From: Ruminococcus sp.
Lineage (GTDB): Bacteria; Bacillota; Clostridia; Oscillospirales; Ruminococcaceae
Reading direction: 5' to 3'
Assembly (NCBI GenBank): GCA_014799805.1
Contig: JAAVHJ010000010.1
Location: forward strand, 1 to 45,963
Length of the DNA: 45,963 nt
Positions 1 to 45,963 of the stretch are shown in pieces (the stretch's first letter is position 1; each line of letters begins with the position of its first letter). The translations under genes and the position numbers were made by a program. Below the pieces are notes generated by a model. That model searched no databases. It worked only from the letters and a program-made list of their open reading frames with translations, and had not been told where the DNA came from.

Positions 1-1770
1 AAGACTAACTTCGCCAGATAATGTATCAGATGCACCATTACCACTTGCACCCATCACTTTTTCAGTTTTCAAAGAACCCTCTACAACTTTCTTATTTTCA
101 GGTGCAAACAGTTCATTGAAATAATCATAGTAGTAATCCAAATCATCTGTTGTTAATTCTTCAGGCAAAGAACCTTCTACTTTGCCATTGGCTTCCATGT
201 ATCCACTTTCATCTTTTACAACATCGCCGGAAATTGTTACATCATAAACTTCTTTTGCAAAATCAAGAATATCATCTAAAGTAATCTCAATATCATAAGC
301 TTTATCTTGTGTCTGGGCACTAATCTGATTCAAGACTTCTGTATAAACGCCTAAGAGTTTTCCATATATATTACTGTTTGCAAAATCGTCAATAGAATTT
401 GGAATTCTGTTAATTTTGTTAGCCTGACCAGGGAATTTGTTCTTGAGTGTGGACTTTGCTTTCTGGAGGGCTTCATCAATATTTGCAGCAGAATATTCGC
501 CGGAATACTCACCAGTAAAGCCATTGAATTTATCTCTAGCAGTTTCAATTTTGTCAAGATAACCATCTATCATATTATCGATTTCGCCTTCAGCCATAAC
601 GTCAGCTTCATTGAGCTGTTGCTGTGCTTCATCAATTTGTCTCTGTGCATCATCAAGCTGTGCCTGTGCATCATCAAGCTGTTCTTGTGCATCAGCGAGT
701 TTTTCTCTTGCATCTCTAAGCTGCTGTCTTGCATCATCAAGTTGTTCCTGTGCATCATCAAGCTGTTCCTGTGCATCTTCCAGTTTTGCTTGTGCATCAG
801 CAAGTTCTCTCCGTGCAGAAGCGACATCACCGCCATTTGCAATTGCATCATCAAGTTCTGCTTGCTTTGCATCTACATCATCTTGTTTTTCATCTACATC
901 AGCTTGCTTGCTGTTTTTTTCCTCTTGCTTTTCTTCTAATTCAATTTCTTTTTCATCTACTTCGATTACTTTTGCATCTTTTTCAGCCTGTTTTTCATTT
1001 TTCAGCTGTTGCTTCTCATCTTTCAGAGCCTGTGCGTCATCCAGTTGCTGTTGATAATCAGCAATGATATTATCAACCATGACATTTGCATCAGTTCTTA
1101 CTTGTTCCAAAGTAGCTACAATATAATCTAATACAGCATCTACTGTTTCAAGCTTATTACCCTTATCATCTAAGATAGTAACTTCAAACGGAATTTTGGA
1201 ATCATCCAGAGCTGTTGTAGAAGTCTTAATTGTAACTGTAAGATCTAACGCACTGTCAGATTTAAAATCAAATTCTATATCTGGGTATTTCTCAGCAAAC
1301 TGTTTCTGAAGAACATCTTTGATAGCAACTTCATAAGGATAATCCACATCTAATACCATTGTGACATCATCTAAGCCAATTTCTGCTGTAGCGGATACAT
1401 ATTCTGGATTATTCACAATGTCTTCCAGCATATCCATATACCAAGCGTCACTTGTCAAAAGTGATTCTGTCAGTTTGGAAATATCCAAAGTATAAACCTG
1501 ACCAGCCTGTGAAGTAGTCCAAGCCTTTAATGTTTCATTCCATGTAGATGGCTTTTCATATACTGCATACTTTTCAACTTCAGTAATTGGGGAAAGCATG
1601 GAATCTGCAACGGGGACATTCTTGAAATTTTCGATTGTGATTGTTTGGAGACCACTTTCATTCACTGCATTTTCATCAACAGCGAAAGAAGCGACAACGA
1701 GTGTTTGAGACAGAGCAACTGGTACTGCAATCGCCGCAGACATTGCTCTACTCAGAAATGATTTCTTCAT
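1..1770 (-). CDS. Secreted coiled-coil protein, partial (3' end outside window)
   Basis: An open frame of 590 codons starts at the ATG at 1770 and has no stop before the window edge, so the C-terminus is missing. An AGAGAGG ribosome binding site lies about 8 nt upstream. The first 30 or so residues form a signal peptide (MKKSF, then a hydrophobic stretch ending near VVASFA). Residues about 30-230 look globular. Residues about 235-400 are highly charged and helical, with at least eight consecutive heptads of the type QLDDAQE or QLDDARQ (DNA about 600-780), preceded by Lys/Glu-rich helix. Residues after about 410 return to a mixed composition. I do not recognise a family. It is probably an extracellular or wall-associated structural or adhesion protein. 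A dockerin or wall anchor could lie in the unseen part. The repetitive DNA gives spurious long frames on the other strand. Confidence 0.85.
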   Translation of the reverse strand, partial: MKKSFLSRAMSAAIAVPVALSQTLVVASFAVDENAVNESGLQTITIENFKNVPVADSMLSPITEVEKYAVYEKPSTWNETLKAWTTSQAGQVYTLDISKLTESLLTSDAWYMDMLEDIVNNPEYVSATAEIGLDDVTMVLDVDYPYEVAIKDVLQKQFAEKYPDIEFDFKSDSALDLTVTIKTSTTALDDSKIPFEVTILDDKGNKLETVDAVLDYIVATLEQVRTDANVMVDNIIADYQQQLDDAQALKDEKQQLKNEKQAEKDAKVIEVDEKEIELEEKQEEKNSKQADVDEKQDDVDAKQAELDDAIANGGDVASARRELADAQAKLEDAQEQLDDAQEQLDDARQQLRDAREKLADAQEQLDDAQAQLDDAQRQIDEAQQQLNEADVMAEGEIDNMIDGYLDKIETARDKFNGFTGEYSGEYSAANIDEALQKAKSTLKNKFPGQANKINRIPNSIDDFANSNIYGKLLGVYTEVLNQISAQTQDKAYDIEITLDDILDFAKEVYDVTISGDVVKDESGYMEANGKVEGSLPEELTTDDLDYYYDYFNELFAPENKKVVEGSLKTEKVMGASGNGASDTLSGEVSL

Positions 1771-1772
1771 TG

Positions 1773-1871
1773 TTAGATTACCTCTCTCTTCTTTGTAGAT
1801 TTTTGATTTTCACGACGCAGGAGCGAATTTAAAAAATAATTTTCTTTACTCCTATGCCTTGCCTCAAACAT
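1773..1871 (-). CDS. Possible 32-codon leader ORF before the coiled-coil gene
   Basis: Within the roughly 140-nt leader of the coiled-coil gene, an ATG at 1871 opens 32 codons ending in TAA two bases before that gene's ATG. The peptide is basic (MFEARHRSKENYF at its start). The ATG has only a G-run directly against it and no well-spaced SD, and the downstream gene has its own SD, so translation is doubtful. The leader is visibly richer in G+C than other spacers here, so RNA structure is an alternative explanation. Confidence 0.2.
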   Translation of the reverse strand: MFEARHRSKENYFLNSLLRRENQKSTKKREVI

Positions 1872-1919
1872 CCCCACACTGTTCCGACATGACAGCACAG
1901 AAACGTTTTTATACTACAT

Positions 1920-1948
1920 ATTTTAGCACATTATTTTGAAATTGTCAA
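1920..1948 (-). promoter_or_regulatory. Promoter of the coiled-coil gene
   Basis: On the minus strand TTGACA (1948-1943), a 17-bp spacer and TAAAAT (1925-1920). Transcription would start near 1913, leaving a leader of about 143 nt. Confidence 0.7.
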
Positions 1949-2075
1949 CACCCTTGTCCAATTTTCTTTTAAAATATTGACTGAATATTTTTTATATTTT
2001 TAGGTGACTTGCACAAAAATAAAAGCTTTTATGCCCTTTTCATGACGTTTTTTCCATGTTTGACATTTTATAACA

Positions 2076-2119
2076 AGAAAAATAACAGGCAAAAAATTAA
2101 TTTTTTTCTTTGCCTGTTA
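2076..2119 (-). terminator. Intrinsic terminator of the first htrA
   Basis: TAACAGGCA (minus strand, 2119-2111) pairs with TGCCTGTTA (2091-2083), followed by ATTTTT on the minus strand. The loop is A/T-rich. Confidence 0.8.
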
Positions 2120-2157
2120 CATTAATTTTTAATAAAAATATGCTAATTTTTTACAAA

Positions 2158-3561
2158 TTAATCTTCTTGATGGACTTCTTGCAAAGTCAAATCAAATTCT
2201 AAAAACTCTCCTGAACGGAAAACAGTCATTTTAATCACATCACCAGCATTGTATTTATTTTTTTCTTCATTAAGTGCATCAGTAGTACTAACTTCTACAT
2301 CACCAATAGCAGTGATAATATCACCTTGACGAATTCCTGCTAGTTCAGCGGCACTGCCAGTTGTAACAGCATACACATAAACACCTTGTGGCATGTTATA
2401 ATGTTGGGAATCGGATTCAGACACATCAACACCACTAATGCCAAGTTGTGGTCTGCCTGTTACATAACCATGATTAATTAAATCTTCTAAAATATCTTTT
2501 GCATCACTAATCGGAATCGCAAAGCCTAAGCCTTCTACGCTGGCACTTCCATAAGTGGAGGACATTTTCGCAGAATTAATGCCAATTACCTGACCATAAC
2601 CATTCAGCAAAGGACCACCAGAGTTACCAGAATTAATTGCAGCATCTGTCTGTATTAAAGTCATATCTTTTTCATTGATAGTAATTTCACGATTCAATGC
2701 AGATACAATTCCGCAAGTCGTTGTACCGAATAATTCAAATCCAAGCGGATTACCAATTGCAACAACCATTTCACCAACCCGTAAATCATCACTATTCCCA
2801 AATTCAGCTGGTGTTAAGCCTGTTGCATCAATTTTCAAAACAGCTAAATCTGTTTCCAAATCATAGCCAACAATTTGTGCGTCATATTCTGTTTCATCTT
2901 CGTCACCCATAACGACACTGACACTAATGGCTTTTCCGCATTGATAATCGCTTTCTGTATCATAAATACAATGTGCATTTGTGATAATATAACCATCTGC
3001 TGTCATGACAATACCTGTACCTGTGGCAGGTAACTGTTGTGTTTGAGTGCTATTGCCATTGCCATAACCGCCATAAAATCCAAATCCCCAATAGCTCTGC
3101 GTATTCTGTGGTGTGTATTCAAATACTGCATTAATGCCCACAACAGAAGGCAATGCTTTTTCCACAATATCTGGAATGCTTAATGCACCTTCAGGAGCTG
3201 CCATGTTAATCCAGTTTGCTGTGGAATTCACAGAAACATTTGCATTGTTATTACTTTCTACAGAATCTGTATTTTCCTCTGAATCACCAATATTTTCTAC
3301 AATTTCCGTGTCACTGTTCACGGAAGAATCCCAATTAGAATCATTGCGACCGAATAGCTTATACATTTCAATCGAAGAAACAGAAACAATTGCCAGTGCT
3401 AATACACCTGCAACAACTTTCAGGAAATGTTTCCCACCATTATTTTTAGGAGAATTCTGAGAACCATTATCAGAAATATAATCAATATAATTATTATTTT
3501 CCCCCTCCTGATGATTCTGATACAAACTATCATATTTTTCATGATTTTGATTATCAAACAT
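2158..3561 (-). CDS. HtrA/DegP-family membrane-anchored serine protease with PDZ domain
   Basis: Extracytoplasmic quality-control protease of 467 residues. Order: hydrophilic Asn-rich cytoplasmic tail (1-45), one membrane segment (about 46-65), a low-complexity acidic Ser/Asn linker, a trypsin-like domain (about 125-345) and one PDZ domain (about 365-455). The catalytic triad is visible: His197 in TNAHC, Asp238 in ETDLAVLKI and Ser314 in GNSGGPL. The frame opens as far as 3600, but AGAAAGGA sits 9 nt before the ATG at 3561 and directly abuts the ATG at 3570, so 3561 is preferred. The residue after the catalytic His is Cys rather than the usual Val, and two more Cys (208 and 283) lie in the protease domain. 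It is monocistronic, with its own terminator. A second HtrA is at 17517-19043. Confidence 0.95.
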   Translation of the reverse strand: MFDNQNHEKYDSLYQNHQEGENNNYIDYISDNGSQNSPKNNGGKHFLKVVAGVLALAIVSVSSIEMYKLFGRNDSNWDSSVNSDTEIVENIGDSEENTDSVESNNNANVSVNSTANWINMAAPEGALSIPDIVEKALPSVVGINAVFEYTPQNTQSYWGFGFYGGYGNGNSTQTQQLPATGTGIVMTADGYIITNAHCIYDTESDYQCGKAISVSVVMGDEDETEYDAQIVGYDLETDLAVLKIDATGLTPAEFGNSDDLRVGEMVVAIGNPLGFELFGTTTCGIVSALNREITINEKDMTLIQTDAAINSGNSGGPLLNGYGQVIGINSAKMSSTYGSASVEGLGFAIPISDAKDILEDLINHGYVTGRPQLGISGVDVSESDSQHYNMPQGVYVYAVTTGSAAELAGIRQGDIITAIGDVEVSTTDALNEEKNKYNAGDVIKMTVFRSGEFLEFDLTLQEVHQED

Positions 3562-3711
3562 AATATTCATTCCTTTCTGTCTTGCTATATCATTCAGCAT
3601 TGCTGATATTATTTTTGTTTACAAGTATTATTATACTCTCTAATGTGATAATTACATGACAAAAAAAAAAATACATTATGAAAGAATAAAGCATTTTTTG
3701 CGTAAATTTAA

Positions 3712-3747
3712 AAATGCTTTTAAGAAAATTCATTCTCAAAAGCATTT
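3712..3747 (-). terminator. Terminator of the SGNH-glycosyltransferase operon
   Basis: AAATGCTTTT (minus strand, 3747-3738) pairs with AAAAGCATTT, extended by GAGAA/TTCTT, around a TGAATT loop and followed by TTTAAATTT. Confidence 0.75.
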
Positions 3748-3756
3748 CTATTAATT

Positions 3757-4413
3757 TTATGTTTCTTCAAATTCATCATACCAATCACTTGAAATAATGC
3801 CTAATTTATAAAAAAGCAAATTTCTTTCCAGCCAGCTATTATAATCTGAATTTTTTTCTAGTTCATATTTTTGATTCGCAATCTGATTTAAATTACTATA
3901 TTCTTGTTCCGTCATTTTTTCAATTACAAAATCCTGAGAAATTAACATTTCCAATTTTTCTAATCTGAATATATCAGAATCCTCATGCAAATCATTTTTT
4001 GTCAATATAGATTCATTCTGATATTTTTCCAGTAAAACTTCTGTCAAATCCTCACGTTCTGCTAATGCACGAATGCCATTAAAACTCTCATACATAGAAT
4101 CCATGCCCCATTGATAATTATCAAATGCATACACATCTATAAAATACGGATAATCTAACACAGCATCTGTTAAAGCATTGGTATCTATTTTTTTTATCAT
4201 ATCTTCTGGCAACTGCAACATTTCGCCACGTTTGACACGATTAATTTCATGATACCATTCAGGCTGACTCATCACTTCCTCATAAAAAGCAACTGCCTGT
4301 GAATCATCTGTTAACACATATTCCTGATAATTTTTCTGTGCCTGACCTAATAAACCACTAAAAAAGCCAACACCAGCTATTGTATCTATTGCAACAACAA
4401 CCCATTTCTTCAT
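3757..4413 (-). CDS. Unknown protein with one N-terminal membrane segment
   Basis: A 218-residue protein I do not recognise. Residues about 3-22 are hydrophobic (MKKWVVVAIDTIAG onward), giving a membrane anchor or uncleaved signal. The rest is acidic and helix-prone, rich in Glu, Tyr and Asn, with no cysteine and no motif I can name. The start is the ATG at 4413, served by AGGTGG five bases upstream; the GTG at 4422 lies within the upstream gene's end and has no SD. It directly follows the glycosyltransferase, whose TAG stop overlaps this gene's SD region, and is followed by the operon terminator. Context suggests a role with the glycosyltransferase or its product at the membrane; this is inference only. 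Confidence 0.75.
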   Translation of the reverse strand: MKKWVVVAIDTIAGVGFFSGLLGQAQKNYQEYVLTDDSQAVAFYEEVMSQPEWYHEINRVKRGEMLQLPEDMIKKIDTNALTDAVLDYPYFIDVYAFDNYQWGMDSMYESFNGIRALAEREDLTEVLLEKYQNESILTKNDLHEDSDIFRLEKLEMLISQDFVIEKMTEQEYSNLNQIANQKYELEKNSDYNSWLERNLLFYKLGIISSDWYDEFEET

Positions 4414-4422
4414 AATATCCAC

Positions 4423-5385
4423 CTATTTTAAATACAGCTCCAAATGGTATCTTGGTCTATGCTTTGTTTCTAAATAAATTTTGCCGATATATTCGCCAAC
4501 AATGCCAATGCCTAATAATTGCAAGCCACCAATTCCCCAAACTGACACAGCCAGAAATGTCCAACCAGTAACTGTATAACCCTGAAAATGTCGCACTAAA
4601 ATATACACTAACATGAATAAACTAATCAAAAAAATAGCAATTCCTAAACTAGTAATCATTCGAATTGGCTTGACAGACAGCGAAGTGATTCCCTCAAATG
4701 CAAAATGCAACATTTTTTTCAATGGATATTTTGATTCACCTTGTAATCTTGATGCACGGGAATAATAAACTTTTCCTGTTTGAAAACCTAACATTGGCAC
4801 TAATCCACGAAGAAATAAATTTACTTCTTCATAGCCAGATAATTCTTGTAACACTCTTTGGCTCATAAGCCGATAATCCGCATGATTATAAACCAATTCC
4901 ACACCAATTGCATTCATAAGCTTATAATAGCTTTGTGCAGTGATTCTTTTAAAAGCCGTATCTGTTTCCCTATCACTGCGAATGCCATAAACAATTTCAC
5001 AACCTTGCTGATATTTTTCTAACATCGCATCAACTGCATGAATATCATCTTGCAAATCTGCATCCATAGAGATTACAACATCGCATTCTTGCTGAACAGT
5101 CATTAATCCAGCAAGCAATGCGTTCTGATGTCCGTAATTTCTGGAAAGTTTAATTCCACGAAATAAACGATTTTCTTCATGTAACAATTCAATTTGATTC
5201 CAAGTTTTATCTTTAGAACCGTCGTTAATAAAAACAACATGACTATTTTCAGAAATCTGATGATTTGCTATTAAATTCTGCATTTTGCTTCTTAACTTCT
5301 GAGCTGTAACAGGCAAAGCCTCCTGTTCATTATAACAGGGAATCACGAAATATAAAATTGGAATTTCAGGGTGTTTCACTTCCAT
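4423..5385 (-). CDS. GT2 polyprenyl-phosphate glycosyltransferase (DPM1/GtrB-like)
   Basis: A 320-residue membrane glycosyltransferase predicted to move a sugar from a nucleotide donor to a polyprenyl phosphate at the cytoplasmic face. Family marks: VIPCYNEQEALP near the N-terminus, FINDGSKDKT, the metal-binding DADLQDD region, GIRSDRETD and the QGESKYPLKKM segment. Two C-terminal membrane helices (about 232-255 and 268-292) flank a short loop, then GEYIGKIYLETKHRPRY, typical of GtrB/ArnC/DPM1 relatives. The stop of the upstream SGNH gene and this start overlap (TAATG), so translation is coupled. Products made by such enzymes feed wall teichoic acid or O-antigen decoration or protein O-glycosylation. 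The sugar cannot be read from sequence. Confidence 0.92.
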   Translation of the reverse strand: MEVKHPEIPILYFVIPCYNEQEALPVTAQKLRSKMQNLIANHQISENSHVVFINDGSKDKTWNQIELLHEENRLFRGIKLSRNYGHQNALLAGLMTVQQECDVVISMDADLQDDIHAVDAMLEKYQQGCEIVYGIRSDRETDTAFKRITAQSYYKLMNAIGVELVYNHADYRLMSQRVLQELSGYEEVNLFLRGLVPMLGFQTGKVYYSRASRLQGESKYPLKKMLHFAFEGITSLSVKPIRMITSLGIAIFLISLFMLVYILVRHFQGYTVTGWTFLAVSVWGIGGLQLLGIGIVGEYIGKIYLETKHRPRYHLELYLK

Positions 5386-7046
5386 TATGAAATAATCGGA
5401 GCTGTTGGATCAGCATCTACAACTTCAGGCTCCGTAGTATACTCAGGAATTACATCAGTAACTTCTGACTTATCTTTTTTTACAAATTCATATTTTTCGC
5501 CTGCACCTTCAAAAGCGGAATATATTAAAATTTGGGTAGCATCTTCTGCATCTAAAATGTCGTCTTCATTTACATCAGTACGTTTTTGTTGTTCTTTTGT
5601 TAATACATCTTCTAATTTTGCACCAACATTTGCGGAATGTCGTAATACAAGCGTAGCATCTTCAGCATCAACTACACCATCTCCATTTGCATCACCTAAT
5701 AAAAAATTATTGACATTAGTTGTACTTGTTTCTGTTGGGTCTGTATTGAAACTAGAAGTTGTACTGGTTTCTGTTGGTTTTGAATCAGAAGTTGTGGTTG
5801 TCTCTGGTGGGTCTGTATTTAAATCAGATACAGTTGTAGTTGTTTCTGTTGGAGTTGTATTGAAACTAGAAGTTGTACTTGTTTCTGTTGGCGTTGTATT
5901 TAAATCAGATACAGTTGTAGTTGTTTCTATTGGGGTCGTATTGAAATCAGAAGTTGTGCTTGTTTCTGTTGGCGTTGTATCTAAATCAGATACAATTGTA
6001 GTTGTTTCTGTTGGTGTTGTATTGGAACTAGAAGTTGTGCTTGTTTCCGTTGGCGTTGTATCTAAATCAGATACTGTTGTAGTTGTTTCTGTTGGCGTTG
6101 TATCTAAATCAGATACCGTTGTAGTTGTTTCTGCTGGGTTTGTAGGAACTGGATTTGTTTCAGTAGGGGTTGTGTCATCAATTTTTTCGCCCTCTGGCAA
6201 TTCAGCTGCGGAAATAATAGCTTCTGCTATCCAGGCATGTCCTTCCGCACTAGGATTCATTTCTAAATTATTTAGATTAGTATACCGATAAGCTTCACCC
6301 TGAAATGCAGAATAAGCATCTATTAAAATGCAATTCGCTTGTTCTTTTGTGAATGTTTCCAGATAATCATTAAAACAACTTTTTACAGCCAATCCTGCTG
6401 GATTCAGAATGCTATTATATGCCGCTTTACGTTTTACACTCAAGTTATCATAATTTTCAATATTATCTAACAAATTATAAACTGTCTGATATACAATTGT
6501 TGCATTTTGATATTGTGAAAGATTTTCCGTAATAGCTTGAAAATTTGCGGTTGCAGATTCACGATTCGCTTTAATTGCACTTGCCATTTTATTAGAATAT
6601 GGTATCAATTGCATTTCGTCAGAAAATCCATAATCTGTTAAACTTGCTGTAAATACATCAAGAAAATTTTCAAATCCAAATTGTGTCATAAATTCATTTG
6701 CAGTTGAAATAAATTCGTCCATAATATCATGAATACCAACTGTTACAATAATAACATCTGCTTGTGATAAAGCTTCTTGTATCTGTGCATCATTGATACT
6801 AAGTAAAATATCTTCTGTTGTATAATTATCTTGTGCAAAGTTTTGAATTTCCAGACATGTGTAATCCTGAATTAATTGTACATAGGATTTTTCACCATCA
6901 GGAAGACCTGCTCCTGTAGAAATACTATCACCAATCACAACAATATTTGGTGTTTCTTGGGCATGTGTAGGCACTAATACACCGCTTATATTCAGCATAG
7001 CCGTGATTGCTGTTACAAATGCCACTAATTTTGTGCTTTTTTTCAT
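5385..7046 (-). CDS. Secreted SGNH hydrolase with Thr-rich linker and C-terminal dockerin
   Basis: A 553-residue cellulosome-type enzyme. Order: signal peptide (1-30, ending THAQ), SGNH/GDSL hydrolase domain (about 33-285), Thr/Ser/Pro linker repeats (about 289-447), dockerin (about 449-522) and a short acidic tail. The nucleophile is Ser41 in IGDSIS; SAEGHAWIAEA carries the likely catalytic His. The usual Gly-x-Asn-Asp block appears as VGIHD, so the oxyanion Asn is not obvious. The dockerin has two calcium loops, DANGDGVVDAED and DVNEDDILDAED, so cohesin binding is expected. The frame extends to 7076, but GGAGG eight bases upstream selects the ATG at 7046. Substrate is unknown; acetyl-xylan or other carbohydrate ester is the usual guess. 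First gene of an operon with the glycosyltransferase. Confidence 0.92.
   Translation of the reverse strand: MKKSTKLVAFVTAITAMLNISGVLVPTHAQETPNIVVIGDSISTGAGLPDGEKSYVQLIQDYTCLEIQNFAQDNYTTEDILLSINDAQIQEALSQADVIIVTVGIHDIMDEFISTANEFMTQFGFENFLDVFTASLTDYGFSDEMQLIPYSNKMASAIKANRESATANFQAITENLSQYQNATIVYQTVYNLLDNIENYDNLSVKRKAAYNSILNPAGLAVKSCFNDYLETFTKEQANCILIDAYSAFQGEAYRYTNLNNLEMNPSAEGHAWIAEAIISAAELPEGEKIDDTTPTETNPVPTNPAETTTTVSDLDTTPTETTTTVSDLDTTPTETSTTSSSNTTPTETTTIVSDLDTTPTETSTTSDFNTTPIETTTTVSDLNTTPTETSTTSSFNTTPTETTTTVSDLNTDPPETTTTSDSKPTETSTTSSFNTDPTETSTTNVNNFLLGDANGDGVVDAEDATLVLRHSANVGAKLEDVLTKEQQKRTDVNEDDILDAEDATQILIYSAFEGAGEKYEFVKKDKSEVTDVIPEYTTEPEVVDADPTAPIIS
5704..6165 (-). repeat. Alternating 14/13-residue linker repeats inside the SGNH gene
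   Basis: Two related units alternate: type A (TTPTETTTTVSDLD, 14 residues) and type B (TTPTETSTTSSFN, 13 residues), giving a higher-order unit of 27 residues (81 bp). Copies differ at a few positions and the array decays toward the dockerin. It is coding and in frame throughout. Confidence 0.9.
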
Positions 7047-7095
7047 GATTAAAAACCTCCTCTTAATCTTGTGCATATGTTTTTGCTACAGTTTT

Positions 7096-7124
7096 ATTTT
7101 ACTGCAAAAAATATCACTTGTCAA
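7096..7124 (-). promoter_or_regulatory. Promoter of the SGNH-glycosyltransferase operon
   Basis: TTGACA (7124-7119), 17-bp spacer and TAAAAT (7101-7096) on the minus strand, in the gap after corA. The operon can therefore be expressed independently of corA. Confidence 0.75.
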
Positions 7125-7140
7125 GCGATAATTACTACCA

Positions 7141-8064
7141 TTATTTTTTTTGTTTCAGCATAATATATGCTGTTACAATTGTAATTACAACTGCTATAAC
7201 CGTTGGAAACCAAGTATCTGGTACAGGCAAATTTGCCGTATTCATACCATAAAAACTAAAAATCATAGTTGGAATTGACATAATAATTGTAACAACAGTT
7301 AATCGCCACATGACAATATTTAAATTATTTGAAATCACTGAACCAAAAGCTTCTACCATACTGGAAATAATTCCAGAATAAATATGACTCATTTCAATGG
7401 CTTGTCGGACTTCAATTAATACATCTTCCAATAGCTCTTGGTCTTCATCATAAAGCTTAATTGTTCTGCCACGTAGTAACTTTTCAATTGTTACTTCATT
7501 GGCTTTCAGCGATGTTGAAAAATAAACAAGAGATTTTTCTAATTCCAGCATTTGAATTAATTCTTTATTTTTCATCGCACTGCTTAATTTCTGTTCCATA
7601 ATATAAGACGTTTTATCAATTTGCTTTAAATCCTGCAAATAAATTGCTGTAATTCTAAGCAATAACTGCATGACAAATCTTGTTTTCATACGTGTTTGCA
7701 CACCTTTTACAGTACCATCCCGCATATCACGCAGAATTTGATTATCTCTTAGCGAAATCGTAAATAAATAATCTTTTGTAATAATAATCCCTAATGGCAC
7801 AGTAAAAAACAGAATTGTTTCTTCTGTCTGAATTTCAGACATAGCCGTATCGACAATAATTAACGTCTGTTCGTCTTCACGTTCAATACGGGAAGATTCT
7901 TCTTCATCAAGAGACGAACGCACAAAACCGCTGTCTAATTTAAAATTTTCAATTAATCTTTGTACTTCCTGTGCTGTCGGGTCAATCACACAGACCCAAC
8001 ACCCTGTGACAGGTTCTTTTAATTCCTGAATCATATTATCCTGTGTCTGATAAAAGTGAATCAT
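7141..8064 (-). CDS. corA: CorA-family magnesium transporter
   Basis: A 307-residue member of the CorA/MIT family of Mg2+ (or other divalent cation) channels. It has a large N-terminal cytoplasmic domain with a long helix rich in charged residues, then two C-terminal membrane helices. The signature GMN is present in SFYGMNTANLP between the helices, and the protein ends in basic residues. The frame is open to an ATG at 8142, but a canonical CorA length and the AAAGGCGG sequence upstream favour the ATG at 8064. The start lies inside a different-frame leader ORF (8152-8036) that has its own excellent SD, so initiation here may depend on leader translation. Transcribed from the promoter at 8185-8213, divergent from pth. 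Confidence 0.93.
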   Translation of the reverse strand: MIHFYQTQDNMIQELKEPVTGCWVCVIDPTAQEVQRLIENFKLDSGFVRSSLDEEESSRIEREDEQTLIIVDTAMSEIQTEETILFFTVPLGIIITKDYLFTISLRDNQILRDMRDGTVKGVQTRMKTRFVMQLLLRITAIYLQDLKQIDKTSYIMEQKLSSAMKNKELIQMLELEKSLVYFSTSLKANEVTIEKLLRGRTIKLYDEDQELLEDVLIEVRQAIEMSHIYSGIISSMVEAFGSVISNNLNIVMWRLTVVTIIMSIPTMIFSFYGMNTANLPVPDTWFPTVIAVVITIVTAYIMLKQKK

Positions 8065-8152
8065 AATAACTACCGCCTTTCTTTGCAAACAGAAAATTTC
8101 TATTTGCATATTTAAAAATTTCCGCTCGCCCATCAGGGTCAATATTCATCAT
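8036..8152 (-). CDS. 38-codon leader ORF overlapping the corA start
   Basis: The first ATG of the corA transcript (8152, a second at 8149) has a near-perfect SD, GGAGGTG, three bases upstream, stronger than corA's own. The peptide starts MMNIDPDGRAEIF and continues with an aromatic/basic stretch, ending at TAA (8038-8036), 28 bases past the corA ATG and in another frame. The predicted 5' untranslated region is only about 26 nt. Mg2+-transporter genes in enterobacteria are known to be controlled by short leaders with acidic/proline N-termini (MgtL). The Asp-Pro-Asp at codons 5-7 fits that idea, but homology is not shown. The alternative is that this is just a chance frame in the leader. Confidence 0.6.
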   Translation of the reverse strand: MMNIDPDGRAEIFKYANRNFLFAKKGGSYYDSLLSDTG

Positions 8153-8184
8153 GTTCACCTCCAGATAACTAAGATACTTTATTT

Positions 8185-8213
8185 ATTATACTAGATTTTT
8201 ACAGAATTAGCAA
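8185..8213 (-). promoter_or_regulatory. Promoter of the corA leader and corA
   Basis: TTGCTA (8213-8208), 17-bp spacer and a perfect TATAAT (8190-8185) on the minus strand. The start point would be near 8178. Confidence 0.8.
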
Positions 8214-8250
8214 GCATTTTTTCAAATTTCACCAGTGAATATCAATTTTT

Positions 8251-8267
8251 TGTCGAATCTTGTCGAA
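8251..8267 (+). promoter_or_regulatory. Tandem Spo0A-box-like heptamers
   Basis: TGTCGAA occurs at 8251-8257 and again at 8261-8267, exactly one helical turn (10 bp) apart, each preceded by T. This matches the known 0A box and the tandem spacing bound by Spo0A dimers at promoters such as abrB. The site lies between the divergent corA and pth promoters. A weaker TTTGCGAA follows at 8279. No spo0A gene is in the window. Confidence 0.45.
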
Positions 8268-8290
8268 ATAGAAAAACATTTGCGAAAGAC

Positions 8291-8319
8291 TTGCAAAATT
8301 TTCAGAAATATGTTATAAT
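8291..8319 (+). promoter_or_regulatory. Promoter of pth-mfd
   Basis: TTGCAA (8291-8296), 17-bp spacer and TATAAT (8314-8319). The leader to pth is about 90 nt. Confidence 0.75.
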
Positions 8320-8412
8320 AAAAATAATCATAAATAATCATTACAAGGCGGTGCAAGGATTGTACCGTCTGAAACTGTTATATTTTCTAAAATTTAAAAA
8401 GGAGCTAAAATT

Positions 8413-9036
8413 ATGGGAATTATGGATATTTTTGCACAGCTGGAACAAAATAAGCCATCTGGAGGCAAACCAGAATGGCTGATTGTCGGCTTAGGCAATC
8501 CTGGCATGATTTATGAAACGACACGTCATAATGCTGGATTTTTAGCAATTGACATGTTGGCAAATTTAGAACAAGTACAGGTCAATCGTATGAAATTCAA
8601 ATCCTACTGTACAGATTTAACCCTTGCAGGACAACGTTGTTTATTACTGAAACCCCAGACTTACATGAATAACAGTGGTGAAGCTGTTGTACAAGCAATG
8701 CAATTTTATAAAATAGATATTAATCAAGTGATTATTATATTTGATGATATTTCCTTGCCTGTGGGCAAATTACGCATTCGCAGAAAAGGCAGTGCTGGCG
8801 GACATAACGGAATTAAAAGCATTATCGAATTAACAGGTTCAGAAGATTTTGCAAGGATTAAATTAGGCGTTGGCAAAAAACCGAATAAAAACATGAATCT
8901 TGCCGATTGGGTGCTAAGCAAATTCACTGACAAAGAATTAGCACAAATGCAGATTTCTTGTGCAAATGCTTGTGAATGTTTAACACTCATGCTAAGTAAT
9001 CAAACTGAAAAAGCAATGAATTTATATAATGCATAA
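8413..9036 (+). CDS. pth: Peptidyl-tRNA hydrolase
   Basis: A 207-residue enzyme that cleaves peptidyl-tRNA released by stalled ribosomes, recycling tRNA. Family marks: VGLGNPGMIYETTRHNAGF with the catalytic His, LLKPQTYMNNSGEAV, IIFDDISLPVGKLRIR and GSAGGHNGIKSI. It carries about 20 extra N-terminal residues before the conserved core. AAGGAG lies eight bases before the ATG. The neighbouring mfd follows after about 50 bp, the conserved pth-mfd arrangement of Firmicutes, so the two are probably one transcription unit. Confidence 0.97.
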   Translation: MGIMDIFAQLEQNKPSGGKPEWLIVGLGNPGMIYETTRHNAGFLAIDMLANLEQVQVNRMKFKSYCTDLTLAGQRCLLLKPQTYMNNSGEAVVQAMQFYKIDINQVIIIFDDISLPVGKLRIRRKGSAGGHNGIKSIIELTGSEDFARIKLGVGKKPNKNMNLADWVLSKFTDKELAQMQISCANACECLTLMLSNQTEKAMNLYNA

Positions 9037-9089
9037 TACTTGTTTTTATTTTAAATTTTAAATTTTAAATCTTGCTTGAAGGAGATATT

Positions 9090-12000
9090 ATGAATTTTTT
9101 TACAGAAACTTTTCAGGAATTATCCGACTGGAAACGGCTTTCTGAATCGTTGCAGACTGGAGAAACACCAGTTTGTGTCACTGGTCTTTCAGCGATTCAT
9201 AAAGCACAACTTGCTCTTACAGTTGCCGTTGCACAAGAAGAAATTATTTTATTAATCACAGGTTCAGAAGCAGAATCTATAAAACTTTGTGCAGATATAA
9301 ATGCCATGTCTGGTGAAATTATCGCAATGCATTATCCAGCAAAAGAAATGCTGTTTACTTCTGCTGAAAGCAAATCAACAGAATATGAACAGGAGCGTTT
9401 ACATGCACTCAGTGCGATTACGCAAAAACAAGTGAAAATTATTTCAGCCAGTATAGAAGCCTGTTTACAACCAACAATTCCTCCTGAAATATTAAACACT
9501 TCACATATTAAATTAAATTTAAACAGCATAATTGATTTACAGGAACTTATTCAAAAATTATTATCCGCTGGCTATACACGTTGTGAAACCGTAGAGGGCA
9601 AAGGGCAATTTGCTATCAGGGGTGCTATTATAGATATTTTTCCAGTACAAATGCAACAACCTGTCCGTATGGAATTATTTGGTGATGAAATTGATACGAT
9701 TTCTTATTTTGATACAGAAACACAACGCCGTACAGAGGCAATTCAAGAAATTATAATATCTCCTGCTTCTGAATTATTATATCATTCTGAATCTTTAAAA
9801 CAATCTATCATAAATTTTTCTAATAAACTCAAAAGCAAACGCAAAGATAAAATTCAGGCAAATTTATTACATGATATAGACAGATTAGATTCTGGCTTAC
9901 AACTTGCCAATATTGACAAATATTATCATTTAATTTATCCTGACAAAACAACAACATTATTAGATTATATCACAGGGACAGTTTTGCTTAGTGAATTTTC
10001 AGATATTAATCGTCATGCACAAGCACTTACAGCACAGCTTCGGGAAGATTTAAAATTACTTTATGAAGACGGCATTTTATGCAAACATCTTGACGGAAAT
10101 ATGCTTGATTTTTCAGAATTTCAAGCTATGCTACAATCTAAAAACTGTGTATATCTAAGCCAATTTTTACAAGGCAGTGAAAGAATCCCGTTTAAAAAAA
10201 TTATCAGTATGCAAACCATGCAAAATGCAACTTGGGGCGGTGAAATCAGGCAATTATTAGAAGATTTACAAGAATATATTTCACATGATTATCGAATTAT
10301 ATTAGCTGTTGGCAGTGAAAAAACATTGCCGATTTTAGCAAATGATTTACAAGAAAGTAATATTCGTTGTTTTATTGCCAATGAAACAAATTCTTGTCCA
10401 GCAGGTGCTGTATTAATTACTGCAAAAAGCATTTCCAGTGGCTTTTCTTATCCAGAAAACAAAACAGCTTTAATTGTCCAGACAAAAATGCATACAGCTA
10501 GAAAACGTCGTCATAAACATAAAGCAGGCATGGAAATTCAGACACTTGCTGATTTACATCCAAATGATTTAGTCGTTCATGCAATGCATGGAGTAGGGAG
10601 ATTTTTAGGCATTCATAAACTGGAAATGGAAGGCATTGCAAAAGATTATATTACCATTCAATATGCTGGTACTGAAAAGCTTTATGTTCCTGTTACACAA
10701 TTAGATTTAGTTTCAAGATATATTGGCGTTCAGGACGAAGGAGCTGTCAAATTAAATCGTTTATCTTCCCCACAATGGCAGAAAACTTGCAGTCATGTCC
10801 GCAAAGCGGTCAAAGACATGGCAGAAGAATTAATGAAACTCTATGCCAAACGGGAAAAAAGTGAAGGTTATGCCTTTTATCCTGATGACGAAATACAACG
10901 CAACTTTGAAGAAAGATTTCCCTATACTGAAACAGATGACCAGTTACAGAGCATTCAGGAAATTAAATCTGACATGGAACGTCCCAGACCTATGGATAGA
11001 TTACTTTGCGGTGATGTCGGATTTGGAAAAACAGAAGTTGCATTCCGTGCAGCGATGAAATGCATTTTAAGCAACAGACAATGTGCCATTCTTGCTCCAA
11101 CAACAGTATTAGCATTACAGCATTATAAAACAGCAATTCAACGTTTTGACCAGATGCCAGTCAGAATTGAAATGTTATCAAGATTCAGAACCCCAAAAGA
11201 ACAGAAAAAAATTCTTGCTGATTTAGAAAAAGGCAAAATTGATTTGATAATTGGCACACATAGAATTGTCCAAAAAGACGTAAAATTTCATACATTAGGC
11301 TTAGCAATTATTGACGAAGAACAACGTTTTGGTGTGGCTCATAAAGAAAAATTCAAAGAAATTTTTTCAGGCATTGATGTATTGACATTATCTGCAACGC
11401 CGATTCCAAGAACATTAAATATGGCGTTATCTGGGATTCGTGATATGTCTGTATTAGCTGACCCTCCGCAAGACAGATATCCAGTACAGACTTATGTGAC
11501 AGAATATCAGGATAGTATTATCACACAGGCAATTACAAGAGAATTAAAACGTGGCGGACAGGTATATTATATTCATAATAGAATTGATACGATTGCAAAT
11601 TGTGCCAATAAAATTCAGAATTTATTTCCTAATGCAAGAATTGCAATTGCTCACGGCAGATTATCTGAAACAGAAATGTCTGATATCTGGCAACAAGTTA
11701 TTGAATCAGAAATTGATATTTTAGTCTGCACGACAATTATAGAAACTGGTGTTGATATTGCCAATGTCAATACACTGATTATTGAAGATTCCGACAGATT
11801 CGGATTAAGTCAATTATATCAGCTCCGTGGACGTGTCGGGCGTTCTAATCGCAGGGCATATGCTTATTTTTTATTCAAGCGTGACAAAGTACTTTCTGAA
11901 ATCGCTTCAAAAAGACTGGACGCTATGCGTGAATTTACACAATTTGGTTCAGGATTCAGAATTGCAATGCGTGACCTTGAAATCAGAGGAGCTGGCAGTA

Positions 12001-12545
12001 TTTTAGGCGGTAAACAACATGGACATATGGAAACTGTCGGCTATGACATGTACATGCAAATGCTGAATGAAGCGATTGCTGAAGTCAAAGGCGAAAAAAT
12101 TAAAAAAATAGCTTCTTGTACAGTTGATATTCAAATGGAAGCTTATATTCCAGAAGAGTATATTCAAAGTACTTCTTCCAGAATTGACATGTACAGAAAA
12201 ATTGCGACAGTCCGTGATGAACATGACGAATCTGAATTAATTGACGAATTAATAGACCGTTATGGTGAACCGCCAATCGCAATTACAGGCTTAATTAAAA
12301 TATCTTTATTAAGAAACTGTGCTGTAGCTTTGGGCATTACAGAAATTACACAAAGAAATGCAAGTCTGCAATTTTATATTACTTCTCCTGAACCTGAACA
12401 AATTACAGCGTTATCTGCTAAATATGGCAGAAGAATTTTATTTGTCTGCAAAGATAAGCCCTATATTAGCATTAAATTAATTTCTGGACAATCGCCTGCA
12501 AAATTAATGCAAGAGGCTATTTTTACTATGCGTGATGCAATATAA
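9090..12545 (+). CDS. mfd: Transcription-repair coupling factor Mfd
   Basis: An 1151-residue ATP-dependent translocase that removes RNA polymerase stalled at DNA lesions and recruits UvrA. Order: UvrB-like N-terminal domains (1 to about 350), CarD-like RNA-polymerase-interaction domain (around 490-550, starting LVVHAMHGVGRFLG), RecG-like helicase motor with Walker A GDVGFGKTE (about 640), DEEQ box (IIDEEQRFG), the TRG region and a C-terminal TRCF domain. A TTG at 9072 is in frame, but AAGGAG five bases before the ATG at 9090 decides the start. Normal length for the family. It ends in a strong terminator. Confidence 0.97.
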   Translation: MNFFTETFQELSDWKRLSESLQTGETPVCVTGLSAIHKAQLALTVAVAQEEIILLITGSEAESIKLCADINAMSGEIIAMHYPAKEMLFTSAESKSTEYEQERLHALSAITQKQVKIISASIEACLQPTIPPEILNTSHIKLNLNSIIDLQELIQKLLSAGYTRCETVEGKGQFAIRGAIIDIFPVQMQQPVRMELFGDEIDTISYFDTETQRRTEAIQEIIISPASELLYHSESLKQSIINFSNKLKSKRKDKIQANLLHDIDRLDSGLQLANIDKYYHLIYPDKTTTLLDYITGTVLLSEFSDINRHAQALTAQLREDLKLLYEDGILCKHLDGNMLDFSEFQAMLQSKNCVYLSQFLQGSERIPFKKIISMQTMQNATWGGEIRQLLEDLQEYISHDYRIILAVGSEKTLPILANDLQESNIRCFIANETNSCPAGAVLITAKSISSGFSYPENKTALIVQTKMHTARKRRHKHKAGMEIQTLADLHPNDLVVHAMHGVGRFLGIHKLEMEGIAKDYITIQYAGTEKLYVPVTQLDLVSRYIGVQDEGAVKLNRLSSPQWQKTCSHVRKAVKDMAEELMKLYAKREKSEGYAFYPDDEIQRNFEERFPYTETDDQLQSIQEIKSDMERPRPMDRLLCGDVGFGKTEVAFRAAMKCILSNRQCAILAPTTVLALQHYKTAIQRFDQMPVRIEMLSRFRTPKEQKKILADLEKGKIDLIIGTHRIVQKDVKFHTLGLAIIDEEQRFGVAHKEKFKEIFSGIDVLTLSATPIPRTLNMALSGIRDMSVLADPPQDRYPVQTYVTEYQDSIITQAITRELKRGGQVYYIHNRIDTIANCANKIQNLFPNARIAIAHGRLSETEMSDIWQQVIESEIDILVCTTIIETGVDIANVNTLIIEDSDRFGLSQLYQLRGRVGRSNRRAYAYFLFKRDKVLSEIASKRLDAMREFTQFGSGFRIAMRDLEIRGAGSILGGKQHGHMETVGYDMYMQMLNEAIAEVKGEKIKKIASCTVDIQMEAYIPEEYIQSTSSRIDMYRKIATVRDEHDESELIDELIDRYGEPPIAITGLIKISLLRNCAVALGITEITQRNASLQFYITSPEPEQITALSAKYGRRILFVCKDKPYISIKLISGQSPAKLMQEAIFTMRDAI

Positions 12546-12550
12546 TGCAA

Positions 12551-12587
12551 AAACTCTGCTGTAGATTCAGCAGAGTTTTAATTTTTA
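12551..12587 (+). terminator. Terminator of pth-mfd
   Basis: An 11-bp perfect stem (AAACTCTGCTG with CAGCAGAGTTT), six-base loop TAGATT, then TTAATTTTTATT. Confidence 0.9.
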
Positions 12588-12616
12588 TTGACATAGCATT
12601 ATTTTTTTAGTATAAT
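12588..12616 (+). promoter_or_regulatory. Perfect sigma-A-type promoter of the 12660 gene
   Basis: Consensus TTGACA (12588-12593), 17-bp spacer and consensus TATAAT (12611-12616), immediately after the mfd terminator. Confidence 0.9.
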
Positions 12617-12659
12617 TAAGATGAAGCAAAACGATAAATTTTAGAAAGGAGAATCTATT

Positions 12660-13166
12660 ATGAATATTATTTTTACAGGATTAATATTTTTGATGATTAT
12701 TATATTACATATCATTGCATTTATTTTCATCATAAAAAATTTTTTGCAGATTGATGAAGTTTCTGTAAAAAAGTCACTAAAGAATACTAAAGAAGAACCT
12801 GTTTTGACTTCGATAATAATTGGTTTCATAGCACTTTTGGCGATTTTTACAGGACTACCACTTCTAGTACGTACCTCAATTTCTGGCGCAAAGCTATCGT
12901 TTTCAACACATCCAGCCACACTCTTTAACAAAACTATTTATATATGTAATTTCATCAAAGGTCTGATATTTCTTGAATCAGCAATATTTTTACCTTATGG
13001 ACTAAATTTACTGCTCTATAAATTATGGTATAAAAAAACAGGACTTTCAAAACGGATAATGCTTCCTAGTATCATTATTGGGATTATAAATTTTATACTG
13101 TGTGTATTCTGGATAATTGTAGAAGGTTATATAAACGACTGGGCAACATGGCCATGGGAATGGTGA
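12660..13166 (+). CDS. Small polytopic membrane protein of unknown function
   Basis: A 168-residue protein I do not recognise. It has four hydrophobic segments (about 2-26, 48-70, 92-116 and 133-155), a charged loop rich in Lys and Glu between the first two, and an aromatic C-terminus ending in WPWEW. No enzyme motif is visible. The SD AAAGGAG sits nine bases before the ATG and is embedded in AGAAAGGAGA, which is exactly complementary to the CU-rich stretch of the candidate small RNA at 33879-34005. It is monocistronic, between the mfd terminator and a hairpin shared with pfkA, and has a full-consensus promoter, so it is expected to be transcribed strongly. Confidence 0.8.
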   Translation: MNIIFTGLIFLMIIILHIIAFIFIIKNFLQIDEVSVKKSLKNTKEEPVLTSIIIGFIALLAIFTGLPLLVRTSISGAKLSFSTHPATLFNKTIYICNFIKGLIFLESAIFLPYGLNLLLYKLWYKKTGLSKRIMLPSIIIGIINFILCVFWIIVEGYINDWATWPWEW

Positions 13167-13205
13167 TAATAATTCAGAAATATTTTATAATTTAAAAATA
13201 AAATA

Positions 13206-13247
13206 AATAGTGACTGTCAAATATTGACAATCACTATTATTTTTATG
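13206..13247. terminator. Hairpin shared by the convergent 12660 gene and pfkA
   Basis: AATAGTGACTGTCA (13206-13219) pairs with TGACAATCACTATT with one mismatch around a short AATAT loop. T-rich sequence follows on the plus strand and T/A-rich sequence on the minus strand, so it may end both genes. Confidence 0.7.
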
Positions 13248-13251
13248 ATAA

Positions 13252-14328
13252 TTAATCACCAAATGAAATACCTAAATCACGGGCAAATTGTACTTGTTGT
13301 CCCTTAGGGTCAACTAACTTTTTCTTACCTGCAATATCAGCTAATTTATTAGAAGTTACTTTGCCATCAACAAAGGCAACTGTACGTCCGAATTTACCGT
13401 CTGCAATTAATTTCGCTGCATGTACGCCAAACTGTGTGGCAAGCAGTCTATCATAAGCACTTGGTGTACCGCCTCTTAGCATATGACCAGGTACACAAAC
13501 TCTTGCTTCAATGCCTGTATTTTTTTCAATCTGAGCTGCAATTCTAGCCGTATCATTGCCATGTTCTGCATGATATTTTTCACGTTCTTTTTTCTTGAGT
13601 TTTGCAATTTTAACATCATTTACACCCTCAGCAACAGCTAAAATAGAAAACGTCTTGCCCTTTTGCGCTCTCTTAACAACAGCGTCACAAACTTTGTCAA
13701 TATCATAGGCAATTTCAGGCAGTAAAATAATATCTGCTCCGCCTGCAATGCCAGAATATAATGTCAGCCAACCTGCTTTATTGCCCATAATTTCACACAC
13801 AATAATTCTGGAATGACTTGCCGCCGTGGTATGCAATCTGTCAAGTGCATCAGTAGCAATATCTACAGCTGTATGAAATCCAAATGTTACATCTGTGCCA
13901 TACAAATCATTATCAATTGTCTTTGGCAAGCCGATAACATTCAAGCCCTCATCTGCTAATAATTTAGAAGTTTTGTGTGTGCCATTTCCGCCTAAAGTCA
14001 GCAAGCAATCTAATTTTTGCTTTTCATAAGTCTGTTTCATGTTTTCAACTTTGTTGACATTGTCATCACCAATCACTGTCATCATCTTGAATGGCTGACG
14101 TTTTGTGCCTAAAATTGTGCCGCCTTGTGTGAGAATACCTGAAAATTCAGACGGCTGCATATCTCTGCAAAGTCCGTGAATCAATCCGTAATAACCGTTA
14201 GAAATGCCAACAATTTGAACGTTTTCTTCTCCGAAACGTTCATAACAAGCTTTTACAACGCCTCTGATAGTCGCATTCAGACCAGGGCAATCTCCGCCAC
14301 TTGTCAGAATGCCAATTCTTTTTTTCAT
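13252..14328 (-). CDS. pfkA: 6-phosphofructokinase
   Basis: A 358-residue glycolytic enzyme phosphorylating fructose 6-phosphate. Visible motifs: ILTSGGDCPGLNA, the nucleotide loop GGNGT (113-117), PKTIDND (135-141), MGNKAGWLT and a C-terminal MLRGGTPSAYDR. Gly at the loop position usually means ATP as donor (PPi enzymes have Asp there), while Lys in PKTIDND is usual for PPi or group III enzymes. That mixture matches group III ATP-using enzymes of actinobacterial type, so ATP is the better guess but the donor is unsettled. AAGGAGG precedes the ATG. It follows the hemolysin-III gene by 55 bp and is probably the last gene of that operon. Confidence 0.95.
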   Translation of the reverse strand: MKKRIGILTSGGDCPGLNATIRGVVKACYERFGEENVQIVGISNGYYGLIHGLCRDMQPSEFSGILTQGGTILGTKRQPFKMMTVIGDDNVNKVENMKQTYEKQKLDCLLTLGGNGTHKTSKLLADEGLNVIGLPKTIDNDLYGTDVTFGFHTAVDIATDALDRLHTTAASHSRIIVCEIMGNKAGWLTLYSGIAGGADIILLPEIAYDIDKVCDAVVKRAQKGKTFSILAVAEGVNDVKIAKLKKKEREKYHAEHGNDTARIAAQIEKNTGIEARVCVPGHMLRGGTPSAYDRLLATQFGVHAAKLIADGKFGRTVAFVDGKVTSNKLADIAGKKKLVDPKGQQVQFARDLGISFGD

Positions 14329-14383
14329 AAAAAATGTTCCTCCTTAAAATTTAAATTTTAAAAAATTTATTTTAATCATAAAA

Positions 14384-15046
14384 TTAAAATCCGATTGCAT
14401 ACAGCACAGAAAAATAATGCAAAACGCTTCCAGCAACAACAAATAAATGCCAAATCGAATGAAAATATTTGACAGATTTTTTCTTGTAAAAATAAACGCC
14501 CAGAGAATAGAGCAAACCGCCTGCAATTAAAGCAATAAAGCTGAATTTCGGCAAAACTTGATATAACGGCTTAATTGCCAGAATGATTCCCCACCCCATG
14601 AGAACATAACAAATTGTAGAAAATTTGCTGAATTTCTCAAGATTCACGGAAGAAAATACAATGCCTAACACTGCCGCTGCCCAAATACAGCCAAAAATTG
14701 TCCAACCTAGCCAGATTGGCTTAATACAGCACAATGCATAAGGCGTATATGTCCCAGCGATTAATAAAAATATTGTGTCATGGTCAAATACACGAAATAC
14801 ACGTTTTGCTTTAGGATTTGTTAAAGCATGATATAACGTTGACATCGTGTATAAAATAATCAGAGATGCACCAAAAATAGATGCACAAACAACAGCTTTT
14901 GCATTATTATGAATCGCACAAAATACAATTAAGACAACGCACCCTGCAATAGATAACAATGCTCCGACACCATGCGAAACAGAATTAAAAATTTCCTCCC
15001 CTAGTGTATAAGATGGCAATGTAATTGACTTTTTAGTTTTCATCAT
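14384..15046 (-). CDS. Hemolysin III / PAQR-family membrane protein
   Basis: A 220-residue protein with seven membrane helices. It has the family's metal-ligand pattern: GEEIFNSVSHG near the N-terminus, STLYHAL, DHDTIFLLIAGTYTP and a C-terminal HSIWHLFVVAGSVLHY, which supply the His, Asp and Ser residues of the zinc site in PAQR proteins. Function in bacteria is uncertain despite the name; links to membrane homeostasis have been proposed. Its start overlaps the stop of the PAS-GGDEF-EAL gene (ATGA). Two adjacent ATGs (15046 and 15043) share the SD AAAGGAG. Confidence 0.9.
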   Translation of the reverse strand: MMKTKKSITLPSYTLGEEIFNSVSHGVGALLSIAGCVVLIVFCAIHNNAKAVVCASIFGASLIILYTMSTLYHALTNPKAKRVFRVFDHDTIFLLIAGTYTPYALCCIKPIWLGWTIFGCIWAAAVLGIVFSSVNLEKFSKFSTICYVLMGWGIILAIKPLYQVLPKFSFIALIAGGLLYSLGVYFYKKKSVKYFHSIWHLFVVAGSVLHYFSVLYAIGF

Positions 15047-17346
15047 GATAACTCCTTTCCATAAGTGTTAATTTCTAACTGTTTCTGAAATTCAGCTGGT
15101 GGCATAGGCTTTCCATATAAATAGCCTTGAATATAATCACAGCCCATTTTTTTCAGAATTTCGGCTTGTGCCTTATATTCCACACCCTCTGCAATGGTTT
15201 CCATATCCATGGATTTTGCAATTTTAATCACAGCAGAAACAATTTCCTGTGCGACTTTGTCAGTCTCAATTTCAATAATAAACGACCTGTCAAGTTTTAA
15301 TAACGTCAATGGCAATAACTGAATATAACTTAACGAAGAATAGCCTGTCCCGAAATCGTCCATTGCTAATAAAATTCCCATATCCCGTAATACATTCATT
15401 TGTTGGACAGTATAATTAATATCTCCCAAAGCAAGACGTTCTGTTAATTCTAGTTCTAAATATTTCGGCTCTAAATCAAATTTATCAAGTTGATTCTGAA
15501 TCACTTCACAGACATTTGTCTGATAAAAATCACCAGATGCAAAATTAATAGACATGATAATTTTAGATAACCCCATTTTTTGCCAGATTGCCGTCTGTTC
15601 ACAAGCTTCACAAAGTACAAAATGACTAATGGCAGAAATCATACCCGCTTTTTCCGCAATGGGAATAAATACATTCGGTGAAATCATCGTACCATCTGGA
15701 CGAATCCAACGGATTAAAGCTTCTGCACCGATAATTTTTTCTGTGTGAATATCTACTTTAGGCTGATAATATAATTGCAAATAATGCTTTTCAATTGCTT
15801 CAGAAAGTGATTTTTCCATTTCACCCTGATATAAAATTTCCTGATGCATTTTCGCATCATAGCCCATTAAATAAGATAATTCCCCCTTACCGACTGCCAG
15901 AGCAAATTCTGCATGTTCTAATACTTCTTTAAAATCTTTGCTGTCTTTTGTTGGCATAGAGGCAAACCCTGCGGAACAACTCAAAGAAACAGAAGGAAAT
16001 TCTTCTTTTGCAAGTTCTGCCATTGTTTCACGAATTTTTTCAATTGTCCGTGCAGGTTCTCCGTCATCATCATCATAGCTTTGTAAAATCAATGCAAAAT
16101 TATCTGCACTAATTCTTGCAACAGTGCCGTTATTTGCTGTATATTCACATAAAATATGTGCAAAAGCTTTTAAAATTTTATCACCTTTTTCATAACCACA
16201 GGAATCATTAATAATATGAAATCTGTCAATATCTAATACAATGACCCAATAGCGATAACGATAGCCTTGTGTTTCTGCTTCTTTTGCCATTTGATATAAT
16301 TTTTCCCCATCAGACATTAATTTATTACGATTTGGAATCCCTGTTATTTTATCATTATAAGCAAGATTTTTAATTTTTGCATCTTTTCTTTTTTCGTTTG
16401 TAATATCAATCAATGCCCCGCCAATAATTGGCTTGCCGTCTTTGTTGATTAAATTTTCATGATATTGATACGCATACCAGACATATCTATTATGTTTCCA
16501 AATTCGTAATTCCATCACTCTTTGACAGGTATCTGCACTAGAAACTGGTGTGTTGCGAATTTTTGCTAAATAATCATCAAATTTAATTCTGTCATTCTGA
16601 TGAATTTTCTTTCGGAACCGATGAAATGAAATTCTGTTTTCTGAAATACCTAAAATATTCATGGCTTCATCTGAAACATAATATTCTTCTTTTTCTGTTT
16701 CACAAAGCAAAAATCCAATGCCTGATAATTTCATAGATAAATCATAACGTGTCTGCGAAACTATTAAATCCTGAGCATTTCTGGTTAATTCCTGTTTTGC
16801 ATTTTCTAATTCTGTTGTTTCAAATCCAATGGAAAATAACAAAGACGCTGTATCATTTGTTTTCAAAATAGAAGTTGTCCATGTAATATATCTTTTTTGA
16901 CCATTTTTGGTTAATAAACCTGTTTTCAATGTTTTTCCAGCCAGAACAGCTCCTGCTTCTTTGGGGCTAATGCTAATGCTATGAAAAAAATTATTCAATA
17001 ATATCATATTATCAATTTCTTCATCATCTTCATGAATGCCTAATAATTCGTCCATTGCTTGATTGGCAAACATCACAGATAAATCATCTGACCAGATAAA
17101 TGCAGGTACATCAATTTTTTGTACCATTTCACAAATTCTGTCTACATCAATCATACTATGCTGATTTTGATGATATCTTACAGATAATACAAGCAACACT
17201 GTCAGAAAAATCATACTGAAAATATAAACTCTTAATGTTATCATAGCATATTGTGGATAAGAACCGACAATTTTTATTACTAACAACGAAAACACAACGA
17301 ATAATAACTCCAGCCATAACATTAAATTTTTATTACGATGTTTCAT
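15043..17346 (-). CDS. Membrane PAS-GGDEF-EAL protein, probable c-di-GMP phosphodiesterase
   Basis: A 767-residue signalling protein. Order: two membrane helices (about 8-58), PAS domain (about 70-180), a second PAS-like domain with PAC (about 195-320), GGDEF domain (about 325-490) and EAL domain (about 505-755). The GGDEF signature is replaced by SADNF (VARISADNFALIL), so cyclase activity is unlikely and GTP sensing is possible. The EAL domain keeps EAL in GAEALIRW, ELTE, AMDDFGTGYSSL, KLDRSF, EGVE and QGYLYGKPMP, so it should hydrolyse c-di-GMP. The ATG at 17346 has no SD at the usual distance; the only purine block, AAGGGGGG, is about 20 bases away beyond a small CTGC/GCAG hairpin. Promoter at 17401-17429. 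Confidence 0.93.
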   Translation of the reverse strand: MKHRNKNLMLWLELLFVVFSLLVIKIVGSYPQYAMITLRVYIFSMIFLTVLLVLSVRYHQNQHSMIDVDRICEMVQKIDVPAFIWSDDLSVMFANQAMDELLGIHEDDEEIDNMILLNNFFHSISISPKEAGAVLAGKTLKTGLLTKNGQKRYITWTTSILKTNDTASLLFSIGFETTELENAKQELTRNAQDLIVSQTRYDLSMKLSGIGFLLCETEKEEYYVSDEAMNILGISENRISFHRFRKKIHQNDRIKFDDYLAKIRNTPVSSADTCQRVMELRIWKHNRYVWYAYQYHENLINKDGKPIIGGALIDITNEKRKDAKIKNLAYNDKITGIPNRNKLMSDGEKLYQMAKEAETQGYRYRYWVIVLDIDRFHIINDSCGYEKGDKILKAFAHILCEYTANNGTVARISADNFALILQSYDDDDGEPARTIEKIRETMAELAKEEFPSVSLSCSAGFASMPTKDSKDFKEVLEHAEFALAVGKGELSYLMGYDAKMHQEILYQGEMEKSLSEAIEKHYLQLYYQPKVDIHTEKIIGAEALIRWIRPDGTMISPNVFIPIAEKAGMISAISHFVLCEACEQTAIWQKMGLSKIIMSINFASGDFYQTNVCEVIQNQLDKFDLEPKYLELELTERLALGDINYTVQQMNVLRDMGILLAMDDFGTGYSSLSYIQLLPLTLLKLDRSFIIEIETDKVAQEIVSAVIKIAKSMDMETIAEGVEYKAQAEILKKMGCDYIQGYLYGKPMPPAEFQKQLEINTYGKELS

Positions 17347-17400
17347 GCTATATCTGCAAAGCAGTTCCCCCCTTCTTATCTCTAAATCAAGTATAATTTT

Positions 17401-17429
17401 ATTATACTGCTTTTTGCTAGAAAAGTCAA
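17401..17429 (-). promoter_or_regulatory. Promoter of the GGDEF-EAL/hemolysin III/pfkA unit
   Basis: TTGACT (17429-17424), 17-bp spacer and TATAAT (17406-17401) on the minus strand. Confidence 0.75.
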
Positions 17430-17473
17430 TCTATTCAGAAATTTTTTGGCAAAAATTTCTTCTAATTTTGTAG

Positions 17474-17516
17474 AAAAAAACAGCTCCTATTTTTTATACT
17501 AGGAGCTGCATTTTTT
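17474..17516 (-). terminator. Terminator of the two-component/HtrA operon
   Basis: CAGCTCCTA and TAGGAGCTG form a 9-bp stem (17481-17508) around a T/A-rich loop. On the minus strand it is followed by seven T residues. Confidence 0.9.
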
Positions 17517-19043
17517 TTAATAATCACCAGAAGTATCTTCTTCCAGTTTGAATTCAATATTATAATAAGCAATTTTACCTTTTTCATATCTGGCACATTC
17601 TGCTGTGACAGTATCACCGCCCTTGCAACCGTCTAATACTGCAAGTACTTCATCATAATCAGAAACTTTTTTGCCGTTCATCGTCAAAATAAAATCATCT
17701 GGCTTTAATTGTGTATTAGAAATATCACATTCATCACTAATTTCTGACACCCAGAGACTTTCGGCAAGTTTTTCTGGCATTTCCTCACCAAATACTTGTT
17801 GAAATTGCATAGCGGCATATTCTGTATTGGCTGACATGAACACAATGCCAATTCTAAATCTTCCTGAAACATAGCCGTTTTCAATCAAATCCTGTACAAC
17901 AGGCAAAGCTTGATTCATGGTAATTGCAAAGCCTAATCCCTCATAAGTTGCTTCATAAACAGATGCATATTTTGACGAAGTAATACCAATTACTTGCCCA
18001 TACATATTCACAAGAGCGCCGCCAGAATTCCCTGGACTAATCGCCGCATCTGTCTGAATGCAATCCATCATAAAGCCATTACTATCAGCTCTTACTTGCC
18101 GATTAATTGCAGAAACAATGCCCTTTGTAACAGAATTTGCAAGCCCTGCGGGATTGCCAATTGCGACTACATTTTCACCAACATAGACTTCATCAGAATT
18201 CCCTAATACAGCTGGCACTAAATCTCTTGCATTTACTTTCAAAACAGCCAAATCTGTTTTATTATCACTACCAACTAAAACAGCATCATATTCTGATTCG
18301 TCATCTAGTGCAACTTTATAACTATCGCCTTGTACGACATGTGCATTTGTAATAATATAACCATCTTCTGAAATAATAATTCCTGAACCTGTGCCACTTA
18401 AAACTGACCTGCCATTCTCAGAAGTTTGATACACATAAACTTCAATAATAGATGGCTTGACTAATTCTGCAACGCCTTTTACAGTATATTCGCCCTCAGA
18501 TGTTACATTTTCATCTTCCAGATTTAATTCTGGTTTTTCCTGCATTTGCAGAACAACTGTATTTTGGATAATTTCAGAATCAGAATTTAATGCACCATGC
18601 ATTAAATCTGCAATAATGCAATAAATACACAGCAAGAAAATCATTGCCGCAATCACAGAAGACATCACTAGAATTTTTCGATTCATGGGAATTGGTTCTG
18701 CTGGTGGTGTAGGGGGGCATTTCTGTCTGGGTGGTACTGGTGGTGGTGCATAGCGTGGTGCATACATATCACCATAAAACATACCCTGTTGCTGATAATA
18801 ATTTCCATAATAAGGCGGTGGCGGTGGTGGTGGATAATAGGGCTGTTGATAGGGATAACCTTGGGGGGGAATTTGTCGTTTTGGAACAGCATTTGACTCA
18901 ATAGGTCTATTTTCCTGTTGTGTATTTAAATTAGCATTAGAATCAGAAACAGATGTTATATTTTCCTGTTCTGGAGGTGGTGGGGGATTATTTTCTGATT
19001 TTGGATATGCGTCTGTGTAATCTTCAAAATTATTATCACTCAT
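17517..19043 (-). CDS. HtrA-family serine protease with Pro/Tyr-rich cytoplasmic tail
   Basis: A 508-residue protease. Order: long cytoplasmic tail (1-120) dominated by Pro, Tyr and Gln, with runs of five and seven prolines, one membrane helix (about 124-146), acidic linker, trypsin-like domain (about 185-375) and PDZ domain (about 380-490). The triad is His235 in TNAHVV, Asp264 in KTDLAVLKV and Ser340 in SPGNSGGAL. AAGGAGG lies six bases before the ATG. It is the third gene of an operon with a response regulator and a histidine kinase (11-bp gap), so it is the likely output of an envelope-stress system similar in logic to CssRS-HtrA. It is clearly different from the 2158-3561 HtrA outside the catalytic core. 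Confidence 0.95.
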   Translation of the reverse strand: MSDNNFEDYTDAYPKSENNPPPPPEQENITSVSDSNANLNTQQENRPIESNAVPKRQIPPQGYPYQQPYYPPPPPPPYYGNYYQQQGMFYGDMYAPRYAPPPVPPRQKCPPTPPAEPIPMNRKILVMSSVIAAMIFLLCIYCIIADLMHGALNSDSEIIQNTVVLQMQEKPELNLEDENVTSEGEYTVKGVAELVKPSIIEVYVYQTSENGRSVLSGTGSGIIISEDGYIITNAHVVQGDSYKVALDDESEYDAVLVGSDNKTDLAVLKVNARDLVPAVLGNSDEVYVGENVVAIGNPAGLANSVTKGIVSAINRQVRADSNGFMMDCIQTDAAISPGNSGGALVNMYGQVIGITSSKYASVYEATYEGLGFAITMNQALPVVQDLIENGYVSGRFRIGIVFMSANTEYAAMQFQQVFGEEMPEKLAESLWVSEISDECDISNTQLKPDDFILTMNGKKVSDYDEVLAVLDGCKGGDTVTAECARYEKGKIAYYNIEFKLEEDTSGDY

Positions 19044-19054
19044 AAAAAACCTCC

Positions 19055-20488
19055 TTACACATTGCCTACTGGAATTTGCACTTCAAAGCAAGTATATTCG
19101 CCTTTGACGCTTTTTACAACAATATGCCCTTGGTGCAAATGTACTATCTTGCGTGAAATAGACAAGCCCAAGCCTAAGCCTGTTTTGTCCTCACTACGGG
19201 AAGCATCTGTTTTATAAAATCTGTCAAATATTTTAGGCAATTCATCATCAGCAAGCCCTTCGCCTGTATTTTTCACACAGATATGTGCAATTTTATCTTC
19301 AGTATATAACGCAAAGCTAATCACACCGTTTGTATTTACAAATTTTACAGCATTTTCAATTAAATTATATAATACTTGAAATAATAAATCTTCATCTGCT
19401 TTGGCAAATAATGCACTGTCGTCTAAGCCTTCGACTTCAACATGTTTGTCTGTGATACGCTTTTCAAACATCAGAACAGTTTTAATTAATAATTTTGAAA
19501 TATCCACTGTCTGCAAATGAATCTGCATAGTACCAGTTTCAAATTTTGTCAAATTCAGCATAGAATTTACTAACGTTTTTAATCTATGAATTTCATCTGC
19601 TATAATATGAATATATTTTTTATGCTGTGATTCTGGAATTGTTCCATCAAGAATACCATCTGCAAAGCCACCAATTGTTGTCATAGGTGTACGTAATTCA
19701 TGTGATACATTTGCAATAAAATTTCTTCTTGTGGTTTCATTCTGTTCAATAAATTCTGCCATACGATTCATAGTACAGCCTAACGCATATAAATTCGCAT
19801 GTTCTGGAAGTTCCACACGGGCTGAAAATTCACCCTCTGCATATTTTTTGGTTACAGTCGTAATTTCATCTAACTGACTATCAAGACGTTTTGCACCAAT
19901 TCTAAATAATATCATAAATAAAATAAGCACAATTAATAAGCACAGCACTAAATTTCTGACTAACATATTGCTATAATCCTGCACCATTTGGGCATCACTG
20001 ACAGAAGCAAGATAATACTGTGCAACGTCTTTGTTCTGGTCTTCCAGATAAAATCTGATAGCACAACAGAACTGTGCAGATGTTGCATCAGGCGTATAAT
20101 ATCCAATTTGAATAAAATCATCTGTACGAAGATATGCCCTGATAGCAGGTGTTAAAATTTCTGTTTTGTCACCACTTGGATATAATATTTCTCCATTTTC
20201 ATCATAAATCCAGATTTTATAACCATATTCCAACTCTGCTATTTGCACAAGCTTTATGACATCTGCATTCATCATGTCTTTGGGACTGTTGTAATATTCA
20301 GAAATATTTGTTACTAATGCATCACAGTTTTGACAAATCGCATTACTAATCGTATCTTTATAACTTGCAACTGCACTGCATATCATAATGACACCTGCTA
20401 ATAAAATACCTGACAGCATTAAAACGCCTGATAAATGAAAATAACTTTGTGAGATAGCACTATTTTTTTTATTTGCCGATAGTTTCAT
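19055..20488 (-). CDS. Membrane sensor histidine kinase
   Basis: A 477-residue kinase. Order: first membrane helix (about 17-40), extracytoplasmic sensor region (about 41-165), second helix (about 168-188), HAMP domain (about 190-245), dimerisation domain with the phospho-accepting His in NVSHELRTPM (near residue 263) and HATPase domain with the N box NLIENAVKF and the glycine-rich GLGLGLSI. It should phosphorylate the response regulator encoded upstream. No SD is visible before the ATG: the 21-nt gap after the regulator gene is entirely A/T and contains TATAAT 14 bases from the ATG, so translation may rely on coupling or on an unstructured start. Confidence 0.95.
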   Translation of the reverse strand: MKLSANKKNSAISQSYFHLSGVLMLSGILLAGVIMICSAVASYKDTISNAICQNCDALVTNISEYYNSPKDMMNADVIKLVQIAELEYGYKIWIYDENGEILYPSGDKTEILTPAIRAYLRTDDFIQIGYYTPDATSAQFCCAIRFYLEDQNKDVAQYYLASVSDAQMVQDYSNMLVRNLVLCLLIVLILFMILFRIGAKRLDSQLDEITTVTKKYAEGEFSARVELPEHANLYALGCTMNRMAEFIEQNETTRRNFIANVSHELRTPMTTIGGFADGILDGTIPESQHKKYIHIIADEIHRLKTLVNSMLNLTKFETGTMQIHLQTVDISKLLIKTVLMFEKRITDKHVEVEGLDDSALFAKADEDLLFQVLYNLIENAVKFVNTNGVISFALYTEDKIAHICVKNTGEGLADDELPKIFDRFYKTDASRSEDKTGLGLGLSISRKIVHLHQGHIVVKSVKGEYTCFEVQIPVGNV

Positions 20489-20509
20489 AATTTATATTTT
20501 ATATTATAA

Positions 20510-21205
20510 TTATTCTTCATCTGCTTCAAATTTATAACCAACGCCCCATACAGTTTTTAATGCCCAATGTGGTGATACATCCGCTAATTTTTCACGTAAT
20601 CGCTTGATATGCACATCAATTGTTCTGGAATCGCCATAATATTCAAATCCCCATACTTCGTCAAGCAATTGGTCACGGGTATAGACATGATTCGGATTAG
20701 ATGCCAGATAAAATAATAATTCTAATTCTTTTGGCGGTGTTTCCATAACTCTGTCATTCACACGCAATTCATAACGTGTCATATTGACAACAAGCTTATC
20801 ATAACGGACTTCTCTTGCCTCTGGTTCTGCATTATTTGCACTTACTCTGCGGGCAATTGCCTTAATACGGGCAATGACTTCTTTTGTATCAAATGGTTTT
20901 GCAATATAATCATCTGCACCAAGTTCTAAGCCAAGTACTTTATCAAACGTTTCATTTTTTGCAGAAATCATAATAATTGGCACGTTGGAATCTTTGCGAA
21001 TTTCTCTGCACACTTGTCTGCCGTCCATAGAAGGCAACATAATATCTAATAAAACAATATCTGGATTTAATGCACGGAATTTATTCACAGCCTCTTTGCC
21101 ATCATTAGAAATAATCACACTATAGCCTTCTTTTTCAAGATACATGCGTAATAAATCACAAATATTCTGGTCATCATCTACAACTAATACTTTTTCTAAA
21201 GCCAT
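20510..21205 (-). CDS. OmpR/PhoB-type response regulator
   Basis: A 231-residue DNA-binding regulator. The receiver domain (1-120) has the acidic pocket DDD at 10-12, phosphorylation site Asp54 in VLLDIMLPSMDG, the conserved Ser in MISAKNE and Lys in AKPF. The C-terminal winged helix (about 130-228) contains the RTIDVHIKRLREKL recognition region. GAGAGGAG lies about 12 bases before the ATG, a little far. It is first in an operon with the histidine kinase and HtrA. A 9-bp inverted repeat in its leader (21241-21272) could be a binding site for autoregulation or an RNA hairpin. Confidence 0.96.
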   Translation of the reverse strand: MALEKVLVVDDDQNICDLLRMYLEKEGYSVIISNDGKEAVNKFRALNPDIVLLDIMLPSMDGRQVCREIRKDSNVPIIMISAKNETFDKVLGLELGADDYIAKPFDTKEVIARIKAIARRVSANNAEPEAREVRYDKLVVNMTRYELRVNDRVMETPPKELELLFYLASNPNHVYTRDQLLDEVWGFEYYGDSRTIDVHIKRLREKLADVSPHWALKTVWGVGYKFEADEE

Positions 21206-21240
21206 AATTATTAAAAACTCCTCTCTTTGTGTTGCAAATA

Positions 21241-21272
21241 TTTTCTTGACTATATGATTTTTATCAAGAAAA
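21241..21272. repeat. Inverted repeat in the response-regulator leader
   Basis: TTTTCTTGA (21241-21249) and TCAAGAAAA (21264-21272) are perfect 9-bp inverted arms 14 bp apart, between the regulator's -10 and its SD. It could be an operator or a stem-loop in the mRNA. Confidence 0.65.
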
Positions 21273-21460
21273 TATATTCACCTTTCATTATACATGATTT
21301 ACAAGCAAATTATATTAATTTTTTATGAACAATTTTTGAATTAACTGTAAAACCATAAGATTGCCATTTTATAATAATATAAAAAAATTAATAATTATGC
21401 TAGTTTCAACAGTTGAAATTATGCAAAACGCTGATTTTTTAAAAAACTTGCAAAATAGAC

Positions 21461-21488
21461 TTGATTTTTTTAATAAAACTGGTAAAAT
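21461..21488 (+). promoter_or_regulatory. groESL promoter
   Basis: TTGATT (21461-21466), 16-bp spacer and TAAAAT (21483-21488), directly followed by the CIRCE operator. Confidence 0.75.
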
Positions 21489-21492
21489 AGAA

Positions 21493-21519
21493 TTAGCACT
21501 CAACGAAAGAGAGTGCTAA
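21493..21519 (+). promoter_or_regulatory. CIRCE operator (HrcA site)
   Basis: Perfect TTAGCACTC and GAGTGCTAA arms separated by nine bases. HrcA is known to bind this element and repress groE until heat or misfolded protein titrates GroEL. hrcA itself is not in the window. Confidence 0.98.
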
Positions 21520-21543
21520 ATTTTCTAAATCAAAAATAATTAG

Positions 21544-21867
<324 letters not shown>

Positions 21868-21881
21868 TTTTTAATAGATAG

Positions 21882-23516
<1,635 letters not shown>

Positions 23517-23552
23517 TAATTAAAATATTAATATATTAATTAAAAATAAATT

Positions 23553-23597
23553 CGCTCTGTTGTACTCTCACAGCAGAGCGATTGTTTTTTTAATTTT
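23553..23597 (+). terminator. groESL terminator
   Basis: CGCTCTGTTGT pairs with ACAGCAGAGCG (one G-U) around ACTCTC, followed by ATTGTTTTTTT. Confidence 0.9.
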
Positions 23598-23599
23598 AA

Positions 23600-23628
23600 T
23601 TGACAGATGTCTTATTTTGTAGTATAAT
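23600..23628 (+). promoter_or_regulatory. Perfect sigma-A-type promoter of the HD-domain gene
   Basis: TTGACA (23600-23605), 17-bp spacer and TATAAT (23623-23628), right after the groESL terminator. Confidence 0.9.
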
Positions 23629-23652
23629 AAATATTACTAAAAAAGAAGGGAT

Positions 23653-24219
23653 ATGATTTTTATCATGTGGTATATCAAACCAGATAAGCAACTTGCAGAA
23701 CAAGTGCTTTTTTATGGGCAAGATATTTTACGTTCGCCTAATATGCAATCAGAACGAAATTTTATGCAACATGGCACAACAGATTGTTTTACACATTCTA
23801 TTTGTGTGGCTTATATGGCTTTGTGTGTTGCAAAAGCATTGCATTTTAAAAATATTAATAAAAAAAGTCTTGTTCGTGGGTGTCTGTTACATGATTATTT
23901 TTTATATGATTGGCATGATAAAGCATCTGCCTGTAAATTTCATACATTTATGCACCCAATGATTTCTTTGAAAAATGCAGAACAGGAATTTGATTTAAAT
24001 CCTATTGAACGTGATATGATTCGTAAGCATATGTTTCCGCTTTGTTTTCCGCCCCCAAAATATAAAGAAAGCTTTATTATTACAATTGCAGATAAATGCT
24101 GTGCAATTAGTGAAATTTGGCATTTATATTCACTTGAAAAAATTATTCATTTACTGGAGGGCAGAATCCAGCATGAAATTTTAGAATCTGATTTTAATGC
24201 AGAACCAGCTTATGCATAA
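23653..24219 (+). CDS. HD-domain phosphohydrolase-like protein
   Basis: A 188-residue protein with the metal-binding pattern of HD hydrolases: His in DCFTHSICVAY, the His-Asp pair in GCLLHDYFLYDWHD, His in IRKHMFP and Asp in TIADKCCA. Such proteins usually act on nucleotides or phosphoesters; the substrate is unknown. Length and layout resemble small single-domain HD proteins of Firmicutes. The start is uncertain: ATGs at 23653 and 23665 share one purine block, GAAGGGA, that is too close to the first (2 nt) and somewhat far from the second (14 nt). The 3' neighbour, a lipoprotein, begins one base after its stop, so coupling is likely. Confidence 0.88.
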   Translation: MIFIMWYIKPDKQLAEQVLFYGQDILRSPNMQSERNFMQHGTTDCFTHSICVAYMALCVAKALHFKNINKKSLVRGCLLHDYFLYDWHDKASACKFHTFMHPMISLKNAEQEFDLNPIERDMIRKHMFPLCFPPPKYKESFIITIADKCCAISEIWHLYSLEKIIHLLEGRIQHEILESDFNAEPAYA

Positions 24220-24220
24220 C

Positions 24221-24883
24221 ATGAAAAAACTAAAATTTATACTTGTGTTACTACTAGCATTATGTTTATGTGCATGTGATTTTACAAAACAGCAAAATTC
24301 TATTACAGATTCTAATATTTCTGATATTTCTAATATTTCTAATATAGAAAATAATACTGAAAATAAATCTGAAAATTCTATAGAATTTCAGAATATTAAC
24401 TGCAATTTAAAATTTCTTTGTGCATGGCAAAGTGAGTATTATATCCAACAAGGCTATATTGATTCACATTATTTCATTTATTATATTACAGAAGATAATC
24501 ATGCATATTCAGCTTTATGGAAAACAGATGATAAGTCACCTGAAAATGCAATATTATCTATTGATAATTTTACAAATATAGAAGAATTAGGAGAAATCAG
24601 TTTTGCAATAGATGATTTGCTTTTAGAAATCAGCACACAAGAATTAGTCATACAAGAAGAATCAGAACAACTTGATATTGATGAGATTAATATCTGGTTT
24701 TATGGTTATGTTAGTAATAAACAATTTCTTTTTTATCAGACTGGCAATATTACTGCAAAAAAAATCCAAACTGCCGAAGCAACAGAATTAATTAATCAAT
24801 TATATTCTGAATCTACTTTTGGGGACGCTCGTTTTCAATGGTCTAATTTCTATAGTCATCTTGGTGAAGAAGATGTAACTTGA
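24221..24883 (+). CDS. Lipoprotein of unknown function
   Basis: A 220-residue predicted lipoprotein. The signal peptide has the lipobox LCAC with Cys19 as the lipidation site, then a Ser/Asn/Ile low-complexity linker (about 28-55) and a globular domain of about 160 residues that I do not recognise, ending in LGEEDVT. The ATG at 24221 gives a standard signal peptide; in-frame ATGs at 24197 and 24212 lie inside the HD gene. No SD is visible, and the HD gene stops one base earlier, so it probably depends on coupled translation. Its first 20 residues nearly match those of the next lipoprotein (24942). Confidence 0.82.
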   Translation: MKKLKFILVLLLALCLCACDFTKQQNSITDSNISDISNISNIENNTENKSENSIEFQNINCNLKFLCAWQSEYYIQQGYIDSHYFIYYITEDNHAYSALWKTDDKSPENAILSIDNFTNIEELGEISFAIDDLLLEISTQELVIQEESEQLDIDEINIWFYGYVSNKQFLFYQTGNITAKKIQTAEATELINQLYSESTFGDARFQWSNFYSHLGEEDVT

Positions 24884-24941
24884 AAAATTCAAGCAACAAA
24901 AAGTATATTAATAAATTAATAAAAAGAGTAGGGATAAATTT

Positions 24942-26102
24942 ATGAAAAAACTAAAATTTATACTTGTATTAGCATTTGCAGTATGCTTATGTGCATGTGA
25001 TTCATCAGAATCTATTCCACAAGAAACAAATCTAATCTCTGATTATATAGGAGAAAATCATTATACATGCGGAAAAAATGTAACTTGGAATTTTGATGAA
25101 ACAACTGCAACACTAACAATTAGTGGAACAGGTGAAATGCGGGATTTTGGTTATGATTCTTATGGGTGTTATCCTTTGTCAGCACCTTGGAATAATTTAC
25201 AAGCAGATATTAAAACAGTTGTGATTGAAAACGGCGTAACAACAATCGGTGAGGAAGCTTTTAAATCTTGTACTGCATTAGAATCTATTACAATTCCAGA
25301 TAGCGTCACCAGAATTGGTAATCTTGCTTTTTCAGGATGCATAGCTTTGCAATCTGTTACGATTCCAGAACATGTCATAGAAATTGGCAGTTGGGCTTTT
25401 GATGAATGCACAGCTTTAGAGTCTATTACAATTCCAGAACATGTCACTGAAATTGGCTATCATGCTTTTTCCAATTGTTCAGCATTGCAAGCAATTCATG
25501 TTGCTGAAAATAATCAAAATTATTCTAGTGAAAATGGTGTTTTATTTGACAAAAATAAAACAATATTAATTAAATTTCCTCCGCAAAATAGTCAAATAGA
25601 ATATACGATTCCAGAAAGTGTAACAGAATTTGATACATTTGCTTTTTATGAAAATTCGGCTTTAAAATCTATTACAATTCCAGAACATATCACAAGTATT
25701 GATGATAATATGTTTTTTAGATGTTCTGCTTTAGAAACTGTTGTCATTCCAGATAGTGTAACAAAAATTGGTGATAGTGCTTTTTCTGAATGTTCTTCTT
25801 TAAAATCTATTATCATTCCAGATAGTGTAACATATATTGGCGATAAAACTTTTTCAGAATGTTCTGCTTTAGAATCTATTACCATTCCAGAAAGTGTAAC
25901 ATATCTTGGAATTGATGATTTTTTAGGGTGTTCAGCTTTACAATCTCTTACTTTTAACTGTAAATACACACAATTTAGTTCTCATAGTACTGATGATTAC
26001 CAAATTTCTGATAACATAACTATCTATGGCTCTAAAGATTCTATTGCTGAATTTTATGCAGAAGCATATCACGCAACGTATATTTGCCTTGATGAAAATT
26101 AA
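24942..26102 (+). CDS. BspA-type leucine-rich-repeat lipoprotein
   Basis: A 386-residue surface lipoprotein. It has a signal peptide with lipobox LCAC (Cys19), a short linker, then a domain starting CGKNVTWNFDETTATLTISGTG, usual at the start of BspA-like proteins, and about nine to ten LRR_5 repeats of about 23 residues built on SITIPDSVTRIGNLAF and CSALESITIP. BspA relatives bind host or matrix proteins or glycans and are common in gut and rumen bacteria; the ligand here is unknown. It is 58 bp after the first lipoprotein, probably in one operon. AGGGAT is a modest SD. Terminator follows at 26115. Confidence 0.93.
   Translation: MKKLKFILVLAFAVCLCACDSSESIPQETNLISDYIGENHYTCGKNVTWNFDETTATLTISGTGEMRDFGYDSYGCYPLSAPWNNLQADIKTVVIENGVTTIGEEAFKSCTALESITIPDSVTRIGNLAFSGCIALQSVTIPEHVIEIGSWAFDECTALESITIPEHVTEIGYHAFSNCSALQAIHVAENNQNYSSENGVLFDKNKTILIKFPPQNSQIEYTIPESVTEFDTFAFYENSALKSITIPEHITSIDDNMFFRCSALETVVIPDSVTKIGDSAFSECSSLKSIIIPDSVTYIGDKTFSECSALESITIPESVTYLGIDDFLGCSALQSLTFNCKYTQFSSHSTDDYQISDNITIYGSKDSIAEFYAEAYHATYICLDEN
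25200..25960 (+). repeat. LRR_5 repeat array within the BspA-like gene
   Basis: Degenerate tandem units of about 69 bp coding for the leucine-rich repeats; ATTCCAGATAGTGT and ATTCCAGAACATGT recur. Similarity between units makes recombination within the gene possible. Confidence 0.8.
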
Positions 26103-26114
26103 TATTAAAAAAAT

Positions 26115-26145
26115 TTCTCTGTTTTTAGAAACAGGGGATTTTTTT
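26115..26145 (+). terminator. Terminator after the lipoprotein genes
   Basis: TTCTCTGTTT pairs with AAACAGGGGA (two G-U pairs) around TTAG, followed by seven T residues. Confidence 0.8.
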
Positions 26146-26179
26146 GTTTTCAACATTCCACAGTGGAATTGTTGAAAAC
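26146..26179. repeat. Long palindrome before the DUF421 gene
   Basis: GTTTTCAACATTCCAC and GTGGAATTGTTGAAAAC are inverted arms that match along their full length except for one extra T. It lies between the lipoprotein terminator and the DUF421 promoter. Role unknown: operator, hairpin or remnant of a small repeat family. Confidence 0.7.
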
Positions 26180-26187
26180 TAGAATAT

Positions 26188-26217
26188 TTGTATTTTTTTT
26201 TCTGATTTGGTTATACT
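26188..26217 (+). promoter_or_regulatory. Possible promoter of the DUF421-DUF4363 pair
   Basis: TTGTAT (26188-26193), 18-bp spacer and TATACT (26212-26217). Less close to consensus than others in the window. Confidence 0.5.
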
Positions 26218-26239
26218 GAAACTGAAAAGAGGTGCTATC

Positions 26240-26908
26240 ATGACAATTGTATTGATTCGGTCATTTATATTATATTTAATCGTCATATTTTCTGTCAGAT
26301 TAATGGGCAAACGACAATTAGGCGAATTACAGCCGTCTGAATTAGTTATCACAATTTTAATTTCTAATATTGCGACTTTGGCATTAGAAGATATTAATAT
26401 TCCGTTGTTACATGGCATTTTGCCAATATTGGCATTAGTCTGTTATGAAGTACTAGTCTCATGGATTAGTTTAAAATCAATTAAAATTAGACGTTTGATT
26501 TCTGGCAGTCCGAAAATTATTATTCGTGACGGAATTTTAGACCAGAATATGCTAAAAACTTTGAGATTTTCTGTAGATGATGTCATGACTGCATTGCGAA
26601 TGAATGGAATATTTTTTATTGAAGATGTGCAATTTGCAATTGTGGAAACAAATGGCAGTATTTCTGTTTATCAAAAATCTTCTGAACAGCCTGCTACAAA
26701 AGAAGATGTCCATACAGCAAAAAAAAATGTCAATCCGCCACAAATTATTATTGCAGACGGAAAGCTTCGGGAACATGCTTTGTCTAGTATCGGACAGGAT
26801 AAAAAATGGCTGGATTTAATCTTAAAAACAACAGATATTTCTATTGCAGAAATTTTCATGATGACAGCAGATAATGCATGTCGTTATCATATTATTAAGA
26901 AAGGATAA
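26240..26908 (+). CDS. DUF421 (YetF/YcaP-family) membrane protein
   Basis: A 222-residue protein with three N-terminal membrane helices (about 2-20, 32-52 and 56-78) and a cytoplasmic alpha/beta DUF421 domain. Family marks: RLMGKRQLGELQPSELVITI, GSPKIIIRDGIL and TALRMNGIFFIEDVQFAIVE. Members are linked to spore or stress physiology in Bacillus but have no settled biochemistry. The frame extends to 26207, but AGAGGTGC four bases before the ATG at 26240 fixes the start. The following gene encodes a DUF4363-like protein, a pairing seen often in Clostridia. Confidence 0.93.
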   Translation: MTIVLIRSFILYLIVIFSVRLMGKRQLGELQPSELVITILISNIATLALEDINIPLLHGILPILALVCYEVLVSWISLKSIKIRRLISGSPKIIIRDGILDQNMLKTLRFSVDDVMTALRMNGIFFIEDVQFAIVETNGSISVYQKSSEQPATKEDVHTAKKNVNPPQIIIADGKLREHALSSIGQDKKWLDLILKTTDISIAEIFMMTADNACRYHIIKKG

Positions 26909-26915
26909 TTTTTTT

Positions 26916-27293
26916 ATGAATCGTTGTAAAGTAAGTTTAGGCATTTTAATAGTCTTAATTTTATTATGTATTATTTCTCTCATGACAGTCAAAACACAAG
27001 CACAAAATTATCTTGCTATCATTAATAAACTAGAAGAAAGTTTAGAAACTGGCACGACAGAACAAAGTTTGTTAATTTGTGATGAATTAGAAAATGATTT
27101 AGAAAATTATTATAATATCACAGCTTTATTTGTAAACAGCTCTGAATTGAGAGAAATTCAAAAAATTATTTCTAGTTTACAGCCTATGATTGTGACGAAT
27201 CATGAAGATATATTACTAGAAATTGCAAAACTCCGTGCATTAATTCAAAATATTTATCATGAAGAAATCCCAGAAATATGGCATATTTTATAA
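26916..27293 (+). CDS. DUF4363-like protein with N-terminal membrane anchor
   Basis: A 125-residue protein: one membrane helix (about 6-24), then a helical extracytoplasmic domain rich in Leu and Glu. Small size, a single anchor and the position after DUF421 fit DUF4363, but the match is by pattern and context, not by a search. AAAGGA overlaps the DUF421 stop region and lies about ten bases before the ATG at 26916; an in-frame ATG at 26874 is inside the DUF421 gene and unlikely. Confidence 0.75.
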   Translation: MNRCKVSLGILIVLILLCIISLMTVKTQAQNYLAIINKLEESLETGTTEQSLLICDELENDLENYYNITALFVNSSELREIQKIISSLQPMIVTNHEDILLEIAKLRALIQNIYHEEIPEIWHIL

Positions 27294-27330
27294 TATGCTT
27301 AGAAAATATAAAAACTTAAGAAAAAACTAC

Positions 27331-27359
27331 TTGCATTATTAGAAAATATATGCTAAAAT
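27331..27359 (+). promoter_or_regulatory. Promoter of the ung-metF-metH operon
   Basis: TTGCAT (27331-27336), 17-bp spacer and TAAAAT (27354-27359). Only 34 nt separate it from the ung start, leaving no room for a SAM or cobalamin riboswitch. Confidence 0.75.
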
Positions 27360-27393
27360 AGAAATATATTCATGATTGGAGGATTAAGTTTCA

Positions 27394-28065
27394 ATGGTTA
27401 ATTTTAATAACGAATGGGATATTTTGCTTGCAGATGAAATGCAAAAAGAATATTATTTAAAATTGCGTGAATTTTTAAAACAAGAATATGCAACACAAGT
27501 AATTTATCCAGATATGTATGATATTTTTAATGCTTTAAAATTAGCAACTTATAGTCAAATCAAAGTTGTGATTTTAGGGCAAGACCCTTATCACGGTGCA
27601 GGGCAAGCTCACGGATTAAGCTTTTCTGTCAAGAAAGGTGTCAGAGTGCCACCATCTTTGAAAAATATTTATAAAGAAATAAAAGGCGATTTAAATATTG
27701 ATAATTTATCTATGCATGGAGAATTAACAGACTGGGCGAAACAAGGGGTATTATTATTAAATACTGTTTTAACAGTCCGTGCTGGTCAAGCGAATAGCCA
27801 CAGAGGACAGGGCTGGGAAATATTCACAGATGCGATTATTAAATTATTAAATCTAAGAGAAGACCCGATTGTATTTTTACTATGGGGGACACCTGCCAGA
27901 AAGAAAAAAGTATTAATTACAAATCCAAATCATTTGATTTTAGAAGCGGCTCACCCGTCCCCGCTTTCAGCACATAATGGCTTTTTTGGGTGCAGGCATT
28001 TTTCACAAACAAATCAATTTTTACAGGAAAAAGGCTTTACACCAATTGATTGGAAAATTTATTAA
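27394..28065 (+). CDS. ung: Uracil-DNA glycosylase, family 1
   Basis: A 223-residue base-excision repair enzyme that removes uracil from DNA. Family marks: the catalytic water-activating loop GQDPYHGAGQAHGLSF with Asp near residue 62, LLLNTVLTVRAGQANSH, LLWGTPARKK and the DNA-intercalating HPSPLSAHNGFFGCRHFS. Usual length. GGAGG lies 11 bases before the ATG. It is followed after 31 bp by metF with no terminator between them, so this repair gene appears to lead the methionine genes. Confidence 0.98.
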   Translation: MVNFNNEWDILLADEMQKEYYLKLREFLKQEYATQVIYPDMYDIFNALKLATYSQIKVVILGQDPYHGAGQAHGLSFSVKKGVRVPPSLKNIYKEIKGDLNIDNLSMHGELTDWAKQGVLLLNTVLTVRAGQANSHRGQGWEIFTDAIIKLLNLREDPIVFLLWGTPARKKKVLITNPNHLILEAAHPSPLSAHNGFFGCRHFSQTNQFLQEKGFTPIDWKIY

Positions 28066-28096
28066 ATAATAAAAAAAATAATAAGGTGATAGTTTT

Positions 28097-28948
28097 ATGA
28101 AAAAAATAATTTATTCTTTTGAAGTTTTTCCGCCAAAGCCAACAGCTCCTGTTGAAAAAGTTTCTGCATGCTTTGAAGAATTATCTGCTTTAAAACCCGA
28201 TTTTATCAGTGTTACATATGGTGCAGGCGGTGGCACTTCTGGCGGAAAAATTACTTGTGAATTATCAGCAAGATTACAGAATCAGTATAAAATTAAATCT
28301 GTTGCACATTTGCCTTGTATTTCTTATACAAAACAGGAAATTACAGATATTTTAGCTGATTTTAAAGCAAACGGCATTACAGATATTTTGGCATTGCGTG
28401 GAGATAAAAGCCCTGACAGACCTGAAAAAACAGATTTTAAATATGCAAGTGATTTAATTCAGTTTATTAAAACACAAGGCGATTTTGAAATTTATGGTGC
28501 ATGTTATCCAGAAACACACCCAGAGGCAATTTCTGCAACGGCTGATTTGAGAAATTTAAAACATAAAGTTGATACAGGTGCAAAGCATTTAATTTCGCAA
28601 TTATTTTTTGATAATGAAAATTTTTATCAATTTCGGGAAAAATGCGAAATTATTGGCATTCACGTCCCAATAGAAGCAGGTATTATGCCAGTTGTGAATG
28701 TGTCTCAGATTCAACGCATGGTAAGCCTTTGTGGTGCAAGTTTGCCCAGAAAATTTACTGTGATGATGCAGAGATTCGGACATAGTCCAGAAGCTATGCG
28801 TGATGCAGGCATTGCCTATGCAGTTGACCAGATTGTAGATTTAGTTGCAAATGGTGTTGATGGGATTCATTTATATACAATGAATAATCCTTATGTTGCA
28901 AAACGTATCACGGAAGCAGTATCTGGTATTTTGGGCAGAAATTCATGA
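28097..28948 (+). CDS. metF: Methylenetetrahydrofolate reductase
   Basis: A 283-residue FAD-dependent TIM-barrel enzyme that makes 5-methyl-tetrahydrofolate, the methyl donor for MetH. Family marks: FEVFPPK at the N-terminus, ISVTYGAGG, AHLPCISYT, ILALRGDKSPD, GACYPETHPEA, the QLFFDNENF segment and AGIMPVVNVSQIQRM. AAGGTGAT precedes the ATG. Its stop overlaps the start of the MetH reactivation-domain gene (ATGA), so the two are translationally coupled. Confidence 0.97.
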   Translation: MKKIIYSFEVFPPKPTAPVEKVSACFEELSALKPDFISVTYGAGGGTSGGKITCELSARLQNQYKIKSVAHLPCISYTKQEITDILADFKANGITDILALRGDKSPDRPEKTDFKYASDLIQFIKTQGDFEIYGACYPETHPEAISATADLRNLKHKVDTGAKHLISQLFFDNENFYQFREKCEIIGIHVPIEAGIMPVVNVSQIQRMVSLCGASLPRKFTVMMQRFGHSPEAMRDAGIAYAVDQIVDLVANGVDGIHLYTMNNPYVAKRITEAVSGILGRNS

Positions 28949-29589
28949 TAAATTTAAATGCTGTTGACAGAACACAAGCTTTTAGATATATGGGGTTTCA
29001 CGGTGAACCAGATGAAAAATTTAACAAGCTTGCTGACACTTGTGAACAAAAATTATTATCTGCGGTAAAGCCCAGATACTGTTGGCAATTATTTCAAAAA
29101 CAAGATATCAAATTTTTATTACTAGGACAAGATATTCAGAAGCATTTAGAATATTGTGAACAAGTGATTTTATTCTGTGCGACATTGTCACAAAGTACTG
29201 ACACTTGCATTAGACTTGTACAAACAAATGATGTCTTAGCTGGCATGATGATAGATGCTATGGCAAGTGCATTCACAGAACAATTTTGTGATAGTGTAGA
29301 ATCAGAAATATTAAATCATAATTTTCAACATCAATATGCTACATGGCGATTTAGTGCAGGTTATGGCGATATGCCTTTGTCTATACAAGATGATTTTTTG
29401 AAATTACTTCATGCACAAAAACGTGTTGGCGTTTGTGTAACAGATAGTGGCTTAATGATTCCTAGAAAATCTGTTACGGCAATTATTGGCTTATCAGATA
29501 CACCTGTTAAAAAATCAAAAAAAGGCTGTACAATTTGTAAATTACGGCAAAATTGTCCCTATCGTGCGAAAGGAGAACATTGTAATTGA
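28945..29589 (+). CDS. Stand-alone MetH reactivation (activation-domain) protein
   Basis: A 214-residue protein resembling the vitamin B12-dependent methionine synthase activation domain, which reductively methylates inactive cob(II)alamin with S-adenosylmethionine. In E. coli this is the C-terminal part of MetH; here MetH (next gene) lacks it. Supporting marks: LSQSTDTCIRLVQTNDVLAGMMIDAMASAF in the N-terminal half and RFSAGYGDMPLSIQDDFLKLL with LMIPRKSVTAIIGLS in the second half, as in the SAM-binding fold. An extra Cys-rich tail (CTICKLRQNCPYRAKGEHC) is reminiscent of a small metal site. It is coupled by overlap to metF upstream and metH downstream. Confidence 0.88.
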   Translation: MINLNAVDRTQAFRYMGFHGEPDEKFNKLADTCEQKLLSAVKPRYCWQLFQKQDIKFLLLGQDIQKHLEYCEQVILFCATLSQSTDTCIRLVQTNDVLAGMMIDAMASAFTEQFCDSVESEILNHNFQHQYATWRFSAGYGDMPLSIQDDFLKLLHAQKRVGVCVTDSGLMIPRKSVTAIIGLSDTPVKKSKKGCTICKLRQNCPYRAKGEHCN

Positions 29590-31958
29590 ATTTAAATTTT
29601 AAAAAAATTTTAGAGCAAGAAAAATTTTTAGTCCTTGATGGCGGTATGGGTACAATGTTACAAGCTGGTGGGCTGAAACTTGGTGGCATTCCAGAAATGC
29701 TGAATTTTACAAATCCAGAGTTTATTACCAGCATTCATAAAGCCTATGTCAATGCAGGAGCTGATGTTGTATATACTAATACATTTGGGGCGAATCGCTT
29801 AAAAATGGCGAAAACGCATAAATCTGTGCAGAATATTATTAAAACAGCAATTGCCAATGCAAAAAATTCTGGTGCGAAATATATTGCTTTAGACATTGGA
29901 CCAATCGGGCAGTTATTAGAACCAACAGGAACTTTAAAATTTGAAGAAGCCTATGATATTTTCAAAGAACAAATTCAAGCGGGTGAAGAAGCAGATTTTA
30001 TTGTATTTGAAACAATGACGGATTTATTAGAAGTCCGTGCGGGTGTGCTTGCAGGACGTGAATATGGAAATAATAAGCCAATTCTAGTCACAATGACGTT
30101 TGAAGAAAACAAAAGAACATTCACAGGCTGTGAAATTCCAGCAATGGCTTTGACATTAGAGGGCTTAGGCGTAGATGCGATTGGAATTAATTGTTCTTTA
30201 GGACCAGAAGAATTAATGCCAATTGTAGAAGAACTTTGTCAATGGACAAATTTGCCTGTGATTGTCAAACCAAATGCAGGCTTACCAGACCCTGTTACAA
30301 ATGCTTATGATTTTAATGCTGAAAAATTCGGCTCTTGCTGTGAAAAATTTATTGACATGGGAGCTGTCATTTTAGGCGGTTGCTGTGGCACAACACCTGA
30401 ACATATTAAAGCAATTGCCAATATGCTAAAACATAAAACACCTGTGCAGAGAAATATTTCTATTCCGTCTGCGGTTTGTTCTGCTAATAAAACCGTAATT
30501 ATTAATCAGCCCAGAGTGATTGGCGAACGTATTAATCCAACTGGAAAAAAACGCTTTAAACAAGCGTTAATAGAACATGATATCGATTATATTTTAAATC
30601 AGGCTATTCAGCAAATTGATGCTGGAGCTGATATTTTAGATGTCAATGTTGGCTTACCTGAAATTAATGAATCTGAAATGATGGAATCGGCTGTGAAAGC
30701 AATTCAAGGCATTACAGATACACCATTGCAGTTAGATACAACAGATAGAAAAGCCCTAGAAGCTGGATTACGTTGCTATAACGGCAAGCCAATTGTCAAT
30801 TCTGTCAACGGTGAAGAAGAATCTTTAAATACAGTTCTGCCTTTGGTAAAAAAATATGGTGCGTCTGTTGTTGGTCTGACACTTGATAAAAACGGCATTC
30901 CTAAAACTGCACAAGGCAGATTTGAAATTGCAGAAAGAATTTTACATCATGCACTTGCATTAGGAATCAGAAAAGAAGATGTTTTTATTGATTGCCTCAC
31001 ACTCACAGCTTCAGCCGAACAAGAAGGCGTTATGCAAACGTTAGAAGCTGTTCACAGAGTAAAAACAGAATTGGGCTTGCATACAGTTCTGGGAGTATCT
31101 AATATTTCTTTTGGACTGCCAAATCGTGAGCTTGTGACAAGAAATTTCTTAACAATGGCATTATATGCAGGTTTAGATTTGCCAATTATTAATCCTAATA
31201 TTGCGAATATCATGTCTTGTGTGAGAACTTATAAATTACTTGCCAATATTGATAAAAATGCAGTTGATTTTATTGCACATTATGGCAATGATACTGCACA
31301 GGAATCCAAGCCAAAAATTCCGCAGGATTCTAGTAACATGAATTTAGAATCTGCAATTTTAGCAGGTTTGAAATCAGAAGCTGGTATGATAACTAAAAAA
31401 TTATTAGTTTCTACTGAACCTATGGAAATTGTGAATGAAATGCTAATCCCTGCACTTGACCGTGCGGGAACAGATTTTGAAACAGGTAAAATTTTTCTGC
31501 CACAGTTGATTTCTTCGGCATCATCTGCACAATCTGCTTTTGAAGTGATTAAGGCATATCTTTGTGAACATAGCACGGAATCTGTGAACAGAGGAACAAT
31601 TGTATTAGCAACCGTCAAGGGTGATATTCATGATATTGGCAAAAATATTGTGAAAATTCTGCTTGAAAATTACGGCTATGAGGTCATAGATTTAGGCAAA
31701 GATGTTCCCTATGAATCTGTAGTCGAAGCAACTAACAAATCACATGCATTACTAGTTGGCTTATCGGCTTTGATGACAACAACGTTGCCCTCTATGGAAG
31801 CGACAATTAAATTATTAAAGCAACATTGCCCTTGGTGTAAAACAGTTGTTGGCGGAGCTGTTCTCACAGCAGATTATGCCGAAAAAATTGGTGCTGATTT
31901 TTATGCAAAAGACGCAAAAGAAACAGTTGATATTGCAAAACAAATATTTCAAAATTAA
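29586..31958 (+). CDS. metH: Cobalamin-dependent methionine synthase lacking the activation domain
   Basis: A 790-residue enzyme that moves a methyl group from 5-methyl-tetrahydrofolate to homocysteine through cobalamin. Order: homocysteine domain (1 to about 290) with zinc ligands in GINCSLGP and GGCCGTTPEHI, pterin-binding domain (about 310-580, starting VIGERINPTGKK) and cobalamin cap plus Rossmann domain (about 590-790) with the His ligand motif DIHDIGKN (near 680), GLSALMTTT and VVGGAVLTADYA. The C-terminal activation domain of E. coli MetH is absent and supplied by the preceding gene. Start is TTG at 29586, with AAAGGAG ten bases upstream, overlapping the previous stop. Confidence 0.97.
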   Translation: MNLNFKKILEQEKFLVLDGGMGTMLQAGGLKLGGIPEMLNFTNPEFITSIHKAYVNAGADVVYTNTFGANRLKMAKTHKSVQNIIKTAIANAKNSGAKYIALDIGPIGQLLEPTGTLKFEEAYDIFKEQIQAGEEADFIVFETMTDLLEVRAGVLAGREYGNNKPILVTMTFEENKRTFTGCEIPAMALTLEGLGVDAIGINCSLGPEELMPIVEELCQWTNLPVIVKPNAGLPDPVTNAYDFNAEKFGSCCEKFIDMGAVILGGCCGTTPEHIKAIANMLKHKTPVQRNISIPSAVCSANKTVIINQPRVIGERINPTGKKRFKQALIEHDIDYILNQAIQQIDAGADILDVNVGLPEINESEMMESAVKAIQGITDTPLQLDTTDRKALEAGLRCYNGKPIVNSVNGEEESLNTVLPLVKKYGASVVGLTLDKNGIPKTAQGRFEIAERILHHALALGIRKEDVFIDCLTLTASAEQEGVMQTLEAVHRVKTELGLHTVLGVSNISFGLPNRELVTRNFLTMALYAGLDLPIINPNIANIMSCVRTYKLLANIDKNAVDFIAHYGNDTAQESKPKIPQDSSNMNLESAILAGLKSEAGMITKKLLVSTEPMEIVNEMLIPALDRAGTDFETGKIFLPQLISSASSAQSAFEVIKAYLCEHSTESVNRGTIVLATVKGDIHDIGKNIVKILLENYGYEVIDLGKDVPYESVVEATNKSHALLVGLSALMTTTLPSMEATIKLLKQHCPWCKTVVGGAVLTADYAEKIGADFYAKDAKETVDIAKQIFQN

Positions 31959-32008
31959 TTTTTAAATTTTTTAAAATTTTCAAATAAAAGCAAGAGGGTT
32001 TTTAGTTA

Positions 32009-32842
32009 GTGAGTCATTTTCTAAAAGGCAGAAGAATTGCCTATGGCAGAATTATCAGTTTTTTGCTGATAGCTGTAATTGTAATTTGTGTGGGAAGCCT
32101 TGCAATTCGGCTGAAAAAAATTTATAATGGTGAAATTACTGCGAATATTCCAGACCCTGAAAAATATCCCGTTATGGGTGTAGATGTCTCAAGATATCAA
32201 GGCAATATTGACTGGGCTGTGTTAGAATCGCAAGATGTGAAATTTGCATTTATTAAAGCAACAGAGGGTAGTTCTTTTCAAGACATTTGCTTTGCTAAAA
32301 ATTGGGAAGAAGTAAAAAAAACTAATATTTATGCTGGAGCATATCATTTTTTTAGTTTTGAAAGTTCTGGAGAAACACAAGCACAGAATTTTATTGACAC
32401 TGTAGGAGAACTTGACGGCAATTTACCTCCAGTTGTGGATTTTGAATTTTATGGTGACTATGCGGATAAGCATTTATCCAAAAAAGAAACAAGACAAATT
32501 TTAAATGCCTTACTGGAGAAATTAGAAGAATATTATCAAGTAAAGCCAATTATTTATATTACAACTAAGACATATTGTTATTATATTTTAGGCGGTGGCT
32601 ATGAAGATTATCCAATTTGGATGCGTGATACTTATATGGAACCGCTGACAAGATGGAATTTCTGGCAATATTCTGACCAAGGAAAATTAGACGGCTATGA
32701 TGGCATTCAATCTGACCAGACAGAAGTTTATATTGATTTAAATGTCTATCATGATAGTTATGAAAATTTTTTAGAAGAATTTTCTTTGCCAGCTAGAGAT
32801 TTTAAAATCAATTTGTCCGATACGCAAGAAGAACTTGCGTGA
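32009..32842 (+). CDS. GH25 muramidase with N-terminal membrane anchor
   Basis: A 277-residue lysozyme-type peptidoglycan hydrolase. It has a short basic cytoplasmic start, one membrane helix (about 15-36) acting as anchor or signal, then a GH25 barrel (about 50-265). Active-site marks are MGVDVSRYQGNIDW at the first strand and PVVDFEFYG carrying the Asp-x-Glu pair, with WNFWQYSDQG near the end. Start is the GTG at 32009, with GAGGG about ten bases upstream. It likely trims the cell's own wall, since no phage genes are nearby. Glucokinase follows after 27 bp. Confidence 0.93.
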   Translation: MSHFLKGRRIAYGRIISFLLIAVIVICVGSLAIRLKKIYNGEITANIPDPEKYPVMGVDVSRYQGNIDWAVLESQDVKFAFIKATEGSSFQDICFAKNWEEVKKTNIYAGAYHFFSFESSGETQAQNFIDTVGELDGNLPPVVDFEFYGDYADKHLSKKETRQILNALLEKLEEYYQVKPIIYITTKTYCYYILGGGYEDYPIWMRDTYMEPLTRWNFWQYSDQGKLDGYDGIQSDQTEVYIDLNVYHDSYENFLEEFSLPARDFKINLSDTQEELA

Positions 32843-32869
32843 GATATATTAAAAAGGAGGAAAATTTTT

Positions 32870-33829
32870 ATGAAGTATTACATCGGTATTGACTTAGGCG
32901 GTACAAATATTGTTGCCGCAGTCGTGAATGAGAATTATGAGATTCTTACAAAAGCAAGTACCAAAACAAACAGACCACGTCCAGCAGAAGCAATTGCTGA
33001 TGACATGGCAAAAATGGCTTTACAAGCTGTTGCAGACGCAGGGCTGACTATTGACCAGATTGAATGGGTTGGCGTTGGTACACCAGGAATTGCCAACAGT
33101 GAAACAGGTGTGATTGAATATTCTAGTAATTTAGGATTTGAGAATACACCAATGGCAGAATATATTAAAAAACATATTAATAAGCCAATTTATATTGAAA
33201 ATGACGCAAATGCAGCGGCTTATGGTGAATATGTTGCAGGTGCGGCAAAAGGTTCAAATAATGCTGTTTGCATTACACTTGGCACAGGTGTCGGCGGTGG
33301 CATTATTATTGACGGCAAAATTTATGCAGGTTCTAATTTTGGTGGGGCTGAAATTGGACATACTGTGATTCAAGTAGATGGTGCATTGTGTTCCTGTGGA
33401 CGTAAAGGCTGTTTTGAAGCATATTCTTCTGCAACTGGCTTAATTCGCATGACAAAAGAAAAAATGGAAATTGCTCCTGAAAGCAAAATGCATGCTATCA
33501 CAGCAGAACGCAATGGAAAAGTTTCTGCAAGAACCGCTTTTGATGCAATGCGTATGAATGATATTCCAGCAAAACAAGTCGTAGATGATTATATTAAATA
33601 TCTTGCCGCAGGTATTACTAACACAATTAATATTTTCCAACCTGATGTATTATGTATTGGCGGTGGTGTCTGCAATGAGGGTGACCCGTTATTATTGCCT
33701 ATGAAAGCATTGGTTGAAAAAGAAGTTTATACTAGAAATTCTGCAAAAAATACAAAAATTGTCATTGCAGAATTAGGCAATGATGCAGGCTTAATTGGTG
33801 CGGCTTTCCTTGGTGCAACTAAAAAATAA
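32870..33829 (+). CDS. ROK-family glucokinase
   Basis: A 319-residue sugar kinase making glucose 6-phosphate from ATP and glucose. Marks: phosphate-binding YIGIDLGGTNIVAAVV at the N-terminus, IENDANAAAYGEYVAG with the catalytic Asp, TLGTGVGGGIIIDGKI, GAEIGHTVI and the ROK zinc motif CSCGRKGCFEAYSS (near 174). Bacterial ROK glucokinases of Firmicutes have this length; a different hexose specificity cannot be excluded. AAGGAGG precedes the ATG. A terminator follows at once. Confidence 0.95.
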   Translation: MKYYIGIDLGGTNIVAAVVNENYEILTKASTKTNRPRPAEAIADDMAKMALQAVADAGLTIDQIEWVGVGTPGIANSETGVIEYSSNLGFENTPMAEYIKKHINKPIYIENDANAAAYGEYVAGAAKGSNNAVCITLGTGVGGGIIIDGKIYAGSNFGGAEIGHTVIQVDGALCSCGRKGCFEAYSSATGLIRMTKEKMEIAPESKMHAITAERNGKVSARTAFDAMRMNDIPAKQVVDDYIKYLAAGITNTINIFQPDVLCIGGGVCNEGDPLLLPMKALVEKEVYTRNSAKNTKIVIAELGNDAGLIGAAFLGATKK

Positions 33830-33841
33830 TAAAATAATAAG

Positions 33842-33869
33842 CCCTTGTTCTAGTAAGCAAGGGTTTTTT
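33842..33869 (+). terminator. Terminator of the GH25-glucokinase unit
   Basis: CCCTTGTT pairs with AGCAAGGG (one G-U) around CTAGTA, followed by six T residues. Confidence 0.88.
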
Positions 33870-33878
33870 AATTATTTA

Positions 33879-34005
33879 TAAAAATAACAGGGCTGAAATA
33901 CAGCCCTGTCGGGAAATAAAATCAAATCAAATCAAACTTTGTGTAGAACAAAAGAAAGGAGACAACAAAACGAGTGTTAATCATACGGGGTTCGTATTTA
34001 ACACT
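33879..34005 (-). ncRNA. Candidate small RNA with anti-SD stretch
   Basis: A free-standing minus-strand unit with its own promoter (34012-34040) and terminator. Predicted 5' end at 34005, seven bases after the -10, which is exactly the first base of a hairpin: AGTGTTAA and ATACG pair with CGTAT and TTAACACT (33973-34005, two-base bulge, five-base loop). The middle is single-stranded and U/C-rich, with UCUCCUUUCU (33962-33953), a perfect complement of AGAAAGGAGA-type SD sites, and three UUUGA repeats. The 3' end is a 9-bp perfect stem, ACAGGGCUG/CAGCCCUGU (33909-33887), and UAUUUUU. The layout matches trans-acting regulatory RNAs of Firmicutes that block SD sites. No ORF of note lies within it. 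Confidence 0.65.
33887..33909 (-). terminator. Terminator of the candidate small RNA
   Basis: ACAGGGCTG-TATTT-CAGCCCTGT on the minus strand, followed by TATTTTTAT. On the plus strand it is followed by TCGGGAAAT, so it is directional. Confidence 0.75.
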
Positions 34006-34011
34006 GGTATT

Positions 34012-34040
34012 ATGATAACACAAAAAAATGCATTCGTCAA
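34012..34040 (-). promoter_or_regulatory. Promoter of the candidate small RNA
   Basis: TTGACG (34040-34035), 17-bp spacer and TATCAT (34017-34012) on the minus strand. Confidence 0.65.
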
Positions 34041-34211
34041 TAGAAATTTGCAAAAAAGTTACGAAAAAATGAAAATTTTGTACAGTTTGGCTAAATCTAT
34101 TCCGACAATTATAGCAAAAATGCCGTGTTTAAAAGTTGATAATTTCTTGCCAAAAATGAAAAATTGTGCAATATGTGCAAAAAAAAGATGATATTTTGTA
34201 CAAAAAAAATG

Positions 34212-34240
34212 TTTACAGAATGCCATTTTTATGTTAAAAT
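34212..34240 (+). promoter_or_regulatory. PFOR promoter
   Basis: TTTACA (34212-34217), 17-bp spacer and TAAAAT (34235-34240). The leader is about 100 nt. Confidence 0.7.
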
Positions 34241-34254
34241 AAATATGTTGCAAT

Positions 34255-34320
34255 TTGTTTGACTGTCTTACTGGATTTTTAAAATTTCCAGAAAAACAGC
34301 AAACAAGAAACTATTTTTTT
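34255..34320 (+). promoter_or_regulatory. Three-tier stem-loop and T-run in the PFOR leader
   Basis: Nested arms TTGTTTG/CAAACAA (34255-34261, 34300-34306), CTGT/ACAG (34263-34266, 34296-34299) and CTGGA/TCCAG (34271-34275, 34287-34291), followed seven bases later by seven T residues (34314-34320). It could be an attenuator or a stabilising 5' stem. Confidence 0.45.
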
Positions 34321-34350
34321 AATTATTATTTACTATAGGAGGAAATTCCA

Positions 34351-37300
34351 ATGGCTAGAAAAATGAAAACCATGGACGGCAATAATGCTGCCGCATGGGC
34401 ATCTTATCCATTTACAGATGTGTCAGCAATTTATCCAATTACCCCATCATCTGTTATGGCAGAAGTTACAGACCAATGGGCTGCAAAAGACAAGAAAAAT
34501 TTATTTGGTGACCCTGTAACAATCGTAGAAATGCAATCAGAAGCAGGTGCAGCAGGTACTGTACATGGTTCTTTGTCCGCAGGTGCTTTGACAACAACTT
34601 ATACAGCATCTCAGGGCTTATTGCTGATGATTCCAAACATGTATAAAATCGCTGGTGAATTACTCCCGAATGTTATTCATGTATCTGCAAGATGTGTATC
34701 TTCTCATGCATTGAATATCTTCGGTGACCATTCTGACGTTTATGCATGCCGTCAAACAGGTTATGCAATGCTTTGTTCTTCTAATCCTCAGGAAGTAATG
34801 GACTTAGGTGCAGTTGCACATCTGGCTACTATCGAAGGCAGAGTACCGTTCTTACATTTCTTTGATGGTTTCAGAACATCTCATGAAATTCAGAAAATTG
34901 AAGTTTGGGACGATGCAGATTTAGATGAAATGCTGAACAAAGAAGCGGCACAAGCATTCCGTGACCAGGCTTTAAATCCAAATCACCCTGTTTTAAGAGG
35001 TTCTGCACAGAATCCTGATATTTTCTTCCAGGCTCGTGAAGCATGTAATAAATATTATGACGCATTGCCAGCAGTTGTAGAAAAATACATGGACAAAGTC
35101 AATGCAAAAATTGGCACAGATTATAAATTATTTAATTATTACGGTGCAGAAGATGCAGAACATGTTATCATTGCAATGGGTTCTGTAATGGACACTGTAG
35201 AAGAAACTGTAGATTACTTGAATGCAAATGGTGGCAAATATGGTATGGTTCGTGTACGTCTGTATAGACCATTTGTTGCTGAAAAGCTTATCGAAGTATT
35301 GCCAGATACAGTAAAACAGATTTCTGTATTAGACAGAACAAAAGAACCAGGTTCTTTAGGTGAGCCTTTGTATTTGGACGTTGTTGCAGCTTTGAAAGAT
35401 ACAAAATTTGATGCTGTTAAGATTTTCACAGGTCGTTATGGTCTTGGTTCTAAAGATACAACACCAAATCAGATTATTGCTGTATTTAAAAATACAGAGA
35501 AAAAACGCTTTACACTCGGCATTGTAGACGACGTAACAAATCTGTCACTTGATGCTAGCTTCAGTCCTGATACAGCACCTGCTGGTACAATTTCCTGCAA
35601 ATTCTGGGGCTTAGGTTCTGATGGTACTGTAGGTGCGAATAAAAACTCTATTAAAATCATTGGTGACCATACAGACATGTATGCACAGGCATATTTCTCT
35701 TATGACTCCAAAAAATCTGGCGGTGTTACAGTTTCTCACTTACGTTTTGGTAAAACACCAATTAAATCTACTTATTTAATTAATAAAGCTGATTTCGTTG
35801 CATGTCATAATCAAAGCTATATTGACAAGTATGACATGGTATCTGATATTAAGCCAAATGGTACATTCTTGTTAAATACTATCTGGGATGCAGAAGGGCT
35901 TGAAAAAAATCTTCCTGGACAAGTAAAAAGATATATCGCACAGAATCATATTAAATTCTATACTGTAAACGGCGTAAAACTGGGTCAGGAAACTGGCATG
36001 GGAACAAGAATTAATACAATTCTGCAATCTGCATTCTTCAAACTTGCTGATATTATTCCATTTGAACAAGCATTAGAATATATGAAATCTGCTGCTGAAA
36101 TGTCTTATGCGAAAAAAGGACAAGACGTTGTAGAGAAAAACTGGAATGCAATTGATGCTGGTTATCAAGGCATTGTAGAAGTAGCTGTTCCTGAAGCATG
36201 GGCGAATGCAGAAGATACACCAATGGGCATGCCAAAAGTAACTTGTAATAACAAAGACTTAGAAGATTTTGTAAACAACGTTCAGATTCCTTGTAATGCA
36301 CAACAGGGCGATGCATTGCCAGTTTCTACTTTTGTAAAACTTGCTGACGGTACATCTCCATCTGGTTCCTCTGCATTTGAAAAACGTGGCATTGCTGTAA
36401 ACGTTCCTGTATGGAATCCTGACACTTGTATTCAGTGTAACCAGTGTGCTTATGTATGTCCGCACGCAGTATTGCGTCCTGTGACGCTCAACGCAGAAGA
36501 AGCTGAAAATGCACCTGCATCTATGAAACTTGCTGGATTAAAACCTGCTATCGGCGATTTGAAATTTGGCATGACAGTTTCTGTTCTTGACTGTACAGGT
36601 TGTGGCGTTTGTGCAAATATTTGTCCTGCAAACAAGAAAGCTGATACACTTGTGATGAAGCCTCTTGAAACACAGCTTGACCAGCAAGAAGCATTTGATT
36701 ACGGCACAACAAAAGATATTAAACCAGAAGTAACTGCTAAATTTACAGAAGCGACTGTAAAGGGCTCCCAGTTCAAACAGCCATTGCTTGAATTCTCTGG
36801 TGCATGTGCAGGTTGTGGTGAAACACCATATGCAAAATTAATTACACAGTTATTCGGCGACAGAATGTATATTGCCAATGCAACAGGCTGTTCTTCTATC
36901 TGGGGTAACTCTGCACCTTCCACACCTTATACAGTGAATAAAAAAGGCTATGGTCCTGCATGGAGCAACTCTCTGTTTGAAGATAATGCAGAATTTGGTT
37001 ATGGTATGTTCTTAGGTCAGGATACGTTGAGAAAACGTGTGATTGCAAAAGTAGAAGCTCTTGCTGAAACAGCAACCAAAGAAGAAGTAAAATCTGCTGT
37101 TGCAAAATATCTTGAAACAGTAAACGATGGTGCAGCAAATACACCTGCTACAGAAGAATTAATTGCTGTATTAGAAAAATGTGACTGTGAAAAAGCTAAG
37201 ACAATTCTTGCTGAAAAAGATTTCCTGCGTAAAAAATCACAATGGATTTTCGGCGGTGACGGTTGGGCATATGATATTGGCTTCGGCGGTTTAGACCATG

Positions 37301-37893
37301 TTATCGCTTCTGGCAGAAATGTCAATATCATGGTATTTGACACAGAAGTATATTCTAATACTGGCGGACAGGCTTCTAAAGCAACTCCAACAGGTGCAAT
37401 TGCACAATTCGCTGCTGCTGGTAAAGTCGTTAAGAAAAAAGACCTTGCAGGTATTGCAATGAGCTATGGCTATGTTTATGTTGCTCATATTGCTATGGGT
37501 GCAGATGTGAATCAGTGCTTAAAGGCTATCCGTGAAGCAGAAGCTTATGATGGACCTTCTATTATCATTGCTTATGCACCATGTATTAACCATGGTATCA
37601 AAACTGGTATGGCTACTGCACAGGCTGAAGAAAAGAAAGCTGTTCAGGCAGGTTACTGGCATTTATATCGTTATAATCCTGAACTCAAGGCACAGGGCAA
37701 GAATCCATTTATTTTAGATTCCAAAGCACCAAACACAGAAGAATATAAAAACTTCCTCATGGGTGAAGTACGTTATAATGCTTTGGCTCGTCAGAATCCA
37801 GAACGTGCAGAACAATTATTTGATAATGCATTAGAAAATGCAAAAGACCGTTATGATTATCTGACAAGACTTGCAAATTTATATAATGATTAA
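34351..37893 (+). CDS. nifJ: Pyruvate:ferredoxin (flavodoxin) oxidoreductase
   Basis: An 1180-residue single-chain enzyme converting pyruvate and CoA to acetyl-CoA and CO2 while reducing ferredoxin, central to anaerobic energy metabolism. Order: domain I (AIYPITPSSVMAE, EMQSEAGAAGTVHGSL), domains II-III, a 2x[4Fe-4S] ferredoxin domain with CIQCNQCAYVCPHA (about 693) and CTGCGVCANICPANK (about 748), then the thiamine-diphosphate domain with CAGCGETPY (about 819) supplying part of the proximal cluster, GGDGWAYDIGFGGLD and EVYSNTGGQASKATP. AGGAGG lies eight bases before the ATG. Codon use is more selected than elsewhere in the window, as expected of an abundant enzyme. Confidence 0.98.
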   Translation: MARKMKTMDGNNAAAWASYPFTDVSAIYPITPSSVMAEVTDQWAAKDKKNLFGDPVTIVEMQSEAGAAGTVHGSLSAGALTTTYTASQGLLLMIPNMYKIAGELLPNVIHVSARCVSSHALNIFGDHSDVYACRQTGYAMLCSSNPQEVMDLGAVAHLATIEGRVPFLHFFDGFRTSHEIQKIEVWDDADLDEMLNKEAAQAFRDQALNPNHPVLRGSAQNPDIFFQAREACNKYYDALPAVVEKYMDKVNAKIGTDYKLFNYYGAEDAEHVIIAMGSVMDTVEETVDYLNANGGKYGMVRVRLYRPFVAEKLIEVLPDTVKQISVLDRTKEPGSLGEPLYLDVVAALKDTKFDAVKIFTGRYGLGSKDTTPNQIIAVFKNTEKKRFTLGIVDDVTNLSLDASFSPDTAPAGTISCKFWGLGSDGTVGANKNSIKIIGDHTDMYAQAYFSYDSKKSGGVTVSHLRFGKTPIKSTYLINKADFVACHNQSYIDKYDMVSDIKPNGTFLLNTIWDAEGLEKNLPGQVKRYIAQNHIKFYTVNGVKLGQETGMGTRINTILQSAFFKLADIIPFEQALEYMKSAAEMSYAKKGQDVVEKNWNAIDAGYQGIVEVAVPEAWANAEDTPMGMPKVTCNNKDLEDFVNNVQIPCNAQQGDALPVSTFVKLADGTSPSGSSAFEKRGIAVNVPVWNPDTCIQCNQCAYVCPHAVLRPVTLNAEEAENAPASMKLAGLKPAIGDLKFGMTVSVLDCTGCGVCANICPANKKADTLVMKPLETQLDQQEAFDYGTTKDIKPEVTAKFTEATVKGSQFKQPLLEFSGACAGCGETPYAKLITQLFGDRMYIANATGCSSIWGNSAPSTPYTVNKKGYGPAWSNSLFEDNAEFGYGMFLGQDTLRKRVIAKVEALAETATKEEVKSAVAKYLETVNDGAANTPATEELIAVLEKCDCEKAKTILAEKDFLRKKSQWIFGGDGWAYDIGFGGLDHVIASGRNVNIMVFDTEVYSNTGGQASKATPTGAIAQFAAAGKVVKKKDLAGIAMSYGYVYVAHIAMGADVNQCLKAIREAEAYDGPSIIIAYAPCINHGIKTGMATAQAEEKKAVQAGYWHLYRYNPELKAQGKNPFILDSKAPNTEEYKNFLMGEVRYNALARQNPERAEQLFDNALENAKDRYDYLTRLANLYND

Positions 37894-37920
37894 TTAATCA
37901 TAATTATTATTTCTATCAAA

Positions 37921-37956
37921 AACAGGCGGAAGAAATTCCGTCTGTTTTTATTTTTA
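37921..37956 (+). terminator. PFOR terminator
   Basis: AACAGGCGGAA pairs with TTCCGTCTGTT (one G-U) around GAAA, followed by TTTATTTTTAT. Confidence 0.88.
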
Positions 37957-37985
37957 TAATAGCATATATAATTAATTATATATGC

Positions 37986-38019
37986 AAAAAACGTCACTGA
38001 TAAAACAGTGACGTTTTTT
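37986..38019. terminator. Bidirectional terminator between PFOR and the GH74 gene
   Basis: A perfect 14-bp stem (AAAAAACGTCACTG with CAGTGACGTTTTTT) around ATAAAA. T-runs on both strands suit the two convergent genes. Confidence 0.92.
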
Positions 38020-38025
38020 ATAATA

Positions 38026-40653
38026 TTAATTTTGAATTGGGAAATCTTTGTCTGAAAGTAATTGTACAATTAATTTCATAATATTCAAAGAATCTGTAAA
38101 GTCTACCTTTCCATTTTGATCAGCATCAGCATTCTTGAAGCCCTTTGATTCTAAAGTTCTTTGTCCAAGAATTGTCTTATTCATTGTGATAATATCAAGA
38201 ATATCAACTGTGTTATCCTCATTTGCATCACCCCAGAGAATATCTGTCGTATTAGTATTATCTTCTGAGTTTGGTTCTGTGGTAGGTTCCGGTGGTTTCA
38301 CAGGATTTCCAGTACCAGAAGTTGTGCCATAGACAATACCACAACCAACAGTTGACATATAAACTTTGCCAAATTCGTTCATATCACCAACTAAGAAATT
38401 TCCGTTACCAGTACCACCATAGAGATGTTCTGTATTAATACAAGCCCATGTTTTACCACCATCTGTTGAACGATAAATGCCCTCAGGGTCAGTTTCAGAC
38501 GGTTTGCCATAAATAAACAGCGTATTTACATCGCCTTCTTTTTCAGGTGCACCATAGCCAATAGATTTACAATAAAATACATCAGATTTTTCAACTTTTG
38601 TTCCACTCTCCGTGATGATATATAATCCATTCCAACCTAAAGCCATTGCAATGGTATCTTTTGTAATATATGCCAAATCGCCAGTATGGTCGCATTCGTC
38701 ATATTTATCAACAACGGTTTTCTGGAACGTTGCACCATAGTCTGTGCTGATATAAAAATCATATTGTGCATCATCAAGTGTAGGTTCTGTTTTAGACATA
38801 TCAGAAGACCAATAAGAATTATATTTAATTCCTGAACCGTAAACAATAGCAGGATTTTCAGGGTCAACAAGTGGATATGTTGTTTTGGAACCCTCTAAGC
38901 CAGTTGATTCTTTCCAAGTCTTTCCAAAATCATCTGTATAAACAATTGCCGCATTGTCACCACTTGCTTTCATGAATCTATAAGTGCCATCATCAAGCTG
39001 TGTAATCGCAAGTTTTCCGCCACCATTCGGAACATTCAAATCTTCCCATGTTTTACCAGCATCAAGGCTATAATACCCTTTTGCTTCATGTTCGCCTACA
39101 CGTGCCATGACTTTTGTATCAGACGGACAATATGCAATTGCAGACGATGAGCCGATATTAGGCTGATATTGCTGCGGAATTTCAGTATCACTTTCATGAA
39201 TAAAGCCGTCATAGTCGCCGATTACAGAATAATTCAAACCATCTGGAACGCTGACAAAATCCAGTGCAACAACTTCTTCTACGCCGTCAGGCTGGAAATA
39301 AAATTGTACGCCTCTTTCGTCCCAGACATTATCGCAAGCAAAAACGCCATTACCAGAAGTCATTAAAATTTTATCAGGGTTTCTTGGGTCTATTAAAATA
39401 CCACTGCCCCAGTGACAAGCCTTGCCATAAATCCAATCATAGCCGTTGGTATCAATTGGATTTGATACAAAATAGCAATCATCTGTATATTTGCCTTCTT
39501 GTTGCCCTGGTGTAATATTCTGCCATGTTTCGCCGCCGTCTGTGGAACGATAGAAATAATCGCCCCATGCAATAGAATCATCTGTCCATTCTTCTGAAAA
39601 CCACTGGTCAGACCATACACCACAAGTTCTTGCAACCATTTTATTCGGGTCGTTTTTATCAACAGTAATCATACCAACAGCACTATCTGTGACAGAAAGT
39701 TTTGTAACTTCGCCAGTTTTTGTATTATATTTATAAGCACCGCCAGCAGAACCAGAAAACGCAAGCCCTGCAATATAAGAGAAAAACAAATTGCCATGAT
39801 TATCACTGGTAATAGAAACAGGATAATTTGCATTTGGCAAATCTGCTGATAATTCTGTAAATTTATCATCGTTTACATCAGCAACATGAATATTTGTTTG
39901 CCCAGTCACAGAAGTTCCGACATAAACTTTGCCATTTTCAATATGAATTGTGCCAATTCCGTTTTGTTCGTTATATTCTTTCGATTCTGTCCCTCTTACC
40001 ATGTGGTCAGTCCACATAGGGAATTTGAGTGATTCTGTAAATAATCCCAAATCATCATAGCCTTTTACACATGCCCAGGTTTTACCGCCGTCTGTAGATT
40101 TAATCAATGCAGAATCGCCAGCTGTTACATCACCGCCAGCATAAATCACATCAGGATTGTCAGGGTCAATTGCAATTGGTTCAGAACATTCACGTCCGTC
40201 ACCGTTGCCATGCACTTGAATCATGTCAGTGACATCAGATTCTGTAAAAGTTTTACCGCCATCTGTTGTTTTGAAAATCACAGTTCTTGCACCAGAGAAA
40301 TAAGCACAGCCACAGAGAAAATAAACGGTATTATCATCTGTTGGGTCAATTGCCATACCCTTAACGCTGAGCAGACCTCTGTCTTCTTCATTAAGAAAAT
40401 CAAAAATCTGCACCCATCTGTTTTGGTCATAGTCAAATTTGTAAGCACCACCAACGTCTGTACGGAGATACATTTCTTTTTGTCCCGTAGAAATACCAGA
40501 TACAAAGCCACCGCCGCCAATGCATAACGTATCCCAAGTATAACTATCTTCCAAAGATGCTGTACTTTCTGCAACGCTTGCTAAACTTGTTGCTGTTGAA
40601 CAAAGCATTGTGAAACTCATTGCCGTAGCAATTACTTTTTTCCAAATTTTCAT
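38026..40653 (-). CDS. GH74 xyloglucanase-type enzyme with dockerin
   Basis: An 875-residue secreted enzyme. Order: signal peptide (1 to about 30), GH74 double seven-bladed propeller (about 38-780), a short Pro/Glu/Thr linker and a C-terminal dockerin (about 805-870). GH74 marks are GGGGFVSGISTG near the start, repeated STDGGKTW/STDGGETW Asp-box turns and MTSGNGVFACDNVW. Dockerin calcium loops are DANEDNTVDILD and DADQNGKVDFTD. GH74 enzymes cut xyloglucan, and a dockerin implies assembly on a scaffoldin cohesin; no scaffoldin is in the window. AAGGAGG precedes the ATG by ten bases. This dockerin differs clearly from that of the SGNH protein. Confidence 0.96.
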   Translation of the reverse strand: MKIWKKVIATAMSFTMLCSTATSLASVAESTASLEDSYTWDTLCIGGGGFVSGISTGQKEMYLRTDVGGAYKFDYDQNRWVQIFDFLNEEDRGLLSVKGMAIDPTDDNTVYFLCGCAYFSGARTVIFKTTDGGKTFTESDVTDMIQVHGNGDGRECSEPIAIDPDNPDVIYAGGDVTAGDSALIKSTDGGKTWACVKGYDDLGLFTESLKFPMWTDHMVRGTESKEYNEQNGIGTIHIENGKVYVGTSVTGQTNIHVADVNDDKFTELSADLPNANYPVSITSDNHGNLFFSYIAGLAFSGSAGGAYKYNTKTGEVTKLSVTDSAVGMITVDKNDPNKMVARTCGVWSDQWFSEEWTDDSIAWGDYFYRSTDGGETWQNITPGQQEGKYTDDCYFVSNPIDTNGYDWIYGKACHWGSGILIDPRNPDKILMTSGNGVFACDNVWDERGVQFYFQPDGVEEVVALDFVSVPDGLNYSVIGDYDGFIHESDTEIPQQYQPNIGSSSAIAYCPSDTKVMARVGEHEAKGYYSLDAGKTWEDLNVPNGGGKLAITQLDDGTYRFMKASGDNAAIVYTDDFGKTWKESTGLEGSKTTYPLVDPENPAIVYGSGIKYNSYWSSDMSKTEPTLDDAQYDFYISTDYGATFQKTVVDKYDECDHTGDLAYITKDTIAMALGWNGLYIITESGTKVEKSDVFYCKSIGYGAPEKEGDVNTLFIYGKPSETDPEGIYRSTDGGKTWACINTEHLYGGTGNGNFLVGDMNEFGKVYMSTVGCGIVYGTTSGTGNPVKPPEPTTEPNSEDNTNTTDILWGDANEDNTVDILDIITMNKTILGQRTLESKGFKNADADQNGKVDFTDSLNIMKLIVQLLSDKDFPIQN

Positions 40654-40716
40654 GAAATCAAATCCTCCTTTTAAATTATTAAATTAATTTTCTGTCAAAA
40701 ATAACAGGCTAATTTC

Positions 40717-40745
40717 ATTTTACTATATTTTAAAATAAAATGCAA
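40717..40745 (-). promoter_or_regulatory. Promoter of the GH74 gene
   Basis: TTGCAT (40745-40740), 17-bp spacer and TAAAAT (40722-40717) on the minus strand. Confidence 0.7.
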
Positions 40746-40911
40746 GCGTATTTAAAAAAATTTTTCATAAAATTAAATTTTCTGGGAATATTATAATTAA
40801 ACTTGCAATATTTGCCAACTGATGCAATCAATCATTGCTAACAAAATTATGCTGATTATCATCATTTTTCACAATCTAAAATAAAATTTAAAAAAAAATC
40901 ATGAAAAACAG
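40746..40911. other. Spacer between divergent GH74 and vanY promoters
   Basis: A/T-rich sequence between two divergent promoters, part of a gap of about 350 bp between coding regions. I see no gene or recognisable operator. Confidence 0.5.
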
Positions 40912-40940
40912 GTGACAAATAAAAATTTCTGTGTTATAAT
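40912..40940 (+). promoter_or_regulatory. Promoter of the VanY-like gene
   Basis: GTGACA (40912-40917), 17-bp spacer and TATAAT (40935-40940). Confidence 0.7.
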
Positions 40941-40999
40941 AAATAACAGCATGCAGGCGTAAAAATTTATTGAAAAATTCAGAAAAGAGGATGATTTTT

Positions 41000-42184
41000 T
41001 TGGCACGACAAAAAAAGCAGAAAGCCGACAGAGCATATTATACATTTATGCTGTTAATGTTAAGTGTAGTACTGGTATTTGCATTTGGTCTGATGATTGG
41101 AAAACAAAATAATCCCCAAGAAGCAGAAACTGTTCAGAAATCTGTAACAGTTCCTAAAGATAATCTTACAGAAAATAAAACAATTACAGCATCTGATACA
41201 GAAACAGTTTCATCAACACAACAGGCACAAAAAGAAACAGTACCAGAATTTAAACAAGCAACAAGTTTCTGGAGTGAAAATTCACATATTTATTTGCGTG
41301 TAAATCATGAAAAACAATTAGAATTAAAAACTGTTGCAAATTTTGATTTATCCGACGCTGTTTATAATGTAAATGATACTAATATTGCTTCTATTGACAA
41401 ATCAGGTATGCTGACTGGACTTACCAAGGGCGAATGTACAATTACAGTCTCCTGCAATGAAGAAACACTTCATATTCCAGTGACTGTCAGAGAATTAACC
41501 GTCATGGATGGCTGCACTTATGTAGACGGCATTTTAATTGCGAATAAAACATATGGCATGCCTGAAACATATGACCCTGGTATGTTACCTGAAACTGAAC
41601 AAGCTTTCAATGCTTTACAAGCTGATGCAAAGGACTTAGGCTTAAATATTTATGAAAGCTCAGGTTATAGAACATATCAGTATCAGATTTCTGTTTATAA
41701 AAGCATGTGTGATGCCTATGGGGAAGATTATGCTTGTATGTATTCTGCAAGACCAGGATATTCTGAACATCAAACAGGCTATACTGTTGATTGTAACAGC
41801 ATTGACAATACGTTTGCAGAAACAGCTGAGGGACAGTGGCTGGCAGACAATTGTCATAATTACGGCTTTATTATCCGCTATCCAGAGGGCAAAGAAGATA
41901 TTACAGGCTATGCTTATGAATCATGGCATATTCGTTATGTTGGCATAGAAGCAGCAACTGAAATCTATGAACAAGGCTTAACACTAGAAGAATATTTAGA
42001 TGTAGAATCTGTTCATGTTCATGTAGAGGGAGATGGAGAAACAGCAGATTCAGAAACGAATCTATCAGAAACAGTACCAACAGAAAATATTCCTGAAGAA
42101 CCAATTATTAATTCTATCGCACCAGAAGAAAATATAACACCTGTAGAATCATTTGCAGATGCACCGTTAGATGCTCCTATATAA
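41000..42184 (+). CDS. Membrane-anchored M15 (VanY-type) D-Ala-D-Ala carboxypeptidase
   Basis: A 394-residue cell-wall peptidase. It has a basic start, one membrane helix (about 13-33), a Thr/Glu-rich linker, a Big-type immunoglobulin-like domain (about 95-165, ending in GECTITVSCNEE), the M15B peptidase domain (about 185-325) and an acidic Pro/Glu/Thr tail. Zinc and catalytic residues are visible in SSGYRTYQYQ, SEHQTGYTVD (near 254) and YESWHIRYVG (near 310). It should remove the terminal D-Ala of peptidoglycan stems. The best start is TTG at 41000, nine bases after AGAGG; the ATG at 40991 abuts that SD. The 3' end overlaps the convergent next gene by 18 bp. Confidence 0.93.
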   Translation: MARQKKQKADRAYYTFMLLMLSVVLVFAFGLMIGKQNNPQEAETVQKSVTVPKDNLTENKTITASDTETVSSTQQAQKETVPEFKQATSFWSENSHIYLRVNHEKQLELKTVANFDLSDAVYNVNDTNIASIDKSGMLTGLTKGECTITVSCNEETLHIPVTVRELTVMDGCTYVDGILIANKTYGMPETYDPGMLPETEQAFNALQADAKDLGLNIYESSGYRTYQYQISVYKSMCDAYGEDYACMYSARPGYSEHQTGYTVDCNSIDNTFAETAEGQWLADNCHNYGFIIRYPEGKEDITGYAYESWHIRYVGIEAATEIYEQGLTLEEYLDVESVHVHVEGDGETADSETNLSETVPTENIPEEPIINSIAPEENITPVESFADAPLDAPI

Positions 42185-42676
42185 TGTAGTATTTTTCCAA
42201 AAGCTCCGAGTTATCGGGGCTTTTAATTTTATCTGTTTTTTTGGCACAGGCATAACAGGCATATCACCAAATAATAAAAATTTTACAATATTGCCCTCTG
42301 CAACATAAATCCAATCCGTACCAGTATTGCTATTGAAAATTAAATAGTCTTTTCCAGTAGATAATTCTGTTAATAGCGTACTGCCATAAGAAACATTGCT
42401 GACAAAAAATTTTTTTATTTTGCCTTGTTTCAACAAAGAACCTGCTAGAACTATTTTTATTTTACCATGACAAATAATCGTATTGGTACTAGAAAGTTCT
42501 GTCATATCTAAATTTTTTTCTGTGATAACATGCAAAATATCTCCTATTGCCAGATATTTTCCGTCAGGAATTGCCTGTAAAAATTCTTTTGGCATGGTAT
42601 ACGAATTACCCTTTTTATCTGCAATTACAAAATTATTTTTTCTTGAAGAAACAACAACAAAATCATATTTTATCAT
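42167..42676 (-). CDS. Unknown cytoplasmic protein
   Basis: A 169-residue protein I do not recognise. It has no signal peptide or membrane segment. The sequence is beta-rich, with alternating hydrophobic residues and Gly turns, for example MIKYDFVVVSSRKNN at the start and GKYLAIGDILHVIT in the middle, suggesting a small barrel or nucleic-acid-binding fold, but that is a guess. The C-terminal 25 residues are basic. AAAGGAG lies nine bases before the ATG, and a possible promoter (TTGACA at 42827-42822, 16-bp spacer, TAGATT) lies upstream, so it looks expressed. Its 3' end runs antisense through the vanY terminator and last 18 bp of vanY. Confidence 0.75.
   Translation of the reverse strand: MIKYDFVVVSSRKNNFVIADKKGNSYTMPKEFLQAIPDGKYLAIGDILHVITEKNLDMTELSSTNTIICHGKIKIVLAGSLLKQGKIKKFFVSNVSYGSTLLTELSTGKDYLIFNSNTGTDWIYVAEGNIVKFLLFGDMPVMPVPKKQIKLKAPITRSFWKNTTLYRSI
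42199..42230 (+). terminator. vanY terminator, inside the opposite gene
   Basis: AAAAGCTCCGA pairs with TCGGGGCTTTT (one G-U) around GTTA, followed by AATTTT. It lies wholly within the coding region of the minus-strand gene 42167-42676. Confidence 0.82.
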
Positions 42677-42834
42677 TTTTTCATTCTCCTTTTTAAATTA
42701 AAATTAAATTTTTATTTTCTATTTATAAAACAATCAAACAACATAAAAATCAGATGGAAAAGCAAAACAATTTGCTTTTTTAGAACTATGCACAAATAAA
42801 ATCTATAAAATTTATGCAAAGTGTCAATTTTTTG

Positions 42835-42850
42835 AAATGCTATAGCATTT
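42835..42850. promoter_or_regulatory. Palindromic operator-like site between divergent promoters
   Basis: AAATGCTATAGCATTT is a perfect 16-bp palindrome. It covers the -35 position of the plus-strand promoter at 42863-42871 and lies just upstream of the minus-strand TTGACA at 42827-42822. The half-site ATGCTATA recurs at the plus-strand -10. Confidence 0.55.
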
Positions 42851-42862
42851 TGCTTTAAAATA

Positions 42863-42871
42863 TGCTATAAT
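42863..42871 (+). promoter_or_regulatory. Extended -10 promoter of the small membrane peptide
   Basis: TGC directly before TATAAT gives an extended -10. No -35 hexamer is visible at the proper distance. Confidence 0.6.
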
Positions 42872-42905
42872 AAAATTAATTATATACTGACAGGAGGTTT
42901 TTCTT

Positions 42906-43046
42906 ATGAAAGAATTATGTAAAACAATTAGTATCATAACAGCATCTGTTTTAATCATCTTGGCAATTTTCAAACTTGCAGACCGCATTTGTAGTAAATT
43001 CAGGAAAAATTATATTACAATAGATAACGAATATATTCACATCTAA
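42906..43046 (+). CDS. 46-residue single-pass membrane peptide
   Basis: A short gene with an excellent SD (AGGAGG, nine bases before the ATG) and an extended -10 promoter. The peptide has a short cytoplasmic start (MKELCKTIS), one membrane helix (about 8-24) and a basic, then Tyr/Ile-rich tail. No family recognised. It is followed after 18 bp by the flavoprotein gene with no terminator, so it is probably the first gene of that operon. It may be an accessory subunit for the envelope-glycan genes downstream, or a regulatory peptide. Confidence 0.7.
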   Translation: MKELCKTISIITASVLIILAIFKLADRICSKFRKNYITIDNEYIHI

Positions 43047-43064
43047 TAGAAAGGGAGTTGCATT

Positions 43065-44639
43065 TTGCAGGAAGTTATTATTATTGGTGCGGGTCCTGCT
43101 GGATTAACTGCGGGTGTTGAATTACTTCGACAAGCACCTGACCAGTATCATGTGACAATTTATGAAGCCTCTGACACCGTTGGAGGAATTTCCAAAACAG
43201 TGAATTACAAAAATAATCGCATGGATATTGGCGGACATCGGTTTTTTTCCAAAAATCAGGAAGTGATGAACTGGTGGCGTGAACGCATGCCTTTTCAGGG
43301 AGAACCGTCTTTTGATGATATTCAGCTAGGACGCAAGAAAAAGCTTTTCTCTGGTGGTGCAAATCCTGAACTGACTGACAAAGTCATGCTTGTCAGAAAC
43401 CGTGTGTCAAGAATTTATTATCAGCATAAATTTTTTGATTATCCTGTTTCTATGAAATGGGAGACTATCAAAAATATGGGCTTTGCAACAACCATGACAG
43501 CAGGCATGAGTTATTTACAAGCGAATATTAAAAAAAAGCAGGAAAATTCACTGGAAGATTTTTATATTAATCGCTTTGGGAAAAAATTATATACAATGTT
43601 CTTTGAGGGCTATACCCAGAAGCTCTGGGGCAGACACCCTTCGGAAATTTCGGCTGATTGGGGCGCTCAAAGAGTGAAAGGCTTATCAATTACAGCTGTT
43701 CTGGAAGATATGCTTCGGAAAGTAACAGGCATTCAGAAACATGGACAAATTGAAACTTCTCTGATTGAAGAATTTTATTATCCCAAATATGGACCTGGAC
43801 AATTATGGGAAACTGTTCTGGAAGAGTTTCAAACATTAGGCGGTGAAATAAAATTTCATGCTGAAATTACTAAAATTAAAACAAATAGCAAAAATAAAAT
43901 AGAAAGCATTGGATTTCAGCAAAATGGTGAACTGATTGAAAAAGCCTGTGATATTTTAATTTCTTCTATGCCTATCAAAGATTTAATAGCTGGCATGAAT
44001 GAAGTGCCTGCATGGGAAGCAAGCATTGCAGAGGGCTTGCCTTATAGAGATTTTGTGACAATCGGATTACTTGTTGATAAACTGGAATTAAAAAATCAAA
44101 CGAATATACCAACTTTAGGCAATATTGTCCCTGATTGTTGGATTTATGTCCAAGATACCAGCGTAAAACTTGGCAGAATTCAGATTTTTAATAACTGGTC
44201 GCCTTATATGGTACAAAATCCATCAGAACAAATCTGGATTGGCTTGGAATATTTCTGTCAGGAAAATGATAAATTCTGGAATTTAACCAATCAGCAAAGT
44301 GCAATTTTTGCCATAAAAGAACTACGCAAAATGGGTATTCTTGGAAAAGGTGCGAAAATTTTTGCCTATCATCGTGAAAAAGTCAAAAAAGCATATCCTG
44401 CGTATTTTGATACTTATGAATATATTAATATTTTAATTGATTATTTAAATCAGTTTGAAAATTTATATTGTATCGGTCGTAATGGACAGCATCATTATAA
44501 TAATATGGATCATTCTATGATAACTTCTTTTGAGGCTGTAAAAAATATTTTATCTGGCAATCCTGATAAAAGCAATATCTGGAATGTCAATACAGAAAAA
44601 TGCTATCATGAAGTTGCCCAAAAGGAAGAAACTGCATGA
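43065..44639 (+). CDS. FAD-dependent oxidoreductase of the amine oxidase/UDP-galactopyranose mutase superfamily
   Basis: A 524-residue flavoprotein. The N-terminal FAD-binding Rossmann motif [14 protein letters not shown] is followed by [13 protein letters not shown] and MDIGGHRFF, the second FAD contact typical of UDP-galactopyranose mutase and related enzymes. Later marks are [30 protein letters not shown] and a C-terminal [18 protein letters not shown] closing the FAD site. It is longer than classic mutases and closer to the amine-oxidase-like proteins found in polysaccharide loci. Start is TTG at 43065 with AAAGGGAG seven bases before. It overlaps the next membrane-protein gene (ATGA), supporting a joint role in making or exporting an envelope glycan. 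Confidence 0.85.
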
Positions 44640-45963
44640 AAGATATTTTAAAAAAATTCAGAAAATTAAAAAAAGAAAATGTTAAATCTGCGATAGGAAA
44701 TTCTCTTAATATTGCATTATTAATTATCGCAGTGCTATTAATTGGCTATTATACTTTGTTTCCGTCAAGAGGCAGTTTTCATTCTGATTCTACAGATACC
44801 CTGATGTGGGCAGAGGCATCTTATGAAAGCAAAAGCTTATTTAATCCAGATTTTTATTATGCAGGTTTATTGCCATTCGGCACAAGTTTAATTATGCTGG
44901 CATTTATTCCGTTGACAGGTGTTACCATGACAACACATGTCATTGGCATGTTCTGTTTTTTCCTATTATTTACAGGAGCATTTATTTTCATGTTGAAACA
45001 AATGCACTGGAACTGGAGCTGGATTTCAATTGCAGTTTTTAGTTTATTAATGCTTTGTTCGGGCAGCGAAAAATTACGTGAAATTTTCTGGGGACATACG
45101 ATTTATTATAGCTTAGGCGTATTATTTATTTTCGTAGGATTGGGATTAGTTTTTCGGCTCATGAATTTATCAAAAATCCCTGAACAGAATCAAAAAACAA
45201 GATTGCATTCTGGTATCAATATTTTATTGATTTTTATCTGGTTTGTGCTAACCTGTAGTGACCAAATTATCGCAATTACAATTTTTGCATTGCCTGTGAT
45301 AGCAAGTATATTCTGTGAACGCTGGCTTGACAGAACAACAGAAATAACATCTGCTAAAAATAAAAATGCCTTGCTAGTGATTCTTGTGATGATTCTTGGC
45401 ATGTGTTCTGGCTATATGCTGACAAATTTACTTGCTGGAAATATTACAGCACTCTATGAAGAATCTTATTCAGAATATTCTGCTATGGACACATGGGCAA
45501 GTAATTTGCAGGAATTCCCAACAGCATGGTTTTCCCTGTTAGGAGCAGAAATAGAAGAAGATTTGCCTCTTATGAGTGTCGAAAGCATTCAGGCATTGTT
45601 AATTATTATCACAGGTATTTTATTATTAATTTTACCAATTCTTGCATTAGTTTATTATGCAAAAATACAAGATGCAAAACTAAAAATTTTAATTTTAACT
45701 TATTGGTTCATGACTGCATTAATCATGATGGGTTATATCATGGGCAGATTATCTGTTGCCAACTGGCGATTATCTCCGATTGTTGCCATGTCTGTTGTTG
45801 TATCAATTGCATTTTTCCGATGGGCAGTTTCGCAGATTTCTTTACAGCGTATAATATCATTATGCATGATGCCGATTTGTATTGTCTGTGCGATACATGC
45901 ATATACGATTATGAGCATGCCCATGAATAATACTTCTGAGAATATTCTCTATGAACTTGCAGA
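44636..45963 (+). CDS. Polytopic membrane protein, partial (GT-C-like?)
   Basis: An open frame of 442 codons that runs off the window end. The start overlaps the flavoprotein stop (ATGA) with AAGGAAG upstream. It has a basic cytoplasmic start, a first membrane helix (about 24-42), an extracytoplasmic loop with [11 protein letters not shown] and then at least nine more hydrophobic segments. An acidic residue in the first outer loop and many helices are typical of GT-C polyprenyl-phosphate-sugar glycosyltransferases, but the family cannot be fixed from the visible part, and a flippase or polymerase is also possible. Context with the flavoprotein points to envelope polysaccharide or protein glycosylation. 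Confidence 0.8.

Follow-up and report, generated by a model that had tools for sequence, protein, structure and literature searches.

A family of predicted small RNAs in Ruminococcaceae carries an invariant copy of the 16S rRNA anti-Shine-Dalgarno tail and has counterparts in viral contigs

The minus strand of the window (the whole stretch of DNA analysed, 45,963 nucleotides from Ruminococcus sp.) carries a sigma-70 promoter (34012..34040, minus strand), composed of the -35 element TTGACG at 34040-34035, a 17-nt spacer and the -10 element TATCAT at 34017-34012, which has a TG-like extension before it. The predicted small RNA downstream is ~126 nt long (33880..34005, minus strand), with its +1 at about 34005. 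It opens with a 5' hairpin that starts at the predicted +1 (33973..34005, minus strand), runs through an invariant 41-nt stretch (33939..33979, minus strand) and a U-rich linker (33911..33938, minus strand), and closes with an intrinsic terminator (33880..33910, minus strand), in which a hairpin at 33910-33886 is followed by ATTTTT. Within the invariant stretch lies a universal 21-nt core, GUCUCCUUUCUUUUGUUCUAC (33943..33963, minus strand), and within that core CUCCUUUCU (33953..33961, minus strand), which equals the anti-Shine-Dalgarno (anti-SD) tail of 16S rRNA when 16S 3' ends are compared. The 125 nt from 34004 fold with -29.4 kcal/mol (z = -4.54; 0/200 dinucleotide shuffles as good), and folding of the RNA predicts UCUCCUUUCU at 33962-33953 to be unpaired. 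By itself, the promoter scan of the window is weak support for an RNA gene (11 sites versus 8.1 +/- 2.8 in shuffles); terminators are in excess (5 versus 1.4 in shuffles). The promoter, the 5' hairpin at the +1, the CU-rich middle and the terminator that a preliminary description had placed here are all present on the minus strand in those places, and the locus it noticed is real. Elsewhere in the window, 38026-40653 and 5385-7076 (both minus strand) encode large secreted proteins whose C-termini look dockerin-like by eye, as in fibre-degrading Ruminococcus.

To trace the spread of this RNA, we searched with 167 bases of the locus and recovered it in 32 of 37 genus genomes, its own included; outside the family there was one weak match, which aligns over the promoter and hairpin part only. 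With up to two mismatches, a 28-nt version of the core is present in 33 of the 38 genus genomes (32 exact), among them all 12 that are at least 90% complete, and the five genomes without it range in completeness from 57 to 86%. The RNA is normally single-copy: 32 genus genomes have a single exact core site each, and the more distant genus member G035 has a single mismatched one. Across the family, the 21-nt core is found exactly in 89 of 297 genomes and with up to two mismatches in 93, the latter matches falling in 82 of the 220 good family genomes and in 32 of 126 family genera; carriers with names include, among the 80 listed of at least 120 matching stretches, R. flavefaciens strains and R. 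albus 8. A 26-nt core occurs in 22 of 394 order genomes, all of them among the 42 that belong to the same family, and in none of the 352 order genomes outside it, while a class scan of 391 genomes found the core in seven, four of them exact, each inside the family, and three outside it with two mismatches. One bacterial contig (L138) has two core copies ~250 nt apart, the second without a promoter by our rule. The RNA belongs to a family absent from Rfam 15: the whole window gave nothing at the gathering threshold for the RNA, its region gave at best a sub-threshold 26.7 bits on the other strand with E up to 10, and in searches of 8 viral loci and of 12 host and viral loci only tRNA matched. 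In open-licence papers, we found no described Ruminococcus small RNA, anti-SD mimic or phage element that is the same as this core-bearing RNA. The idea that promoter, hairpins and pyrimidine run came together by chance is refuted by this conservation across genus and family genomes; no point is left in its favour, and we give it practically no credence.

The architecture is conserved together with the core. In 30 genus loci, taken as best BLAST matches, promoter, hairpin, core and terminator align in register, and 41 consecutive positions are identical in all 30 loci first fetched; in G035 (locus L035) this longer stretch is not kept, and only its inner core is found. By rule, a promoter precedes 151 of 163 host sites (five are without upstream sequence and seven fail), with a spacer of 17 nt in all 151 when 16-18 was allowed and with a -10 element that is exactly TATAAT in 140; TTGAC-N18-TATNNT likewise stands upstream in 29/29 exact-core loci, which make up all but one of the 30 family loci fetched. 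A terminator hairpin with a T run was found in 112 of 117 host loci, in the form of 83 distinct stems. Among 122 distinct host upstream regions, the 5' helix shows 44 distinct basal stems and averages 7.3 bp with its own strands versus 5.9 bp with strands swapped between loci, a comparison that takes the loci as they stand, with kinship among them uncorrected. Both hairpins thus vary in sequence without losing their pairing, and the core that they enclose stays the same; the mean unpaired probability of this core is 0.78 versus 0.55 for the whole RNA (126 host RNAs). As judged from alignments and predicted folds, the hairpins covary, and the core is invariant and mostly unpaired. The automatically derived structure in an RNA model (R1) lacked the greater part of the 5' hairpin, so the homologue searches were made without it.

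The U-rich linker is also kept across loci, unlike the UUUGA repeats within it, which are confined to the window's own species and near relatives. The repeats had been proposed as a second pairing module, but TTTGATTTGA is present in just 4 of the 30 genus loci, and such a module is therefore not conserved. Nor is there a conserved neighbour gene among 120 loci, the largest family of neighbours being present at 23 of them, as expected for a trans-acting RNA. The conserved stretch might also be read as coding for a small hydrophobic peptide (MINTRFVVSFLLFYT... in the window), given that 27 of 30 genus loci (23 with ATG) have an in-frame start, uninterrupted by a stop, ahead of the core. However, such a start is present in just 52 of 117 wider host loci (27 ATG), the core has zero synonymous changes, the start is itself part of the 5' hairpin, and the upstream sequence of the viral copies described below is unrelated. 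That the start is not kept beyond the genus, and that synonymous change is lacking, weakens this reading, which we hold to be very improbable.

The match to the ribosome is exact, CUCCUUUCU being identical to the anti-SD tail in the 16S 3' ends GGATCACCTCCTTTCT of the family genome G145 and of R. flavefaciens ATCC 19208. The core is consequently complementary to AGAAAGGAG and matches strong Shine-Dalgarno (SD) sequences. Pairing of the core with 16S and 23S rRNA did not stand out, with a best contiguous match of 14 (G-U allowed) versus 12-18 for shuffled cores. The pattern AAAGAAAGGAG-N4-10-ATG, that is, the 11-nt exact complement followed by ATG, occurs at 127 places in 38 genus genomes versus 2 for the reversed pattern, and SD sites suited to the core are thus common. 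The genes behind these places include no dominant family, the largest having 4 members among 83 distinct ORFs (clustering covered 91 of the 127 places, with G006 and G011 entering via loci L245 and L256 only). Searches of the same 38 genomes for longer complements, using 20-mers complementary to both core halves with up to three mismatches, gave no excess of off-locus sites, with 21 versus 42 for the reversed pattern in one search and 9 versus 13 in the other, and the flanks of 213 SDs show no adaptation to the core (34% of permutations fit equally well). No conserved target emerged from the SD search, the clustering or the flank test. With no gene family standing out, no excess of long complements and unadapted SD flanks, pairing at SD sites is plausible but does not resolve into a regulon, and the missing conserved target and unadapted flanks count against a trans-pairing role.

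The same applies to the two genes that were singled out as targets in the preliminary description. The sequences it pointed to do occur, AGAAAGGAGA at 12643-12652 before the membrane-protein gene at 12660 and GAAAGGAGA before metH at 29568, but in both cases the complementarity is at chance level. The window has 5 SD matches with at most one mismatch, including the locus of the RNA itself, where 2.67 would be expected, and as many as 5 are seen in 15 of 100 shuffles. The duplexes with the core (-15.8 for 12660 and -14.6 for metH) lie above the 1% quantile of -19.3 obtained from 3000 random 45-nt windows. Both are ordinary SDs, two among the common SD sites, and not remarkable.

More extended complementarity is seen at a few individual sites. 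Near-matches of the core with one or two mismatches number 11 in 9 family genomes, versus 4 for the reversed pattern, and we looked at 8 of them, leaving out those in G617, G555 and G553. Three of the eight are antisense to ribosome-binding sites, those of a GntR-type gene in G653 (L385), a DegV-type gene in G173 (L387) and an unnamed gene in G643 (L388), each of which is complementary to the core over at least 20 nt with one or two mismatches. Given their small number, which does not exceed that of the reversed control, and the bias towards SD sequences, we regard these ribosome-binding sites as target candidates rather than as evidence. The other five comprise a site in a coding frame of G683, a variant copy of the RNA in G467 and three tandem sites in G572. 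There (L384, G572:C15:111500-114500), three tandem units of ~80 nt are situated between two co-directional genes, around 112994-113172 of the contig, and each unit holds a site, oriented like the flanking genes, that is complementary to nearly the whole 27-nt core, with a predicted duplex energy of ~-38.5 kcal/mol. The arrangement, present in 1 of 297 genomes, resembles a natural sponge or a leader under strong control.

These results also bear on a different role for the core, namely as the binding site of a protein, or of the ribosome-assembly machinery that normally acts on the 16S 3' tail, in which case the RNA would titrate such a factor with no pairing to mRNA. This role would fit the core's identity with the 16S tail, the absence of any letter change between bacterial and viral copies, and the fact that no conserved targets were found; on the other hand, the invariant stretch is much longer than the 9 nt common to 16S, and the three complementary sites of G572 speak for pairing. 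We consider titration in place of mRNA pairing rather unlikely. Nevertheless, an invariant stretch of at least 21 nt exceeds the needs of a short seed and hints at some additional constraint, for instance a protein, and the unchanging 3' part of the core along with the lack of conserved targets leaves room for a protein partner.

The core is also found in viral contigs. A 20-mer of the core matched 11 of them, and a 19-mer matched 27 (L181-L207) versus 1 for the reversed 19-mer; 23 cassettes are left once four identical pairs are removed. Their shared layout begins with a structured 5' part, after which come the core, a short linker and a hairpin rich in GC; outside the core they bear little resemblance to the bacterial RNA, and the core-bearing RNA has the same sense as in bacteria. 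Besides L182, 13 of 24 viral loci have a -10-like box upstream (TATAAT-like or looser) and the others none by that rule, so the viral promoters are clear only in part, as in L194 and L200. In 20 of the 27 contigs, ARAGORN places a tRNA gene within ~100 nt downstream of the core (Met 16, Leu 2, Ser 2). A mismatched 1:72 pair and an A11:U24 pair are marks of initiator tRNAs. The 13 tRNA-Met genes that we examined (10 distinct sequences) have 1:72 mismatched (G.A or C.A) and A11 opposite U24, with the anticodon loop CUCAUAA in 10 of the 13 and three G-C anticodon-stem pairs in 2 of the 13; they look like initiator tRNAs. Examples directly behind the core-bearing RNA are L202:7749-7825 (minus strand) and L192:6096-6170 (plus strand). 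Where loci were read by eye, terminase-like genes follow the cassette; in L188, the terminase-like part has matches among annotated terminases of Firmicutes phages. L196 and L197, which hold the shortest form of the RNA, lie beside integrase- and repressor-like genes and have a -10 box 6 nt before the core, their own terminator with a T tail, and no tRNA. When named phages were searched with 35 nt of the core, only weak matches came up (best E = 1). We also considered whether the viral core is the ribosome-binding site of a gene on the opposite strand and rejected this, as a start codon follows in some contigs but not in others, for example L185 and L187 (by eye).

The position of the cassette just ahead of tRNA and terminase-like genes in several viral contigs, where the 3' hairpin is without a T tail, would suit an element that acts in cis, as a leader or in antitermination or processing of the tRNA and late-gene transcript, with the bacterial RNA a relative that has lost such a role. 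Against this improbable reading, most bacterial copies (112 of 117) finish with a terminator and no fixed gene stands downstream of them, and the viral L196 and L197 have their own terminator with a T tail and no tRNA. We think that the phage versions probably serve the same activity as the bacterial RNA. A more speculative possibility, which we advance tentatively, is that phages have taken over a translation-initiation RNA found clade-wide and that, together with an initiator-type tRNA ahead of late genes, it shifts initiation from host to phage messages. Such phages would have their own copy of the anti-SD RNA, its core unchanged and its surroundings different, in one expression unit with the initiator-type tRNA.

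Firmicutes possess other C-rich anti-SD sRNAs, such as RsaE/RoxS, FsrA and LhrC, whose UCCC motifs are located mostly in loops. The Ruminococcus RNA resembles them in its Hfq-poor host and in C/U-rich single-stranded regions seemingly aimed at the SD; it differs in that it matches no Rfam family. Closer in architecture are the streptococcal csRNAs, in which, according to PMC3091779, two stem-loops flank an unpaired SD-complementary region with a conserved stretch; in the same paper, they usually have an anti-AUG (CAU in 53 of 61) and are proposed to block initiation in trans via the anti-SD. csRNAs are present in several copies per genome and depend on CiaR. The Ruminococcus RNA likewise has two stem-loops around an unpaired anti-SD region, but there is usually one copy per genome, its sigma-70 promoter is close to consensus, and its core is invariant over a far longer stretch and is without a conserved CAU, there being no CAU in the 41-nt invariant stretch. 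Phages are known for small RNAs that influence host regulation (PMC12197685, PMC4104026). Compared with such phage sRNAs and anti-sRNAs, the viral core RNA is a copy or mimic in the bacterial sense, not an antisense sponge, and is situated before an initiator-like tRNA.

Taking these observations together, we favour with moderate confidence an RNA that acts in trans to prevent ribosomes from binding at SD sites, csRNA-like but single-copy and stand-alone, and belonging to the Ruminococcaceae-type family. Trans-acting pairing is favoured by the conserved unit of promoter, hairpin and terminator, the unpaired invariant core and the identity of CUCCUUUCU with the 16S tail, and further by the common SD sites, the absence of a fixed neighbour gene, the G572 sites and the viral core held between two hairpins. 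The RNA has what would be expected of a trans-acting base-pairing sRNA, namely its own promoter and terminator without a fixed cis neighbour and a conserved, accessible pairing region. From sequence, we infer that the RNA is transcribed, pairs with mRNA and represses. The strong sigma-70 promoter would start the RNA, and the 5' and terminator hairpins would protect its ends and hold the single-stranded core open; the core, which may be understood as a copy of the 16S anti-SD tail plus an invariant 3' extension, UUUGUUCUAC, would pair with SD regions AAAGAAAGGAG of mRNAs and keep 30S subunits off, with less translation as the outcome. The trans-acting small RNA with an exposed anti-SD that was originally proposed fits the anatomy, conservation, covarying hairpins and unpaired core seen here; both named targets and the UUUGA module are not supported.

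In the rumen and gut, Ruminococcus and related bacteria rank among the major degraders of fibre, and an unchanging copy of the 16S anti-SD raises the question of whether an RNA can compete with the ribosome for strong SDs genome-wide. With phage copies beside initiator-like tRNA genes, one could test whether phages use RNA to steer translation initiation.
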